A stretch of DNA of 55,213 bases from an uncultured Granulosicoccaceae bacterium (GTDB lineage: Bacteria > Pseudomonadota > Gammaproteobacteria > Granulosicoccales > Granulosicoccaceae). The notes below the pieces were generated by a model. The model was not told where the DNA came from, searched no databases, and saw only the letters and a list, made by a program, of their open reading frames with translations. The first letter of the stretch is position 1. Each line of letters opens with the position of its first letter. A program made the position numbers and the translations under genes. Below are positions 1 through 55,213 of this stretch, in pieces. The DNA lies in NCBI GenBank assembly GCA_938020525.1, contig CALIHW010000040.1, forward strand, positions 1 to 55,213, read 5' to 3'.

Positions 1-585
1 AGTTGCTTCTTCGTTCCCGAAGCCCGCATCGATGTCTGCAATGATCGGCACCACGTGAGTTTCAAAGTTATCAATCTTGTCAGTAACTGACTTTACTTTT
101 ATCTCGTTGCCCTCTGCCCTGGCATCATCAAGCTCGGTGAACAAATGACGAAGTTCGCGTGAGTCTGCTTGCTTAAGAAAAGTATAAAGTTCTTCAATTA
201 AAGCCGGTACTGAAGTCTTCTCATGCATTGACTGATCGGGAAGCGGGCCGAATTCAGATCGTAGTGCTGCAACCATCCAGCCTGAAAGATACAAGTAGCG
301 GCCGCGAGTCTCCTGAAAGTGCTTCTTAATTGAAATCATTTTTTGTTGCGCAATGAACCCATGCCACACGCCAAGTGACTGTGTGTATTTGGAAGAGTCT
401 GCGTCATAGGCGGTCATATCTTCGCGCATGATCTTCGCGGTGTATTTAGCGATGTCCAAGCCGGTATGGAAGCGGTTTTGTAACCGCATTCTTGCCACAT
501 ATTCGGCGTCTATAGCTTTCCAGGAATCTCCGGCAGCTGCAATTACGTTCGCGCTGTTATTGATCTCGTCAGAATATGAATTCAC
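1..585 (-). CDS. aceA: Isocitrate lyase, N-terminal part (cut by window edge)
   Basis: First 195 residues of isocitrate lyase, which splits isocitrate into glyoxylate and succinate in the glyoxylate shunt. The sequence follows the large (about 530 residue) Pseudomonas-type enzyme closely: ARMRLQNRFHTGLDIAKYTA near residue 28, YTQSLGVWHGFIAQQKMISI near 70, YLYLSGWMVAALRSEFGPLP near 99, and ETHVVPIIADIDAGFGNEEA at the window edge, which lies just before the metal- and substrate-binding part. The start is a GTG at 585, with GAGG six bases upstream; there is no in-frame ATG in a good position. It lies 76 bp downstream of the malate synthase-like gene on the same strand, so the two are probably co-transcribed. 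A short hairpin (TCCGGC/GCCGGA, 611-627) lies between them. The C-terminal part, including the catalytic Cys motif, is outside the window. Confidence 0.95.
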   Translation of the reverse strand, partial: MNSYSDEINNSANVIAAAGDSWKAIDAEYVARMRLQNRFHTGLDIAKYTAKIMREDMTAYDADSSKYTQSLGVWHGFIAQQKMISIKKHFQETRGRYLYLSGWMVAALRSEFGPLPDQSMHEKTSVPALIEELYTFLKQADSRELRHLFTELDDARAEGNEIKVKSVTDKIDNFETHVVPIIADIDAGFGNEEAT

Positions 586-661
586 AAATGACCTCTTTAT
601 AAGTTAAGTATCCGGCTTAGCGCCGGAATGTAGAAAATGCGGGTGCGGAATGTATCAAAAC

Positions 662-1864
662 TCAGAGAGCTACGGCTCGCGCCACGTCATAGCCGTGGCT
701 TTGCATCGCGTCGATAGTCGCAGTTGTTGGACCAGGGACACACTCAGTTTCCGACGTAGTTCCGTTTATCTGCCGTGCAGGTTTGGCGCGTGTATCGGCA
801 GAAATTGAGATAACTTTGACAATTGATTCTTGTGGATCAACACGCATGTTTGTGTTGACCATATGCAGCAGTTGCTCTAGTTCTGCGATAAATGCGTCAT
901 TTATATCGGCCTCAGATTCATCAATATAGAGTGTGATCGGGGCTGAATTAGTGCCGTGAGCGGCTTCGATCAGTGATGCTACCGTTGCATCAACGACTAC
1001 TTCTGGTATTGCGGTGCCTTGTTGATCAAATACAAGTGGGCACTGGTTTTTGGTACCAGATGTAGTGATTGCGCGATTTTTATTACTAACGGAATTCTGG
1101 TCACCAGCTCGATCTGAAAATGTTCTGTCACTGTGACACCTGACAATATCAACCCATTTGGAGTAGGCGCTGCATTTCTCCGTTGCGCAGTTTGCATCAA
1201 AATCAAAGAGAGTCTGGCTAGTAGTTTCCAACTGAATATCTTCAATAGAAGCCAGATCACTTGAGCCATTGGTACTATTTCGGTCGAACACTATTTCTGT
1301 GTGAGAGCCGTTATGGTTTAGCAGAATGCTATCTGGTGAGTCGGCAGGTCCGTTTTTACCGACAAATTGTTTTGGATCACGAAGACCTGTAGTGCTTCCA
1401 TCCGCAAGAATGACTAAAAGATTCTGAAAGTAGGTCATGTAGCTGACAGCATCTCGATGAGAGCCCTCTGAAAGCGGGAAAGTCTTGTCTAGAAAATCTT
1501 TTGCACACCGTACAACTCGATCGCGGCGAGCTGCATTGATGCTGCTGCCGGGCTTTAATCCCGCGGTATGCGGTATAACGTTGTCATTGTAGAGGGCGTC
1601 GTACAAGCTTCCCCACGCTGTGTTGACTGGTTTCGAGCAGGCTCGTACCGGTATGGTTGTGTCTGCTCTTGCTATTGCGGCTGATTCACATCTGTTGCTT
1701 GTGCCTGCCTTATTGGTTGTTGTCATTAGTGTTGCAAATGATTGCCAGAAAGAATCGACATCCAAAGAGGTTGCAGGAATGACCTTTTTCTCCAGGAAGC
1801 TGTGAAGCTCTGCTGCCACAGTTAAACCGTCTTGTTGCAGATATTCTGATTTAGTAGTTGTCAT
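662..1864 (-). CDS. Compact malate synthase G-like protein lacking catalytic residues
   Basis: 400 residues with recognisable malate synthase G (MSG, about 720 residues) sequence. Residues 8-45 match the MSG N-terminus (GLTVAAELHSFLEKKVIPAT, then DVDSFW). Residues 84-98 contain WGSLYDALYNDNVIP. Residues 124-190 contain FLDKTFPL..GS, DGSTTGLRDPKQFVG and ILLNHNGSHTEI. Residues 217-243 fall where MSG has its TILDCEDSVAAVDA segment. Residues 275-366 follow the stretch around IPEGI..G to the MDEERRT region, and 376-388 (VPGPTTATIDAMQ) match VPSPTAATLHALH. Absent or replaced are the HGRSLLFIRN segment (catalytic Arg338 in E. coli GlcB), the MDEERRT motif, the FLDRTGDE motif, and the whole C-terminal domain with Asp631. 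It cannot be a normal malate synthase. The frame is open with no stop or shift, so a retained non-catalytic role is possible but unproven. It is the first gene of the operon with aceA and is divergent from the ScfR regulator. Confidence 0.75.
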   Translation of the reverse strand: MTTTKSEYLQQDGLTVAAELHSFLEKKVIPATSLDVDSFWQSFATLMTTTNKAGTSNRCESAAIARADTTIPVRACSKPVNTAWGSLYDALYNDNVIPHTAGLKPGSSINAARRDRVVRCAKDFLDKTFPLSEGSHRDAVSYMTYFQNLLVILADGSTTGLRDPKQFVGKNGPADSPDSILLNHNGSHTEIVFDRNSTNGSSDLASIEDIQLETTSQTLFDFDANCATEKCSAYSKWVDIVRCHSDRTFSDRAGDQNSVSNKNRAITTSGTKNQCPLVFDQQGTAIPEVVVDATVASLIEAAHGTNSAPITLYIDESEADINDAFIAELEQLLHMVNTNMRVDPQESIVKVISISADTRAKPARQINGTTSETECVPGPTTATIDAMQSHGYDVARAVAL

Positions 1865-1952
1865 AGTGCTCTCCAGTTTCGGTAGTGGGCGTTGGACCTA
1901 AAAGTCGTTGAAGCCCAATTCGATGGAAAACAGTATAGAAATATCGTGCTAT

Positions 1953-1985
1953 AATTTCACAATAGAAATTACACACTGTGAAATT
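1953..1985. promoter_or_regulatory. Perfect 9-bp inverted repeat in the divergent ScfR / malate synthase-like promoter region
   Basis: AATTTCACA (1953-1961) and TGTGAAATT (1977-1985) are exact inverted repeats separated by 15 bases. A further GAAATT lies inside the spacer at 1965-1970. The repeat ends six bases before the ATG of the regulator gene and lies about 90 bp upstream of the divergent malate synthase-like gene. It is a good candidate operator for the adjacent XRE/ScfR regulator, controlling itself and the glyoxylate-shunt operon. That role is inferred from position and symmetry. Confidence 0.55.
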
Positions 1986-1990
1986 TACAA

Positions 1991-3505
1991 ATGGAATCTC
2001 CAAAACGTTTGCTACGCAACGCACATTTTCTTGGTGTAAAGATAAGAAAGCTTAGAAAAAACAATAAATTAACTATGGAGGATTTATCAGCACGGTGTAT
2101 CAAAATTGACCCGGAAGCTGCACCCTCTGTTTCTTACATTTCGATGATTGAGCGAGGAAAGCGCACTCCGGGCAGAGCAATGCTGAGTGTCATTGCCTCT
2201 GTTTTTCAAAAAGACCCAGAGTGGTTTCTGGACGATATGCCAGTTGATGACGGGCTGGTGCCTGATAAGGGCAACCGTGGTGGCATTACAGGCATGGCGC
2301 TTGAACCGGGGTTTCTGTTCTCTAATGAGATTTTGCAGATTGCCATTCCGGAGATGCTTTCGCAGACTGGCACCACAGGCCGTCAGTTTGCACATCTTTT
2401 GATTCGTGCCCATCAAGAAGCACATCAGAATCAATTCCCCGATTTGGAACGCGCAGCTGAAAACGTAGGACAGAAGCAGATGCCGCTTTCCCTACAAGCG
2501 CTTGAGGAGATTACCCAGTCACTCGGGCTTAAAATTAAGTGGTTTGACGATTTGCCTGACGATAAGGTTGAAGAGCTGGGGGTGAGTTATGGTGGTCAGG
2601 TGAGATCTTTCTTTGAAGCACCGGACAAGATCTATTTAAACACCGAACTTGAAGCGCAACCGGTCAGAAAAAAATACGACCTTGCTGTGTATATCGGCCA
2701 TAAAATCCTGCATGACGGGGATGCCGTAAAGAGTGTGATGTTAACTGGCAAACACTATGTAAGCGGTATTCGGGAAGCCACAACCAATATCAATTTAAAG
2801 AGCGCGGTTGATGCTAAAGATATCATGCTCGCATGGCGTGATTTTGAGTGTAGTTTTTTTGCAGCAGCGCTGTTATGCCCCAAAGTGCCTTTTCGTCGCT
2901 TACTTGAACGCAACGGCTATGAAGTTAACAGCGGAGTGCTGGTTGATGTGTCGCACTCGATTGCGATGCGCCGTATGACTTCCGTATCCCCTTATCCTCA
3001 TTGGCATTATTTTGATGCATACCCTCCTGGTAGATTGAATGCGGTTTACCGTGGCAACGGTATTCCGCTGCCGTGGGGAAACATGCGCATGGTGCAGGAC
3101 CCGTGTCAGCACTGGGCTGTTTTTAGAAACCTGAATCAAAAGCCGGGTGGATCGTCTGCACAGATATCGCTGCTTGATGTAGGTGGAGAATCACGAATCT
3201 ATGCCTGCGAGTCTGTAGCAGTGAAAGATCTGGCTGGTACAAACCAAGTGCTCTGTGCGGGCGTTGATTTGAATCCGGCAATAGCAGCACAAGGACAGGA
3301 TCCGCTTTCGCTGGCAGCAGAGCTGAAAGATGCCTGTGGTGGCAGCGGTGGTTCCGCGTCGATACCAGAGTCAATCAAGAAGGAGTTGCTTCGCACCGCA
3401 CGAATTCTGAATATAACGTGGGTTGAACGTGGGATCGACAACGATGCTCGTGTAATTTGTCCGCGGAGTAGCTCCTGCCCGAGACAACCCGCATGCAATA
3501 CCTAG
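1991..3505 (+). CDS. XRE-family ScfR/RamB-type transcriptional regulator (short-chain fatty acyl regulator)
   Basis: 504 residues. An XRE helix-turn-helix occupies about residues 15-75 (VKIRKLRKNNKLTMEDLSA, then SYISMIERGKRTP). It is followed by an IrrE/ImmA-like central domain in which the zinc-protease HExxH is degenerate (YIGHKILH near 235), and a C-terminal DUF2083-type region ending in a Cys cluster (CPRSSSCPRQPAC). This architecture is that of the ScfR family, which includes RamB of corynebacteria and MccR. Characterised members sense acyl-CoA or acetate status and control glyoxylate-shunt or methylcitrate genes. The divergent position next to aceA supports control of this operon. No Shine-Dalgarno motif is obvious before the ATG, since the inverted repeat occupies the leader. 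Confidence 0.85.
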   Translation: MESPKRLLRNAHFLGVKIRKLRKNNKLTMEDLSARCIKIDPEAAPSVSYISMIERGKRTPGRAMLSVIASVFQKDPEWFLDDMPVDDGLVPDKGNRGGITGMALEPGFLFSNEILQIAIPEMLSQTGTTGRQFAHLLIRAHQEAHQNQFPDLERAAENVGQKQMPLSLQALEEITQSLGLKIKWFDDLPDDKVEELGVSYGGQVRSFFEAPDKIYLNTELEAQPVRKKYDLAVYIGHKILHDGDAVKSVMLTGKHYVSGIREATTNINLKSAVDAKDIMLAWRDFECSFFAAALLCPKVPFRRLLERNGYEVNSGVLVDVSHSIAMRRMTSVSPYPHWHYFDAYPPGRLNAVYRGNGIPLPWGNMRMVQDPCQHWAVFRNLNQKPGGSSAQISLLDVGGESRIYACESVAVKDLAGTNQVLCAGVDLNPAIAAQGQDPLSLAAELKDACGGSGGSASIPESIKKELLRTARILNITWVERGIDNDARVICPRSSSCPRQPACNT

Positions 3506-3580
3506 CCGGGTTCATTGGCTGAGTATCTTCTACGGCGCTGAATTACTGCCAGGTACTATGCGGAACTGAACAAGATAGCT

Positions 3581-3600
3581 AGCTCAGGCTAGCTCAGGCA
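3581..3600. repeat. 10-bp tandem duplication spanning a stop codon
   Basis: AGCTCAGGCT and AGCTCAGGCA stand in tandem. The stop codon of the minus-strand diguanylate cyclase gene (3594-3596) lies in the second copy and is duplicated in the first. It is one of several short tandem duplications near stop codons in this window. Confidence 0.7.
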
Positions 3601-4625
3601 GCTTTAAAGTGGTCTTCCTCATCGCTGCCAAACGGTGGAGCACAAACATAACGATTACGGCCTTCGTTTTTAGCTGCATATAAAGCTTTATCTGCTGCAG
3701 TAATAAGCGATTTAGGATCAATGGCGATGGTTCCAGGATTGGCGCCTGCAACACCCAAACTGACGGTAAGTTTTATTTGCTCTTCATTCGTTACATAAAA
3801 TGATTCGCTTTCAATAGCGGCACGTGTTCGTTCAGCGAAGATTAACGCGTTAACTGGCTCAGTTTGAGGCAGTACAACACCGAACTCCTCACCACCGTAT
3901 CGTGCAACTATGTCTGACGTTCTGGCGCTGTTGCTAATAACTTCGGCGACTTTTTTTAATGCGTCATCACCTGCTTCATGACCATAGGTGTCATTGATCT
4001 CTTTGAAATTGTCAATGTCCAGCATCACCATAGATAGTGCGAGATTGTATCTGTTGCGACGCGACAACTCCCGTTTTACAACCTGATCAAAATATCGTCT
4101 GTTATAGAGTAAAGTCAATGAGTCAGTAGAGGCCATTTTCTTTAATCTATGGTTGACTTCTACAAGGGAGCGATTCGCTTCAGAGAGTTTTGCATGGCTT
4201 CCAGCCAGCTCCTTTATAAGCTTCGCGTTTTCCTTGACCAGTCGGGCGTTGGAACAAGCGCGATCAATTGTGGCCAGCAGTTCTGTGTGGTTGTCCAGCG
4301 GCTTCTGCATATAGTCGTAGGCGCCAGATTGCAGTGCTTGAAGAACGGTGTCGTAACTGTCGTAACCCGTCATGACAATAATATTGAGGTCTTTGTCCAG
4401 CAGTTTTAGGTGACGCATCAACTCAAAACCATCCATGCCACCCATCCGCACATCAGTAAGTACAACGTCTACAGGGTTAAGCGAGTAGACGTCCAGAGCT
4501 TCCTCTGCACTGAGTGCTGCAAGGGTGTTGTAGCCCGCTCTTGTAAGAACGTCCCTGACGATAGTAACGATAGCTTCTTCGTCGTCTACTACAAGGATGT
4601 GACCTTTGTCTGACAATATTGGCAT
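3594..4625 (-). CDS. Response regulator-diguanylate cyclase (REC-GGDEF)
   Basis: 343 residues. The receiver domain (residues 8-125) has the acidic pair DD14-15, phospho-acceptor D58 in VLTDVR, a T/S switch residue (T86 in IIVMTGY) and K108 in MQKPLD. A helical linker (about 125-165) rich in charged residues looks like a coiled coil. The GGDEF domain (about 166-325) has an intact GGEEF active site at 244-248 and an RxxD inhibitory site (RTSD, 235-238) exactly five residues upstream. It should therefore be an active diguanylate cyclase with product inhibition, switched by phosphorylation from a partner kinase not seen in this window. It is cytoplasmic. No neighbour suggests a specific output. 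The gene stands alone, convergent with the ScfR gene. Confidence 0.93.
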   Translation of the reverse strand: MPILSDKGHILVVDDEEAIVTIVRDVLTRAGYNTLAALSAEEALDVYSLNPVDVVLTDVRMGGMDGFELMRHLKLLDKDLNIIVMTGYDSYDTVLQALQSGAYDYMQKPLDNHTELLATIDRACSNARLVKENAKLIKELAGSHAKLSEANRSLVEVNHRLKKMASTDSLTLLYNRRYFDQVVKRELSRRNRYNLALSMVMLDIDNFKEINDTYGHEAGDDALKKVAEVISNSARTSDIVARYGGEEFGVVLPQTEPVNALIFAERTRAAIESESFYVTNEEQIKLTVSLGVAGANPGTIAIDPKSLITAADKALYAAKNEGRNRYVCAPPFGSDEEDHFKAA

Positions 4626-4826
4626 GAATGGGGCACTGCGTTGTTCATGTGATTACTAAGAGCTATCGACCCTCTTCAAGATTGTCTGCACTGTTAAGAC
4701 CTGATTTCATCCTGCTAACCGAACGAATTGTGACGTAATTCTCCGTAAGCTTGCGGTGGTGCAGGTTTAGCTACCCCGCGAGTGGTAATTGTGCGACAAC
4801 GCGACCGTCTTCAGTGGATGGATAAT

Positions 4827-5153
4827 TCAGTGACCGACGGAATCCTTTGGTACATACCAGCCACTGGAACAACGTTTAAAAATTTCATCTACCATGGGAT
4901 GTCTTATAGGATCTTCGTTGTCATCCGGTATCAGGTTCTGTTCTGAGACGTAGGCGACGTATTCAGTGTCTTCGTTTTCCGCATAGAGATGATAGAAGGG
5001 CTGGTCTTTGTGTGGTCTTACATCTTGTGGAATGGATTCGTACCATTCATCTGTGTTGGCAAATACCGGGTCTACGTCAAAAATCACGCCTCTGAAAGGA
5101 TATACGCGGTGTTTTACTGGTTGTCCGATGGAAAATTTCGCAGATCGTATCAT
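4827..5153 (-). CDS. hspQ: Heat shock protein HspQ (YccV-like)
   Basis: 108 residues, the family's usual length. The protein is one YccV-like small beta domain: FSIGQPVKHRVYPFRGVIFD at residues 7-26, PFYHLY.ENEDTEYVAYVSE in the middle and HPMVDEIFKR near the C-terminus. In enterobacteria HspQ was described as a hemimethylated-DNA binding protein that promotes degradation of mutant DnaA, and as an activator and substrate of Lon protease. It is divergent from the nucleoside hydrolase gene, with about 75 bp between the starts. No heat-shock promoter could be assigned with confidence. Confidence 0.92.
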   Translation of the reverse strand: MIRSAKFSIGQPVKHRVYPFRGVIFDVDPVFANTDEWYESIPQDVRPHKDQPFYHLYAENEDTEYVAYVSEQNLIPDDNEDPIRHPMVDEIFKRCSSGWYVPKDSVGH

Positions 5154-5230
5154 CGCTGCAGCCCTTATTTGTCCAATTATGGATCAGTCCATATATGATG
5201 GTGAATAGTCTAGCAAAGCGGAGCGGTGGG

Positions 5231-6178
5231 ATGGCGACGAAAATTATACTTGACTGCGACCCGGGTCATGACGATGCGGTTGCAATTCTTCTAGCTCTCG
5301 GGGCTCCTGCACATATCGAAGTACTTGGCCTGACAGTAGTCGGTGGTAACGTATCACTTCAAGGTACAGTCACGAATGCGTTGCGGGTTTTGATGCTGGC
5401 TAATCGCGAAGAGGTAGCGGTCTACGCTGGTTGCCCCAGGCCGCTTGTGCGCGAAATGGTGACAGCAGAGCATGTTCACGGGGAGTCGGGCCTTGATACT
5501 GCCAGCGGAGAACTGCTCGCTGTACCCAAAACCACTGCCCGAGAGAAACATGCGGTTAACTACATCATTGATACCATCCGACAGAGTGAGTCGAAGTCTG
5601 TGACACTGGTCGCGACCGGTCCGCTCACTAATGTTGCCGCAGCATTTGCAATGGCGCCCGACATTGTAGATGAGCTTAAACAACTGGTGATTATGGGTGG
5701 TGCTTTTCACGAGCCCGGTAATATCACGCCTGCGGCGGAATTTAATATCTACGTTGATCCGCATGCAGCCAGATCAGTGTTTGAGTCTGGCGCCGCGATA
5801 ACCGTGTTCGGCTTCGACATTACGCACCAAATGCGTATAACGCCTGCAAGACTTAAATCGATTCAAAACAACGCTGGTCGAACGGGTAAAGTGGTGGCCG
5901 ATTTTCTGGATTTTTTTAATCAGTATGATATGTCTAAGTACGGATGGGACGGCGCACCACTGCATGATCCGTGTACTGTCGCCTGGCTGATTGATCCGAC
6001 ACTATTCGAAGGTAGTCAGATGGCGGTAACGGTTGATACTACTGATGGCCCAAACTTCGGCCGTACTGTTGCTGACTGGTATGCTGTCACTGAGCAGAAG
6101 CCAAACGCATTGGTTATTAGTCATGGTGACAGTGACCGGTTCTTTGAACTTATCATTAAGCGATTGGCTACTTTATAG
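5231..6178 (+). CDS. Inosine/uridine-preferring nucleoside hydrolase
   Basis: 315 residues. It hydrolyses ribonucleosides to base and ribose for purine/pyrimidine salvage. The calcium- and ribose-binding N-terminal motif DCDPGHDD is present with D10, D14 and D15 at the same numbers as in Crithidia IU-NH, and the HD pair near the end of the active site is H245-D246 (PLHDP). The motifs VATGPLTNVA and MGGAF..GN are also typical. An ATG 36 bases upstream is in frame, but the family start MATKIILDCD is preceded by GGAG seven bases before the ATG at 5231, so that start is preferred. It ends about 40 bp from the convergent aldo/keto reductase gene. Confidence 0.9.
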   Translation: MATKIILDCDPGHDDAVAILLALGAPAHIEVLGLTVVGGNVSLQGTVTNALRVLMLANREEVAVYAGCPRPLVREMVTAEHVHGESGLDTASGELLAVPKTTAREKHAVNYIIDTIRQSESKSVTLVATGPLTNVAAAFAMAPDIVDELKQLVIMGGAFHEPGNITPAAEFNIYVDPHAARSVFESGAAITVFGFDITHQMRITPARLKSIQNNAGRTGKVVADFLDFFNQYDMSKYGWDGAPLHDPCTVAWLIDPTLFEGSQMAVTVDTTDGPNFGRTVADWYAVTEQKPNALVISHGDSDRFFELIIKRLATL

Positions 6179-6217
6179 ATCTATTGTTTTTGAGATTGTT
6201 GTCTAATCCGCCTGTGC

Positions 6218-7036
6218 TTAATCCCACTCCGGCGCCCAGGGCACTATTGATTTATTCACAATACGATAATTATGAGATGTCAATTCACTGATGCTGTTCA
6301 TCTCTGCTGTATTCAATGAAAAGTCATCGATGTTGTAGTTCGCGCGAATATTGCTCGGGTTTGTTGACATAGTATTAACAGAAACTTCTTGCTGCATAAT
6401 CCATCGCAAAACTATTTGGCCGGCACTTTTATTGTGTGTCGTGCCGAGTTGATTGAAAATGTCGTGTTTAAAGACTTCTCCTCTCGCGACAGAACAATAT
6501 GACGCCAGCGGAATACCAGTCTCCTGTGATGCTGCAAGCAGAATGTCCTGATTAAGCAGAGGATGAAACTCAACCTGGTTAGTAACCAGCGGATAGTTGG
6601 TGATTTGTAGTGCCTGTCGCATCATGTCGGCGGTATAGTTGGATATACCAATGTTTTTCGTTAGGCCTTCATCTATGGCTTTATTCAGGAGCTTTAAAGA
6701 GGGTCCAATATTTCCGTCTCCCGGTGGCCAATGCAGTAGCAACACGTCTATGGTGTCCAGCATGAGTTCTTTCAGACTTTGTTCTACTGATGGCATGAAT
6801 AAACTATCGTCAAAGTTTGCCGGCATTACTTTAGTGGTAATAAGAAATTCATTTCGTGGTATGCCTGATTCTTTTATGCACTGGCCGGTTTCTGCCTCAT
6901 TCTGATACATTTGAGCTGTATCAATGGCACGGTAACCTGTGTCTATGGCACACTTGAGTGCATCGACAAGCACTTTATCTTTCAGAGGCCAAGTGCCAAA
7001 GGCACGCTGAAAATTGTTCTGAAAGTAAACAGGCAT
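6218..7036 (-). CDS. Aldo/keto reductase (DkgA/DkgB-like)
   Basis: 272 residues, an NADPH-dependent (beta/alpha)8 oxidoreductase. The catalytic tetrad of the superfamily is in place: D39 (AIDTAQMY), Y44, K69 (TTKV) and H102 (LLLHWPP). The active-site and cofactor segments NIGISNYT, TNQVEFHPLL and SAGQIVLRWIMQQ are recognisable. It most resembles the prokaryotic 2,5-diketo-D-gluconate reductase group, whose members also reduce methylglyoxal and beta-keto esters. The actual substrate cannot be read from the sequence. It is a single gene, convergent with the nucleoside hydrolase gene and divergent from the racemase gene. Confidence 0.88.
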   Translation of the reverse strand: MPVYFQNNFQRAFGTWPLKDKVLVDALKCAIDTGYRAIDTAQMYQNEAETGQCIKESGIPRNEFLITTKVMPANFDDSLFMPSVEQSLKELMLDTIDVLLLHWPPGDGNIGPSLKLLNKAIDEGLTKNIGISNYTADMMRQALQITNYPLVTNQVEFHPLLNQDILLAASQETGIPLASYCSVARGEVFKHDIFNQLGTTHNKSAGQIVLRWIMQQEVSVNTMSTNPSNIRANYNIDDFSLNTAEMNSISELTSHNYRIVNKSIVPWAPEWD

Positions 7037-7178
7037 TGAATAATCCTCACGTGCATCTGAATTAGAGTAGTGAGGAAACTATATCTTTGTCGCAGTAATG
7101 CTTCAATGCTACTTTTTTACTTCGCTTCCAAAAATATGGCCGGGTAAACTAAAAGTCTTAATGCAACAGGTTTAATTC

Positions 7179-7859
7179 ATGAAGAAGATCGGGCTGCTTG
7201 GTGGAATGAGTTGGGAGAGTACTGCTGTGTATTATCAGCAGTTAAATCGGATATGCCGCGAGCGACTCGGTGGCTTACACTCCGCAGACCTTTTGCTCTG
7301 GTCATTTAATTTTTCAATAATTGAGCAGTATCAGTCACAGGGTGACTGGGACGGCGTCACCAAGCTATTGGTAGATGCAGCACGAGCTTTGGAGCAGGGC
7401 GGTGCGCAGTGTTTGTTGATTTGTACTAATACCATGCACCGGATGGCGCCTGAAGTGCAATCAGCTATTGATATTCCGTTATTGCATATAGCCGATGCTA
7501 GTGCAGCGGCTATTAAGAAGGCGGGAGTGGTTTCACCATTGTTGCTGGCAACCCGTTATACAATGGAGCAGGACTTTTACAAGGGGTATCTGCAGCAGCG
7601 GCATGAAGTGAGTGTCTGCATTCCAGATAAAAATGGCAGAGATTTAGTGCATGACATAATCTACGACGAATTATGTCGTGGCATTGTATTGCCGGAGTCT
7701 AAGCGCAGATATCTCGACGTTATAGAGCAATCAAAAGCTGATGGAGTTATTTTCGGTTGTACGGAGGTGGGTTTGCTGCTGTCGGCGGACGATGTCGACC
7801 TTCCGGTTTTTGATACAACGTTTCTACATGCGGAAGCTGCTATCGATTTTGCGCTGTAG
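7179..7859 (+). CDS. Aspartate/glutamate racemase family protein (YgeA-like)
   Basis: 226 residues. PLP-independent racemases of this family use two cysteines as acid and base. Here they are C82 in LLICTNTMH and C194 in IFGCTEVGLL. The N-terminus KIGLLGGMSWEST is diagnostic, and the length matches YgeA-type proteins, some of which have broad-specificity amino acid racemase activity. The protein has no signal peptide. The gene is followed by an 11-bp tandem repeat and a hairpin shared with the convergent small membrane protein gene. Confidence 0.9.
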   Translation: MKKIGLLGGMSWESTAVYYQQLNRICRERLGGLHSADLLLWSFNFSIIEQYQSQGDWDGVTKLLVDAARALEQGGAQCLLICTNTMHRMAPEVQSAIDIPLLHIADASAAAIKKAGVVSPLLLATRYTMEQDFYKGYLQQRHEVSVCIPDKNGRDLVHDIIYDELCRGIVLPESKRRYLDVIEQSKADGVIFGCTEVGLLLSADDVDLPVFDTTFLHAEAAIDFAL

Positions 7860-7877
7860 ACTGGTGGTAGGTTGGTT

Positions 7878-7910
7878 GCAGCCCGATTGCAGCCCGATTG
7901 CAACCCAATT
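7878..7910. repeat. 11-bp tandem repeat, three copies, 3' of the racemase gene
   Basis: GCAGCCCGATT (7878-7888), an identical copy (7889-7899) and GCAACCCAATT (7900-7910), followed by a broken fourth copy. It begins 18 bases after the stop codon and is non-coding. Confidence 0.8.
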
Positions 7911-7933
7911 GCAACTGGGGCGAATATGACTAA

Positions 7934-7962
7934 AAGACAGATGCAGCTACGGCATCTGTCTT
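7934..7962. terminator. Hairpin between convergent genes
   Basis: AAGACAGATGC (7934-7944) and GCATCTGTCTT (7952-7962) form a perfect 11-bp stem with a 7-base loop. It lies between the convergent racemase gene and the small membrane protein gene and could serve both. The U-tract is short on both strands, so efficiency is uncertain. Confidence 0.6.
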
Positions 7963-7979
7963 AAGAAGCCCGTAACGGA

Positions 7980-8306
7980 TTAGGCACCACCACCGTTAAG
8001 GATATCTCGCACCCATGATGCATCGCCCGGGAGGATATCCTGCACCATCGGCAGTGACAGCACCCAGCTCAATAGCATGGCTAGAAAAGCGATCATTGAA
8101 GCTGCAACGATGGCTGCAAGAAAGATCTTGAATATTAGCCAGACCAGCTGGAAAAATGGAATGTCCATATCAATGATATTGACAAAACCAACGTGGTCCT
8201 CACCCTCGTCATAGTGGGAGTCATAGTTGGGTTCGATATATCGGTCGTCATAGTAGCGATCTTCGCGCACTCGGTCTGGATTGCGTGCATCGTCGGAATT
8301 TCTCAT
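7980..8306 (-). CDS. Small membrane protein of unknown function
   Basis: 108 residues, family not recognised. The first 45 residues are highly charged and rich in Tyr, Asp and Arg (DRYYDDRYIEPNYDSHYDEG). Residues about 51-90 form one long or two short hydrophobic helices (FFQLVWLIFKIFLAAIVAA, then MIAFLAMLLSWVLSL), and a short soluble tail follows. It is probably an inner-membrane protein with a disordered acidic N-terminus. The gene has its own upstream region and is convergent with the racemase gene. Confidence 0.65.
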   Translation of the reverse strand: MRNSDDARNPDRVREDRYYDDRYIEPNYDSHYDEGEDHVGFVNIIDMDIPFFQLVWLIFKIFLAAIVAASMIAFLAMLLSWVLSLPMVQDILPGDASWVRDILNGGGA

Positions 8307-8671
8307 CTCGCCCCCTGGCAGCTTGAACTTAGTCTGCTCTAACAGAAATTAGTGGATAGTTGGTGGTGAGGATTCTATCACGACATTCATTGAAAATGGT
8401 TACCTGAAATGCAGCAGAATCTGACTTGCGCATCTCGTGCTGAATTTGTTAGACCGTCGTTTTGGTCGGACTTTCCGGATTCGTTTTAGCCAGCACCAAT
8501 GGCAGGTCAAACAGATAAAACTTCGTGATTAAATACACAGCCAGCGATTTTTCTCTCAAAGGATTCTCCATGGTGTCAGTCGAGCGGCTCTGGTGTAACA
8601 TTAACAAGTAGGGGCTGGTTTTTGTCTTCGCAGAATCGCTGTCGGCTAGGCACTTAAATTAAAGTTTAGTT
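8307..8671. other. 365-bp intergenic region without a confident gene
   Basis: It holds the promoter of the minus-strand small membrane protein gene and the leader of the RND permease gene. A 40-codon minus-strand frame (8449-8571, starting MENPLREKSLAVYL) is the longest frame noticed; it lacks a ribosome binding site and a recognisable family. No RNA gene or strong repeat was seen. Confidence 0.5.
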
Positions 8672-11110
8672 TTGTCCAGTTGGGGACTGCATCAATTAAG
8701 CCAGCGACGCGAGAAGTGCGATCCCCAATACTTCCTTCAAATAGCAGGTTGCATAACGGGCGGTTGCATAGTGTTCGGTCTACAGGGTAATGGGGATATA
8801 GACAATAACACCCAAAAACAGGGATCAGCTGCTGCTTATGGTCGATTGATTGTGCGACGCGCCAAATTGGTGCTGTTTCTGGCCTTTGTCATTGCAATGC
8901 TTGCGTCAGCGGGCATGGCAAGGCTCACGAGTAATCCCGACAATCGTGTTTTTTTTGGCAAGGATAACCCAGAGCTGCAGGCACTCGAGGCGCTGGAGAA
9001 CACCTATTCAAAAACAGATAATGTGTTCATTGCCATGGCGCCTGCAACTGGCACAGTAGCGGAGCCCGGTTTTCTTAATGCTGTGCGAGAAGTGACGGAA
9101 GCCGCCTGGAAGATTCCTTATTCAAGTCGGGTTGATTCTTTGTCAAACTATCAACACACACAGGCAGATGGTGACGACCTGTTGGTCACGGACTTACTTC
9201 CGCAAGACACCGACATCAGCCAACGTCAGGCAGACGAGGCGATTGCAACAGCACTCACGAAAGAATTTCTGGTCAATCGATTGATATCGGCCGATGCAAC
9301 TGTCACCGGATTGAATATCACAATTTTGAAACCGGAAGATAACCGGGATGCAGTATATGAAGTGGTTGACCACACGAATGAATTGATCGAAAACTTTGAA
9401 GCACTGTATCCGGAAATTAATTTCTATCTGACTGGCGGTGCACCTTTCGATGTTGCGTTTTCAGTTTTACCCAACAGTGAAGGTGCGGTACTGATACCCA
9501 TTATGTTTCTGTTGATACTGTTGGTTGTTGGTGTAGCGCTTAAGACTGTCTGGGCCACTCTCGGCGTCATGCTGTTAATTGTATTTTCAGTGACGGTTGC
9601 TTTAGGCTTAGCGGGTTGGGCAGGTACAGTGTTGAACGCCGGTACCACCGGTGCTCCCATCATCATTCCAACGCTATCGGTAGCTCATTGCGTGCATTTA
9701 CTTGTCACGGTCAGGCAGCGTATGGCACTGGGTTGGGAACAAAAAAACGCTATTGTTGAGTCACTGCGAGTAAACATTGCTCCAATATTTATCACCAGTG
9801 CGACCACGGCGATCGGTTTTCTAACGCTTAACTTTTCTGATGCACCACCGTTCAGACTGCTGGGTAATATCGTTGCTACTGGTGTGCTTGCGGGCTTTTT
9901 GCTGTCTGTCACCATGCTGCCGGCACTATTATCGGTCGTGAGGATCAAGCCCGCAGGCAGTACTTCTATTCTTCGCAAGATGTTATCTGCTATCGGCAGA
10001 TTTGTAGTGGCAAACAACCGGATATTATTGTGGCTAATGGGCGCAATGGTGCTGGTATTATCGCTGGGCAGTTTTAAGATTAAACTAGATGATAATTTTC
10101 TGACTTACTTCAGTGATAAGTTTGAGATCAGGCGTGATACCGATTTTATTGAAGCCAGACTCACCGGACTCAATGCAATCGAGTGGTCATTGCCTGCAGC
10201 GTCAGATGGTGGAATCAATGATCCTGACTACTTGCAACATGTCGATAACTTTGTTGCCTGGTTAAAGCTTCAACTACAGGTCACTAATGTGGGTGCAATC
10301 AGTACGACAATAAAAGACCTGAACAAGAGTATGAATGGTGATAACCCAGAGTATTTAAAGATACCCGAATCGCGTGAATTGACGGCACAGTATCTATTGA
10401 TGTACGAAATGTCTTTGCCGTATGGTCTTGATCTCAACAATACTATTGATGTGGCTAAGTCCCAAAGTCGTGTAGTTGCGCTTATCCAAAACGCTTCTTC
10501 AGCAGATCTGCGTGATCTTAATACTCGTGCCGAGGGATGGCTGAGCGACAATGCGCCGCAACAGTTTGCCAAAGGCAGTGGCCTGTCAATGATCTTTGCC
10601 TATATATCTGAGCGTAATATCAATTCAATGCTGTTTGGTTCACTTGTCGCGCTGGTGCTGATTTCTTTTATTCTGATCTTTGCATTGCGCAGTTTAAAAA
10701 TTGGCCTGGTTAGTCTGATACCCAATCTGGTGCCCGCTGTCATGGCGCTGGGTCTGTGGGGATACTTAGTAGGAATAGCAGGGTTGTCAATTGCGGTTGT
10801 TGTGGCAGTTACGCTCGGTATCGTAGTCGATGATACGGTACACTTTTTAAGTAAGTATCTACGTGCAAGGCGCGAACAGGGTATGAAGCCTAATGCTGCG
10901 GTACAAGATACATTTGAGACTGTTGGTGTTGCATTGACGATAACATCGATAACGCTGGTAGCAGGATTTATTGTGCTGTACTGGTCGGGCTTTAAAGTTA
11001 ACTCTGAGATGGGGATTTTAACTGCCATTACCATTGCTTTCGCATTGCTGGCCGATTTTCTACTGCTGCCGCCAGTGCTTCTGGCGATAGACCGTGAGGA
11101 CAGCGTTTAA
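8672..11110 (+). CDS. RND superfamily (MMPL/Patched-like) exporter
   Basis: Up to 812 residues. Layout: one N-terminal membrane helix (about residues 65-85), a periplasmic loop of about 190 residues, five helices including a sterol-sensing-like block (about 275-425), a helix near 455, a second loop, and a final five-helix block (about 650-805). Repeated RND signatures include a Gly/Asp-containing helix 4 in the second half (GIVVDDTVHFLSKY) and SITLVAGFIVL. It resembles the single-gene lipid or small-molecule exporters of the MMPL/HpnN/YdfJ type rather than tripartite AcrB pumps, since no adaptor or outer-membrane channel is nearby. The listed start is a TTG. A GTG at 8771 would remove 33 poorly conserved residues and is equally possible. 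Confidence 0.85.
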   Translation: MSSWGLHQLSQRREKCDPQYFLQIAGCITGGCIVFGLQGNGDIDNNTQKQGSAAAYGRLIVRRAKLVLFLAFVIAMLASAGMARLTSNPDNRVFFGKDNPELQALEALENTYSKTDNVFIAMAPATGTVAEPGFLNAVREVTEAAWKIPYSSRVDSLSNYQHTQADGDDLLVTDLLPQDTDISQRQADEAIATALTKEFLVNRLISADATVTGLNITILKPEDNRDAVYEVVDHTNELIENFEALYPEINFYLTGGAPFDVAFSVLPNSEGAVLIPIMFLLILLVVGVALKTVWATLGVMLLIVFSVTVALGLAGWAGTVLNAGTTGAPIIIPTLSVAHCVHLLVTVRQRMALGWEQKNAIVESLRVNIAPIFITSATTAIGFLTLNFSDAPPFRLLGNIVATGVLAGFLLSVTMLPALLSVVRIKPAGSTSILRKMLSAIGRFVVANNRILLWLMGAMVLVLSLGSFKIKLDDNFLTYFSDKFEIRRDTDFIEARLTGLNAIEWSLPAASDGGINDPDYLQHVDNFVAWLKLQLQVTNVGAISTTIKDLNKSMNGDNPEYLKIPESRELTAQYLLMYEMSLPYGLDLNNTIDVAKSQSRVVALIQNASSADLRDLNTRAEGWLSDNAPQQFAKGSGLSMIFAYISERNINSMLFGSLVALVLISFILIFALRSLKIGLVSLIPNLVPAVMALGLWGYLVGIAGLSIAVVVAVTLGIVVDDTVHFLSKYLRARREQGMKPNAAVQDTFETVGVALTITSITLVAGFIVLYWSGFKVNSEMGILTAITIAFALLADFLLLPPVLLAIDREDSV

Positions 11111-11112
11111 CC

Positions 11113-11178
11113 GGTGCGGAACAGTAATTCGGTGCAGAACAGCAATCCAGTGCAGCACTGCAATCTGGTGCAGAAAAA
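11113..11178. repeat. 18-bp imperfect tandem repeat, 3.7 copies, directly 3' of the RND gene
   Basis: GGTGCGGAACAGTAATTC, GGTGCAGAACAGCAATCC and AGTGCAGCACTGCAATCT, then a partial fourth copy GGTGCAGAAAAA. The array starts two bases after the stop codon. The copies differ at several positions, so the array is not recent. It is non-coding. Confidence 0.85.
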
Positions 11179-11315
11179 AATATCGAATCAGCTTGTGGTT
11201 AGCCGCAGGGTTTTGGCGATGCAACAGGTTCGTTTTATAAGCAGTGTTGATACAGCGATGACCAAAACAGCGATAGATAGTAAAGCAGAATAACATACAA
11301 CAGGAGTACATAGAT

Positions 11316-11900
11316 ATGCCCGAAGTTAAGGTAAGAAAGATGTTAGTCAGTGTGGAGGAAACATTTCACGAAGGTGGCCCGGTCGCGAATAAGCCATTGT
11401 GTAAAGCCTCTTGTATTGCAGTAATTGAAAATCCCTATGCGGGCAGGTACGAGGCAGATATTGCAGGCTTTATGGATGATCTCAAACCACTCGGTGTTGA
11501 GATGGCCGGTAAGTTAATTGAAGCACTTGGTGGTAACCCGGATAACATTCAGGGTTACGGCAAAGGTGCAATTGTCGGTGAAGCCGGTGAGATCGAGCAT
11601 GGAGCGCTATGGCATGTCCCGGGTGGTTACTCGATGCGGGAGTTGATCAAAGATAGTATGGCGATCGTCCCATCCACTAAGAAAGTCGGAGCACCTGGTA
11701 CACGGCTGGACGTTCCGTTGACGCATACCAATGCTTCTTATGTAAGGTCGCATTTTGATGCCATGGAGGTTGGTGTTAATGATGCACCACGCGCGAATGA
11801 GCTCGTTGTTGTACTGGTAATGTCTACCAGCGCCCGCGTACATAATCGTGCTGGTGGTTTGGATGCAGCGGACATCAAAGGTGAAGACGGGCTGAGATAG
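11316..11900 (+). CDS. Amino acid synthesis family protein (DUF1185)
   Basis: 194 residues, the normal size of this family (Pfam AA_synth, formerly DUF1185), whose biochemical role is not established. Recognisable segments are KASCIAVIENPYAGRY (residues about 30-45), GKGAIVGEAGEIEHGALWH (about 82-100), SMAIVPSTKKVGAPGTRLDV (about 114-133) and THTNASYVRSHFDAMEV. No signal peptide or membrane segment is present. The ATG at 11316 has AGGAG about nine bases upstream. Homologues often sit in catabolic clusters; here the gene lies between the RND gene and the thioesterase gene, about 115 bp before the latter. Confidence 0.85.
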   Translation: MPEVKVRKMLVSVEETFHEGGPVANKPLCKASCIAVIENPYAGRYEADIAGFMDDLKPLGVEMAGKLIEALGGNPDNIQGYGKGAIVGEAGEIEHGALWHVPGGYSMRELIKDSMAIVPSTKKVGAPGTRLDVPLTHTNASYVRSHFDAMEVGVNDAPRANELVVVLVMSTSARVHNRAGGLDAADIKGEDGLR

Positions 11901-12015
11901 TATTGAATTTACCAGCCTTTACTACGTTGCAGAATGCGTTGCATAAGAATCTGCACGATTAATTTTGTGTGCTTATCAGTCGAGGCACGGTTGGTAACTA
12001 CTAAACCGGAAAACA

Positions 12016-12453
12016 ATGAACGAAGAAAATAATTCTCAACCTCCAGGACGCACACCAACCACCAGAACTATGGCCATGCCAGCTGATACGAATCCTTCCG
12101 GTGATGTATTCGGCGGCTGGGTATTGTCGCAAATGGATATTGCGGCAGGCATCTGCGCTGGTCAAAGATCGCAAAGCAGGGTAGTCACAGCGGCGATCGA
12201 TGGCATGCACTTCTATCGCCCTGTGCATGTTGGCGATATCCTTGGTGTGTACACCACGATAACGCGTATTGGTCGATCATCAATGGATATTCTAATAGAA
12301 GCGTGGGTCAGGCGGGATCGAATCGGTATACGTGAAAAAGTGACAGATGCGACATTCACATTTGTGGCCGTTGATGACAATGGTAAATCGATACCGATTC
12401 CACCTAAAGATCAGGTTCCTCAATATGTAAAAGACAAATTCGGTGATTTATAG
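12016..12453 (+). CDS. Acyl-CoA thioesterase, YciA-like hotdog protein
   Basis: 145 residues forming one hotdog domain. The motif PSGDVFGGWVLSQMDIAAGI (residues about 27-46) carries the catalytic-loop Asp on the long helix as in YciA and cytosolic acyl-CoA hydrolases. VDG/AIDGMHFYRPVHVGDIL and a C-terminal FTFVAVDDNGKSIPI strand complete the fold. It hydrolyses acyl-CoA esters to free acid and CoA. Its stop codon directly abuts the stop of the convergent yajD gene, with no intergenic base. Confidence 0.9.
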   Translation: MNEENNSQPPGRTPTTRTMAMPADTNPSGDVFGGWVLSQMDIAAGICAGQRSQSRVVTAAIDGMHFYRPVHVGDILGVYTTITRIGRSSMDILIEAWVRRDRIGIREKVTDATFTFVAVDDNGKSIPIPPKDQVPQYVKDKFGDL

Positions 12454-12801
12454 CTACTTCTTTTTGTCGTCCATCATAGACTTTAGGTCTGCAAACGGGT
12501 TGTGAGTAGTCACTGCTGCACGATCTTCACCGTAGGTTATCTGTTCGACGAATCGCTGATGTTCATTGTCGTGGCAGAACACACACAGTAATTCCCAGTT
12601 AGTTCCATCCTCAGGATTGTTATCGTGGTTATGATCGCGGTGGTGAACTGTGAGTTCGCGTACATTGGAGTTATCGAATTCCCGCATACAGCGGCCACAA
12701 ACCCATGGGTACATTTTTAGTGCACGCTGTCTGTAGCCGTCTTCGCGCTTTGCATAGTCGGCTCTGGCAGAAGCGACCAATTTATCGAGGTTGTCTGACA
12801 A
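12454..12801 (-). CDS. yajD: YajD family HNH nuclease
   Basis: 115 residues. It is an HNH fold with the zinc-ligand pairs CGRC (35-38) and CVFC (near 91-94), and the catalytic segment TVHHRDHNHDNNPEDGTNWE in between. The N-terminal REDGYRQRALKMYPWVC is typical of YajD. The family is conserved in gammaproteobacteria, with nuclease activity inferred from the fold; its cellular role is not known. No phage or restriction neighbours are present, which argues for a housekeeping protein. Confidence 0.88.
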   Translation of the reverse strand: MSDNLDKLVASARADYAKREDGYRQRALKMYPWVCGRCMREFDNSNVRELTVHHRDHNHDNNPEDGTNWELLCVFCHDNEHQRFVEQITYGEDRAAVTTHNPFADLKSMMDDKKK

Positions 12802-12854
12802 AACCTGATCCCTTAATTTCTGCGATGGTTCCTCCTGTATACCATATCGAGCCG

Positions 12855-12881
12855 GCTCAGGGAAAATAGCTCAGGGAAAAT
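12855..12881. repeat. Two-copy 13/14-bp tandem duplication
   Basis: GCTCAGGGAAAAT at 12855-12867 and again at 12869-12881, in the gap between the ytoQ stop and the yajD start on the minus strand. A possible loose hairpin (TTGAGCAG 12890-12897 with CTGCTCAA 12915-12922) follows nearer the ytoQ end. Confidence 0.7.
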
Positions 12882-12958
12882 TAGGGGGCTTGAGCAGGTT
12901 CATGCGTCTCGAATCTGCTCAACTCGAACCCAGGCGAGGATATGTCAGTTCGGGTACA

Positions 12959-13399
12959 TTACGCCGTAGTGACGTAACGAAGTATCTCTACCACCTGCTC
13001 AGGTGATTGCGCCCAGCCCATTGCTGCAGAGTCAACCTCTTTCAACGGGTGGATAATATCTGCATCGTGTAGCGTGATATATGGTTTTCCAAGTGCTGCA
13101 AGTTGTCCTGCGTCAAATGCTGCATTCCACTGTTTGTATTTTTCGCCAAACCGGACTACTGCTATATCGCAGTTAGTGATCAGATTTCTCGTCCGGATAC
13201 TATTGACCTTGGAAGATTTGTGATCACGCCAGAAGCTTTCAGTTTCAGCACCCAGAATATCACCGGCAGCGTCGCTGGCGTCGTGATCGGTGACTGCAGA
13301 GCAGAACGTCACGGGCAGGTCCAGTTTATTACAGCCGTTGGCAATTTGTTGTCGCCAGTCGGTGTGAATTTCTCCAGAGAGGTATACGCTCCAGGTCAT
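12959..13399 (-). CDS. YtoQ family protein
   Basis: 146 residues, the family length. Segments shared with Bacillus YtoQ are VYLSGEIHTDWRQQI (residues 4-18), ILGAE..FW.DH.SSK.N.IRT near the middle, CDIAVVRFGEKYKQWNAAFD (about 99-118) and GKPYITLHD..IIHPLKEVD. It looks like a nucleoside 2-deoxyribosyltransferase-like Rossmann fold. The function of the family has not been established. It is a single gene, divergent from the dehydratase gene. Confidence 0.85.
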   Translation of the reverse strand: MTWSVYLSGEIHTDWRQQIANGCNKLDLPVTFCSAVTDHDASDAAGDILGAETESFWRDHKSSKVNSIRTRNLITNCDIAVVRFGEKYKQWNAAFDAGQLAALGKPYITLHDADIIHPLKEVDSAAMGWAQSPEQVVEILRYVTTA

Positions 13400-13537
13400 G
13401 TTGTTGCTCCGGTGGGTGCCAGTTGTTAGTTGGCCCTTATTTTAGGTTGCCTGCAGGTAAATTGATACCGTCGGTTCGACGCGAATGCTTGAACGCGGTT
13501 AAACTTACGATCAAGGTTCAAATAGCTGGGTTCGGTG

Positions 13538-15268
13538 ATGAAAAAAGATCCAAAGACATTCAGAAGTTATCGTTGGCTTGGTGAAGATGATCTTAGATCG
13601 TCAAGCCATCGATCTCGCTTCATGCAAATGGGCTATGGCGAAGATGACTGGGAGGGGCGCCCGGTGATTGCGATCATTAATACCTGGTCCGATATCAACC
13701 AATGCCACTCACATTTCAAGCACCGGATTGATGATATCAAGCGTGGTGTGCTGCAAGCTGGTGGTATGCCGCTCGAGCTACCGGCAATCTCTTTGTCCGA
13801 ACCTATCGTCAAGCCGTCGACCATGTTGTATAGGAATTTTCTGGCAATGGAAACCGAGGAGCTTCTGCGCAGCCATCCTGTTGATGGAGCCGTGTTGATG
13901 GGAGGTTGTGACAAGACTACACCTGCTTTGTTGATGGGTGCGATCAGTATGGATATTCCGTCGATCTATGTACCTGCCGGACCGATGCTTCGCGGTCACT
14001 GGAAGGGTAAGACGCTCGGTTCCGGTTCTGATTCCTGGAAATACTGGGATGATTTGCGTGCCGGTGAAATCGATCGACAGGATTGGAATGAAGTCATGGG
14101 TGGTATCGCAAGATCCTATGGTACCTGTATGACGATGGGTACCGCGGCAACTATGATGTCGATAGCAGACAGTATTGGTATGTGTTTAAACGGTGCCAGC
14201 TCAATTCCTGCTGCAGACTCAAATCATATTCGTATGTGTAGTGCTTCAGGTCGGCGTATCGTTGAAATGGTATGGGATGATTTTAAACCATCAGATATCC
14301 TTGACGAGAATGCTTATCAAAATGGTGTATCAGCGGCGATGGCAATGGGATGCTCTACCAATGCCATCATACATCTGATCGCTATGGCAAGAAGAAGCGG
14401 CGTAGACTTAAGTCTTGAAGATTTTGAGAAAAAGAGCAGAAGCATTCCGGTAATAGCCAATATACGGCCCAGCGGTGATACGTATCTGATGGAAGACTTC
14501 TTCTATGCTGGTGGATTACCGGCAATGCTATCCAGAATACAGAAAGACCTACACACAGACTGCATTACCGTCTCTGGTAAAACCTGGGCCGAGGCACTTG
14601 AGCGTGCGGAGGTCTACAACGATGATGTGATCAGAAGCACTGATAATCCAATATATGCCGAAGGTGCACTGGCAGTTTTAAAGGGATCACTTGCACCGGA
14701 TGGCTGTGTGATTAAACCCTCTGCCTGTGAACCAAGACTTCTGCAACACAGTGGCCCGGCTTTGGTGTTTGACAACTATGCTGATATGAAAGCCATCATT
14801 GATGACGATGATCTTGACGTCGATGAAAATACCGTACTTGTGTTGCGTAACGCAGGCCCCAAAGGTGGACCCGGTATGCCGGAATGGGGCATGTTGCCTA
14901 TCCCGAAAAAGCTGTTAAAGCAAGGCGTTCGCGATATGGTGCGTATCTCGGATGCCAGAATGAGTGGCACCAGCTACGGTGCCTGTATTCTGCATGTAGC
15001 ACCAGAATCCTATATTGGTGGGCCGTTGGCATTGGTACAGACAGGAGACATCATCGAGGTAGATGTACCAGCCAGAACAATCAACTTAAAAGTCGAGGCA
15101 GCTGAACTAAAACAGCGACAGGATGCCTGGCAAGTGCCTTCACCCAGATACGAAAGAGGCTACGGCTGGATGTTTTCCAATCATATTTTACAAGCAGACA
15201 GTGGCTGTGATTTTGATTTTCTCGAAACATCGCATGGTAAGCCTGTGGATGAGCCATCGATTTTTTAA
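13538..15268 (+). CDS. IlvD/Edd family dehydratase (L-arabinonate dehydratase-like)
   Basis: About 576 residues. It is an iron-sulfur dehydratase that converts a sugar acid to its 2-keto-3-deoxy product or, in IlvD, dihydroxy-acids to keto-acids. Cluster and active-site motifs are MGGCDKTTPALLMGA (about 120-134) and GTCMTMGTAATMM with NGASSIPAADSNH. GPKGGPGMPEWGMLPIP and the SDARMSGTSYGACILHVAPE block are the C-terminal signature. The opening (KTFRSYRWLGEDDLRSSSHR) and the overall length match the L-arabinonate/pentonate dehydratase subgroup better than IlvD. A GTG directly precedes the ATG at 13538. It is monocistronic and convergent with the CoA-transferase gene. No neighbouring aldolase or dehydrogenase completes a pathway in this window. 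Confidence 0.87.
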   Translation: MKKDPKTFRSYRWLGEDDLRSSSHRSRFMQMGYGEDDWEGRPVIAIINTWSDINQCHSHFKHRIDDIKRGVLQAGGMPLELPAISLSEPIVKPSTMLYRNFLAMETEELLRSHPVDGAVLMGGCDKTTPALLMGAISMDIPSIYVPAGPMLRGHWKGKTLGSGSDSWKYWDDLRAGEIDRQDWNEVMGGIARSYGTCMTMGTAATMMSIADSIGMCLNGASSIPAADSNHIRMCSASGRRIVEMVWDDFKPSDILDENAYQNGVSAAMAMGCSTNAIIHLIAMARRSGVDLSLEDFEKKSRSIPVIANIRPSGDTYLMEDFFYAGGLPAMLSRIQKDLHTDCITVSGKTWAEALERAEVYNDDVIRSTDNPIYAEGALAVLKGSLAPDGCVIKPSACEPRLLQHSGPALVFDNYADMKAIIDDDDLDVDENTVLVLRNAGPKGGPGMPEWGMLPIPKKLLKQGVRDMVRISDARMSGTSYGACILHVAPESYIGGPLALVQTGDIIEVDVPARTINLKVEAAELKQRQDAWQVPSPRYERGYGWMFSNHILQADSGCDFDFLETSHGKPVDEPSIF

Positions 15269-15291
15269 CTTGAAAGCGTTAGTGAAGTAAC

Positions 15292-16488
15292 TTACACGAC
15301 GTTATCTTGTTCCAGCTGATCAATCTCGTCAGCGCTATAGCCCGCTTCAAGCAGTACTTCTCGGGTATGTTGCCCTAATAATGGTGGCGCGCCATTTATA
15401 GAAGGCGATCCGTGTTGGTAGGAAAAAGCGCTGACAGGTAGTTTTTCCGGACACCCATCCGGTCTGTGTGTCATCTCTTGTAATGCTTTGCGACTCTGCA
15501 GTTGTTCCTCTTGCAGTGTTTCCTCAAGACTGCGCACTCGTGCTGCTGGTATGTGATTGTCGTTGAATATCTGTTCCCAATCTGAGGCAGGTTTTTGCTG
15601 GAGTTTATTGGATATCAGATCAGTGTCCTGCTCCAGTGTGTTGCCTATCAGGTGGCGTGGCGTTGCCTGTATCTCCTTGGCGCGATCTTTCTCTCCCAGC
15701 ACATTCATCAAAAAGGCCAGCTGCTTGTTTGTCCACGCCCCCACCATGATTGTTCCGTCTGCAGTGTCGTAAGTGGTATAGCCACTATTGCTCGGGTGCC
15801 TGTTGCCGTGCACAGTTGGTGGTTTGTTGGTGATGACAGTGTCTACCACCAATGCGCTCATCATCATTAGTGCGGCGTCGAGCATGGAGACATCAATATA
15901 CTGGCCTTTGCCAGTGCTTTGTCTTTGAAACAGAGCGGCTGAAATCGCGAATGCCGCCTGTGCACCAGTGCCGTAGTCGACCATCGGTGGGCCAACTCTT
16001 ACTGGTTCACGGTCTTGTTCTCCGTTAGCAGCCATTAATCCGGAGAATGCCTGAATCACAACATCGTAGGCAGGATGCTCCGCTTTGGGGCCGGTATTGC
16101 CAAAACCTGAAATCTTGCAGTAAATGATTTTGGGATTAATTTTCAGCGCTGCCTGATAACCAAAGCCGAGTTTGTCCAATGCGTTACCAGCGTAGTTTTG
16201 CACCAGCACATCAGCCGACTTAATCAGTTTTGTCAGTACTTCTTTTCCGGCACTGGTTTTGATGTTCAGGGTTATTCCGCGTTTCCCGGCGTTTTGTGAT
16301 TGAAAGTAAGAGCCGTAGAGCGCTTTATTGTCTTTTTGATTAACGCCTTCAATACGCGTCATGTCAGGTGAATCGCGCGACTCGATTTTTATTACATCTG
16401 CACCAAGGGTGGCGAGTTGAAAAGTACTGAAAGGACCCGCCAGTACATGTGTTAAATCCAGTACTCTAATACCTTCGAATGGTTTCAA
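15292..16488 (-). CDS. CaiB/BaiF (class III) CoA-transferase
   Basis: 398 residues. It transfers CoA between acyl-CoA and a free carboxylic acid. The N-terminus FEGIRVLDLTHVLAGPFSTF and the segment LGADVIKIESR..D are the family signature. ADVLVQNYAGNALDKLGFGY and the catalytic-Asp region (AFSGLMAANG, then PVRVGPPMVDYGTGAQAAFA) follow, and GGAPPLLGQHTREVL closes the protein. It is the last gene of the TRAP-amidase operon, 15 bp after the amidase stop. This suggests that an acid taken up or released by the amidase is activated to its CoA ester; the substrate is unknown. Confidence 0.9.
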   Translation of the reverse strand: MKPFEGIRVLDLTHVLAGPFSTFQLATLGADVIKIESRDSPDMTRIEGVNQKDNKALYGSYFQSQNAGKRGITLNIKTSAGKEVLTKLIKSADVLVQNYAGNALDKLGFGYQAALKINPKIIYCKISGFGNTGPKAEHPAYDVVIQAFSGLMAANGEQDREPVRVGPPMVDYGTGAQAAFAISAALFQRQSTGKGQYIDVSMLDAALMMMSALVVDTVITNKPPTVHGNRHPSNSGYTTYDTADGTIMVGAWTNKQLAFLMNVLGEKDRAKEIQATPRHLIGNTLEQDTDLISNKLQQKPASDWEQIFNDNHIPAARVRSLEETLQEEQLQSRKALQEMTHRPDGCPEKLPVSAFSYQHGSPSINGAPPLLGQHTREVLLEAGYSADEIDQLEQDNVV

Positions 16489-16503
16489 GACTTCGCGCTA
16501 CCT

Positions 16504-17826
16504 CTATATAGGTGTGTTGAGCCCGTTATTGCTTAGCAGCTGCGCTGCGTGACTCATCAATCGATGATCCTGCTTAAGCCCACCGACCAGCTGTACGCCT
16601 ATTGGCAGGCTGTTTTTACCCTCTAGTAGTGGCAAATTGATACAAGGCACACCGGTTAGTGAGAAAATTGTGCAGCAAACCGGATCACCCGTACTTCCCA
16701 TAAGAGGGGCTTCTCCAACTGCAGAGGGCGTGAGCATTGCATCGTGCTGTTGATGAAAGTCGGCAAACCAGTTTATGGCCGATTTTCGAATTTCCATGGC
16801 TTCCAGGTATTCTGCCTCGGTTCTATTTTTCGCCGTTTCAAATATAGGCTTTACCGAATCACTAAGCTGATCCCAGTGGTTGGTTATTTCATTGTCCAGG
16901 GCTCGAACAATTTCAAAGTCGTATATTGCTTTATGCGCATCAAGATAACTGCTGAATTCTGCCGGTGCTTTTTCGCGTGTGATTGAGCCATCGAGTTTGC
17001 TTAAGAGACCTTCGAACGCTGCATTAGCATCCTCGCTGTAGCGATCACTATAGGGCATATCAAACCAAACTATTGATGGTGAACTGGCGGGCTTTGTTTG
17101 CAGCTGTGTGGCAATTGAGGGCCGAGGCTCTTTATAACTTGCGCGGTCTTCAGGGTCATAAGCGGAGATTGCGTCAGTGAGCGTTGCGATATCGTCAATG
17201 TTGCGTGCAAAGACACCGACGTGATCGAGCGTTGTCGATGTTTCCAGCACGCCGCGTCTTGAGATAAGCCCTCGGGACGGCTTATAACCGAACACCCCGC
17301 AGAAAGAAGCGGGACGAATAACAGAGCCACCGGTTTGACTGCCTACAGCGAGTGGAATGTGGCCTGCTGCCACTGCAGCAGCAGAACCACTTGATGAACC
17401 ACCCGGGCTGTAGTTCTTATTGTGTGGGTTGCGGGTGCGTGACGGATTGAAAAAAGCGAATTCAGTCGTCACCGTTTTACCCATGATGACTGATCCAGCG
17501 GCTTTTAGTTTTTCTGTAACAACAGAGTCTTGTGTGGGCTGACGTCCTTCGTGTATTGGTGAGCCATATTCAGTGGGAAAATCGACAGTATCAAATATGT
17601 CTTTGAGACCAACAGGGATGCCTTGCAGCGTGCCACCAGACGGTTGTTCATCCAATCGCTTTGCTTGTTCCACTGCAAGGTGCGGATCATGATGTTCCCA
17701 GGCTGCAATCGTGCTTTCACTATTTGCAATGTGTTCGTTGTAGTGACTAACTACATCAGCAGCTGATATAGAACCGTCAGCAATGGCGGCAACTGTTGCC
17801 GCTACCGTTTGTTTTTGAATGCTCAC
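16504..17826 (-). CDS. Amidase signature family hydrolase
   Basis: 440 residues. The Ser-cisSer-Lys triad is present as K75 (VGLKDIFDT), S144 (PGGSSSGS) and S168 (TGGSVIRPASFCG), with the same spacing as in malonamidase E2. The family hydrolyses amides to acid and ammonia; members act on many substrates, so the name is generic. It is not GatA, because no gatB/gatC is near and the C-terminal part is short. It lies 63 bp after dctM and 15 bp before the CoA-transferase gene on the same strand, so it probably processes an amide imported by the TRAP transporter. Confidence 0.9.
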   Translation of the reverse strand: MSIQKQTVAATVAAIADGSISAADVVSHYNEHIANSESTIAAWEHHDPHLAVEQAKRLDEQPSGGTLQGIPVGLKDIFDTVDFPTEYGSPIHEGRQPTQDSVVTEKLKAAGSVIMGKTVTTEFAFFNPSRTRNPHNKNYSPGGSSSGSAAAVAAGHIPLAVGSQTGGSVIRPASFCGVFGYKPSRGLISRRGVLETSTTLDHVGVFARNIDDIATLTDAISAYDPEDRASYKEPRPSIATQLQTKPASSPSIVWFDMPYSDRYSEDANAAFEGLLSKLDGSITREKAPAEFSSYLDAHKAIYDFEIVRALDNEITNHWDQLSDSVKPIFETAKNRTEAEYLEAMEIRKSAINWFADFHQQHDAMLTPSAVGEAPLMGSTGDPVCCTIFSLTGVPCINLPLLEGKNSLPIGVQLVGGLKQDHRLMSHAAQLLSNNGLNTPI

Positions 17827-17850
17827 ACAAATGTACCGATCCTAATACGA

Positions 17851-17889
17851 TTTATTAGCTTTGTTTATTGGCTTGGTTTATTGATCATA
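17851..17889. repeat. 13-bp tandem repeat, three copies, abutting the dctM stop codon
   Basis: TTTATTAGCTTTG (17851-17863), TTTATTGGCTTGG (17864-17876) and TTTATTGATCATA (17877-17889). The array ends exactly at the stop codon of dctM (17890-17892) and fills most of the dctM-amidase gap. Confidence 0.8.
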
Positions 17890-19338
17890 TCAATTTGCAT
17901 AGGCAATAGCAGGTAACCAGGTAGTCAACTCCGGCCAGAAAAATACAATGGCCAAACCAATCAACTGAAGAATAACAAAAGGAATAACGCCTTTATAGAT
18001 ATGCCCCAGAGTGACCCCGGGTGGACATACCCCTTTTAAATAAAACAATGCAAAGCCCACCGGTGGTGTCAGAAATGATGTTTGTAGCGTGACGGCAACC
18101 AGAATCGCAAACCAGACAACCGATGGATCGCTAACCACATCAAATCCATTTACTGGCAGATCAAGTGAGAGGATTACCGGCAGCATTAACGGCATGATGA
18201 TCAATGTGATCTCGATCCAGTCGAGTAGAAAGCCCAGCAGAAAAATAATAAACAGAATAAAGGCAACGATCATATACGGGCTTTCAAACGAACCGAGAAC
18301 GAGATTCTCAATGATTTCATCACCGCCATAGCGTCTTAATATATAGGCAAAGAAATTAGCCGCGATAAAAATACCGACGATATAACCGGCCGTATTGAGC
18401 GTTTGGCGCGAAACATCACGGAATACACGTAGGTTTAATCTGCCGCTGAATAATGCAAGCAAGGTAGCGCCCAGTGCGCCGAGCCCCGATGCTTCAGTTG
18501 GTGTAGCGAAACCGAAGAAGATCGATCCGAGTACCAACAGAATCAGAAACATCGGTGGTACAACTGACAATACGACCTGGAAAAGAATCTTTGCGGTTAC
18601 CGGTTCGCGGTTTGCTGGCAGGGGCATGGCATTGGGGTTAACCAAACCGTAGATCACAATAAAGATAATATACAGTGCACCGAGGATTAAGCCTGGAATA
18701 AGTGCACCCATGAAAAGGTCGCCGAGTGATATCGACAGCTGATCACTCATGATCACCAGCATAATTGATGGTGGTATGAGTATGCCCAGTGTACCGGAGG
18801 CGGCGATAGTACCCGTGGCAATCGGCTTGCCGTACTTCTGTTCCATCATCGCGGGTAAACCCATCACACCGAGCAAAACGACCGATGCACCAATGACACC
18901 AGTAGATGCTGCGAGGATAATTCCGATCAGCATAACGGTCAGCGCCAGACCGCCGCGCAGTGCGCCGAACAGCACTTGCATTGATCGCATCATTCGTTGA
19001 GCTACACCCGATTGATCAAGCATTAAGCCCATAAATATAAACATAGGCAGTGCTACCAGCACAGGATTCTTAATAATGCCGCCAAAGAACCTGCCGGCAT
19101 TTACTGCCATCTTTTTATAGTTGATGCCGGTGCGCTTGAATTCGATGACCTCGGAAATCACCTTGCGATGTTCATCAAGAACATGTTCACCAAGCACAAT
19201 GAAGATCAGGCTGACCCCTACCAGTGAATACGCGACAGGTATACCTGCAAACAGAAAGACGATAAAGACCAGAAACATGGCCAGAACCATCCACTGGTTG
19301 AGATCCATGAACTGGCCGAGATACGCAAGAATCTCCAT
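17890..19338 (-). CDS. dctM: TRAP transporter large permease (DctM-like)
   Basis: About 482 residues with roughly 12-13 membrane helices; this is the ion-coupled transport subunit. Characteristic segments are FLFAGIPVAYSLVGVSLIF near the N-terminus, VALPMFIFMGLMLDQSG, ASTGVIGASVVLLGVMGLPA, GTIAASGTLGILIPPSIMLV and the C-terminal TSFLTPPVGFALFYLKGV. The ATG at 19338 is preceded by GGGAGA and lies one base beyond the dctQ stop, so it is preferred over an upstream start that would overlap dctQ by 41 bases. It works with the DctQ and DctP subunits encoded just upstream. Confidence 0.93.
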   Translation of the reverse strand: MEILAYLGQFMDLNQWMVLAMFLVFIVFLFAGIPVAYSLVGVSLIFIVLGEHVLDEHRKVISEVIEFKRTGINYKKMAVNAGRFFGGIIKNPVLVALPMFIFMGLMLDQSGVAQRMMRSMQVLFGALRGGLALTVMLIGIILAASTGVIGASVVLLGVMGLPAMMEQKYGKPIATGTIAASGTLGILIPPSIMLVIMSDQLSISLGDLFMGALIPGLILGALYIIFIVIYGLVNPNAMPLPANREPVTAKILFQVVLSVVPPMFLILLVLGSIFFGFATPTEASGLGALGATLLALFSGRLNLRVFRDVSRQTLNTAGYIVGIFIAANFFAYILRRYGGDEIIENLVLGSFESPYMIVAFILFIIFLLGFLLDWIEITLIIMPLMLPVILSLDLPVNGFDVVSDPSVVWFAILVAVTLQTSFLTPPVGFALFYLKGVCPPGVTLGHIYKGVIPFVILQLIGLAIVFFWPELTTWLPAIAYAN

Positions 19339-19339
19339 G

Positions 19340-20137
19340 CTATATCTCCCGATGCTTGCGGCCAAACAACCACGCGGCAACTATTAGTGCCAACAGGATC
19401 GCAAGGGCTGTGAGAGATGCATGCTCCATTAGAGGCTCTTTAGAGATTTTACGAGGGCTGATATCCGGGTTGGTAAATCTTATAAACCAGTAAAATACAT
19501 AATGTATCAGTCTATCCAGAACAAACCACGCAAACGGAAAAGCGCCTATTAGACATTTTGACAAAGTAGGTTTGGTGAACTTACTCAGGTTGCGTTTGAT
19601 CATCGACCATCCCGCCATTGCGGCTATAAATAGCAGTATTGGCATGGTGATCTTTAAAATGTACAGACGATGTAAGCCGTTAGGGCTGTCTGAACCTTCT
19701 TTGGCAGTCCATGAGGCGAACGCATAGTGACTCATGATGTCCACCATAATCGCTATGAATGGCAATAGTAACCAGCCAAGTGCGAAGATCTCCAGCCTGG
19801 CTTTTTTGGTTTCAGAGAAATGTTGGTGCAATATGTCTACACGAACATGACTGTCTGTGGTGATCGCGTAGGCAAAACCCGTGATCATCGCAAAGCCATA
19901 CAGCCACCACTGGCCATCATCCAGCCAGGCTTGATTGTGGCCCATCTTGCGCATAACCACCTGAGCGACAATCGCAAACATCAGGAGCGGGAAGATCCAC
20001 GCCACAATATTCGCTAAACCGACAACAAAGCGATCAATCTTGTAGTGTTCTTCACGTCGTCGTTCACCGGGATCACTGATCGCGATAGAAGTATCACTCA
20101 CTAATAAAGTATCACTTACTGGTGAAGTGTCAGACAT
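19340..20137 (-). CDS. dctQ: TRAP transporter small permease (DctQ-like), large form
   Basis: 265 residues. Four core helices are visible (VVGLANIVAWIFPLLMFAIV, then LYGFAMITGFAYAI, WLLLPFIAIMVDIM and MPILLFIAAMAGWSM), followed by an extra C-terminal region with one or two further hydrophobic segments and a final helix (TALAILLALIVAAWLFG). This makes it longer than the usual 160-200 residues. The first 20 residues hold a threefold VSDT-type repeat encoded by an 18-bp tandem duplication. DctQ bridges the binding protein and DctM. Confidence 0.88.
   Translation of the reverse strand: MSDTSPVSDTLLVSDTSIAISDPGERRREEHYKIDRFVVGLANIVAWIFPLLMFAIVAQVVMRKMGHNQAWLDDGQWWLYGFAMITGFAYAITTDSHVRVDILHQHFSETKKARLEIFALGWLLLPFIAIMVDIMSHYAFASWTAKEGSDSPNGLHRLYILKITMPILLFIAAMAGWSMIKRNLSKFTKPTLSKCLIGAFPFAWFVLDRLIHYVFYWFIRFTNPDISPRKISKEPLMEHASLTALAILLALIVAAWLFGRKHREI
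20089..20137. repeat. 18-bp tandem duplication in the dctQ N-terminal codons
   Basis: AAGTATCACTCACTAATA (20089-20106), AAGTATCACTTACTGGTG (20107-20124) and the partial AAGTGTCAGACAT (20125-20137). On the minus strand this encodes three in-frame copies of a Val/Met-Ser-Asp-Thr-x-x unit at the very start of DctQ. Confidence 0.8.
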
Positions 20138-20211
20138 TACTTAGCTCACTTTGTGCAATGGCAAGTGTATTCCCCGAATGGGTGCGCAACAGGGAGTAGC
20201 CGAGCTTAAGT

Positions 20212-20241
20212 AGAAAAGGTGGCCAGATGGCCACCTTTTCT
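20212..20241 (-). terminator. Strong hairpin between dctP and dctQ
   Basis: AGAAAAGGTGGCCA (20212-20225) and TGGCCACCTTTTCT (20228-20241) are a perfect 14-bp inverted repeat. On the minus strand the stem is followed by TTTTCT. It lies 30 bp after the dctP stop and before dctQ. It can act as a partial terminator or 3' mRNA stabiliser that gives more binding protein than permease, a common arrangement in transporter operons. Confidence 0.8.
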
Positions 20242-20271
20242 AAACTTACGGCTAATTTCTACTTAACGCGG

Positions 20272-21324
20272 TTATTGGCGTGGCAGGTAGATATTGGTGG
20301 ACCAGACTTTGTAGCCTTCCCGGTACTCGGCCAGATCATCCCAGGCCTTCTTGAACATGGCATCTTCTTCCGCCAGGCCTGCTGCGACCTCATTCCAGGT
20401 GCTTTCAAATGTATCTAGCATCTCCTGAGGCCATTGCTTGATGGTTACACCATTGTTCTCAGTGTTATCAACCATGGCTGCGTAGTTGGTTGCTTCACCT
20501 TCTGCAAGGCTAGTGGTGATGTTTGCAAGACAAGCGACTTTGATCTGATTTTTTGCAACATCAGACAAGTCTTCATAAACGTCTTTGTTAATCAAGAGTT
20601 CAAACAAAGTTGACGGCTGGTGCCAGCCGGGAAAGTAATTAAACTTGGCGATCTTGTGGAAACCAAGATTGGCGTCAATGCGCGGCATTGAAAATTCAGT
20701 CGCGTCAATCGCTCCGCGCTCCAGTGCAGGGAAGATATCACCACCGGCAAGCAATGATGTGGATACCCCGAGTTTCTGCATAACTTCAGCACCAAGTCCG
20801 AAGAAACGCATATTCAACCCTTTGAGATCATCAAAGCTTTTGATTTCGTTTTTAAACCAGCCGGATGTTTCCGGTGCAATAACACCACAAGGGGTTGCTA
20901 CTACGTCGTAGCCAGCTTCGTCATACATTTCCTGCCAAAGCGCTGCACCATCGTCATATAAAATCCAGCCGAGATATTCACCTGCTTCAGGCCCGAACGG
21001 CACAGCTGCAAACAGAGATGCCGCAGTGATTTTGCCCTGCCAATAACCCGATGTTGCAAAGGCCGAGTCGACAGAACCGTTTGAAACTGCATCAAGTGCT
21101 TCAAGCGTTGGGACAAGTTTGTTCGGGTCAAAGTGCTCAAATTCAACTTCGCTTGAAATGCTGTTGATTTTTTCAACGAAATCCACACCGGCTGTGCCGA
21201 GTATCGGAAGCGTTTTTGCGAAAGATGAGGTCATCTCCAGTGTGTCCTGCGCTTGCGCGGGAGCACAAAGTGCGGCACCAAGCAGGGCTGCAATGAGTTT
21301 TGTTTTGGGAAAGTTAATTTTCAT
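20272..21324 (-). CDS. dctP: TRAP transporter substrate-binding protein (DctP/TakP-like)
   Basis: 350 residues. A Sec signal peptide is clear (KTKLIAALLGAALCAPAQA, cleavage after A25). The mature protein has the TRAP binding-protein features: ALDAVSNGSVDSAFATSGYW near residue 77, and the signature around the conserved Arg (SFDDLKGLNMRFFGLGAEVM). LAGGDIFPALERGAIDATEF, placed before the second helix, makes the substrate contact typical of the TakP/mannitol-chloroaromatic subgroup, which binds 2-oxo acids or related organic acids. It is the first gene of the operon leading to dctQ, dctM, the amidase and the CoA-transferase. The ligand is unknown. Confidence 0.92.
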   Translation of the reverse strand: MKINFPKTKLIAALLGAALCAPAQAQDTLEMTSSFAKTLPILGTAGVDFVEKINSISSEVEFEHFDPNKLVPTLEALDAVSNGSVDSAFATSGYWQGKITAASLFAAVPFGPEAGEYLGWILYDDGAALWQEMYDEAGYDVVATPCGVIAPETSGWFKNEIKSFDDLKGLNMRFFGLGAEVMQKLGVSTSLLAGGDIFPALERGAIDATEFSMPRIDANLGFHKIAKFNYFPGWHQPSTLFELLINKDVYEDLSDVAKNQIKVACLANITTSLAEGEATNYAAMVDNTENNGVTIKQWPQEMLDTFESTWNEVAAGLAEEDAMFKKAWDDLAEYREGYKVWSTNIYLPRQ

Positions 21325-21816
21325 TTTTCCTCCAATAAGAAATTTAGGGCGTCAGTCTGGCAATCCTTATGATGCCACCAGACAAGAGTTGGCACACTGA
21401 CAGGCAAACAACAACCCGAGTCTATCAATCAGCGTAGCCCCAAACAAAGTATTTATGCGTGATTGTCGCCGAAGCGCTCGTTTGCGTAGTCAGTAGCCAG
21501 GTCAAATCTGGATAACAACAGAAAAATACAAGCAAGGTGTTTGCTACTACGTAGTAAAATCGGACAACCGGATGCGCTTGTTGCGCGCCAGGGGTGGGCG
21601 CACCTCTGCCTCGCCATGGCACGTCCTTGATAGGCAGACTTCTACCGCGCAGACTCCCTGGCACAAGTGCATGATACAGGCAGGACATTTTCGCTAGTCT
21701 GCCGATAAAACAGGTAGTAACGATGATTCGCTGTCTACCGGTATCTATCGGGATACCAGTTTCTGCGGCAATAAGTTAACATGCTGAAATATATACAGTT
21801 TCGGAGAAAAATCTAA
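21325..21816. other. 492-bp divergent intergenic region between dctP and the acyl-CoA dehydrogenase gene
   Basis: It must hold the promoters of the TRAP operon (minus) and the beta-oxidation operon (plus). A minus-strand frame at 21425-21688 has no family resemblance and no good ribosome binding site and was not called. The one clear symmetric site is GGTATC-N6-GATACC at 21740-21757. No RNA gene was recognised. Confidence 0.5.
21740..21757. promoter_or_regulatory. Short inverted repeat upstream of the acyl-CoA dehydrogenase gene
   Basis: GGTATC (21740-21745) and GATACC (21752-21757) flank a 6-base spacer, 60 bp before the ATG at 21817. It is a possible operator for a fatty-acid or TRAP-operon regulator. 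It does not match the FadR or PsrA consensus known to me, so this remains tentative. Confidence 0.3.
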
Positions 21817-23619
21817 ATGGCTGATTTCAAGGTACCTCTCAGAGATATGCAGTTCAGCTTGCATGAGGTGTTCAATTACACATCAAGATGCGCGGAACTG
21901 GGTGGTTATGAAGAAGTAGGCGATGATTTGCTCGGCGCGATCCTCGAGGAAGCGTCAAAGTTTGTCGAAGGCGAGCTCGCACCACTTAACCAGTCTGGTG
22001 ATCAACAGGGCTGCCAATGGAACGATACGGTTGTTACAACGCCGGACGGGTTCAAAGAAGCTTACAGTGCATACGTTGGGGGCGGCTGGGCGAGTTTGTC
22101 TGCTGATCCTGAGTTCGGTGGGCAGGGCTTGCCACCGTCGATGGCGACACTGCTAAGCGAAATGTCAGGCACTGCAAATTGGGCCTGGGCGATGTATCCG
22201 GGTCTCAGTCACGGTGCACATGCAACGATCACAGCGCATGGCAGTGACGAACAAAAAGCACAGTACCTCGGCAAGCTGACCACCGGTGAATGGACCGGCA
22301 CCATGTGTCTCACTGAATCTCACTGTGGTACCGACCTTGGTATGTTGCGCACGCGTGCAGAGCCGAATGACGACGGTAGTTATGCAATTCACGGTACGAA
22401 GATTTTTATCTCTGCGGGTGAGCACGATATGACTGACAACATCGTTCATATTGTTTTAGCCAGACTACCGGATGCGCCTAAAGGAACTAAAGGTATATCG
22501 CTTTTTATCGTGCCAAAGATGATTCCCGATGCCAATGGTGAGGCCGGTGAGCGCAATGGGGTGAGTTGTGGATCAATTGAACACAAGATGGGTATCCATG
22601 GCAATGCCACTGCGGTACTGAATTTTGATGGTGCCAAGGGCTGGCTTATCGGTCCGCCTAATCGCGGCCTTAACTGCATGTTTACTTTTATGAACGCGGC
22701 AAGATTGGGTACTGCACTTCAGGGTTTGGCGCATGCAGAGTTCGGGTTTCAGAAGTCATTGGACTACGCGCGGGAAAGACTGCAGATGAGATCACTCTCT
22801 GGTCGTAAGAACCCGGATAAACCGGCTGATCCTATTATTGTGCACCCGGATGTCCGCCGCATGCTGTTAACGCAAAAAGCATTCGCGGAAGGCGGGCGAC
22901 TATTTGTGCATTCACTGGCAATGGATGTAGACGTGATGGAATCTGACGCTTCAGATGAGCGTAAGGGTCTGGCGGATGCACGATTGGCATTGTTAACACC
23001 AATAGCAAAAGCGTTCTTGACCGAAACCGGATTTGAATCTGCCAATCTCGGTATGCAGATCTTTGGTGGGCATGGGTTTATACAAGAGTGGGGCATGGAA
23101 CAGAATGTTCGCGATTGCCGTATCTCTATGTTGTATGAGGGAACCACTGGCATTCAGGCGCTAGATCTGCTTGGTCGTAAAGTTGTTGGTTCACAAGGCG
23201 GGTTGTTGCGACCATTTCTTGCTGAAGTCGCCGAGTTCTGCGGTAAGCATGAAGACAACCGGTTAATGGCTAATTCTGTTGCATCACTTCGGGCGCATTG
23301 TGAAGAATGGGAACAAATCACTACTGATATAACCATGCGGGCAATGTCTGATGCGGATGAGGTTGGCGCCGCGTCTGTAGATTATCTGATGTATTCAGGC
23401 TACGTAGTGCTTGCGTATTTCTGGGCGCAGGCCCAGGCAACAGCACTGAGTGCGCTTGAAAAAGATAACTGCAGCGAGCCGGACTTTTATCGTGCCAAGC
23501 TCTCTACCTGTGACTACTATTTTGAAAAGTTACTGCCACGAACACGCTCTCTGGTTGCAACGATCGAATCAGGTGCTGATTCTCTGATGGCGCTTGATGC
23601 AGACCACTTTAGTTTCTAA
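21817..23619 (+). CDS. Acyl-CoA dehydrogenase, large form with C-terminal domain (DmdC-like)
   Basis: 600 residues, the size of the DmdC-like subfamily rather than the 380-residue short-chain enzymes. Flavin and substrate motifs are [21 protein letters not shown] (about 165-185) and [55 protein letters not shown] and the active-site region [17 protein letters not shown] (about 438-454) follow, with the catalytic Glu in YEGT. A 120-residue C-terminal helical domain completes the protein. It performs the first, FAD-dependent step of beta-oxidation. Some relatives act on 3-methylmercaptopropionyl-CoA in DMSP degradation, but the subfamily is mixed, so a general acyl-CoA role is safer. It heads an operon with fadB and fadA. 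Confidence 0.9.
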
Positions 23620-23801
23620 CTACTCAGCTCCCTGGCCTGGATTGCACATCAGGCGACAAGTTAATATTGGCGAAATACTATGTGTACAGTTCCAAACAAT
23701 TTATTTATCACCTTTTTAAAAATAGAAGTGTATCTATTCGACGCCAAAAGAAAATCTGGACGCCGAATCCTCATGAATTATCCAGGCTAGGAGAAGGCTT
23801 A

Positions 23802-25958
23802 ATGTTATTTGAAGGTCAGTCACTCACCGTAGCTGATGTGCAGGACGGTATCTATGAAATGCGCTTTGATCTTAAGGATTCAAGCGTTAACAAGTTTAAT
23901 CAGGCAACATTAAAAGAGCTTGAAGAAGGTATTACTGCGCTGCAACGTCAGGAGGGCGTGAAAGGGCTGTTATTAACGAGTGCGAAGAAAAGTTTTTTTG
24001 TAGGTGCGGACATCAACGAGTTTGGTGGGTTGTTTCAACAGCCTGAAGCGGAAATCGTTACAGCGCTACTTGAGATAGACGCAATCTTTTCAAGAATTGA
24101 AGACTTGCCTTTTCCAACGGTGGTTGCAATAAACGGAGAAGCACTCGGCGGTGGTCTGGAAGTTTGCCTTACCTGTGATTACAGAGTCATGGCAAACAAT
24201 GCGAAGATAGGCCTGCCAGAAGTCAAGCTCGGTATTCTGCCTGGTTGGGGTGGCACGGTTCGACTGCCTAGAATGATTGGTGTGGACAATGCTATCGAGT
24301 GGATCGCGACTGGCTCTAACAAGCGTGCTGATGCCGCATTAAAAGACGGTGCGGTAGATGCTGTGGTTGCAGAAAAGCAATTACGTGGTGCTGCTTTGCA
24401 GTTAATTGTAGATTGCATTGACGGCAAGTTTGACTACCTTGAGCGTCGTGAAGAAAAGAAAGCGCCACTGCCGCTCTCTACTATTGAACGCACGATGGCA
24501 TTTGAAAGTGCACGTGGTGTGGTTGGTGCTAAAGCGGGCCCGCACTATCCGTCGCCAATGACGATAATCAGTGTGATTGAAAGACATGCGAGTCTTGATC
24601 GAGACAATGCATTTAAAGTAGAGGCAACTGCTTTCGCAAAGCTTACCAAGTCACCGGTGACGGCATCGCTGATTGGCATCTTCATGAAAGATCAGTTTCT
24701 GAAGAAACAAAGCAAAAAGCTGAGCGAAGCGACCAGGGAAGTTAATAAAACGGCAGTTCTCGGGGCTGGAATTATGGGGGGTGGTATTGCCTACCAATCG
24801 GCTTCAAAGGATATCCCGATATTAATGAAAGATATCAATCAGAAAGCGCTTGATGATGGTCTGGCTGAATCAGACAAACTGTTCTTCAAGCAGGTAATGC
24901 GCGGCAGACTGGATCAGGCGGGTGCCGCAGCTGCGATGCACCGAATTATGCCAACACTGAGCTACGGGGACTTTGGTGATGTTGATCTTGTGGTTGAGGC
25001 CGTCGTAGAGAATCCAAAGATCAAGCAATCTGTTCTTGCGGAAGTTGAAGGTGTGATTGTTGAAGATGCCATTCTGACCTCAAATACCTCTACCATCTCG
25101 ATTGATCTTCTTGCAGAAGGATTAAAGCGACCGGAAAATTTCTGCGGCATGCATTTCTTTAATCCGGTACATCTGATGCCATTGGTGGAAGTCATCCGTG
25201 GCGAGAAAACAAATGATGTGGCCATAGCCACCACGGTTGACTACGCACGAAAGCTCGGTAAGACACCGATTGTTGTCAATGACTGCCCGGGCTTTTTTGT
25301 TAACCGTGTGTTGTTCCCTTACTTTGGTGGTTTCTCTTTGTTAATGGCTCAGGGTGCCGACTTTACTCGCGTTGATAAATTAATGGAGCGTTGGGGCTGG
25401 CCTATGGGTCCGGCTTATTTGCTCGATGTGGTTGGAATAGATACAGGACATCACGGTGGTGAAGTAATGGCTGACGGTTTTCCTGATCGTATGAAGTATG
25501 ACTACATCACGGCGGTTGATCTGTTGTACAAGGCTGAACGTTTCGGCCAGAAAAACGGAGTGGGTTTCTACAAGTATGAACTGGACAAGCGCGGTAAACC
25601 GAAAAAGCTGCCTGATGCGGACACAGAAGGTGTTATCGCTTCATCTGTAACCGAAAAAAGAGAGTTCACCGACGAGCAGATTGTCGAGCGAATGATGATA
25701 CCCATGTGTATCGAGACAGTGCGTTGCCTGGAAGAAGGTATTGTCAGTGGTCCGGCTGATGCCGATATGGGGCTGGTATATGGAATTGGCTTTCCTCCAT
25801 TTCGCGGCGGTGTACTTCATTATATGGACACTATCGGGATGGATAACTTCTGCAAGATGTGTGAGCAGTATGCGGAGTTGGGTGCCCTGTACCATCCGAC
25901 CGAAGGCATGAAGATAATGGCTTCTAATAACAAATCGTTTTTTCCACGGGGAGCTTAA
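23802..25958 (+). CDS. fadB: Fatty acid oxidation complex subunit alpha (enoyl-CoA hydratase / 3-hydroxyacyl-CoA dehydrogenase)
   Basis: 718 residues, close to E. coli FadB (729). The N-terminal crotonase domain has both catalytic glutamates in context: [12 protein letters not shown] and [20 protein letters not shown] (about residues 108-150). The NAD-binding segment is [16 protein letters not shown] (about 320), and the dehydrogenase active site is [20 protein letters not shown] (about 445-465) with [15 protein letters not shown] following. Two C-terminal 3HCDH domains complete the protein. An open frame extends upstream to 23667, but the ATG at 23802 has AGGAGA about six bases upstream and begins at the family start ([10 protein letters not shown]). 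It carries out hydration and dehydrogenation in beta-oxidation and complexes with FadA, encoded three bases after its stop codon. Confidence 0.94.
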
Positions 25959-27140
<1,182 letters not shown>

Positions 27141-27261
27141 GCTGGTTAAATTCCATGGGCAAGTTCCAAACTAATTTCTATGGACTAAACCTCTTTAAGC
27201 TAAGATCCCTGGCCCTTCTGTAAGCGGGCGGTTCTACACTTGCGTTAGATCATCTTTATAG

Positions 27262-27288
27262 CAGGCTGCACATCCTTGGTGTAGCCTG
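27262..27288. terminator. Hairpin between convergent fadA and the SPOR gene
   Basis: CAGGCTGCAC (27262-27271) and GTGTAGCCTG (27279-27288) pair over 10 bp with one non-Watson-Crick position and a 7-base loop. GTTT follows on the plus strand. It is the likely end of the fad operon. Confidence 0.5.
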
Positions 27289-27301
27289 GTTTAAGCACTA
27301 A

Positions 27302-28162
27302 TTACTGAACAATACGATTGAGTTTAAGCGATGACAACTGACCTTTAATATCAGCTACCTTTCTCACCCACACACCATGTTGCTCTGAGATTTTGCTAAG
27401 TACCGGCAGTTCAGCTATTGCATCGTCCTGCGCGATGAACAACCCGGTCGATAATCCGTACACCAGCTCCCCGTCTTTATTTACCTTAAACGGATAGATG
27501 ACCAGCGGTGCTTTAAAATCCTTATCGGCGGCATAGTCCAGGAGTATCTGTTGCTCTGTTGCTGCAGCAACCTGAACCACATAGTGATTCTCTGGCTGTT
27601 GCTCCAGCCAGTCGGCATTTTGCAGTTGCTGCGCTGCGACTTGCGTGTTTTCATTTGAAGCACTAAGCAGAACTTTTGCGCTCTCTACTTTCTCTTCAAG
27701 ACGGTTGGTCTGCTGTTTTTTTTGTTGAAGCAATGCTTCTGCTTTTGTGACTTGTTGCTGCAATACTTCTTCCGATCTAGTAAGAGTTGCCTCTAGCTGA
27801 TCGGGTGTGTTTTCACGCAGGTTGGGCGAGCGCGAAGTGTTTTGAGATGTTGCCCGATTGGAAGCGGTGGTAACAATGAGTTGTTCTGACTCGGGCAGGT
27901 CGCCTGCAACTACAGTGGGTGTGCCGATTCCAGAGTTTGCTTTATGGTAGTTCTTTAGCGACGCATTAAACGAATAGTGTGCGTTGTAGAATCTGACTGC
28001 GAGTAACGTTGCAAGACATAAAGCAAGGAGCTGCAATGGAAATTTAGCAGCGCATATCCGATCGTAAAATAGCGGATATTTCCAGCTAATGTAGAAACGC
28101 AGCTGATTGTAGCGATTCTTGATATTCACGGTTACGCTGCCTACACGATATCCTGCTTTCAA
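27302..28162 (-). CDS. Single-span membrane protein with C-terminal SPOR-like domain
   Basis: 286 residues. The N-terminal about 40 residues are cytoplasmic and basic. One membrane helix follows (FPLQLLALCLATLLAVRFY, about 41-59), then a low-complexity region and a Gln/Glu/Lys coiled coil (about 120-170: LTRSEEVLQQQVTKAEALLQ). The C-terminal 85 residues (HYVVQVAAATEQQILLDYAA, then GELVYGLSTGLFIAQDDAIA) have the beta-alpha-beta pattern of a SPOR domain, as in DamX and FtsN. SPOR domains bind denuded peptidoglycan at the septum, so a cell-division or cell-wall role is likely. Classical DamX is longer and has an N-terminal ATPase-like region that is missing here. A palindromic promoter lies about 95 bp upstream. 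Confidence 0.65.
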   Translation of the reverse strand: MKAGYRVGSVTVNIKNRYNQLRFYISWKYPLFYDRICAAKFPLQLLALCLATLLAVRFYNAHYSFNASLKNYHKANSGIGTPTVVAGDLPESEQLIVTTASNRATSQNTSRSPNLRENTPDQLEATLTRSEEVLQQQVTKAEALLQQKKQQTNRLEEKVESAKVLLSASNENTQVAAQQLQNADWLEQQPENHYVVQVAAATEQQILLDYAADKDFKAPLVIYPFKVNKDGELVYGLSTGLFIAQDDAIAELPVLSKISEQHGVWVRKVADIKGQLSSLKLNRIVQ

Positions 28163-28255
28163 TAAACGACGGGTTTCAAGATCTAAGGATGCAAAGCGGT
28201 CTGTAAGTTGGTTGAAAATTGCAACAATGACTGTGAATCCTGACGACTAACAATT

Positions 28256-28284
28256 AGACTATTGCGTCATGACGCAAAAGTCAA
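28256..28284 (-). promoter_or_regulatory. Predicted promoter with a 16-bp perfect palindrome as its spacer
   Basis: On the minus strand TTGACT (28284-28279) is followed after exactly 17 bases by TAGTCT (28261-28256). The palindrome TTGCGTCATGACGCAA (28262-28277) fills the spacer. This is the classical place for a dimeric repressor or a MerR-type activator. It lies about 95 bp upstream of the SPOR protein gene. The -10 match is poor, so an activator-dependent promoter is possible. Confidence 0.5.
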
Positions 28285-28448
28285 TCTTGTATAGTAAACG
28301 TGTGTCAATATTTGAGTACAACAGAACATTGTTTACAAATGACTCTCAAGAGCTGTGTAAATAACAAATACGGCCCGTGCATATAACAATGACTGCTGTG
28401 TAGTTACGAAAACAGTGCTTTGCTACGCAGAATCCAATCGGAGCATAA

Positions 28449-29591
28449 CTACAAAAAGTTGAGTTTATTCTGGTAAGCGAACAGAGCAGGGGCACCGCCT
28501 GTATGGATAAATACAACACAACTGCCCTGTGCTATCTGCCCTTGCTCAACCAGCTTAATCAATCCTGCCAGTGTGCGGCCCGAGTAGACCGGATCCACCA
28601 GAATTCCTTCGAGTCGCGCTGCTTTTTTAATTGCCTGTTCAACCCTCTGGTTTAGCTGCCCGTACCCGGGAGCCAATACATCATCATAGGTACGGACACT
28701 TTCCGGCGTGATGGGGTCAATGCCCAGCAGTGATGCAGCTTCTGATGCGCGTTTCTCTATGCGTGGTTGCTGTAGTGGTGTTTCCCGACGGACACAGATG
28801 CCTTCAACTTTAATGCTCCAATCCAGTGCTTTCACTCCTGCCAGAACTCCTGAATGCGTGATGCCACTACCTGATGGTGTTACCAGGTGCGTTGCCGAAA
28901 TATTCTGTTCCCGGGTCTGTATTTTCAGCTCGGCAACTGACAGTGCATAACCGAGAGAACCCAGAGGCGGATGCTCGGTGCCAAGATGCACAACGTAAGG
29001 GTTGCGACCCTGCTTTTTTAAATCCAGAGCCAGGCTGTCAAGCTTTGCATCAGCAAGTTTCTCGTCTTCACCCTCTGGCAGATAGTGGATTTCTGCGCCG
29101 TAAAGCTGATCGAGTAGTACGTTACCGGATGATTGATAAACTGGATCATTAGTGGGTACCCGATCTTCAAGCTGTACTACAGGCTCAAGCCCTAGTTTTC
29201 TGCATGCTGCAGCACAGAGTCTGACAAAGTTTGATTGAATAGCACCGGTAATCAAAACAGTATCTGCGTGCTGCTGCAGTGCCGGCCCCAGATAGAATTC
29301 CAGTTGCCGGACCTTGTTACCACCCATGCCAAGTGGCTGCGAATCATCTCGCTTAATGTAGAGCTCAATACCGAGCTCGTCACCGAGCCGTTTTGCTGGT
29401 TGAAGAGGTGTACGAACCGGGCCTAGATCGGCGCGCGCATGATTCGCCAGGCCAGGTAGCAGTTGGTATTCTTTGCGATGATCGAAGTATTGCGACAAGG
29501 GTGGTCTCCGGTATTGTCCGAGTATACTTTGCTCACGGAGGTGTTGTCGTTGGCGGTTACTTGAAGTGACGACGCAAAAACAGCAGTTCAC
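28449..29591 (-). CDS. D-cysteine desulfhydrase / ACC deaminase family PLP enzyme
   Basis: Up to 380 residues, a fold-type II PLP enzyme. The cofactor lysine is K93 in MGGNKVRQLEFYLG, preceded by IELYIKRDDSQPLG. The following TGAIQSNFVRLCAAACRKLG, the phosphate-binding TPSGSGITHSGVLAGVKAL and the LVDPVYSGRTLAGL / FIHTGGAPALFAY blocks are diagnostic. The family includes DcyD (D-cysteine to pyruvate, H2S and NH3) and ACC deaminase; the exact substrate is open. The first 30-50 residues (from a GTG at 29591) do not look conserved. A TTG near 29500 would begin close to the family start, so the 5' end is uncertain. Confidence 0.85.
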   Translation of the reverse strand: MNCCFCVVTSSNRQRQHLREQSILGQYRRPPLSQYFDHRKEYQLLPGLANHARADLGPVRTPLQPAKRLGDELGIELYIKRDDSQPLGMGGNKVRQLEFYLGPALQQHADTVLITGAIQSNFVRLCAAACRKLGLEPVVQLEDRVPTNDPVYQSSGNVLLDQLYGAEIHYLPEGEDEKLADAKLDSLALDLKKQGRNPYVVHLGTEHPPLGSLGYALSVAELKIQTREQNISATHLVTPSGSGITHSGVLAGVKALDWSIKVEGICVRRETPLQQPRIEKRASEAASLLGIDPITPESVRTYDDVLAPGYGQLNQRVEQAIKKAARLEGILVDPVYSGRTLAGLIKLVEQGQIAQGSCVVFIHTGGAPALFAYQNKLNFL

Positions 29592-29733
29592 ATCCCGAGC
29601 ACGGCCAGGCTGTGAGAATTGAGTTGGAAGATCCGGAATTGACCGCAGTGCTTGTTGCGCGAGGCTGTTAGAATACCGTTCATCCGGGTTGAGTTTAGCT
29701 GCCCGAAATCACAGATTTGGACACAATAAGATA

Positions 29734-30978
29734 ATGAAAAACAGCGGCTACTACAGCCAGTTCGGCGGGGCTTATATACCCGAGATACTCGTGCCGACGT
29801 TCGATGAACTCGAGAGTGCCTATCTGGTAGCCAGAGAGGATGAGTCGTTTTGGCAGGAGTACATCGATCTAATGTCCACCTACTCGTGCCGTGCAACTCC
29901 GATAACCCGTCTAGATAATCTCACCGAGCAGCTTGGTGGAGCGAATGTTTATGTCAAACGTGAAGATCTAAATCACACCGGGGCACATAAAGCTAATAAC
30001 GTTATGGGCCAAGGATTGCTGACCCGTCGTATGGGTAAAACGCGAGTCATCGCTGAAACCGGCGCCGGCCAACATGGTGTTGCAACAGCAACAATGGCAG
30101 CCAAGTTCGGCTTTGATTGCACCATCTATATGGGGGCACATGATGTTGCGCGTCAACGCCCGAATGTATTTTGGATGGAGCAGATGGGTGCTACAGTTGT
30201 GGCAGTAACTGAAGGGAGCCAGACACTTAAAGATGCCATCAATGAGGCCTTTCGTGATTGGGTAAGCAACATGGATGACACCCATTATGTACTCGGCACA
30301 GCCTGTGGGCCTCACCCGTTCCCGGAAATGGTTAGCTGGTTTCAGTCGATCATTGGGATTGAATCGCGGGAGCAAATGCTTGAACGTACCGGCAAACTGC
30401 CTGAACGTGTGTATGCCTGTGTTGGCGGTGGCTCCAACGCGATGGGAATATTTGGTGGGTTCCTTGAAGACAAAGGTGTTGAGCTTGTAGGTGTGGAGGC
30501 CGGTGGTCGAGGCAGGGGTCAGGGTCAGCATGCCGCACGGCTTGCCTATGATGATGCAACGATAGGCGTTGCGCAGGGTTATAAAACGTACTTTCTACAA
30601 GACAATGACGGTCAGATGCAAGATACGCATAGTGTGTCTGCGGGTCTTGACTATGTTGGTGTGTCACCGATTTTAAGCCATATGCATGAAACCAAAGAGG
30701 TTCGCTTTGAGGCAGCATCGGATACCGAAGTAGTCGAAGCAATGCAACGCACGGTTCGCAATGAAGGGTTGATCCCTGCACTTGAATCTTCACATGCTTT
30801 TGCACAGGCATATAAAGAAGCGCCGGATATGTCTTCCAATGAAGATATCTTAATCAATATGTCCGGCCGTGCTGATAAAGACATTTTCACCGTGGCCGAC
30901 GCGGTGCATGATCCGAAGTGGCAGCAATTTATTATTGATAAAGCAGAAGCGTATCGTGCGGAGATGCAAAATGGCTAA
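29734..30978 (+). CDS. trpB: Tryptophan synthase beta chain
   Basis: 414 residues. It condenses indole and L-serine to tryptophan. The PLP lysine is K86 in HTGAHKANNV (usually HTGAHKINN), the catalytic Glu is E108 in AETGAGQHGVATA, and the phosphate-binding CVGGGSNAMGIF is intact. The opening SGYYSQFGGAYIPE and the region SAGLDYVGVSPILSHM differ from the common proteobacterial form (SGFFGDFGGRFVPE and AGLDYPGIGP). This points to a divergent TrpB lineage, perhaps acquired. An in-frame start at 29689 would add 15 non-conserved residues. trpA overlaps its stop codon by 8 bases. No trpF or other trp gene is near. Confidence 0.92.
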   Translation: MKNSGYYSQFGGAYIPEILVPTFDELESAYLVAREDESFWQEYIDLMSTYSCRATPITRLDNLTEQLGGANVYVKREDLNHTGAHKANNVMGQGLLTRRMGKTRVIAETGAGQHGVATATMAAKFGFDCTIYMGAHDVARQRPNVFWMEQMGATVVAVTEGSQTLKDAINEAFRDWVSNMDDTHYVLGTACGPHPFPEMVSWFQSIIGIESREQMLERTGKLPERVYACVGGGSNAMGIFGGFLEDKGVELVGVEAGGRGRGQGQHAARLAYDDATIGVAQGYKTYFLQDNDGQMQDTHSVSAGLDYVGVSPILSHMHETKEVRFEAASDTEVVEAMQRTVRNEGLIPALESSHAFAQAYKEAPDMSSNEDILINMSGRADKDIFTVADAVHDPKWQQFIIDKAEAYRAEMQNG

Positions 30979-31753
30979 ATCCCCGACTACACTGGAACTC
31001 GCAATACGAAAAGCGCGGGAAAAGAAAGATATCCTGCTGATGACTCACATTGTGCTCGGCTATCCAAATTTTGACGACTCGCTGAGAGTCGTTGAAGACA
31101 TGGTTAAAGCCGGTGTCGATTTAATGGAATTGCAGATTCCGTTTTCGGAACCCATGGCGGATGGTCCGGTGATTCTAAAAGCCAATTCAGAAGCCTTGAA
31201 AGCTGGCGCTACTGTTGAAAAAAGTTTTGCAGCGGCGGAACGGATTACCAGGGAATTCGATATTCCGTTTTTATTTATGACCTACTACAACATCCTTTTT
31301 TGTTATGGGGTAGATGAATTCGTCAGTCGTTGTAAGAGTGCAGGGATTACCGGTTGTATTGTGCCTGATCTGCCACCGGCAGAAGGGCAGCAGTATCTTG
31401 ATGCTATGCATGCAGCAGGGATTTCACCTGTGCATATCTTTACACCTAAAACACCTGAAACTCGTATGCGCCATTTGAGCGATAACAGCTCAGGCATGAT
31501 TTACTGTGTTGCGCGCAAGGGAGTGACAGGTAAAGACACAGCGTTTTCTGATGACCTTTCTGAGTACCTGGAACTCTGTCGCAGCAGTACAGACTTACCG
31601 TTAGGTGTTGGTTTTGGCGTGAAGAGCCGTGAAGATATCGATTTCCTTCGTGGTAAAGTGGATATTGCCGTGGTCGGCTCTGAAACCATCCGGGTGATGG
31701 AGCAGGATGGCGTTGGTGCAGTAAAGGGTTTTATAGAAACGCTTGTTGCATAG
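30971..31753 (+). CDS. trpA: Tryptophan synthase alpha chain
   Basis: 260 residues. It cleaves indole-3-glycerol phosphate to indole, passed through a tunnel to TrpB. The catalytic residues correspond to E53 and D64 in MELQIPFSEPMADGP, which differs from the common ELGVPFSDPLADGP in the non-catalytic positions. GCIVPDLPPAEGQQY, the flexible loop (IYCVARKGVTG) and LGVGFGVKSREDI are conserved. The start ATG lies inside the last codons of trpB, so the two are translationally coupled. The shared divergence of TrpA and TrpB suggests that the pair evolved or moved together. Confidence 0.92.
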   Translation: MAKSPTTLELAIRKAREKKDILLMTHIVLGYPNFDDSLRVVEDMVKAGVDLMELQIPFSEPMADGPVILKANSEALKAGATVEKSFAAAERITREFDIPFLFMTYYNILFCYGVDEFVSRCKSAGITGCIVPDLPPAEGQQYLDAMHAAGISPVHIFTPKTPETRMRHLSDNSSGMIYCVARKGVTGKDTAFSDDLSEYLELCRSSTDLPLGVGFGVKSREDIDFLRGKVDIAVVGSETIRVMEQDGVGAVKGFIETLVA

Positions 31754-31773
31754 CCGGGGTCGCACAGTCATCT

Positions 31774-32015
31774 CCTTCAGAACAGGTGAATTACCCTGGC
31801 CTCGAAAGTCATCCTAATCACGATATCGCAAAGGAGCAGATGTCAGGATACTGAGGTATGACGAGCTTTTCGATTGTTGGTGGGCTCGAAGCTATAAAAA
31901 AGGTACTGCCAAAGTTGAAGCTGGCTCACATGGCAGCGAAGGGTTGATCCGTTATTCAACAGGTATAGAGGATGTAGAAGACCTGCTGGCCGATCTGGAG
32001 CATGCACTTAGCTAA
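31774..32015 (+). pseudogene. C-terminal remnant of a Cys/Met-metabolism PLP enzyme (MetB/MetC/CGL family)
   Basis: Reading from about 31774 gives, in one frame, VNYPGLESHPNHDIAKEQMS then GY, a TGA stop at 31852-31854 where the family has Gly or Phe-Gly, then GMTSFSIVGGLEAIKKVLPK. After LAHMAA the frame shifts and about 25-30 residues are missing (the family's SLGG..ES..HPA..TH segment). Reading resumes as EGLIRYSTGIEDVEDLLADL and ends at TAA 32013-32015. These are the closing segments of cystathionine gamma-synthase/lyase-type enzymes. The N-terminal three quarters are absent, and trpA ends 20 bp upstream. One in-frame stop, one deletion and one frameshift make it clearly non-functional. Confidence 0.85.
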
Positions 32016-33506
32016 CTATAGATTTTGTAAGTACTCGTCGGCGATCTTTAGGTGAAGGTTCTTCTTTTCTGTATCCATTTTCTCAGCGTTTCGAACCATC
32101 ATTGCCCAGCGGTGATTACTTTTTAGCTGATCACTGTTCCGGAGAATCCAGCGCCAGAACAAAGCATCCCAGATCTCAGACCATTCGCCCTTTTTGTAGT
32201 GGCTCATCTTGATGACATAGTTAGAGCCTGAAAAATACGGCTTGCTTGTAATGTTTCCGCCGTCGGCGTTTTGGCTCATGGCGTATACGTTAGGTACCAT
32301 TACCCAGTCGTAGCTGTCGATAAACATTTCCATAAACCACTTGTAGATGTCATCCGGATCTATCTCGCACAGAAACATAAAGCCCCCTAGGATCATCAAT
32401 CGTTCGATATGGTGGCAGTAGCCTGTTTTAAGAATTCTCTTAATAGTGTTATCTACTGGCAAGATGCCGGTAGTAGCATTATAAAATGAGGCAGGCATTG
32501 GCCTGGTGTGTTGCCAGTGATTGGTTGTGCGCATCATGACGCCCAGGTCATCGTAAGTGGCCCGTATAAATTCCCGCCAACCTATAACTTGTCTGATAAA
32601 GCCCTCAACACTGTTGAGTGGAATTTTGTGTGCCTCTGCGTGAGCCAGTGTCTTTTTGACTACCAGAGCGGGAGTCAGCAATCCTACATTAAGCATAGGG
32701 GTTAGTATGCTGTGGTATAGAAAGTTTTGATCCTCAACGATTGCATCTTCATATTCACCAAACAAATGAAATCGCTGCTCTAGAAAATTTACCAGCCACC
32801 GCTCGGCGGTAGTGTGTGTGGTTGGATAGAACCAAAAATCAAGTTCACCTGGATTGTTCGGGAAATCTGTGGCAACAGACTTTATAGCAGCATCGATTTC
32901 TGCCGTTCTTTTTACGGTCGGAATCTCTGGTATGTTGCCAAGCAGTTTTTTGGGGAGTTTACGTCGATTCTCTTCGTCAAAACTCCATTTGCCGCCCATT
33001 GGCTTGTCGTCTTCAACCAAAATATTTAATCGCTTTCTTTGCCACTGGTAGAAATCTGCCATAAACCAGCGCTTGCGAGTGTACCGCCAGTTTGTATTTT
33101 CTTCTGTCGAGTTAAAGAAGCCGGGGGATGGAAGCACTGTTAATGTAAGGCCGGCCAGCCTTGCTGCTTTTTCCAGTCTTTTATTTAATGTGAAATCATG
33201 AACTTCAACGAGTGCCAGTGATTTGGGGCCTTGAGAAGCAATAGATTGTAGAAGCTTTGGCAATGGCTCAATTCCCTTATCATATGGCAGAAGGGTGCAG
33301 TGCAGATCTGTCTTTTCCAGCAACTTTTTAAACTCAGCCATTGTGGCCCGGTGGTAGGCCAGCTTTTGTTTATGCATCAACGCCGGATATATCCTGTCAC
33401 CGAAAAACAATGGATGCTCAATTAGTATTACATGCTTGGTGTCTTTATGAATAGCTGGATGTTTCTTGAATAGTTGATGCGGGAAAATCAGCGCGACTTC
33501 TGTCAT
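32016..33506 (-). CDS. Cryptochrome/photolyase family protein (FeS-BCP/PhrB-like clade) without the Fe-S cysteines
   Basis: 496 residues from the ATG at 33506. It belongs to the deoxyribodipyrimidine photolyase-related family typified by Agrobacterium PhrB (6-4 photolyase). Segments are VALIFPHQLFKKHPAI at the start, REFIRATYDDLGVMMR in the FAD domain, CHHIERLMILGGFMFL and VPNVYAMSQNADGGNITSKP. In PhrB a 4Fe-4S cluster is held by four cysteines, two of them in a YCxGC motif. Here that motif reads HYKKGEW and is followed directly by SEIWDALFWRWI, so the cluster ligands are absent and the loop is shorter. FAD-binding residues appear kept. It may be a light-dependent repair enzyme or a photoreceptor. 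It follows the glycosyltransferase gene by 13 bp, so the two are probably co-transcribed. Confidence 0.88.
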   Translation of the reverse strand: MTEVALIFPHQLFKKHPAIHKDTKHVILIEHPLFFGDRIYPALMHKQKLAYHRATMAEFKKLLEKTDLHCTLLPYDKGIEPLPKLLQSIASQGPKSLALVEVHDFTLNKRLEKAARLAGLTLTVLPSPGFFNSTEENTNWRYTRKRWFMADFYQWQRKRLNILVEDDKPMGGKWSFDEENRRKLPKKLLGNIPEIPTVKRTAEIDAAIKSVATDFPNNPGELDFWFYPTTHTTAERWLVNFLEQRFHLFGEYEDAIVEDQNFLYHSILTPMLNVGLLTPALVVKKTLAHAEAHKIPLNSVEGFIRQVIGWREFIRATYDDLGVMMRTTNHWQHTRPMPASFYNATTGILPVDNTIKRILKTGYCHHIERLMILGGFMFLCEIDPDDIYKWFMEMFIDSYDWVMVPNVYAMSQNADGGNITSKPYFSGSNYVIKMSHYKKGEWSEIWDALFWRWILRNSDQLKSNHRWAMMVRNAEKMDTEKKNLHLKIADEYLQNL

Positions 33507-33519
33507 ATATAAAATAGGC

Positions 33520-34362
33520 TTATTTAGATTCTTGTTTGTTAGTGATATGGCTTCTGTCGTACCACATGCCAAGAAATTTTCTCGAGCGAGTAGCGCCGGG
33601 GATTAGCAGTATCGCTAACTGAATGATCTTTTGCTTCCTTGAATACCAATCCAGTTTTCTCGCAGATGACACCACAGGTGCCTCCTCAATAATTATGAAT
33701 TTCTTTTTATTGGTTTTTGCATATTCACGCAGATGTTTTGATAACACCAGTTCCTCCGCAGCGTATTGCTTTTCATCAAAACCACCTACCGCGGAAAATG
33801 CTTCTTTCGTGCAGAAGATATAGCAGCCGGCAGCGGCTCCGATCCTCACTGACCACCAGTTCCAGAAGGTCACTAATAGGTTTGCAAAACCTTTGATCTC
33901 GCGATCAAACGTGACGGTTGAGCCACCGCCAATAACCTCGCCACTAACGAGTTTCTCAATTGTTAGCTGCAACAGTGTTGGGTTAATGCTTGTGTCTGCG
34001 TCTAGGAAGATCATGAAGTCAGCATTGGATGCAGCTGCACCCGTATTTCGTGCTCTGGCAATTTGATTTACCGGCTCGAAAACCACTGTCGCACCCATCT
34101 CCTTGGCTATTTCTGCCGTGGCATCGGTGCTGTTGTTATCGACAACAATAATGTCGCCAGAGTAACTGTGTTGTTCCTGTCCATGTGCGGCTACCTGCAT
34201 CTGGCTCTGGGCGTGACGTAGGGTATCAATCGTTTTGCGGATATGTTGCGACTCATTCCATGCAGGTATTACTATGCTGTATGTGAAGATTGAGTGACTA
34301 ACTACGCCCGCGAGCGTACGTTTCGGGCAGGTTGGTAAGTGTTGTTGGTCAGCTGCTTCCAT
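33520..34362 (-). CDS. Glycosyltransferase family 2
   Basis: 280 residues. A GT-A domain begins at about residue 27 with YSIVIPAWNESQHIRKTIDT. The nucleotide-binding DIIVVDNNSTDATAEIA and the metal-binding DAD in FMIFLDADTSINP (about 113-125) follow, then AARNTGAA-like (ARARNTGAAAS) and GGFDEKQYAAEELVLSKHL near the acceptor site. One weakly hydrophobic C-terminal segment is present. It transfers a sugar from a nucleotide sugar to an unknown acceptor. It is the first gene of a two-gene unit with the photolyase-like gene. Confidence 0.85.
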   Translation of the reverse strand: MEAADQQHLPTCPKRTLAGVVSHSIFTYSIVIPAWNESQHIRKTIDTLRHAQSQMQVAAHGQEQHSYSGDIIVVDNNSTDATAEIAKEMGATVVFEPVNQIARARNTGAAASNADFMIFLDADTSINPTLLQLTIEKLVSGEVIGGGSTVTFDREIKGFANLLVTFWNWWSVRIGAAAGCYIFCTKEAFSAVGGFDEKQYAAEELVLSKHLREYAKTNKKKFIIIEEAPVVSSARKLDWYSRKQKIIQLAILLIPGATRSRKFLGMWYDRSHITNKQESK

Positions 34363-34535
34363 GAGATCTGTTATACCATCCGGGACGCATTTCCGGGGGT
34401 TTTCGTAAGCCGTTAAATTCGAGCCTGCTTTTTGCGAATTGTCTGTCCTGCCCTTGTCATCGAAGGTCGCGGAATGACCGCCGGAATATTGCTATTCAAG
34501 GTAACATCGGCGTTAGGAATCCGGGAGAACAAGTG

Positions 34536-35927
34536 ATGTCTGCAACACCCTCAAGCGCGAACTACGCCAAAGATATCTGGCAGAAGGACAAAGATCACTT
34601 TACCCACCCTTGGCAGGTTTTTGATTCGTTCGAGCAAGAAGGTTCGATGATCATGGAACACGCCGGTGGTGCTTACCTGACAGATATTGAAGGCAACCGT
34701 TATCTCGACGGAATTGGCGGCTTGTGGTGTACTAATATTGGTCAGGGCAGGGAAGAAATGGCGGATGCTGTTGCCGATCAGATAAAGAAACTTGCCTATG
34801 CCAGCCCGTTTGTCGATATCACGACGGCACCGGCGGCTGAGCTTGCATCTCAGCTGGCAGACTTCGCACCGGGTGATCTCAATCATGTGATGTTTAGTTG
34901 CGGCGGCTCAACGGCTATAGATTCCGCGTATCGGTTAATACAGTATTATCAAAACTGCCGCGGTAAGCATGACAAAAAGCATATTATCGCGCGCGACAGT
35001 TCCTACCATGGCAGTACCTATATATCGATGTCTATAGGTGGCAAGAAGGGTGATCATCCTCCGGAGTTTGACTACAAGCGCGATACTATTCACCACATCT
35101 CTAATCCTAACTATTATCGTGCGCAAGGTTACGATACAGAAGAGCAGTTTTTAAATTTTCTGGTCGATGAACTTGAACAGAAAATACTCGAATTTGGCGC
35201 CGATAAGGTCGCGGCTTTTTTTGCAGAGCCAATTCTGGGTGCCGGTGGCGTTATTGTGCCACCCAAGGGTTATCATCAAAGAACCCACGAGGTTTGTCAG
35301 AAATATGATGTGCTGTATGTATCAGACGAAGTAGTTACGGCCTTTGGCAGGCTTGGCCACTGGTTTGCCTCTGAAGATGTATTTGGCATCATTCCGGACA
35401 TTATCACTTGTGCCAAAGGCTTAAGCTCTGGTTACCTGCCAATCGGTGCAACGATTTACTCAGACAAAATTCACAGTGTCATTAGCGAGCAAGGTAAGGG
35501 TCGCTGTTTCACCAATGGTTTTACCTACTCGGGACACCCGGTATGTTGTGCCGCTGCTTTAAAGAATATTGAGATCATGCAGCGTGAGAACATTTTCGCG
35601 AATGCGGTCAAGGTCGGTGATTACTTTGGTCAGCAGTTGCAAACACTGACGGATCTGCCGATTGTCGGGGAAGTGCGTGGCTATCGATTGATGCAGTGTG
35701 TCGAGTTTGTCTCTAATAAAGAAACCAAAGAGATGTTTCCTGAAGAAATGGATATCGGTAAAGTTGTCTCTGATATCGCAGATAAAAAGGGATTTTTAGT
35801 AAGGCCGATTGTGCATTTAAATGTAATGTCACCGCCGTTGATTATCACCAGTGAAGAAGTAGACTTTGCAGTTGCCACATTACGTGAGAGCATTATTGAG
35901 GCGGCAGAGCAGATTGGCTGTAGCTAG
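34536..35927 (+). CDS. Class III omega-aminotransferase (aspartate aminotransferase family)
   Basis: 463 residues, PLP fold type I. The cofactor lysine is K294 in TCAKGLSSGYLPIGA, and D264 in VLYVSDEVVTAFGRLG binds the pyridine nitrogen. The N-terminal part TDIEGNRYLDGIGGLWCTNI, the SCGGSTAIDSAYRLI loop and NGFTYSGHPVCCAAAL are typical of the beta-alanine/taurine/putrescine-pyruvate aminotransferase group. The amino donor cannot be assigned. A GTG directly precedes the ATG at 34536, and GGGAG lies upstream. It is followed after 44 bp by a hotdog protein gene on the same strand. Confidence 0.9.
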   Translation: MSATPSSANYAKDIWQKDKDHFTHPWQVFDSFEQEGSMIMEHAGGAYLTDIEGNRYLDGIGGLWCTNIGQGREEMADAVADQIKKLAYASPFVDITTAPAAELASQLADFAPGDLNHVMFSCGGSTAIDSAYRLIQYYQNCRGKHDKKHIIARDSSYHGSTYISMSIGGKKGDHPPEFDYKRDTIHHISNPNYYRAQGYDTEEQFLNFLVDELEQKILEFGADKVAAFFAEPILGAGGVIVPPKGYHQRTHEVCQKYDVLYVSDEVVTAFGRLGHWFASEDVFGIIPDIITCAKGLSSGYLPIGATIYSDKIHSVISEQGKGRCFTNGFTYSGHPVCCAAALKNIEIMQRENIFANAVKVGDYFGQQLQTLTDLPIVGEVRGYRLMQCVEFVSNKETKEMFPEEMDIGKVVSDIADKKGFLVRPIVHLNVMSPPLIITSEEVDFAVATLRESIIEAAEQIGCS

Positions 35928-35971
35928 CGCTTACAAAGCCTGGCTCTAACAACTCAGAGACTAAGACTCAT

Positions 35972-36466
35972 ATGCAAAAGAGCCGTATAGCCAGCGCTGT
36001 TGAAAAGGTAGATCGACTACCGGCCTTTATCCGGCAGCCGGCTTTTAATTTCATGATTGGTCGTGCTGTACCTTTTGTGGCTACTTCACGGCTGCGAATT
36101 ACCAAAGCAACAAAGAATGAGTGGAGTGCAACACTCGATAACAAGCGCCGAGTTCAGAACCACATCAAGCAGATACACGCCTGTGCGATGATGCTGATTG
36201 GTGAGACAATCGGTGTGATGATCATAGCAATGAATTTGCCTGGTGATCGCATCCCTTTAGTGAAAAATATCAAAGCGGACTTTGTAAAACGGTCAACTGG
36301 AAGAATGACGGGTGTAGTTAAGTTAACTGATGATCAGATTGCGATGATTCAGCGAGAGCCAAAAGGTGAGATTGAACTGGAGGTTATTATTACTGATGAA
36401 GCGCACGTTAATCCCTTGTTGATGCGCGTAACCGCTGCATGGATACCTAAGGAACCATCAGGCTAG
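35972..36466 (+). CDS. DUF4442 hotdog-fold protein
   Basis: 164 residues resembling the DUF4442/YiiD C-terminal hotdog group, which is related to acyl-CoA thioesterases. Visible features are an N-terminal amphipathic stretch (residues 1-35), ATLDNKRRVQNHIKQIHACA at about 49-68 with the long helix (ACAMMLIGETIGVMIIAMNL), and IKADFVKRSTGRMTG at about 100-114. No catalytic Asp/Glu of a known thioesterase could be assigned. It is probably co-transcribed with the aminotransferase gene and nearly abuts the convergent transporter gene. Confidence 0.75.
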   Translation: MQKSRIASAVEKVDRLPAFIRQPAFNFMIGRAVPFVATSRLRITKATKNEWSATLDNKRRVQNHIKQIHACAMMLIGETIGVMIIAMNLPGDRIPLVKNIKADFVKRSTGRMTGVVKLTDDQIAMIQREPKGEIELEVIITDEAHVNPLLMRVTAAWIPKEPSG

Positions 36467-36478
36467 TGTAAATTCCGG

Positions 36479-37393
36479 TTATTGTCGCTTTTGCCGGAGT
36501 GACATAATTCCAGCTCCGACAATCATTGCGATACCTGTTACAGATATTGAGTCGGGTATTTCTTTGAAAAACAAAATCCCCCACAGTACAGCAAAGCCCA
36601 CATAGGCGAAATCGAATATGCCTATCATTGCTGGTGGTCCGTTCTGATAGGCAATTGCAGCACCGATACTGCCGATGAGTATTGCAACAGCGAGCACTCC
36701 CATTGAGATCCATTCAGGGATTCCCATTGCAGACCAGGGTGACAGTAAAAATCCTTGCCGTAAATCATCCGGCAGTGTGGACAGGTAGAGTGCTGCCAGT
36801 CCACCGACAAAAACAAAAGAGATGTTCAGTGCCAGAGATAAAAGCAGCGGGTGTTCAGATCTGCATTTGGTTCGGGTCAGGATCATTGCCAGTGCATACA
36901 GAATTGCAGAACATAACGGGTAGAATGCATAGGTATTGAAGTCCCCGGTTTTTGGTCTTAATACCAGCAATACACCGATGAATCCGGTCACGACAGATAT
37001 CCATCCGAGTCCGGTGATCCTGTCTCCCACAATAAGAGCAGAAAACAAGGTTATAAATATCGGCAATGTGTAGTATGCGGCTGCAGCTACCGAGAGTTCG
37101 AGGTGCGGCAGTGAGACATAGTAGCTAATCCACATGCCAACCAGAAGCAGGCTGCGAACGATTGTCCAGACTACTGCATCAGGAAAGCGAAATGGTTCCT
37201 TTGCAGTGATCTTTATAAATATCAGTAGACAAGGTATTGCAATCAAAGAGCGAATAACGAAAATCTGCCAGATAACAAAACTATTGCTGGTCAATTTTAT
37301 CAGTGCGTCGCCGAAGGATAGCGCCAGCACAGTAGCAACAATGACTGCGACTGCCAGCGGAATGTTATCTATTTGTTTGCCGGGTTCGGTCAC
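36479..37393 (-). CDS. DMT superfamily transporter (EamA type)
   Basis: 304 residues with ten predicted membrane helices arranged as two EamA repeats (about 12-135 and 150-298). The first repeat contains SFGDALIKLTSNSFVIWQIF and RSLIAIPCLLIFI, with the Tyr-rich AAAAYYTLPIFITLFSALIV, typical of EamA exporters. The second contains GAAIAYQNGPPAMIGIFDFA and AVLWGILFFKEIPD. Members export amino acids, purines or other metabolites. The substrate is unknown. It is a single gene with its own promoter region, convergent with the hotdog gene. Confidence 0.87.
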   Translation of the reverse strand: MTEPGKQIDNIPLAVAVIVATVLALSFGDALIKLTSNSFVIWQIFVIRSLIAIPCLLIFIKITAKEPFRFPDAVVWTIVRSLLLVGMWISYYVSLPHLELSVAAAAYYTLPIFITLFSALIVGDRITGLGWISVVTGFIGVLLVLRPKTGDFNTYAFYPLCSAILYALAMILTRTKCRSEHPLLLSLALNISFVFVGGLAALYLSTLPDDLRQGFLLSPWSAMGIPEWISMGVLAVAILIGSIGAAIAYQNGPPAMIGIFDFAYVGFAVLWGILFFKEIPDSISVTGIAMIVGAGIMSLRQKRQ

Positions 37394-37575
37394 TGAAAAT
37401 CGAACTGTCTGTTTAAAAGGCAGACAGTGTTACATAACCATGTGCTTTAAGTCGCCTTAATGGATAGTACAAAGAGAATGCGGACTGTTATTGATTCTCG
37501 TCAGGCTGTTTTGGCAGGCCCGTTTGGCTGATTGGCTTGGCTAGTCGGCCTGAGTAGTTTGTTGCAGGCTGGTTT

Positions 37576-38421
37576 TTAGGACAGGCCAGTCTTTAAATCT
37601 CCAGTATCCTCCTTATCTGATTTATCTCCCTTATCTGAATTATCTCCAGAAACCAAAAAATCGGCCGAGTGCTGCTTCCAGTCTATTGCACGATAGTCGA
37701 AATCCTCTTGTAACTCAGGTTTTACGATCTGAAAATACGGAGAGATGTCGAAGTCACGTGGTGCGAACAGGCTGTGATGCCGGATATGCATTAACTCCCG
37801 GAACACGTTACCTTCAAATTCGGTGCATATACGGTCTGGTAAAATCGGATACCGAATCGACTGAAAAGCCTGCGCGATGAGCGTTGAGCAGATCGCTCTT
37901 GTCGGGTCACCGCTGCCCAGTGCCAGCATACGGCGTCGCCAGCGTCTCGGGACTGGTGGGTTCGGCATCAGGTATCTGAGTAAATCGGTGATGTTCTTCA
38001 GGTCGTATTCCATACCGAGGCTGGACGCCATGAAATCGCATAATTTTGTTCGGTCCTGATCTGACAGGTTCAATGGACGGCAGATCCGAATATTGTGTTT
38101 GCTGTATTTGGAAAGTGGCACGGCGATAACGCCGTTTTCAAGATCCGCCTCGATTAGCAGTTGCTCACCCTTGTAGCCCTCCACACCTTCGGGCATCGTA
38201 TCGATATAGAATGCGGCGTGTGACCAGGTTGACTGTGTCAGGTATTTGATCGCGGAGCTGACGCGCTGGTCGCCTTCGACCAGTAGAATATCGCCAGGCT
38301 GCATAATGGCCGCCAGCTCGTTACTTCGGTGCACGGAGAACGGCCGGTATGTGGTTATGGTTTTGGTTAAATACTTCGCCAGCAGTTTGCTGGTGAAGCG
38401 TAGCATCGGGTTGATTTCCAT
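37576..38421 (-). CDS. YiiX/YebB-like permuted NlpC/P60 cysteine hydrolase
   Basis: 281 residues. The permuted papain-like fold has its His in STWSHAAFYI (H68), an acidic residue in LLIEADLENGV (E91) and the Cys nucleophile in RAICSTLIAQAF (C178). The opening of the domain, MQPGDILLVEGDQRVSSAIK, is typical of YiiX. Such enzymes act on lipids or peptide bonds of the envelope; the substrate is unknown. The last 25 residues are a hydrophilic tail with a repeated S/GDNSDKGDKSDKE pattern encoded by an 18-bp tandem duplication. No clear signal peptide is present. It is divergent from the polytopic membrane protein gene, with 79 bp between the starts. Confidence 0.82.
   Translation of the reverse strand: MEINPMLRFTSKLLAKYLTKTITTYRPFSVHRSNELAAIMQPGDILLVEGDQRVSSAIKYLTQSTWSHAAFYIDTMPEGVEGYKGEQLLIEADLENGVIAVPLSKYSKHNIRICRPLNLSDQDRTKLCDFMASSLGMEYDLKNITDLLRYLMPNPPVPRRWRRRMLALGSGDPTRAICSTLIAQAFQSIRYPILPDRICTEFEGNVFRELMHIRHHSLFAPRDFDISPYFQIVKPELQEDFDYRAIDWKQHSADFLVSGDNSDKGDKSDKEDTGDLKTGLS
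37611..37646. repeat. In-frame 18-bp tandem duplication at the 3' end of the YiiX-like gene
   Basis: CCTTATCTGATTTATCTC (37611-37628) and CCTTATCTGAATTATCTC (37629-37646) differ at one base. On the minus strand they encode two copies of an Asp/Ser/Lys-rich hexapeptide in the C-terminal tail. Confidence 0.85.
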
Positions 38422-38500
38422 AGTTCTATTTGATCAAAGAACGCTAACTAAGTTCATGAAAGTTCACGGTATTATTGAGTTTGTGAGAAAAATGTTCTAA

Positions 38501-39946
38501 ATGCCAGTTGCTGACTATTTTACCGCATCGAGGTGTCTTGCAGCTACCGCAATATTGATGCTGCCCTGTGTGGCCAGTGCTCATGTTTCAGAGCAAGGGC
38601 TGGTCCTGTTGTTGCCGACTGACTTTTATATCGCGTCTGGCGTTCTGGTGGTAATACTTACTGTTTTGTTGCTTCTGTTGCTTCCTGTAAATCTATCGGC
38701 AGGACTTTTTACAAAGCGAGATTTGTATAGATTGCCAGGCTTTCGCGGGAATCGGCTGCAAACGTATACCAGTCTGTTGTCGCTTGTTGTGCTTGCACTG
38801 CTGCTATACCTCGGCGTTTCCGGCACCCGTGACCCGTTGGAGAATCCATTGCCTCTATTTATCTGGACGGTGTGGTGGATTGGTTTGCCAATTCTTCAAG
38901 CTGTGTTTGGAGATAGCTGGCAATGGCTGAACCCCTGGCTGGGTGTCTATCGCCTTGCGACAAACCATGGCTGGCGCGCTCCTTTTGTGCTGCCTGAGTC
39001 GGTTGGCCTTTGGCCGGGTATATTGATATTTATATTATTCACCTCTTTTGCACTGGCTGATATCGCACCGGATAGTCCGCGTCGGCTTGCATATTTTGTT
39101 GGCGGATATTGGTGCTTTACGATGCTCTGTATGTTGTTGTTCGGAGAGCAATGGCTAATAAGAGGTGAGTGCTTTTCAATGCTCATGAATCGATTTTCAA
39201 AGCTCTCTGTGTTTGGCGTTGTTAGATCAATAGAACGTCAGCGGGTGTTAGCAATCGGGTTGCCCGGCTGGAAGTCAATGAGCTGTAAAGCAAGTTCTGT
39301 CAGTGCTGCGATTTTCATACTTGTACTGCTTGGTAGCGGCAGTTTTGACGGATTGAACGAAACCTTTACATGGCTTGCGATGATTGGTGTTAACCCGTTG
39401 GAGTTCCCGGGGCGTTCTGCGGTAGTCAGTGAGACTGTTACTGGTCTGCTGGTAAGCAATCTACTTTTAATAGTGGTGTATGGTTTTTGTGTCTTTGCGG
39501 GAGTGTGGTTTGCTAACCATAGATTCCCGCTAGAAAAACAGATCAGTTTTACAGCAGGCTTTTGTGCGCTCGCGATCTCTGTTTTACCCATCGCCGTTGC
39601 CTATCACTTTGCTCATTACCTGGTGACCTTGCTTGTAAACGGTCAGTACGTGATTGCTGCACTGTCGGATCCATTGGCCAATGGGGCTGACTGGCTTAAT
39701 TTGGGTGCTTACTATGTGACGACCGGTTTTTTGAATACGCCGGCATCGGTTAAAACCATTTGGTTAACCCAAGCCGGTGCAGTGGTCACCGGGCATGTCC
39801 TATCTGTGTTGCTGGCGCATGCTGTAGCCATAGAATTGTTTGGCAATGCGAGGCGTGCTATCGTCAGTCAGGCGCCGCTGGCGGTGTTCATGGTCGTTTA
39901 CACTTTTATCGGTTTGTGGCTGCTTGCAGCACCAAAAGGTGCGTGA
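38501..39946 (+). CDS. Polytopic membrane protein of unknown function
   Basis: 481 residues with a probable signal peptide (CLAATAILMLPCVASA, cleavage near residue 27) and about ten further hydrophobic helices. An HVSEQGLVLLLPTDFYIASG segment follows the signal. Notable conserved-looking features are the Trp-rich FIWTVWWIGLPILQAVFGDS and WQWLNPWLG, and a His pair in AVAYHFAHYLVTLL (about residue 365), followed by a loop GQYVIAALSDPLANGADWLN. I recall similar sequences in actinobacteria and proteobacteria under the label fenitrothion hydrolase, but the biochemical role here is unknown. It is divergent from the YiiX-like gene. Confidence 0.75.
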   Translation: MPVADYFTASRCLAATAILMLPCVASAHVSEQGLVLLLPTDFYIASGVLVVILTVLLLLLLPVNLSAGLFTKRDLYRLPGFRGNRLQTYTSLLSLVVLALLLYLGVSGTRDPLENPLPLFIWTVWWIGLPILQAVFGDSWQWLNPWLGVYRLATNHGWRAPFVLPESVGLWPGILIFILFTSFALADIAPDSPRRLAYFVGGYWCFTMLCMLLFGEQWLIRGECFSMLMNRFSKLSVFGVVRSIERQRVLAIGLPGWKSMSCKASSVSAAIFILVLLGSGSFDGLNETFTWLAMIGVNPLEFPGRSAVVSETVTGLLVSNLLLIVVYGFCVFAGVWFANHRFPLEKQISFTAGFCALAISVLPIAVAYHFAHYLVTLLVNGQYVIAALSDPLANGADWLNLGAYYVTTGFLNTPASVKTIWLTQAGAVVTGHVLSVLLAHAVAIELFGNARRAIVSQAPLAVFMVVYTFIGLWLLAAPKGA

Positions 39947-39984
39947 TCTAACGGGAAATAGAGATTATTAGCAGGAAATTCAAA

Positions 39985-40015
39985 CCAGACCTTAAGACCA
40001 GACTAACGGCCAGAC
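39985..40015. repeat. CCAGAC repeat, three copies at 12-13 bp spacing
   Basis: CCAGACCTTAAGA (39985-39997), CCAGACTAACGG (39998-40009) and CCAGAC (40010-40015). It lies 39 bp after the stop codon of the membrane protein gene and is non-coding. Confidence 0.6.
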
Positions 40016-40083
40016 TGGGAAATAGCCGTGTAACGCGTGAAGACCCCACACCCGGCGCATTAAACAGAATCAGGATCTAACTC

Positions 40084-41433
40084 ATGACAGATACCAAGAA
40101 GAGTTCCATTATCACTAGTAGTTCCGGTGGCAAGATTGGTGGCCAAACAATTAACAAAAGTATGAATCGACGTACAGCACTGAAGACATTGAGTGCTGGT
40201 GTGGGTGCAATGGCAGGTGTGGGTGCACTGCCAGGCATGATGGGATGTGCCCATGCTTCTGATGAGCCGATCCGTATTGGCTTTCAGGTACATAGAACCG
40301 GAATTGGTGCGGCTTATGGTCGTTGGTATGACCGCACGACAGAAGCTGTTGTGAAAAGAATAAACGATGAAGGTGGGATTAACGGCAGGCCCATTGAAAT
40401 TGTCGCAGAAGATGATGGTACAGATCCGAAACGTGGAGCTGAAGTTGTAGAAAAGCTAGCAACTAAACATAAGTGTGATGTGGCATTCGGCACTTTGTTC
40501 AGCCACGTTGTTTATGGTTCAGCACCTCGCGCTGGTGAACTGGCGATACCATATTTTGTTGTGTCAGAAGGGCATCACGTGGCTAGCGGTGCATTGAATC
40601 GCTACACATTGCAGCCCGGCATTACTGATGTAAAAAGTCAGGTGGAAGCAATGGGGCCTTTCATCAAGGAAAACCTGGGTAAGAAAGTCACTATGATTTT
40701 CCCGGACTTTGCATTTGGTCATGATCATCGGGATTACTTTTCTGCAGCATTTGAAAGCCTGGGTGGTGAGATACTCGAAAAGATCGCCATCCCACCAACA
40801 GAAACATCTTTCTCCAAATACTTTCCGAAGATTCCACGTGAGACTGAAGTCGTCTATCACGTCATGGTCGGCCCTGCTGTACTAACTTTTGTTAAAGAGC
40901 TTGGCGAGTTCTTTGGTCCAAGTCGGCCCGAGATATTCGGCTTTATAGACAGCCTGGAAGCAGTTGATCTTTCAAGTCCTGGTCTTGAGTTCCTTGAAGG
41001 CACCTACTTCTGGGAAGGCAATCCGCGCTATGCACAAGAAGACCAGACTGAATTTGACAAGGCCTATCGTGAAGCAGTTGGTGTAGATGAGAGCGGTGCT
41101 TCTATTTCCGATGCAAAAGATGTCTCGACCTATGCCCATATGTTCGGTTGTTGGGAAACCATGTATGTCATTAAGGCGGGTATGGAAGCCGCTGGTTACA
41201 ATGGTCCTGATGATCGACAAAAGCTGATCGAAGCAGTCGAGTCAATGACCGAAATGCCTCACTCAATGGAGCATCCGCAGGGGGCCAAGCTTTTTAACGG
41301 CAAAACTCACCAGGTATTCGGCCATCAGTACATCTCTAAAGTAACTGATGGCAAGCTTGTGCTTGCTCATACTACTTCTATTGAAGACACTCTTTATGAA
41401 GATGAGGTCGACTACACGAGCATGTCTTTCTAG
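40084..41433 (+). CDS. ABC transporter substrate-binding protein (Liv/urea-amide type) with Tat signal
   Basis: 449 residues, periplasmic binding protein fold type I. A twin-arginine signal begins at about residue 27 (MNRRTALKTLSAGVGAMAG) and ends near CAHASDEP. The Cys in GMMGC could make it a lipoprotein, but the lipobox is poor. The mature part opens with IRIGFQVHRTGIGAAYGR and contains INDEGGINGRPIEIVAEDDG and DPKRGAEVVEKLATKHKCDV, the family's first lobe. The start at 40084 has AGGA about nine bases upstream; a start at the internal ATG before the RR motif is possible. It is the first gene of the livHMGF-like operon. The ligand (amino acid, amide or urea-like) is not readable from sequence. 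Confidence 0.92.
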   Translation: MTDTKKSSIITSSSGGKIGGQTINKSMNRRTALKTLSAGVGAMAGVGALPGMMGCAHASDEPIRIGFQVHRTGIGAAYGRWYDRTTEAVVKRINDEGGINGRPIEIVAEDDGTDPKRGAEVVEKLATKHKCDVAFGTLFSHVVYGSAPRAGELAIPYFVVSEGHHVASGALNRYTLQPGITDVKSQVEAMGPFIKENLGKKVTMIFPDFAFGHDHRDYFSAAFESLGGEILEKIAIPPTETSFSKYFPKIPRETEVVYHVMVGPAVLTFVKELGEFFGPSRPEIFGFIDSLEAVDLSSPGLEFLEGTYFWEGNPRYAQEDQTEFDKAYREAVGVDESGASISDAKDVSTYAHMFGCWETMYVIKAGMEAAGYNGPDDRQKLIEAVESMTEMPHSMEHPQGAKLFNGKTHQVFGHQYISKVTDGKLVLAHTTSIEDTLYEDEVDYTSMSF

Positions 41434-41528
41434 ACTGCTCTATTCAATAAGTCGGACGTTACTCCGGTCATGATGACCGGATTACCAGCGCCCCTTCTGA
41501 ATACATACACTTCCAATAAAGCTTACTG

Positions 41529-42455
41529 ATGGATTTTGGTCCCCACCTGTTTGTTGCATCACTTGAAGGTGCGATAACAGCCGCGGTTCTAGCACTCACA
41601 GCGGTGGGACTGAGTATCGTGTTTGGCATAATGCGGGTAGTTAATGTTGCGCACGGCGAGTTCTTTATGCTTGGCGCGGTGATCGCATGGTGGATTACTT
41701 CGCTTATTGCAGGGCACCCGGCGCTTGGTTTTACGGTGGCATTGATTGCCGCGCCAATAATTGTCGGTGCGCTTGCCGTAATCTGCAATCGATTTGTGTT
41801 GCACAAGATCAACTACGAGCCAGAGCGCACAATAGTCGCGACCATTGGTCTGCTGTATGTCATACAACAGACAACACTGATGACGTTTGGCCCTGAGGCC
41901 CGACCCGTAGAAGCGCCGTTTAACAAGCGTATTGCTTTGCCATGGTTTGAATTTGGTGAATCAGGTTTTGCACTCACGTGGCCCTGGGGATTAAGTACCA
42001 CAACTTATAAGCTCGCAGTCATTGCGGCAGCGGTTGTCATTTTGTTAGTACTCTGGACTGTGATGACACGGACTAAAATCGGTTTAATCATGAGAGCCAC
42101 CCAGCTGGATCAGGAGATGGCGCAGGCTTATGGAATAGCGGTAAACAAAGTCTATGCGCTGGTATTTGGTCTTGGGGCGGCACTTGCGGCTCTTGGAGCT
42201 GTACTGGTGGTGCCGATTCAACAAGCGCACTATCTGATGGGCGATGATCCGCTATTGCTGTCTTTTATTGTGGTAATTATCGGTGGTCTGGGCAGTGTGC
42301 CTGGTACTGTGCTCGCAGCCGTATTGATCGGCATGAGTGACGGTATTATCTCGGTGTTTTTCACGCCGACTCTTGCAAAAATTCTGGCAACCTTACTGGT
42401 CGCGTTTGTGTTGATATTCAAACCGGACGGGCTGTTCGGAAAACGCCGCGAATGA
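41529..42455 (+). CDS. livH: Branched-chain amino acid type ABC permease (LivH)
   Basis: 308 residues with eight to nine membrane helices. Family segments are ALTAVGLSIVFGIMRVVNVA (about residues 19-38) with HGEFFMLGAVIAWW, then ERTIVATIGLLYVIQQTTLM. TQLDQEMAQAYGIAVNKVYA is the EAA-like loop contacting the ATPases, and VIIGGLGSVPGTVLAAVLIG follows. It lies about 95 bp after the binding-protein gene and overlaps livM by four bases (ATGA). Confidence 0.93.
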   Translation: MDFGPHLFVASLEGAITAAVLALTAVGLSIVFGIMRVVNVAHGEFFMLGAVIAWWITSLIAGHPALGFTVALIAAPIIVGALAVICNRFVLHKINYEPERTIVATIGLLYVIQQTTLMTFGPEARPVEAPFNKRIALPWFEFGESGFALTWPWGLSTTTYKLAVIAAAVVILLVLWTVMTRTKIGLIMRATQLDQEMAQAYGIAVNKVYALVFGLGAALAALGAVLVVPIQQAHYLMGDDPLLLSFIVVIIGGLGSVPGTVLAAVLIGMSDGIISVFFTPTLAKILATLLVAFVLIFKPDGLFGKRRE

Positions 42456-43393
42456 ATCAGGCAGCCCGTAGTGTAGTTTTGCACGGTCTGGTCATAGCGC
42501 TGCTGGTGGCGATGTTCTTCGTTCTGCCTGAATATCACAGTGGCAATCTTGCCCGTATCCTGGTGCTTGCAGTTTTTGCTATGGGATATAACGTGTTATT
42601 TGGCTATACGGGGCTTTTGAGTCTTGGGCATGCCTTATTTTTTGCCAGTGGTATGTATGGACTCGGTTTATCGATTCAGTTTCTCTCAGCCTCTCCGATG
42701 CTTGCGATTGTTATCGGCTTAATTACCGCAGTAGTTGTATCAGGTGTAATCGGTTTTCTGGCATTACGAACTACCGGTGTTGCTTTCATGATTGTGACGC
42801 TGATGTTTGCGCAAGCCGGATTTTTAACGGTGTTATTTTTCGGTAAATACACCAGGGGTGACGAGGGTTTTGTTATACAGCGTGCACAACGCATTCTGTT
42901 TGGGGTTGATCTATCACAACCACTGCCACGGTATTTTGCCGCCCTTATCTTGTTTGCGATTTGCCTGTGTTTAATTGCCTGGATGGTGCATTCCCGTTTC
43001 GGTAAGACGCTCGTTGCAATACGTGAAAACGAAGAACGTGCCCGTATGCTCGGTTACGATATTCAGAGACACAAACTAATGGCAGTCATAATCTCCGGCA
43101 CTATGTCTGGTGCCGCAGGCGCTGCATATGCCTTGCTGTTTGGTTACGCAGGTGCATCTTTTGCGGCAGTGCAATATTCCATACTGCCGTTACTCTACGT
43201 ACTGTTGGGCGGTGCAGGAACCACTATAGGGCCGTTGATTGGCACGGTATTTATGTTTTATCTGATCGATATTTCCAGCGAGTATACTGATGCCTATCTG
43301 TTGATCGCAGGCCTTGCGCTAATATTGTTGACACTGTTTGCTCCGCACGGAATTGCAGGCATATTGCGTAAAAAGCTGGCGTGGTTGCCATGA
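42452..43393 (+). CDS. livM: Branched-chain amino acid type ABC permease (LivM)
   Basis: 313 residues with about nine helices. The segments FAMGYNVLFGYTGLLSLGHA (about 41-60), FGKTLVAIRENEERARMLGY (the EAA-like coupling loop) and YVLLGGAGTTIGPLIGTVFM are diagnostic. The start codon overlaps the livH stop, and its own stop overlaps the livG start, so the four downstream genes are translationally coupled. It forms the heterodimeric pore with LivH. Confidence 0.93.
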   Translation: MNQAARSVVLHGLVIALLVAMFFVLPEYHSGNLARILVLAVFAMGYNVLFGYTGLLSLGHALFFASGMYGLGLSIQFLSASPMLAIVIGLITAVVVSGVIGFLALRTTGVAFMIVTLMFAQAGFLTVLFFGKYTRGDEGFVIQRAQRILFGVDLSQPLPRYFAALILFAICLCLIAWMVHSRFGKTLVAIRENEERARMLGYDIQRHKLMAVIISGTMSGAAGAAYALLFGYAGASFAAVQYSILPLLYVLLGGAGTTIGPLIGTVFMFYLIDISSEYTDAYLLIAGLALILLTLFAPHGIAGILRKKLAWLP

Positions 43394-44103
43394 GCATTAT
43401 TTCAACCCACGGGCTCTCAAAACACTACTCAGGATTGCGTGCGGTAAACAATGTGGACTTTGATTTACCAGACGGGCAGGTAAGAGCGCTAATTGGTCCA
43501 AATGGAGCAGGGAAGACAACGTTCGTTGGAATGCTCAGTGGTCGTATTAAAAGCTCCGCTGGCAGTGTAAGCTTTCTAAATACTGATGTAACCGACATGC
43601 CAGCTCATAAGCGTATGTCTATGGGTATGGCATATACTTTCCAGATAACCTCCGTGTTTGCCAATTTGTCAGTGCATGAAAATGTAGCACTAGCTGCTCG
43701 ACGCGCTATCAAAGGCGCACCCTCGGTGGTTAATAATAAGGTAATGTCAGTACTTGAGCAGGTCTATCTTGCAGACCGTACTGATCAAATTGCCGGTGAT
43801 TTAAGCTACGGCCACCAACGACTACTAGAAATAGGTATGGGGCTCGCACAGTCGCCAAGGCTATTTATACTTGACGAACCAACTCAGGGTTTATCAGCTT
43901 CAGAAGTAGACGGATTCATTGAGCTGGTCAGGGTACTCAGCAAAGACACCACCATCTTATTGATTGAGCACAACATGGATGTGGTTATGCGGACGGCGCA
44001 CTACATTACTGTCCTTAACTTCGGTGAGATCCTCGCTGAAGGAACTCCTGCAGAGATCAGGAGCGATACAGATGTTCAAACCGCTTATCTGGGAACAACA
44101 TAG
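43390..44103 (+). CDS. livG: ABC transporter ATP-binding protein (LivG)
   Basis: 237 residues from the ATG that overlaps the livM stop; an in-frame GTG nine bases earlier is less likely. Walker A is GPNGAGKTTF (about 36-45), the signature motif is degenerate (DLSYGHQRLLEIGMGLA instead of LSGGQ), as is usual for LivG, and Walker B is PRLFILDEPTQGLS. The switch His is in LLIEHNMDVVM. It pairs with LivF to energise import. Confidence 0.93.
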   Translation: MSIISTHGLSKHYSGLRAVNNVDFDLPDGQVRALIGPNGAGKTTFVGMLSGRIKSSAGSVSFLNTDVTDMPAHKRMSMGMAYTFQITSVFANLSVHENVALAARRAIKGAPSVVNNKVMSVLEQVYLADRTDQIAGDLSYGHQRLLEIGMGLAQSPRLFILDEPTQGLSASEVDGFIELVRVLSKDTTILLIEHNMDVVMRTAHYITVLNFGEILAEGTPAEIRSDTDVQTAYLGTT

Positions 44104-44798
44104 TGTTGCGGGTTAACCAGATAGAAGTAGCGTATGACCGTGTACAGGTGTTGTTCGGACTGTCGTTGTCAGTTGAGCGCGGAGAGATTCTCTGCCTACT
44201 TGGTCGCAATGGCGCCGGCAAGACAACAACCTTGAAGTCGATTATGGGTCTCTTGCCACTGCGTGGCGGCTCAGTAAGTTTTGACGACAAAACTATCAGC
44301 GGGCTGCCCGCACATAAGATGGCAGCCAAAGGCATTGCTTATGTACCGCAGGGCCGGCGGCTGTTTTCTGAGTTGAGTGTTCGGCAGAATATCGAAATCG
44401 GTTTGATGGCCAGCGGTGCAGGGCATGAAACTCGAGAGTACGCGTTATCCCTGTTCCCGCGTTTGCGCGAGAGGTTAAAGCAGCGTGCTGAAACTCTATC
44501 TGGTGGTGAACAACAAATGTTAGCAATGGCAAGAGCCATCTGTGCAAGGCCACAAGTGATATTGCTTGATGAGCCAACGGAAGGCCTCCAGCCATCCATG
44601 ACTTCAATGATTCGTGAAGTCATTATTGAGATGAAAAACAACGGTGTTGCGGTTGTACTGGTAGAACAGCATGTTGATGCGATTCTAGCGGTGGCAGACA
44701 GAGTGACGTTTGTTGAGCACGGAGTAGATGCAGAAACTGTTGCAGTCTCTGTCTTAAAGGAAAGACCTGAGCTAGTTAATGCATACCTCGGTGTATAG
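44103..44798 (+). CDS. livF: ABC transporter ATP-binding protein (LivF)
   Basis: 231 residues with a GTG start that shares one base with the livG stop. Walker A is GRNGAGKTTTLKSIMG, the signature is ETLSGGEQQMLAMARAI, Walker B is QVILLDEPTEGLQP, and the switch His is in VLVEQHVDAIL. The Q-loop region GIAYVPQGRRLFSELSVRQN is typical of LivF. It is the last gene of the operon and is followed directly by a small hairpin. Confidence 0.93.
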   Translation: MLRVNQIEVAYDRVQVLFGLSLSVERGEILCLLGRNGAGKTTTLKSIMGLLPLRGGSVSFDDKTISGLPAHKMAAKGIAYVPQGRRLFSELSVRQNIEIGLMASGAGHETREYALSLFPRLRERLKQRAETLSGGEQQMLAMARAICARPQVILLDEPTEGLQPSMTSMIREVIIEMKNNGVAVVLVEQHVDAILAVADRVTFVEHGVDAETVAVSVLKERPELVNAYLGV

Positions 44799-44819
44799 TT
44801 CGAGAATGTCTCCTCGAAC
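44798..44819 (+). terminator. Weak hairpin after livF
   Basis: GTTCGAG (44798-44804) and CTCGAAC (44813-44819) form a 7-bp stem that starts on the last base of the livF stop codon. The downstream sequence has only a short T-run (GTTTCG), so termination efficiency is doubtful. Confidence 0.35.
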
Positions 44820-44865
44820 ATCTGTTTCGATCAGAACGTCTTCGCAGAGTCACGTAGGGTCTCAA

Positions 44866-45026
44866 CGTAGGGATAAGCTTCACAAGCGCATCCACCAATG
44901 TACAGCACGTCAGATACGACATTACCAAAGTTAATCTGGCGATTTATTTTGTGGGTGATTTTGTGGCAGTTGTTGGGGTGGTTTGGTGGTAATTTGGTGG
45001 ATGCGCAAGCTTATCCCCCCCCTACG
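44866..45026. repeat. Inverted-repeat (MITE-like) element of about 160 bp
   Basis: The left arm (44866-44898) begins CGTAGGGATAAGCTT, then after CACAA continues GCGCATCCACCAA. The right arm (44994-45026) is its imperfect reverse complement: TTGGTGGATGCGCAAGCTTA, then TCCCCCCCCTACG. The arms are about 33 bp long and enclose about 95 bp of GT-rich sequence. The arm sequence resembles the widespread proteobacterial GTAGGGTGGATAAGC/GCGCATCCACC small repeat. A frame across it (44898-45182) has no protein-like features and was not called. It is a probable small non-autonomous repeat element between livF and the small membrane protein gene. Confidence 0.7.
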
Positions 45027-45137
45027 AAAAACTGTGCTCTGATCATCATGCCAATGAGGCATGTTCGAATGAAGCCGGATATTCCCAATCGTATACAGAC
45101 TTCTATATTTTATGTGGCAGCGTACCGACCTGTTGCA

Positions 45138-45272
45138 CTATTCCTCTTTCGATGGCAGGTTGTCATCTTTATTCTCTCTTAGTGCTCTATGTTGTCCGCT
45201 TCGATAACTCAATAAATAGCCACCAAATATAATCACAACAGCCAATATTAATAACATCAATATTTCACTCAT
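45138..45272 (-). CDS. Small single-span membrane protein (hypothetical)
   Basis: 44 residues: a helix MLLILAVVIIFGGYLLSY (about residues 6-23) followed by a charged tail ending DNLPSKEE. The chosen ATG has GGAAA upstream. A longer frame reaching 45368 adds 32 residues without hydrophobic or conserved character. No family was recognised. It is small and isolated, so this is only a plausible gene. Confidence 0.4.
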   Translation of the reverse strand: MSEILMLLILAVVIIFGGYLLSYRSGQHRALRENKDDNLPSKEE

Positions 45273-45500
45273 AATCATTTCCGTCTTATTGGCAGGCGCG
45301 GTGGTATCAAGATTGAATTTAGCAGGGCAACGATAATCCTCGCTTTTGTACGCCCGTTTGATCGGCAATAGCTTGGCGTGGATCGTTGTATCGTGGAAAT
45401 GTTATACCACAAAAGATCGGATCTTAGAGGTTCAGGAACCATCGGTATTCTAGCAGTAGGTAGTCTTTGGTGGTAAATGTGACACTCGCTGCCCAGGCCT

Positions 45501-45518
45501 GTTACAAGCTGTTACAAG
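45501..45518 (+). promoter_or_regulatory. Tandem GTTAC-N5-GTTAC half-sites upstream of the Spy/Cpx-like operon
   Basis: GTTACAAGCT at 45501-45510 is followed by GTTACAAG at 45511-45518. Direct repeats of a 5-base half-site with a 10-base period are the binding pattern of OmpR/CpxR-type regulators (CpxR consensus GTAAA-N5-GTAAA). It lies about 87 bp before the ATG of the Spy-like gene, so autoregulation by the downstream response regulator is likely. A separate palindrome TTGCCAA-T-TTGGCAA occurs at 45568-45582. Confidence 0.5.
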
Positions 45519-45604
45519 TCGATACCCGGTGGCAATGCTTTATTTGCCTGTTCCGCCGAAACTATGATTGCCAATTTGGCAAACACCTTACGGGAACACA
45601 AATA

Positions 45605-46057
45605 ATGAAACGATCTACCAAAATAATCACTGCTGTCGCTCTAACTCTTGGAATCGCTGGTGGCGCTGCTGCTATCGGAAAACATCAATTCGGCGATCCG
45701 GAGAAAAGAGCCGCCAAAGTTGCAGCTTACATTGCCTACGAACTTGAGCTAGATGAGACGCAAAAGCAGGCATTGGATGTTTTGAAAACCCAAATGATGG
45801 CGGCCAGGCAGACTGTAAAAGCGGACAAGTCTGCGATGAAACAAGAAGCGCTGGGTCTGATTAATGCGGATACCTTTGACCGGGCAAAAGCCCTGGATAT
45901 GATTAACAGTAAAGTGTTGGTAGTAAATGAGCAAGCGCCAGATATGATAAACGCACTGGGTGACTTCCTCGACACACTAAACGCAGAGCAAAAAGCTGAA
46001 ATCGCGGAGTTTGTTCAGGAGCGCCGCGGACATCATGGCCGCAAACATCGGGATTAA
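45605..46057 (+). CDS. Spy/CpxP-family periplasmic protein
   Basis: 150 residues from the ATG at 45605 (GGGAA upstream; the longer open frame to 45467 is not conserved). An N-terminal signal peptide is present (TKIITAVALTLGIAGGAAA). The mature helical protein has two LTxxQ-like motifs: LELDETQKQALDVL (about 47-60) and LNAEQKAEIAEFVQ near the end, and a His/Arg-rich tail (RRGHHGRKHRD) that could bind metal. Spy and CpxP are periplasmic chaperones, and CpxP also inhibits the CpxA sensor. Being first in an operon with a CpxR- and CpxA-like pair supports that role. Confidence 0.8.
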   Translation: MKRSTKIITAVALTLGIAGGAAAIGKHQFGDPEKRAAKVAAYIAYELELDETQKQALDVLKTQMMAARQTVKADKSAMKQEALGLINADTFDRAKALDMINSKVLVVNEQAPDMINALGDFLDTLNAEQKAEIAEFVQERRGHHGRKHRD

Positions 46058-46211
46058 TTTCTAGTCGACACTGTGGCGAGTGCTAACATCCCCTGAATTG
46101 CTTTGTTCGAAGATCGACCGATCAAATTGCATGATCGGTCGTTTCTACGTTAAGCAATCATGGGCTGTTATACTGGCAATGAAACTACCGATAAAAAATT
46201 TAACATCCAAC

Positions 46212-46889
46212 ATGCTTAATGTCCTGATCATAGATGACGATGAAAAGCTCGCAGAGCTGCTCACTGAGTACTGTTCGAGCTATGAAATTGTTATTGATTC
46301 AGCGCAACTTCCTTCGAAGGGGCTTGAAAAACTTAAGCGTGAATCCTTTGATGCGGTGATTCTTGATGTCATGCTGCCAGAGATGGATGGATTTGAAGTG
46401 TGCAAGACTATTCGGTCTTTTAGTGAGATTCCAATTATCATGCTGACCGCGCGCGGCGAGGTGATGGACAGGGTAGTCGGTATCGAACTTGGTGCGGATG
46501 ACTATTTGCCCAAACCATTTGAACCTCGTGAGCTTGTCGCCCGAGTAAACAGTATCGCAAAAAGAAAACCCGTTGAAACTGGTCTGATGTCTTTTGACGA
46601 GTTAACGATCAACAGGCAACAACGTATCGTTGAAGTGCAGAATCGGGAAGTCGAGCTGACTACTATGGAATACCAGCTACTTTTGCTGCTTGCCAGTTCT
46701 CCCGGTAAGGACTTTTCGCGGGACGATATTCTAAATCAGCTTAAAGGCACGGAAACCGAGTTGTTCAGTCGATCAGTGGATATATTAATCAGTCGCTTGA
46801 GAAATAAGCTAAAGCCATTGAAACTAATTAAAACGGTATACGGATCTGGTTACGCCTTTGTAGCGACGCCTAAATCTGTTAAGCCTTGA
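46212..46889 (+). CDS. OmpR/CpxR-family response regulator
   Basis: 225 residues. The receiver domain opens with LNVLIIDDDEKLAELL, with phospho-acceptor D52 in AVILDVMLPEMDG, T in IIMLTARGE and Lys in DDYLPKPFEPREL. The winged-helix DNA-binding domain (about 125-220) contains RSVDILISRLRNKL and IKTVYGSGYAFV. An in-frame ATG at 46179 would add 11 residues; neither start has a clear Shine-Dalgarno motif, so the family-typical one is used. It is followed by a sensor kinase gene after 89 bp. It probably controls the Spy-like gene upstream. Confidence 0.9.
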   Translation: MLNVLIIDDDEKLAELLTEYCSSYEIVIDSAQLPSKGLEKLKRESFDAVILDVMLPEMDGFEVCKTIRSFSEIPIIMLTARGEVMDRVVGIELGADDYLPKPFEPRELVARVNSIAKRKPVETGLMSFDELTINRQQRIVEVQNREVELTTMEYQLLLLLASSPGKDFSRDDILNQLKGTETELFSRSVDILISRLRNKLKPLKLIKTVYGSGYAFVATPKSVKP

Positions 46890-46978
46890 CATTCCGTTAA
46901 ATCACCAGAGCCGCCTGAAATCTATAATGAACCGTAGAAATGTCCACAGAATGATCCGTATAGCGAGTTGGAAATAAA

Positions 46979-48307
46979 TTGTTAACCACTCTGCGTCAAT
47001 CACTCACCACACGCCTGCTATTTGTGTTTCTGGTGACAAGTGTGATCATAGTGGTGTTGCTGGTGGCTTCCTTGTTCCATGCGGTAAGGTCGCAGTGGAG
47101 GTTCACAATCGCGCCGCACATTGAACAGTACCTTGAATATGTCAATGAAGACCTCGGTTACCCGCCCAGTGAACAGCGTGCACATGAGCTTGCAAACACG
47201 CTGCGTATCAATATCTATATCGATGGTCCCCAGAGCCGGTTTTCTACAACAGGCAAGCAACTGGATAGTGATGACCTCGAGTTCAGGGATCGATCGCGTA
47301 GATTCAGAAAACATCGAAAGCAGAACAGCTTTATCCCTAACGTTCAGATCGGAGAGCATGATGACAGAACGGTTCTTAGAAACCAGACCGGAGAGTACAG
47401 CATCTTCTATGAAGTGAGGCATCAGCGTAAGCATCCCCGCCATAAGGAAGGATTCTGGCTTCCAATACTATTACTCGGTGCGATACTCGCTGCGTGCTAC
47501 TGGTTGCTGCGCCGTATGCTTCGACCCGTGCAGGATATTAAAAAAGCGGTGCATGCGATGGGAGCTGGCAATCTTAACACTCGCGTTCCTGTACGGTCGG
47601 GTAATGATCTCGGTGTATTGGCGGGCAGTATCAATACAATGGCATCTGATATTGAGGCGCTGCTGGATGCTAAAAGACAATTATTACTCGGTGCCAGTCA
47701 TGAATTACGAACACCCGTAACCCGGGCAAAGATTGCCGCTCAAATGCTGGAGCAATCCACCAATCGCGATCGTATTATCGAAGATCTGGATGAAATGGAA
47801 TCACTTATCGCGGATATCATGGAAAGCGAGTGGGTTACAGGAGGTCACTCTGCGCTCAAACTATCTGATGTGAACATACCAGAGTTAATCAATTCAGTGA
47901 TTGAAGAGCTGCATTGTGCTGATATAGTAACCACAACATTTCATGAAAATATAACCATATTACAGGCTGACACAGCTCGATTGCGGCTGTTATTTCGTAA
48001 CCTGATCAGCAACGCCCTTAAGCATGGTGAAGGCAACCTTTCCCCGAGCGTAAAAGTGCATGTTGTGGGTAATGACCTGCATGTTGAGATCACGGACCAT
48101 GGTGGTGGCATCGAAGAAAAGCATCTAGCGAGATTAACTGAGCCGTTTTACCGTGCAGACCCTTCGCGTACACGCGCTACTGGTGGTTTTGGTCTGGGAT
48201 TGCATATATGTGATCTGATTGTTCAGGCACACAGTGGCAAGATGGACTTCAAAAGTACCGTTGGTGAAGGGACTACGGTCACAGTGGTGATACCCTATGC
48301 ACAATAG
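46979..48307 (+). CDS. Envelope-stress sensor histidine kinase (CpxA-like)
   Basis: 442 residues from a TTG start. Helix 1 is LLFVFLVTSVIIVVLLVASL (about 13-32). A periplasmic sensor domain of about 125 residues follows, with a basic stretch RSRRFRKHRKQ, and helix 2 is LPILLLGAILAACYWLL (about 161-177). HAMP follows (about 178-230), then HisKA with H241 in LLGASHELRTPVTRA, and an HATPase with N-box LFRNLISNALKHG, G1 ITDHGGGIEE and G2 GGFGLGLHI. It should phosphorylate the regulator encoded just upstream and may be held inactive by the Spy/CpxP-like protein. It ends three bases from the convergent deacetylase gene. Confidence 0.9.
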   Translation: MLTTLRQSLTTRLLFVFLVTSVIIVVLLVASLFHAVRSQWRFTIAPHIEQYLEYVNEDLGYPPSEQRAHELANTLRINIYIDGPQSRFSTTGKQLDSDDLEFRDRSRRFRKHRKQNSFIPNVQIGEHDDRTVLRNQTGEYSIFYEVRHQRKHPRHKEGFWLPILLLGAILAACYWLLRRMLRPVQDIKKAVHAMGAGNLNTRVPVRSGNDLGVLAGSINTMASDIEALLDAKRQLLLGASHELRTPVTRAKIAAQMLEQSTNRDRIIEDLDEMESLIADIMESEWVTGGHSALKLSDVNIPELINSVIEELHCADIVTTTFHENITILQADTARLRLLFRNLISNALKHGEGNLSPSVKVHVVGNDLHVEITDHGGGIEEKHLARLTEPFYRADPSRTRATGGFGLGLHICDLIVQAHSGKMDFKSTVGEGTTVTVVIPYAQ

Positions 48308-48310
48308 AAT

Positions 48311-49198
48311 TTACTGCTTGTTAAGTCCGTTCTCAACTATGTAGTCGGCAATTTCAATTACCGGGGCGACCCATAGGCTCGCTTGTTGTTCTGATAAGTA
48401 CTCTATCAGTTCCTGGTGCACGGACTGACTGACGTCCAGGTCATGTGTACCTCCCACTCCGTGGAATACAAATACCACAAGGCCATTATTCTCAATCCCT
48501 TTTACAACTTGTGCTTTCAGTGTTTCGGCGTCATGGCTGTTTACTGAGTATGCGACCAGGTCATACAAGTCAATTTTACCGGGTACGTTATAGCCACGGT
48601 ATACGCCGCGTGCGGCCACTGCAGTGTTTTGGATTATATCGACAATAGATTCTCCGCCAGCTTTTTTATCGCCGCAGGTATAGGCAAAGGTGCGTCGTGT
48701 TTTATTGTCGAGTGCGCTTAGCAATGTGTTTGCCTGTGTAACTTCATTGGCGAATTGCGCACGGGTGTAATTGTCAAGATCTCTATCTGATTTCACCCAT
48801 TCTCTGCCTGGTTTGCTGCCCATGCAAGGGTGGACCATAGTATGGTTGCCCAGCTCATGACCAAGATCGGCAAGTCGCTTCCAGTCAGCAGATCTGGTTA
48901 CGATGCTATGTGATGTCCCGGTAACATAAAAAGTCGCGCGAATATTATGCTGATTTAACAGCGGCACCACGTTGTCCAGGTGGGTATTCAGGCCGTCATC
49001 GTAGGAGAGCGCTATAGCTGCAGCTTTGCCATTCCATGGTCCTGTAGCCTTTAAGTTCGTCACTTCTTTCTTCTCAGAGGTGGCTGCGGGAATTTTATCG
49101 AGTAATTCTATCGCAATTGATCCGGGTGCCGTTGGCTGAGCCTGCGATACCGATACCAGACTGCAGACAAAACACAGAACCAACAGAAGATATCTCAT
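48311..49198 (-). CDS. Exported polysaccharide deacetylase family protein
   Basis: 295 residues. The ATG at 49198 opens a Sec signal peptide (RYLLLVLCFVCSLVSVSQA, cleavage near residue 20) and has GGCGG about five bases upstream; longer upstream starts lack this. The NodB domain has the catalytic/metal aspartates in IALSYDDGLNTHL (D67, D68), the metal His pair in ELGNHTMVHPC (H119 and H123), and the late motif VVFVFHGVGG. It is a metal-dependent N- or O-deacetylase acting on a polysaccharide or peptidoglycan in the envelope; the target is unknown. It is convergent with the kinase gene. Confidence 0.87.
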   Translation of the reverse strand: MRYLLLVLCFVCSLVSVSQAQPTAPGSIAIELLDKIPAATSEKKEVTNLKATGPWNGKAAAIALSYDDGLNTHLDNVVPLLNQHNIRATFYVTGTSHSIVTRSADWKRLADLGHELGNHTMVHPCMGSKPGREWVKSDRDLDNYTRAQFANEVTQANTLLSALDNKTRRTFAYTCGDKKAGGESIVDIIQNTAVAARGVYRGYNVPGKIDLYDLVAYSVNSHDAETLKAQVVKGIENNGLVVFVFHGVGGTHDLDVSQSVHQELIEYLSEQQASLWVAPVIEIADYIVENGLNKQ

Positions 49199-49518
49199 AC
49201 TACCGCCTATACTATCGCTCATTAACCGTGTCTCGTAAACTATGCACGCCAAAGCCTCGTGCTCAAGAGATTTACCGCGGACACCTTCTTTTCTGGGTAC
49301 CACAGCTTGAAAATCTAGGAAAAGTCGGTATTCAATGCTAGATCCGTGCCGGAGAAATTGACACCTCCGGGCAACCGATTGCCTGTATTTACATTGTTTT
49401 CGCGGTCAATATGGCAAGCACCGTCGTTTATCAGACCAAATGATTATGGTGCAATATTCAGGTGTTCTCTCGTCTGAACAGTAATGGTACTGTCGCTCTA
49501 AACCGGAGAAAAAAATCG
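49199..49518. other. 320-bp divergent intergenic region
   Basis: It separates the deacetylase gene (minus) from the adenine deaminase gene (plus). It should carry both promoters. I see no hairpin, riboswitch or repeat that I could defend. An open frame of the deaminase extends to 49462 but its first 19 residues are not conserved. Confidence 0.45.
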
Positions 49519-51312
49519 ATGGATAACGCATCTTTCCCAAGCTGGGCAGACGTCGCTTCTGAGCTGGTCGCCGTAGCTGCTGGTAGAGCTTCTGCTGATA
49601 CGGTAATTCGAGGCGGTAATCTTGTTAATGTGCAGTCTCGGGAAGTACTGGCCAATACATCTGTTGCATTTAAAAAAGGCCGGATAGCCTATGTTGGTGC
49701 TAATGCATCGCATTGTATTGGCGAGGAAACCACTGTTGTTGAAGCAGATGGCAGGTATTTAATACCAGGCCTCTGCGATGCTCATATGCATATCGAGAGT
49801 GGCATGCTCACACCTGCAGAGTTCGCAGCAGCCGTCATACCGCATGGCACCACCAGCATGTTCACAGACCCTCATGAGATCGCTAATGTCCTCGGGCTTG
49901 AGGGTGTTCGGATGATGCACGATGAAGCGATGCAACAACCGATCAATATCTTTACCCAGATGCCTTCATGCGCTCCGTCCGCACCTGGTCTTGAGACAAC
50001 CGGTTTTGAAATCTCGGCTGATGACGTTAAAACCGCGATGTCATGGCCCGGTATTATCGGGCTGGGTGAGATGATGAATTTCCCCGGGGTTATCAACGGT
50101 GATCCTCAAATGCTGGCGGAAATGGCTGCCACTATGAATGCTGGTAAAACGGTGGGTGGTCACTACGCATCACCTGATCGTGGTATCCCGTTTCATGCTT
50201 ATGTGGCGGGTGGTGCTGCTGATGATCACGAAGGTACCTGTGAACTTGATGCCATCGCTAGAGTACGTCAGGGGATGCGATCGATGTTGCGACTAGGCTC
50301 TGCCTGGTATGACGTAGAAAGTCAGATAACAGCAATCACTAAAAAAGGTCTTGATCCACGTAACTTTGTATTGTGTACAGATGATTGTCACTCCGGGACT
50401 CTGATTAACGATGGTCATATGGATCGCGTTGTGCGGCACGCTATAGATTGCGGTTGTGATCCGCTTATAGCAATTCAAATGGCAACAATTAATACCGCTA
50501 CCCATTTTGGTCTTGAGCGTGATCTTGGCAGCATTGCACCAGGCCGTCGTGCTGACCTGATCATTACGTCTGATCTCAAGCAACTGCCAATAGAATGTGT
50601 TTATTCACGCGGGGTAAAAGTCGCTGAAAACGGTGTGTTGGTGGTGGATTGTCCGCATCATGCCTGGCCACAACACGCGAGAGAAACCGTTCATTTGGGT
50701 ATGACTCTTGAGATAGAGGATTTCGCCCTTGCCGCACCGGCAAATTCCACATCAGTAAACGTCAGGGTAATCGGGGTGGTAGAAAATCAGGCGCCAACCA
50801 GGTCACTTACGGCAACTTTACCGGTTGATGATGGGGTCATAGAAATTGCCAATGACGTTGCACACATTGGACTTGTTGAGAGACACCGGTCTACCGGTCA
50901 GGTCACGAATGGCTTTGTCTCAGGCTTTGGTTATACAGGCAAAATGGCAATGGCTTCAAGCGTCGCTCACGATAGTCATCACATCATTGTTGTCGGTACA
51001 GATAGAGCGTGCATGGCGAGTGCTGTTAACCGTCTCGGAGAGGTTGGCGGTGGAATTACTGTCTGGCAGGACGGCAAAGAGCTCGCACTGGTCGAATTAC
51101 CTATTGCAGGGTTAATGTCTGACCGGCCTGCAAAAGAAGTGGCTGCTGATGCAGACGCTATGGTTGCTGCTATGCAGTCCTGTGGCTGTACACTTAACAA
51201 TGCCTATATGCAGCACTCGTTGCTGGCATTGGTTGTAATACCTGAATTGCGTATTTCTGATTTAGGTTTGGTGGATGTTGGGAAGTTCGAGTTTACGGAT
51301 GTGATTTGCTGA
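49519..51312 (+). CDS. ade: Adenine deaminase (Ade family)
   Basis: 597 residues. It deaminates adenine to hypoxanthine and ammonia. The amidohydrolase metal site begins with LIPGLCDAHMHIESGMLTPA (H89 and H91), followed by HGTTSMFTDPHEIANVLGL. The Ade-specific C-terminal domain includes GFGYTGKMAMASSVAHDSHH and VGTDRACMASAVNRL, with the conserved GGGITVWQDGKELALVELPI. The chosen ATG has GGAGA about nine bases upstream; an upstream in-frame start at 49462 is less likely. It is monocistronic. Together with the nucleoside hydrolase gene near 5 kb it indicates purine salvage. Confidence 0.93.
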   Translation: MDNASFPSWADVASELVAVAAGRASADTVIRGGNLVNVQSREVLANTSVAFKKGRIAYVGANASHCIGEETTVVEADGRYLIPGLCDAHMHIESGMLTPAEFAAAVIPHGTTSMFTDPHEIANVLGLEGVRMMHDEAMQQPINIFTQMPSCAPSAPGLETTGFEISADDVKTAMSWPGIIGLGEMMNFPGVINGDPQMLAEMAATMNAGKTVGGHYASPDRGIPFHAYVAGGAADDHEGTCELDAIARVRQGMRSMLRLGSAWYDVESQITAITKKGLDPRNFVLCTDDCHSGTLINDGHMDRVVRHAIDCGCDPLIAIQMATINTATHFGLERDLGSIAPGRRADLIITSDLKQLPIECVYSRGVKVAENGVLVVDCPHHAWPQHARETVHLGMTLEIEDFALAAPANSTSVNVRVIGVVENQAPTRSLTATLPVDDGVIEIANDVAHIGLVERHRSTGQVTNGFVSGFGYTGKMAMASSVAHDSHHIIVVGTDRACMASAVNRLGEVGGGITVWQDGKELALVELPIAGLMSDRPAKEVAADADAMVAAMQSCGCTLNNAYMQHSLLALVVIPELRISDLGLVDVGKFEFTDVIC

Positions 51313-51430
51313 TTGGTATTTTGTGCGACGTATAGCTTTCTAAAATTAAAGTCCCGGGTAGACTCGTCGCTCTAAAGCGGTTACTCGACAATACTCGTGT
51401 AGAAAGACGTCATCGAACATAACGTAATCG

Positions 51431-51790
51431 TTAAGCAACCAGGCGGACGTGGGCATCAATCACATCCCAGGGTGCGACAACCAATCCACTATCAGTGCGC
51501 TGAATTAAATTTACCGCTTCAAGTTCCGCTGTATCGACATGCACGTTTTTATAGTCACGACCTAAGGCTCTGGCGAGACCTTTCACACTTAGGGGCCCTT
51601 GCTGTCTTAGGGCCTTGAGCAGTTCCAGTCTTTTCGGAGTCAAGACTGATATCAATGCTTCCAAATTTTCAAAATTTAAATGAACCTCTGTATTGATGTC
51701 TGATTTCGATCTTGCTGAATTCCAGGCATCAGAAAAACGCTTAAATCCTTCCTTGGCATCCTCAACTCCAATATCAATTCTCTTACTCAT
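51431..51790 (-). CDS. tumA: TumA-like antitoxin (HVO_A0114-type winged HTH protein)
   Basis: 119 residues. The C-terminal half is a winged helix: LTPKRLELLKALRQQGPLSV, then KGLARALGRDYKNVHVDTAE (about 50-90), the pattern of HVO_A0114-type putative DNA-binding proteins. The N-terminal half (about 1-45) is charged and probably contacts the toxin. Its start overlaps the toxin stop by four bases. Such proteins act as antitoxin and autorepressor for TumE/DUF6516 toxins. It likely binds the palindrome at 52081-52101. Confidence 0.85.
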   Translation of the reverse strand: MSKRIDIGVEDAKEGFKRFSDAWNSARSKSDINTEVHLNFENLEALISVLTPKRLELLKALRQQGPLSVKGLARALGRDYKNVHVDTAELEAVNLIQRTDSGLVVAPWDVIDAHVRLVA

Positions 51791-52080
51791 AGTTTCTGAT
51801 TCCTGAGTTGGTTAATGTCTGTTTCAAAATCAGTTACAAGCTGCTCGACAGATGAAAAGTTGTAGACTTCCTCTCTATCCTGATAGTGACGATGATCACC
51901 TTTGCCTAACTCATTATCATATCCAATGAGTCGTGAACCTGGATATCCATAAAACAAACTGTATTTCAATCCGTGAGGACGTTCTGCATCTGTTTCTGGC
52001 AACTTCCAAATAATCATTTCTCGGATAGCGCCATCCACATAGATGTACTTGTCACGAAAAATTAGTTCAGCTTTAGCCAT
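51787..52080 (-). CDS. tumE: TumE family toxin (DUF6516)
   Basis: 97 residues, the usual length. The diagnostic segments are KYSLFYGYPGSRLIGYDNEL at about 39-58, GKGDHRHYQDREEVYNFSSV at about 59-78 and LVTDFETDI near the end, matching the family's YDNE.GKGDHRH..G.EE.Y.F pattern. The molecular target of the toxin is not something I can state from the sequence. Here the toxin gene precedes the antitoxin gene, and its ATG immediately follows the operator-promoter with no room for a Shine-Dalgarno site, which suggests a leaderless mRNA. Confidence 0.87.
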   Translation of the reverse strand: MAKAELIFRDKYIYVDGAIREMIIWKLPETDAERPHGLKYSLFYGYPGSRLIGYDNELGKGDHRHYQDREEVYNFSSVEQLVTDFETDINQLRNQKL

Positions 52081-52101
52081 GTATGGTGTACTATACCATA
52101 C
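52081..52101 (-). promoter_or_regulatory. Operator/promoter of the TumE-TumA operon
   Basis: GTATGGT (52081-52087) and ACCATAC (52095-52101) are perfect inverted repeats around a 7-base spacer. On the minus strand the palindrome includes TATAGT (a good -10 box), nine bases before the tumE ATG at 52080. A TGGACA-like -35 lies further upstream at slightly short spacing. Repressor binding here would cover the -10 box and the start codon. Confidence 0.65.
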
Positions 52102-52336
52102 TTTAGAGATGTCCAGTCAGACGGCGTTTTCAGTCAGCGTACCTCATCGACGGACGAGCCTATTAAATGGTTCTTCCCTTCACCCGTTGCAGTCAAAGTG
52201 TAGCCGACCACGTAATAAGCATCATTTGTGGTTAATAATAGCTCGTGTGAAATGAAGCGAAGGACTGGCTTGGGCACGCTACGCGATATTAGATATCAAC
52301 GTTATTGTCCGACTGCACTTACCGCCTATGGAAAAT

Positions 52337-53638
52337 CTAGTTTTCCAGGCGATCTTTATATCGATACCATGCCAATGCTGCTGGCAGGAACCACGGTTTT
52401 CCGGTGTAAAGAGGTCGAGTCGGAAACCTGATGTCATCGAAGCCTGTGTTTCCCTCCGTCAGCCCCAGGACTTTATTGCCTGCGCGCATTCCTAAGTAGC
52501 TTGCCAATGATACGCCTGAGCCACAGTAGCCCATTGCGTAGTGGATTCCGTTTTGTTTGCCGATATGTGCCAGTGAATCGAAGGTGTAGGCAACAAAACC
52601 CATCCATGAATGTGACAGCTTTACGTTTGCAAGTTCCGGAAACAGCCGTGCGAGATCTGCTCTAAGCAATGGTGCGCTTTTCGTCGGGTCTGTTTCAGAA
52701 CTGGACACGCGGCCACCAAACAAAATTCGTGATCTGTCTGGTGAGGCTCTGTAGTAATAAACCACCTTGCGGGTATCACTATAGATGCGGTCATTTGGCA
52801 TTAATCTATCCATCGTCGTTTTATCAAGCGCTTCTGTAGCGATGATATAACTGCCTATGGGTATCACGCGGCGTCTTTGCCATGGCGTGATGTTTCCCGT
52901 ATAGCCATTGGTGGCGACGATGACATCCTTGGCTTTTAACACACCTTGTTGGGTGCTTGCTTTGATGTGTCCGGATTCAACAGAGAGTTGAGTGACGGGA
53001 CAATGCGGTATGATCTGTACATCGGCTTTGTTAGCAAGCTCCAATAACTCTTGATGATAGGCTGCAGGATCAATTGAAGCGTGTGGGTGATAAATCACTC
53101 CGCCATGGTAATTGTCAGTTGCAAGTTCTGAATGCTGCTCTGCGCGAGGTACTATACTAAATGGGACTTCAAGCCCCGGAGGTTGTTGAGTAACTTCTGC
53201 AGTTAGCTTGTTAAATTGTTTTGCGTTATGTGCTGCATGAAACCGTCCGCACACGCGAAAGTCACAGTCGATACCTTCATCCGCAATAAAATCTTCGATC
53301 CACGTCAGTGCGTTGTGTCCTTCTTTGATAATATTAAATGCCTTGTCTACTCCGTATTTTCGAGTAAGAGATGAGAGGTCTGGTTTGATGCTAGTGCTAA
53401 TTTGTCCGCCGTTTCTTGTGCTGCAACCGAAGCCTGCATCTTCTGCATCAACAAGTACGGTTGAGCGACCAGCGCGTGCTGTGACCAGAGCCGCATGCAA
53501 TCCGGTGTAACCTGATCCTATTACCAGAACATCGCATTTTTCCGGTAGCGGGTTGGCCTCCAATGCCGGGCGCGGTGATTTGTCCCACCAGTACGATTGC
53601 AGTTTGAAGTCGTCGGTAAAAAGTTCTCTATTGTTCAT
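52337..53638 (-). CDS. FAD-dependent amino acid/amine oxidoreductase (PuuB/DadA-like)
   Basis: 433 residues. The Rossmann dinucleotide motif is DVLVIGSGYTGLHAALVTAR (about 36-55) with the FAD ribose Glu/Asp in TVLVDAEDAGFGCSTRNGGQ. The Gly-rich CGSGVSLASYLGMRAG near residue 370 binds the flavin. The overall layout (DAO fold, N-terminal SYWWDKSPRP) matches gamma-glutamylputrescine oxidase-like enzymes that act on amines and N-substituted amino acids. The substrate is open. It is preceded by a lactonase gene on the same strand (45 bp gap), so an operon is possible. Confidence 0.88.
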   Translation of the reverse strand: MNNRELFTDDFKLQSYWWDKSPRPALEANPLPEKCDVLVIGSGYTGLHAALVTARAGRSTVLVDAEDAGFGCSTRNGGQISTSIKPDLSSLTRKYGVDKAFNIIKEGHNALTWIEDFIADEGIDCDFRVCGRFHAAHNAKQFNKLTAEVTQQPPGLEVPFSIVPRAEQHSELATDNYHGGVIYHPHASIDPAAYHQELLELANKADVQIIPHCPVTQLSVESGHIKASTQQGVLKAKDVIVATNGYTGNITPWQRRRVIPIGSYIIATEALDKTTMDRLMPNDRIYSDTRKVVYYYRASPDRSRILFGGRVSSSETDPTKSAPLLRADLARLFPELANVKLSHSWMGFVAYTFDSLAHIGKQNGIHYAMGYCGSGVSLASYLGMRAGNKVLGLTEGNTGFDDIRFPTRPLYTGKPWFLPAALAWYRYKDRLEN

Positions 53639-53683
53639 TCAGTTGGCTGCAGGTATTCAAGATAGTAGAAGCCGCTACGCTGT

Positions 53684-54601
53684 CTAACGTGCTCCATTGA
53701 CTGCCAGATACACAGAATAGAGAGAGGTCGTACCGCAGATGAAAAGACGGTTTAACTTCTGCCCGCCGAAACAGACATTGCCGACAAGCTCGGGAATTAG
53801 AATTTTACCGAGCAATGTACCGTCGGAATTCAAACAATGAACACCATCAGCGGCAGACGTCCATATTCTTTCTTGCGTATCCACTCTAAAGCCGTCAAAT
53901 AATCCTGCAGTGCAATCTGCGATCACAATACCTTTATCGAGCTCATTGTTTTTAACGACATGCTTACGAATATGTGCCGGGCCGTTTTCCTGATGTGTCG
54001 CTCCGGTATCTGCAATGTACAAATGTTTTTCATCTGCCGAAAACGCAAGGCCATTGGGTTTAATGTAGTCATCGGCTACACGCGAAATGTTGCCGGTTTC
54101 AGGGTCTATTCTGTAGACGTGGCAGCCCTCGATTTCGCATTCTGCTCTGTCGCCCTCATAGTCGATCAAAATACCGTAAGAGGGATCGGTGAACCAAATA
54201 GATCCATCAGACTTTACGACGACATCGTTCGGTGAGTTAAATCGAGCACCTTGAAACTGATCGGCCAACACGGATATTGAGCCATCGTGTTCTGTGCGAG
54301 TGACTCGCCTTGTCAGGTGTTCACAGGTGACCAGCCTGCCTTGCGGGTCAGTGGTATTGCCGTTTGAATTATTTGCAGGATTACGGAAAACTGAAACAGA
54401 ACCATCTGTTTCATCCCATCGCATCATTCTGTTGTTAGGGATGTCTGACCAAATCAGATACCTCCCTGCGGCAAACCAGGCTGGTCCCTCGCTCCAGCGT
54501 GCGCCTGTCCAAAGTCTTTCTACGCGCGCATGTCCAGTCAGGCACTCATTAAAAGAGTTATCAATTACCTCAAAACCAGTGCCTTCGATTTCACCAAACA
54601 T
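53684..54601 (-). CDS. SMP-30/gluconolactonase/LRE family lactonase
   Basis: 305 residues, a six-bladed beta-propeller. The divalent metal ligands of the family are visible as E38 (WSEGPAW), N125 (NSPNDVVV), N183 (IKPNGLAFS) and D236 (LFDGFRVD). Repeated propeller strands (IWFTDPSYG, LYIADTG, RIWTSAADG) are clear. It hydrolyses sugar-acid lactones such as gluconolactone. It could supply sugar acids for catabolism, but the neighbouring oxidase is not obviously related. A decayed, inverted partial copy lies just upstream of its start. Confidence 0.9.
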   Translation of the reverse strand: MFGEIEGTGFEVIDNSFNECLTGHARVERLWTGARWSEGPAWFAAGRYLIWSDIPNNRMMRWDETDGSVSVFRNPANNSNGNTTDPQGRLVTCEHLTRRVTRTEHDGSISVLADQFQGARFNSPNDVVVKSDGSIWFTDPSYGILIDYEGDRAECEIEGCHVYRIDPETGNISRVADDYIKPNGLAFSADEKHLYIADTGATHQENGPAHIRKHVVKNNELDKGIVIADCTAGLFDGFRVDTQERIWTSAADGVHCLNSDGTLLGKILIPELVGNVCFGGQKLNRLFICGTTSLYSVYLAVNGAR

Positions 54602-54712
54602 GAGACTTGTCCGATTGTTTGCCTAAGTGGTTAGCAGAGATTACATGGATCCGGCCGGATATTAAAATTCTGGTGGGTGTGTGTTGTCAGTCAGGAGGTT
54701 GCTGCAGCCGCT

Positions 54713-54893
54713 ATGCTGCGTTTCATAACTATCGATGGATCTGTGCATTTGTTCCGCAATCCAATCTGCCGATCTGCTCGAGTGAAATGGCAGTTTTGGT
54801 GTAGAGGCGCACCAGGAAGGACGTGTAACTTTGCCTCTGTATTTCTCGGTAGAGTCGCGAGATCAGATGAGTGACGGAGAAATCGATAGCTTG
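54713..54893 (+). pseudogene. Decayed partial SMP-30/gluconolactonase sequence, inverted next to the intact gene
   Basis: On the plus strand 54713-54763 reads MLRFITIDGSVHLFRNP, which parallels MMRWDETDGSVSVFRNP of the intact lactonase on the minus strand. Further on, after frame changes, HQEGRVTL (about 54810-54833), LGRVARSDE (about 54846-54872) and DGEIDSL (about 54873-54893) follow the order of the intact protein's DPQGRLVTC, LTRRVTRTEH and DGSISVL. The fragment has stops and at least two frameshifts. It covers only about 60 residues and is the remnant of a paralogue or homologous neighbour in the opposite orientation. Confidence 0.55.
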
Positions 54894-54926
54894 AGAAGAA
54901 GAGAGTCGAAGCTCTGCGGTAATTAT

Positions 54927-54956
54927 TTACTGGCAATCAAAGCTGATTGCCAGTAA
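54927..54956. terminator. Perfect 13-bp hairpin downstream of the Cys-Asn-Pro repeat gene
   Basis: TTACTGGCAATCA (54927-54939) and TGATTGCCAGTAA (54944-54956) pair perfectly over 13 bp with a 4-base loop, about 58 bp after the stop of the minus-strand repeat protein gene. The stem is strong but the following A/T tract is mixed, so it is a likely terminator or mRNA 3' end. Confidence 0.65.
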
Positions 54957-55013
54957 CACTAACTTTCAGCTCAGCAGCACAACTGCTGCGTAAGCCTAAA
55001 CTACCTGGTAGCC

Positions 55014-55213
55014 TTAGCTAGCCGCGCAAGGGTTGCAAGGGTTGCAAGGGTTGCATGGATTACAAGGGTTGCACGGATTACAAGGGTTGCACGGATTGCA
55101 AGGGTTCGCAGTTGGGTTGCATGGATTGCAAGGGTTACAAGGATTGCACCATGTGCCATCTGGACCGCACGGGTGAGTAGCTTTTACAGCGCACGGGTTA
55201 CATGGGTTGCATG
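55014..55213 (-). CDS. Cys-Asn-Pro repeat protein, C-terminal part (cut by window edge)
   Basis: The last 66 codons are visible. Read on the minus strand they give [40 protein letters not shown] and then an uninterrupted run of Cys-Asn-Pro triplets, ending CAAS with TAA at 55014-55016. In this part about one residue in three is cysteine. The DNA is a 9-bp tandem repeat (AACCCTTGC-type on the coding strand) with synonymous variation (TGC/TGT, AAC/AAT, CCT/CCG/CCA), which shows selection on the peptide. Asn-Pro-Cys repeat proteins of unknown function occur in proteobacteria. A metal-binding or disulfide-rich envelope role is an inference. The N-terminus and any signal peptide lie outside the window. 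Confidence 0.8.

Follow-up and report, generated by a model that had tools for sequence, protein, structure and literature searches.

A malate synthase G relative without catalytic motifs and its association with a DUF3612 regulator in marine Gammaproteobacteria

A 55,213-nucleotide stretch of the genome of an uncultured Granulosicoccaceae bacterium (the window) encodes a 400-amino-acid (aa) relative of malate synthase G (GlcB), named MSGi here. Motif and profile comparisons support the view that MSGi is catalytically dead, and it is probably a pseudoenzyme that arose by reduction of an operon-borne malate synthase G. The constant companion of the insertion-domain gene in the genomes surveyed is a divergent DUF3612 regulator together with a 38-bp site. 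Feedback of the insertion domain on this regulator, as its protein partner, is the role that we favor, with slightly less than even confidence. The features of the locus are listed in Table 1.

Table 1. Features of the MSGi locus (positions within the window)
Feature	Positions	Strand	Basis
aceA, isocitrate lyase, N-terminal 195 codons, GTG start, cut by contig end	1..585	-	95% identity to full relative
MSGi, malate synthase G-derived 400-aa protein without catalytic motifs	662..1864	-	Open reading frame, phmmer, Pfam, AlphaFold2, motif patterns
Remnant of the VPSPTAAT segment of full GlcB, aa 371-396	677..754	-	phmmer domain 3 (4.6 bits, weak alone); collinear in alignment
Alpha/beta insertion domain, first segment, aa 110-215	1220..1537	-	PF20658 at aa 110-184; pairwise identity
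Barrel beta-1 remnant, WGSLYDALY segment, aa 83-109	1538..1618	-	54% mean pairwise identity; absent from G005 relative
38-bp site, three AATTTyACA-like boxes (putative regulator operator)	1953..1990	+	Matrix score of 60.6 bits
DUF3612 transcription regulator, ScfR/RamB-like by layout	1991..3505	+	HTH_3 and PF12268 (DUF3612) over cutoff; IrrE-like M78 below cutoff

Homology, predicted fold, and loss of catalytic motifs

The MSGi frame is intact, begins with ATG, and is collinear with malate synthase G, as a preliminary description had proposed. The closest PDB chains in a phmmer search are those of malate synthase G (E = 1.4e-39; query residues 73 to 242 against target residues 126 to 298), with further weak stretches at query residues 12 to 46 (9.5 bits) and 371 to 396 (target residues 539 to 564). 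The MSG_insertion profile (PF20658) scores 90.8 bits against a gathering cutoff of 24.8 (E = 6e-26). An AlphaFold2 model built on a 22-row alignment is confident (pLDDT, 83.2; pTM, 0.81), and the best 50 of its 61 PDB matches at an E value of ≤0.001 are malate synthases, led by malate synthase G (best E value, 3.3e-26; query TM-score, 0.64). The corresponding model of the short form of Shewanella is poor (pLDDT, 61), and its best PDB matches are likewise malate synthase G (E = 7e-6).

MSGi shares with GlcB the fold, the collinear N-terminal region, beta-1, the insertion, and part of the barrel, but it lacks the catalytic motif patterns and the C-terminal domain. It falls far below the functional-enzyme cutoffs of TIGR01345 (160.8 versus 989.15 bits) and NF002825 (177.9 versus 565 bits). 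Patterns for CED, VRN, MDEERRT, FLDRTGDE, and MEDRATLR, which we take to be the catalytic motifs of malate synthase G, each match none of 10 long forms, MSGi included. These patterns are strict, as all five occur together in only 32 of 73 full GlcB proteins (18 of 26 linked, i.e., encoded opposite the DUF3612 regulator, and 14 of 47 unlinked). Individually, they match 72 (MDEERRT), 68 (FLDRTGDE), 65 (CED), 62 (MED), and 35 (VRN) of the 73. VRN is the worst control (19 of 26 linked and 16 of 47 unlinked GlcB, against 25 of 26 and 47 of 47 for MDEERRT), and in the 474-aa relative from G017 a VRN segment missed by the strict pattern is still visible by eye. The catalytic residues of Escherichia coli malate synthase G include Asp631 and Arg338, and the enzyme carries a domain insertion of ∼200 residues, according to PMC3832036. 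The earlier claim that the catalytic segments and the C-terminal domain are gone is therefore borne out. Its companion suggestion, that MSGi binds glyoxylate or acetyl coenzyme A (acetyl-CoA), is unsupported, because the active site is built from barrel and C-terminal parts that MSGi has lost or that are eroded in it.

MSGi is under purifying selection, as had been supposed. The dN/dS ratio is 0.028 to 0.259 in the 12 computable pairs of orthologues among 18 (six have saturated dS, and values are rough in several of the 12, where dS exceeds 1.5), and all 21 Granulosicoccaceae copies read have open frames. Compared with the enzyme, constraint is distributed the other way round: it sits in the insertion domain, and the barrel remnants are eroded. 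Mean pairwise identity among 10 long forms is 60% for the first insertion segment (45 pairs) versus 24% for the rest of the barrel (30 pairs), whereas the same two regions show 49% versus 70% in 47 unlinked GlcB and 67% versus 81% in 26 linked GlcB. Among nine long forms, the first insertion segment has a mean identity of 58%, with 22 to 31% elsewhere except in beta-1.

Size series and relationship to regulator-linked GlcB

Insertion-domain proteins form a graded size series of about 470, 400, 190, and 110 aa. An MSGi-type gene is carried by 24 of 48 Granulosicoccaceae genomes, with forms of ∼360 to 475 aa in nine of 14 genomes of the same genus and in G017; in genus g4, to which a contig named Granulosicoccus belongs, 14 genomes carry forms of ∼110 to 170 aa. 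Barrel segments are recognizable in the G017 protein, beta-1 is gone from that of G005 (362 aa), and the 110-aa forms retain essentially the first insertion segment, the conserved core of the family, with no barrel remnants. Shewanella, Vibrio, and Pseudoalteromonas possess a form of ∼150 to 235 aa, and intermediates of 334 to 403 aa occur at three loci in the Vibrio order. Marinomonas, Motilimonas, Neiella, and some Alteromonadaceae encode a full GlcB in the position of MSGi, followed (except in Neiella) by aceA. The pieces retained differ between groups: Shewanella proteins keep the second insertion segment, and the MSGi type keeps beta-1 and pieces of the barrel. In Marinomonas phaeophyticola, the linked glcB gene (L131:3692-5904) is split into frames of 435 and 325 aa, and the genome also has a second, full copy.

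In an unrooted tree of 79 rows and 223 columns, a split with a support of 100/100 places 36 unlinked GlcB on one side and linked GlcB, together with every reduced form, on the other. MSGi groups with GlcB encoded opposite the DUF3612 regulator, apart from the canonical GlcB of its own genus, and its origin as a duplicate of the latter was rejected when grouping of the Granulosicoccaceae forms with four such GlcB was enforced (p-AU, 0.0187). The reduced proteins therefore belong with the regulator-linked lineage. The GlcB of the window genome itself is not among the 36 unlinked rows and groups with them in a larger tree. Linked GlcB form more than one clade, and two of 14 (L159 and L183) branch beside the unlinked clade. 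A single clade of all reduced forms, reflecting one reduction, is compatible with the data (p-AU, 0.289). Because the trees are unrooted and linked GlcB are not monophyletic, the proposed direction of change, from the operon enzyme to MSGi, is taken from the domain losses. Several residues are common to linked GlcB and the reduced forms but rarer in unlinked GlcB: F129 (frequency of 0.96 to 0.98 versus 0.17), Y145, an aromatic residue at 146, L150, and D155 (0.92 to 1.00 versus 0.38). Positions 146 and 147 lie at a predicted hairpin turn in the MSGi model. This shared signature can be explained by common ancestry alone.

The short form of Shewanella and Vibrio corresponds to NF006511 (PRK08951; 190 aa), which has the same insertion-domain core as MSGi but lacks the N-terminal and barrel pieces that MSGi keeps. 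Shewanella (279.8 bits) and Vibrio (303.3 bits) proteins exceed the NF006511 cutoff of 173 bits, and MSGi (141.7 bits) and a 110-aa form (88 bits) fall under it. The family name, “malate synthase,” implies an activity that, judged from these sequences, cannot be expected of its members. Copies annotated by NCBI in Vibrio parahaemolyticus, Pseudoalteromonas xiamenensis, and Vibrio tritonius comprise two labeled “malate synthase” and one labeled hypothetical, each adjoining a “DUF3612 domain-containing protein.” The initial view that no protein of this kind had been described needs narrowing, as NF006511 already lists the 190-aa form, but searches of the open-license PMC literature found no papers on DUF3612, MSG_insertion/PF20658, or PRK08951/NF006511. 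As far as that literature was searched, the dead-enzyme reading, the graded series, the regulator link, and the shared site are new.

The divergent regulator and the 38-bp site

The preliminary description placed MSGi opposite an ScfR regulator. A divergent helix-turn-helix (HTH) regulator is indeed present, whereas the ScfR label draws on the HTH part and gene order: the protein scores 16.8 bits against the RamB cutoff of 700 bits (NF038139), the match being confined to residues 13 to 82, and a PDB search returned one relative, at profile positions 14 to 84 (the HTH part). Nine cysteines, including residues 449, 490, 496, and 502 near the C terminus, are ∼99 to 100% conserved in 131 regulator rows and would fit a metal or iron-sulfur site. 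Positions 81, 116, and 253 are near-fixed where MSGi is present (117 rows) and relaxed where it is absent (14 rows), which is a lead only, as the comparison has no control and three of the 14 rows are repeats of the same genomes. Relatives of the regulator lie opposite glcB-aceA in other genera. According to PMC10370305, the ScfR-family protein RamB of Paracoccus denitrificans has its gene opposite those for malate synthase and isocitrate lyase; it regulates the glyoxylate operon and binds both CoA thioesters and a pair of repeated boxes. The regulator studied here resembles RamB in its divergence from a malate synthase-isocitrate lyase operon and in the repeated boxes of its putative operator. 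It differs in being a DUF3612 protein, in having three boxes rather than two, and in the presence of a nonenzymatic malate synthase relative in the set.

In raw genome counts, which ignore kinship, the 394 genomes from the order that includes Vibrio mytili contain 95 with the regulator (E ≤ 1e-30; one copy each), and every one of these 95 regulators faces a divergent insertion-domain gene within 2.5 kb, head to head on the opposite strand. These partners have <300 codons in 66 cases, 300 to 699 in four, and ≥700 (full GlcB) in 25. The matches listed include at least 84 short copies in 68 genomes of this order, and all 68 carry the regulator. No short copy occurs among the matches listed for the 299 regulator-less genomes (one second match each in G528 and G601 was left out); 24 genomes without a listed match, checked separately, have full-length copies only, and the regulator-less G607 has an insertion-domain frame of 573 codons. 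In Granulosicoccaceae, the regulator accompanies the MSGi-type gene in 24 of 24 genomes. It is also found without MSGi in 13 of 37 regulator-bearing genomes of the family, in eight of which it lies directly opposite aceA, and therefore the regulator works there without MSGi.

The site between the two genes is near-invariant across loci, with the consensus AATTTCACAATAAAAATTTCACAGTGTGAATTTTACAA; in the window it ends directly against the regulator start codon and lies 88 nt from the MSGi start. It is present upstream of the regulator at 31 of 31 loci chosen from 81, from Granulosicoccaceae to Vibrio, two of which lack an insertion-domain gene. A weight matrix built from these 31 sites gave no match of >15 bits in a shuffled control (1.04 Mb in 50-base blocks), and the site is the sole match of >8 bits in the window. 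No second site was found in the window plus 40 stretches of other contigs of the same genome (583,381 of 4,530,489 bases; next best, 5.0 bits), and the canonical GlcB locus of this genome is without one. Near called starts of insertion-domain genes, the site accompanies 80 of 80 entries of <300 aa, 21 of 22 of 300 to 699 aa, and 26 of 26 full linked entries, counts in which some genes appear twice and many sites come from the training set; the single miss is the downstream part of the split M. phaeophyticola frame. Independent cases are provided by short copies away from the regulator, all 14 of which, among those examined, have the site (G023; G028, G034, G401, and G412, where the copy is with aceA; eight of 18 extra Vibrio-order copies; and G201).

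Occurrence of the site at aceA differs between groups. In Granulosicoccaceae, it is found at eight of eight aceA loci adjoining the regulator and, where the genome has a regulator but aceA is detached from it, at five of six aceA loci (the start of the sixth is 305 bases from the edge of its contig), versus none of three aceA loci in regulator-less genomes (G410, a fourth, was left out). In G027, G402, and G035, the regulator gene has no site in the stretch examined, though the detached aceA has one. In the Vibrio order, no aceA locus examined has the site (20 in genomes with the regulator and five in genomes without it). A blastn search of plasmid records with the 86-base site region matched seven Vibrio records and one Pseudoalteromonas record, at one place per record except for Vibrio sp. 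THAF190c (two places); 24 other records had E values near 8. As the site co-occurs with the regulator, it is read as its putative operator, through which the regulator would control MSGi, aceA, and itself.

Some copies occur in other surroundings. G201, from another family, encodes a distant stand-alone insertion-domain protein (L084:6048-6614), whose gene is closely preceded by a 38-bp site scoring 45.5 bits and adjoins an AMP-binding acyl-CoA synthetase-like gene (assigned by eye). Second and third short copies away from the regulator in the Vibrio order (L216, L217, L218, L220, L221, and L234) each have the site, and the neighbors of the extra copies vary (a Cache-domain protein, a BCCT transporter, radical SAM, GGDEF, a transposase, and aceA ∼4 kb away). 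A GGDEF gene recurs nearby, possibly by chance: a response-regulator GGDEF gene lies beyond the regulator in the window (3594-4625), and in Vibrio a GGDEF gene lies beyond the short gene (L235:6718-7731 and L236:6610-7623). In genus g4, G028, G034, G401, and G412 have two ∼110-aa copies each (L046, L047, L048, L049, L252, L253, L258, and L259), one with aceA and not adjoining the regulator and the other flanked by the regulator and a gene for monomeric NADP isocitrate dehydrogenase (icd).

Possible function and implications

Trigger enzymes and pseudoenzyme regulators are enzymes, or dead enzymes, that inform a transcription factor. The role proposed for MSGi is of this general type, and a literature search found no malate synthase example. 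Under the partner model, the ancestral GlcB would have carried a docking domain that reported enzyme or flux status to the regulator. Once another malate synthase had taken over catalysis, the operon copy would have lost its own and kept the insertion domain, which may now serve solely for feedback, as a subunit that adjusts how the regulator acts at its operator. The analogy with RamB, rather than membership in its sequence family, makes it probable that the DUF3612 regulator senses an acyl-CoA and that it ancestrally controlled a glyoxylate operon. The more specific proposition, that in one GlcB lineage the insertion domain serves to dock a DUF3612 regulator, that the intact enzyme acts as a trigger enzyme, and that removal of its catalytic parts left a minimal regulator-site-domain circuit persisting in Vibrio, Shewanella, and Pseudoalteromonas, is put forward tentatively. 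In both, we infer a contact between domain and regulator.

Of the roles suggested at the outset, a regulatory one is probable, given the presence of the insertion-domain gene at 95 of 95 regulators and the shared site; binding of glyoxylate or acetyl-CoA and obligate partnership with AceA or the true malate synthase are not supported. The truncated aceA downstream of MSGi encodes 195 aa that match a full-length isocitrate lyase (NF005074) at 95% identity, although this N-terminal piece has no Pfam match, and any further operon partners lie beyond the contig end. AceA was rejected as an obligate partner, since AceA of this type (E ≤ 1e-50) was found in 31 of the 68 Vibrio-order genomes with short copies and not in the other 37. 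GlcB was rejected likewise: a full GlcB is encoded on another contig of the window genome (C35; 999 bits), but among 25 named genomes, nine of the 15 from Shewanella and Vibrio encode the short protein and yield no full GlcB match.

Some observations weigh against the partner model. The 13 regulator-bearing Granulosicoccaceae genomes without MSGi are one, and the three genomes whose regulator gene has no site in the stretch examined (G027, G402, and G035) are another; in addition, a divergent, site-bearing gene may be a mere target of the regulator that acts elsewhere, and copies with aceA but not the regulator, or with monomeric icd, could point to enzyme partners. The main alternative, possible but somewhat doubtful, is that MSGi is an output of the regulator, an adaptor or inhibitor acting on an enzyme of the isocitrate branch (AceA, isocitrate dehydrogenase, or malate synthase A). 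The gene order MSGi-aceA in Granulosicoccaceae, its extension to MSGi-aceA-icd in G026, and the duplicates divided between aceA and monomeric icd in G028, G034, G401, and G412 favor this role. So does the distribution of sites in Vibrio and Shewanella: these are at MSGi and the regulator and at none of 20 aceA loci, and MSGi could therefore be the sole output there; for the partner model, the same distribution means that a closed loop in these genera would need other targets, and none were found. However, no enzyme tested is a constant companion, as the 37 short-copy genomes without AceA illustrate, and 16 of 24 Granulosicoccaceae genomes without MSGi keep aceA. A free effector would also be expected to outlive the regulator at times, which was not seen among the matches listed for the 299 regulator-less genomes.

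The remaining alternatives are weaker. It is unlikely that the insertion domain is a small-molecule or metal sensor whose link to the regulator is transcriptional only; polar and aromatic positions are conserved, but we know of no ligand site in the malate synthase G insertion domain. Very unlikely is a role in which MSGi joins the cell's full GlcB in a mixed oligomer or channels glyoxylate to it: MSGi has a predicted GlcB fold and a full GlcB is encoded in its own genome, but barrel remnants are eroded and are absent from the 110-aa forms, and the nine genomes without a full GlcB match offer no such partner. A decaying pseudogene held solely by operon position is highly improbable. The sizes do shrink in series, and in-frame stops lie inside the match in two of the 84 listed Vibrio-order short copies (G733 and G675) and in one regulator (G488), but the open frames, the confident predicted fold, and dN/dS ratios of 0.03 to 0.26 (some of them rough) argue against it, and the selection data rule out a plain pseudogene as a general explanation.

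These results point to a function for the insertion domain of malate synthase G, and the reduced proteins, set beside the full enzyme, form a natural series down to one domain from which that function may be read. Regulator, DNA site, and putative noncatalytic partner form one testable unit. Malate synthase activity is not to be expected of the 110- to 200-aa “malate synthase” entries of marine gammaproteobacteria, which affects metabolic models based on annotation. If the partner model is true, some genomes keep a regulator-site-domain circuit without any full GlcB found, as in nine of the 15 Shewanella and Vibrio genomes examined. Recurrence of the insertion domain, reduced to various sizes, beside one regulator and a shared site in several groups of marine bacteria suggests that an enzyme of metabolism has become a component of regulation.
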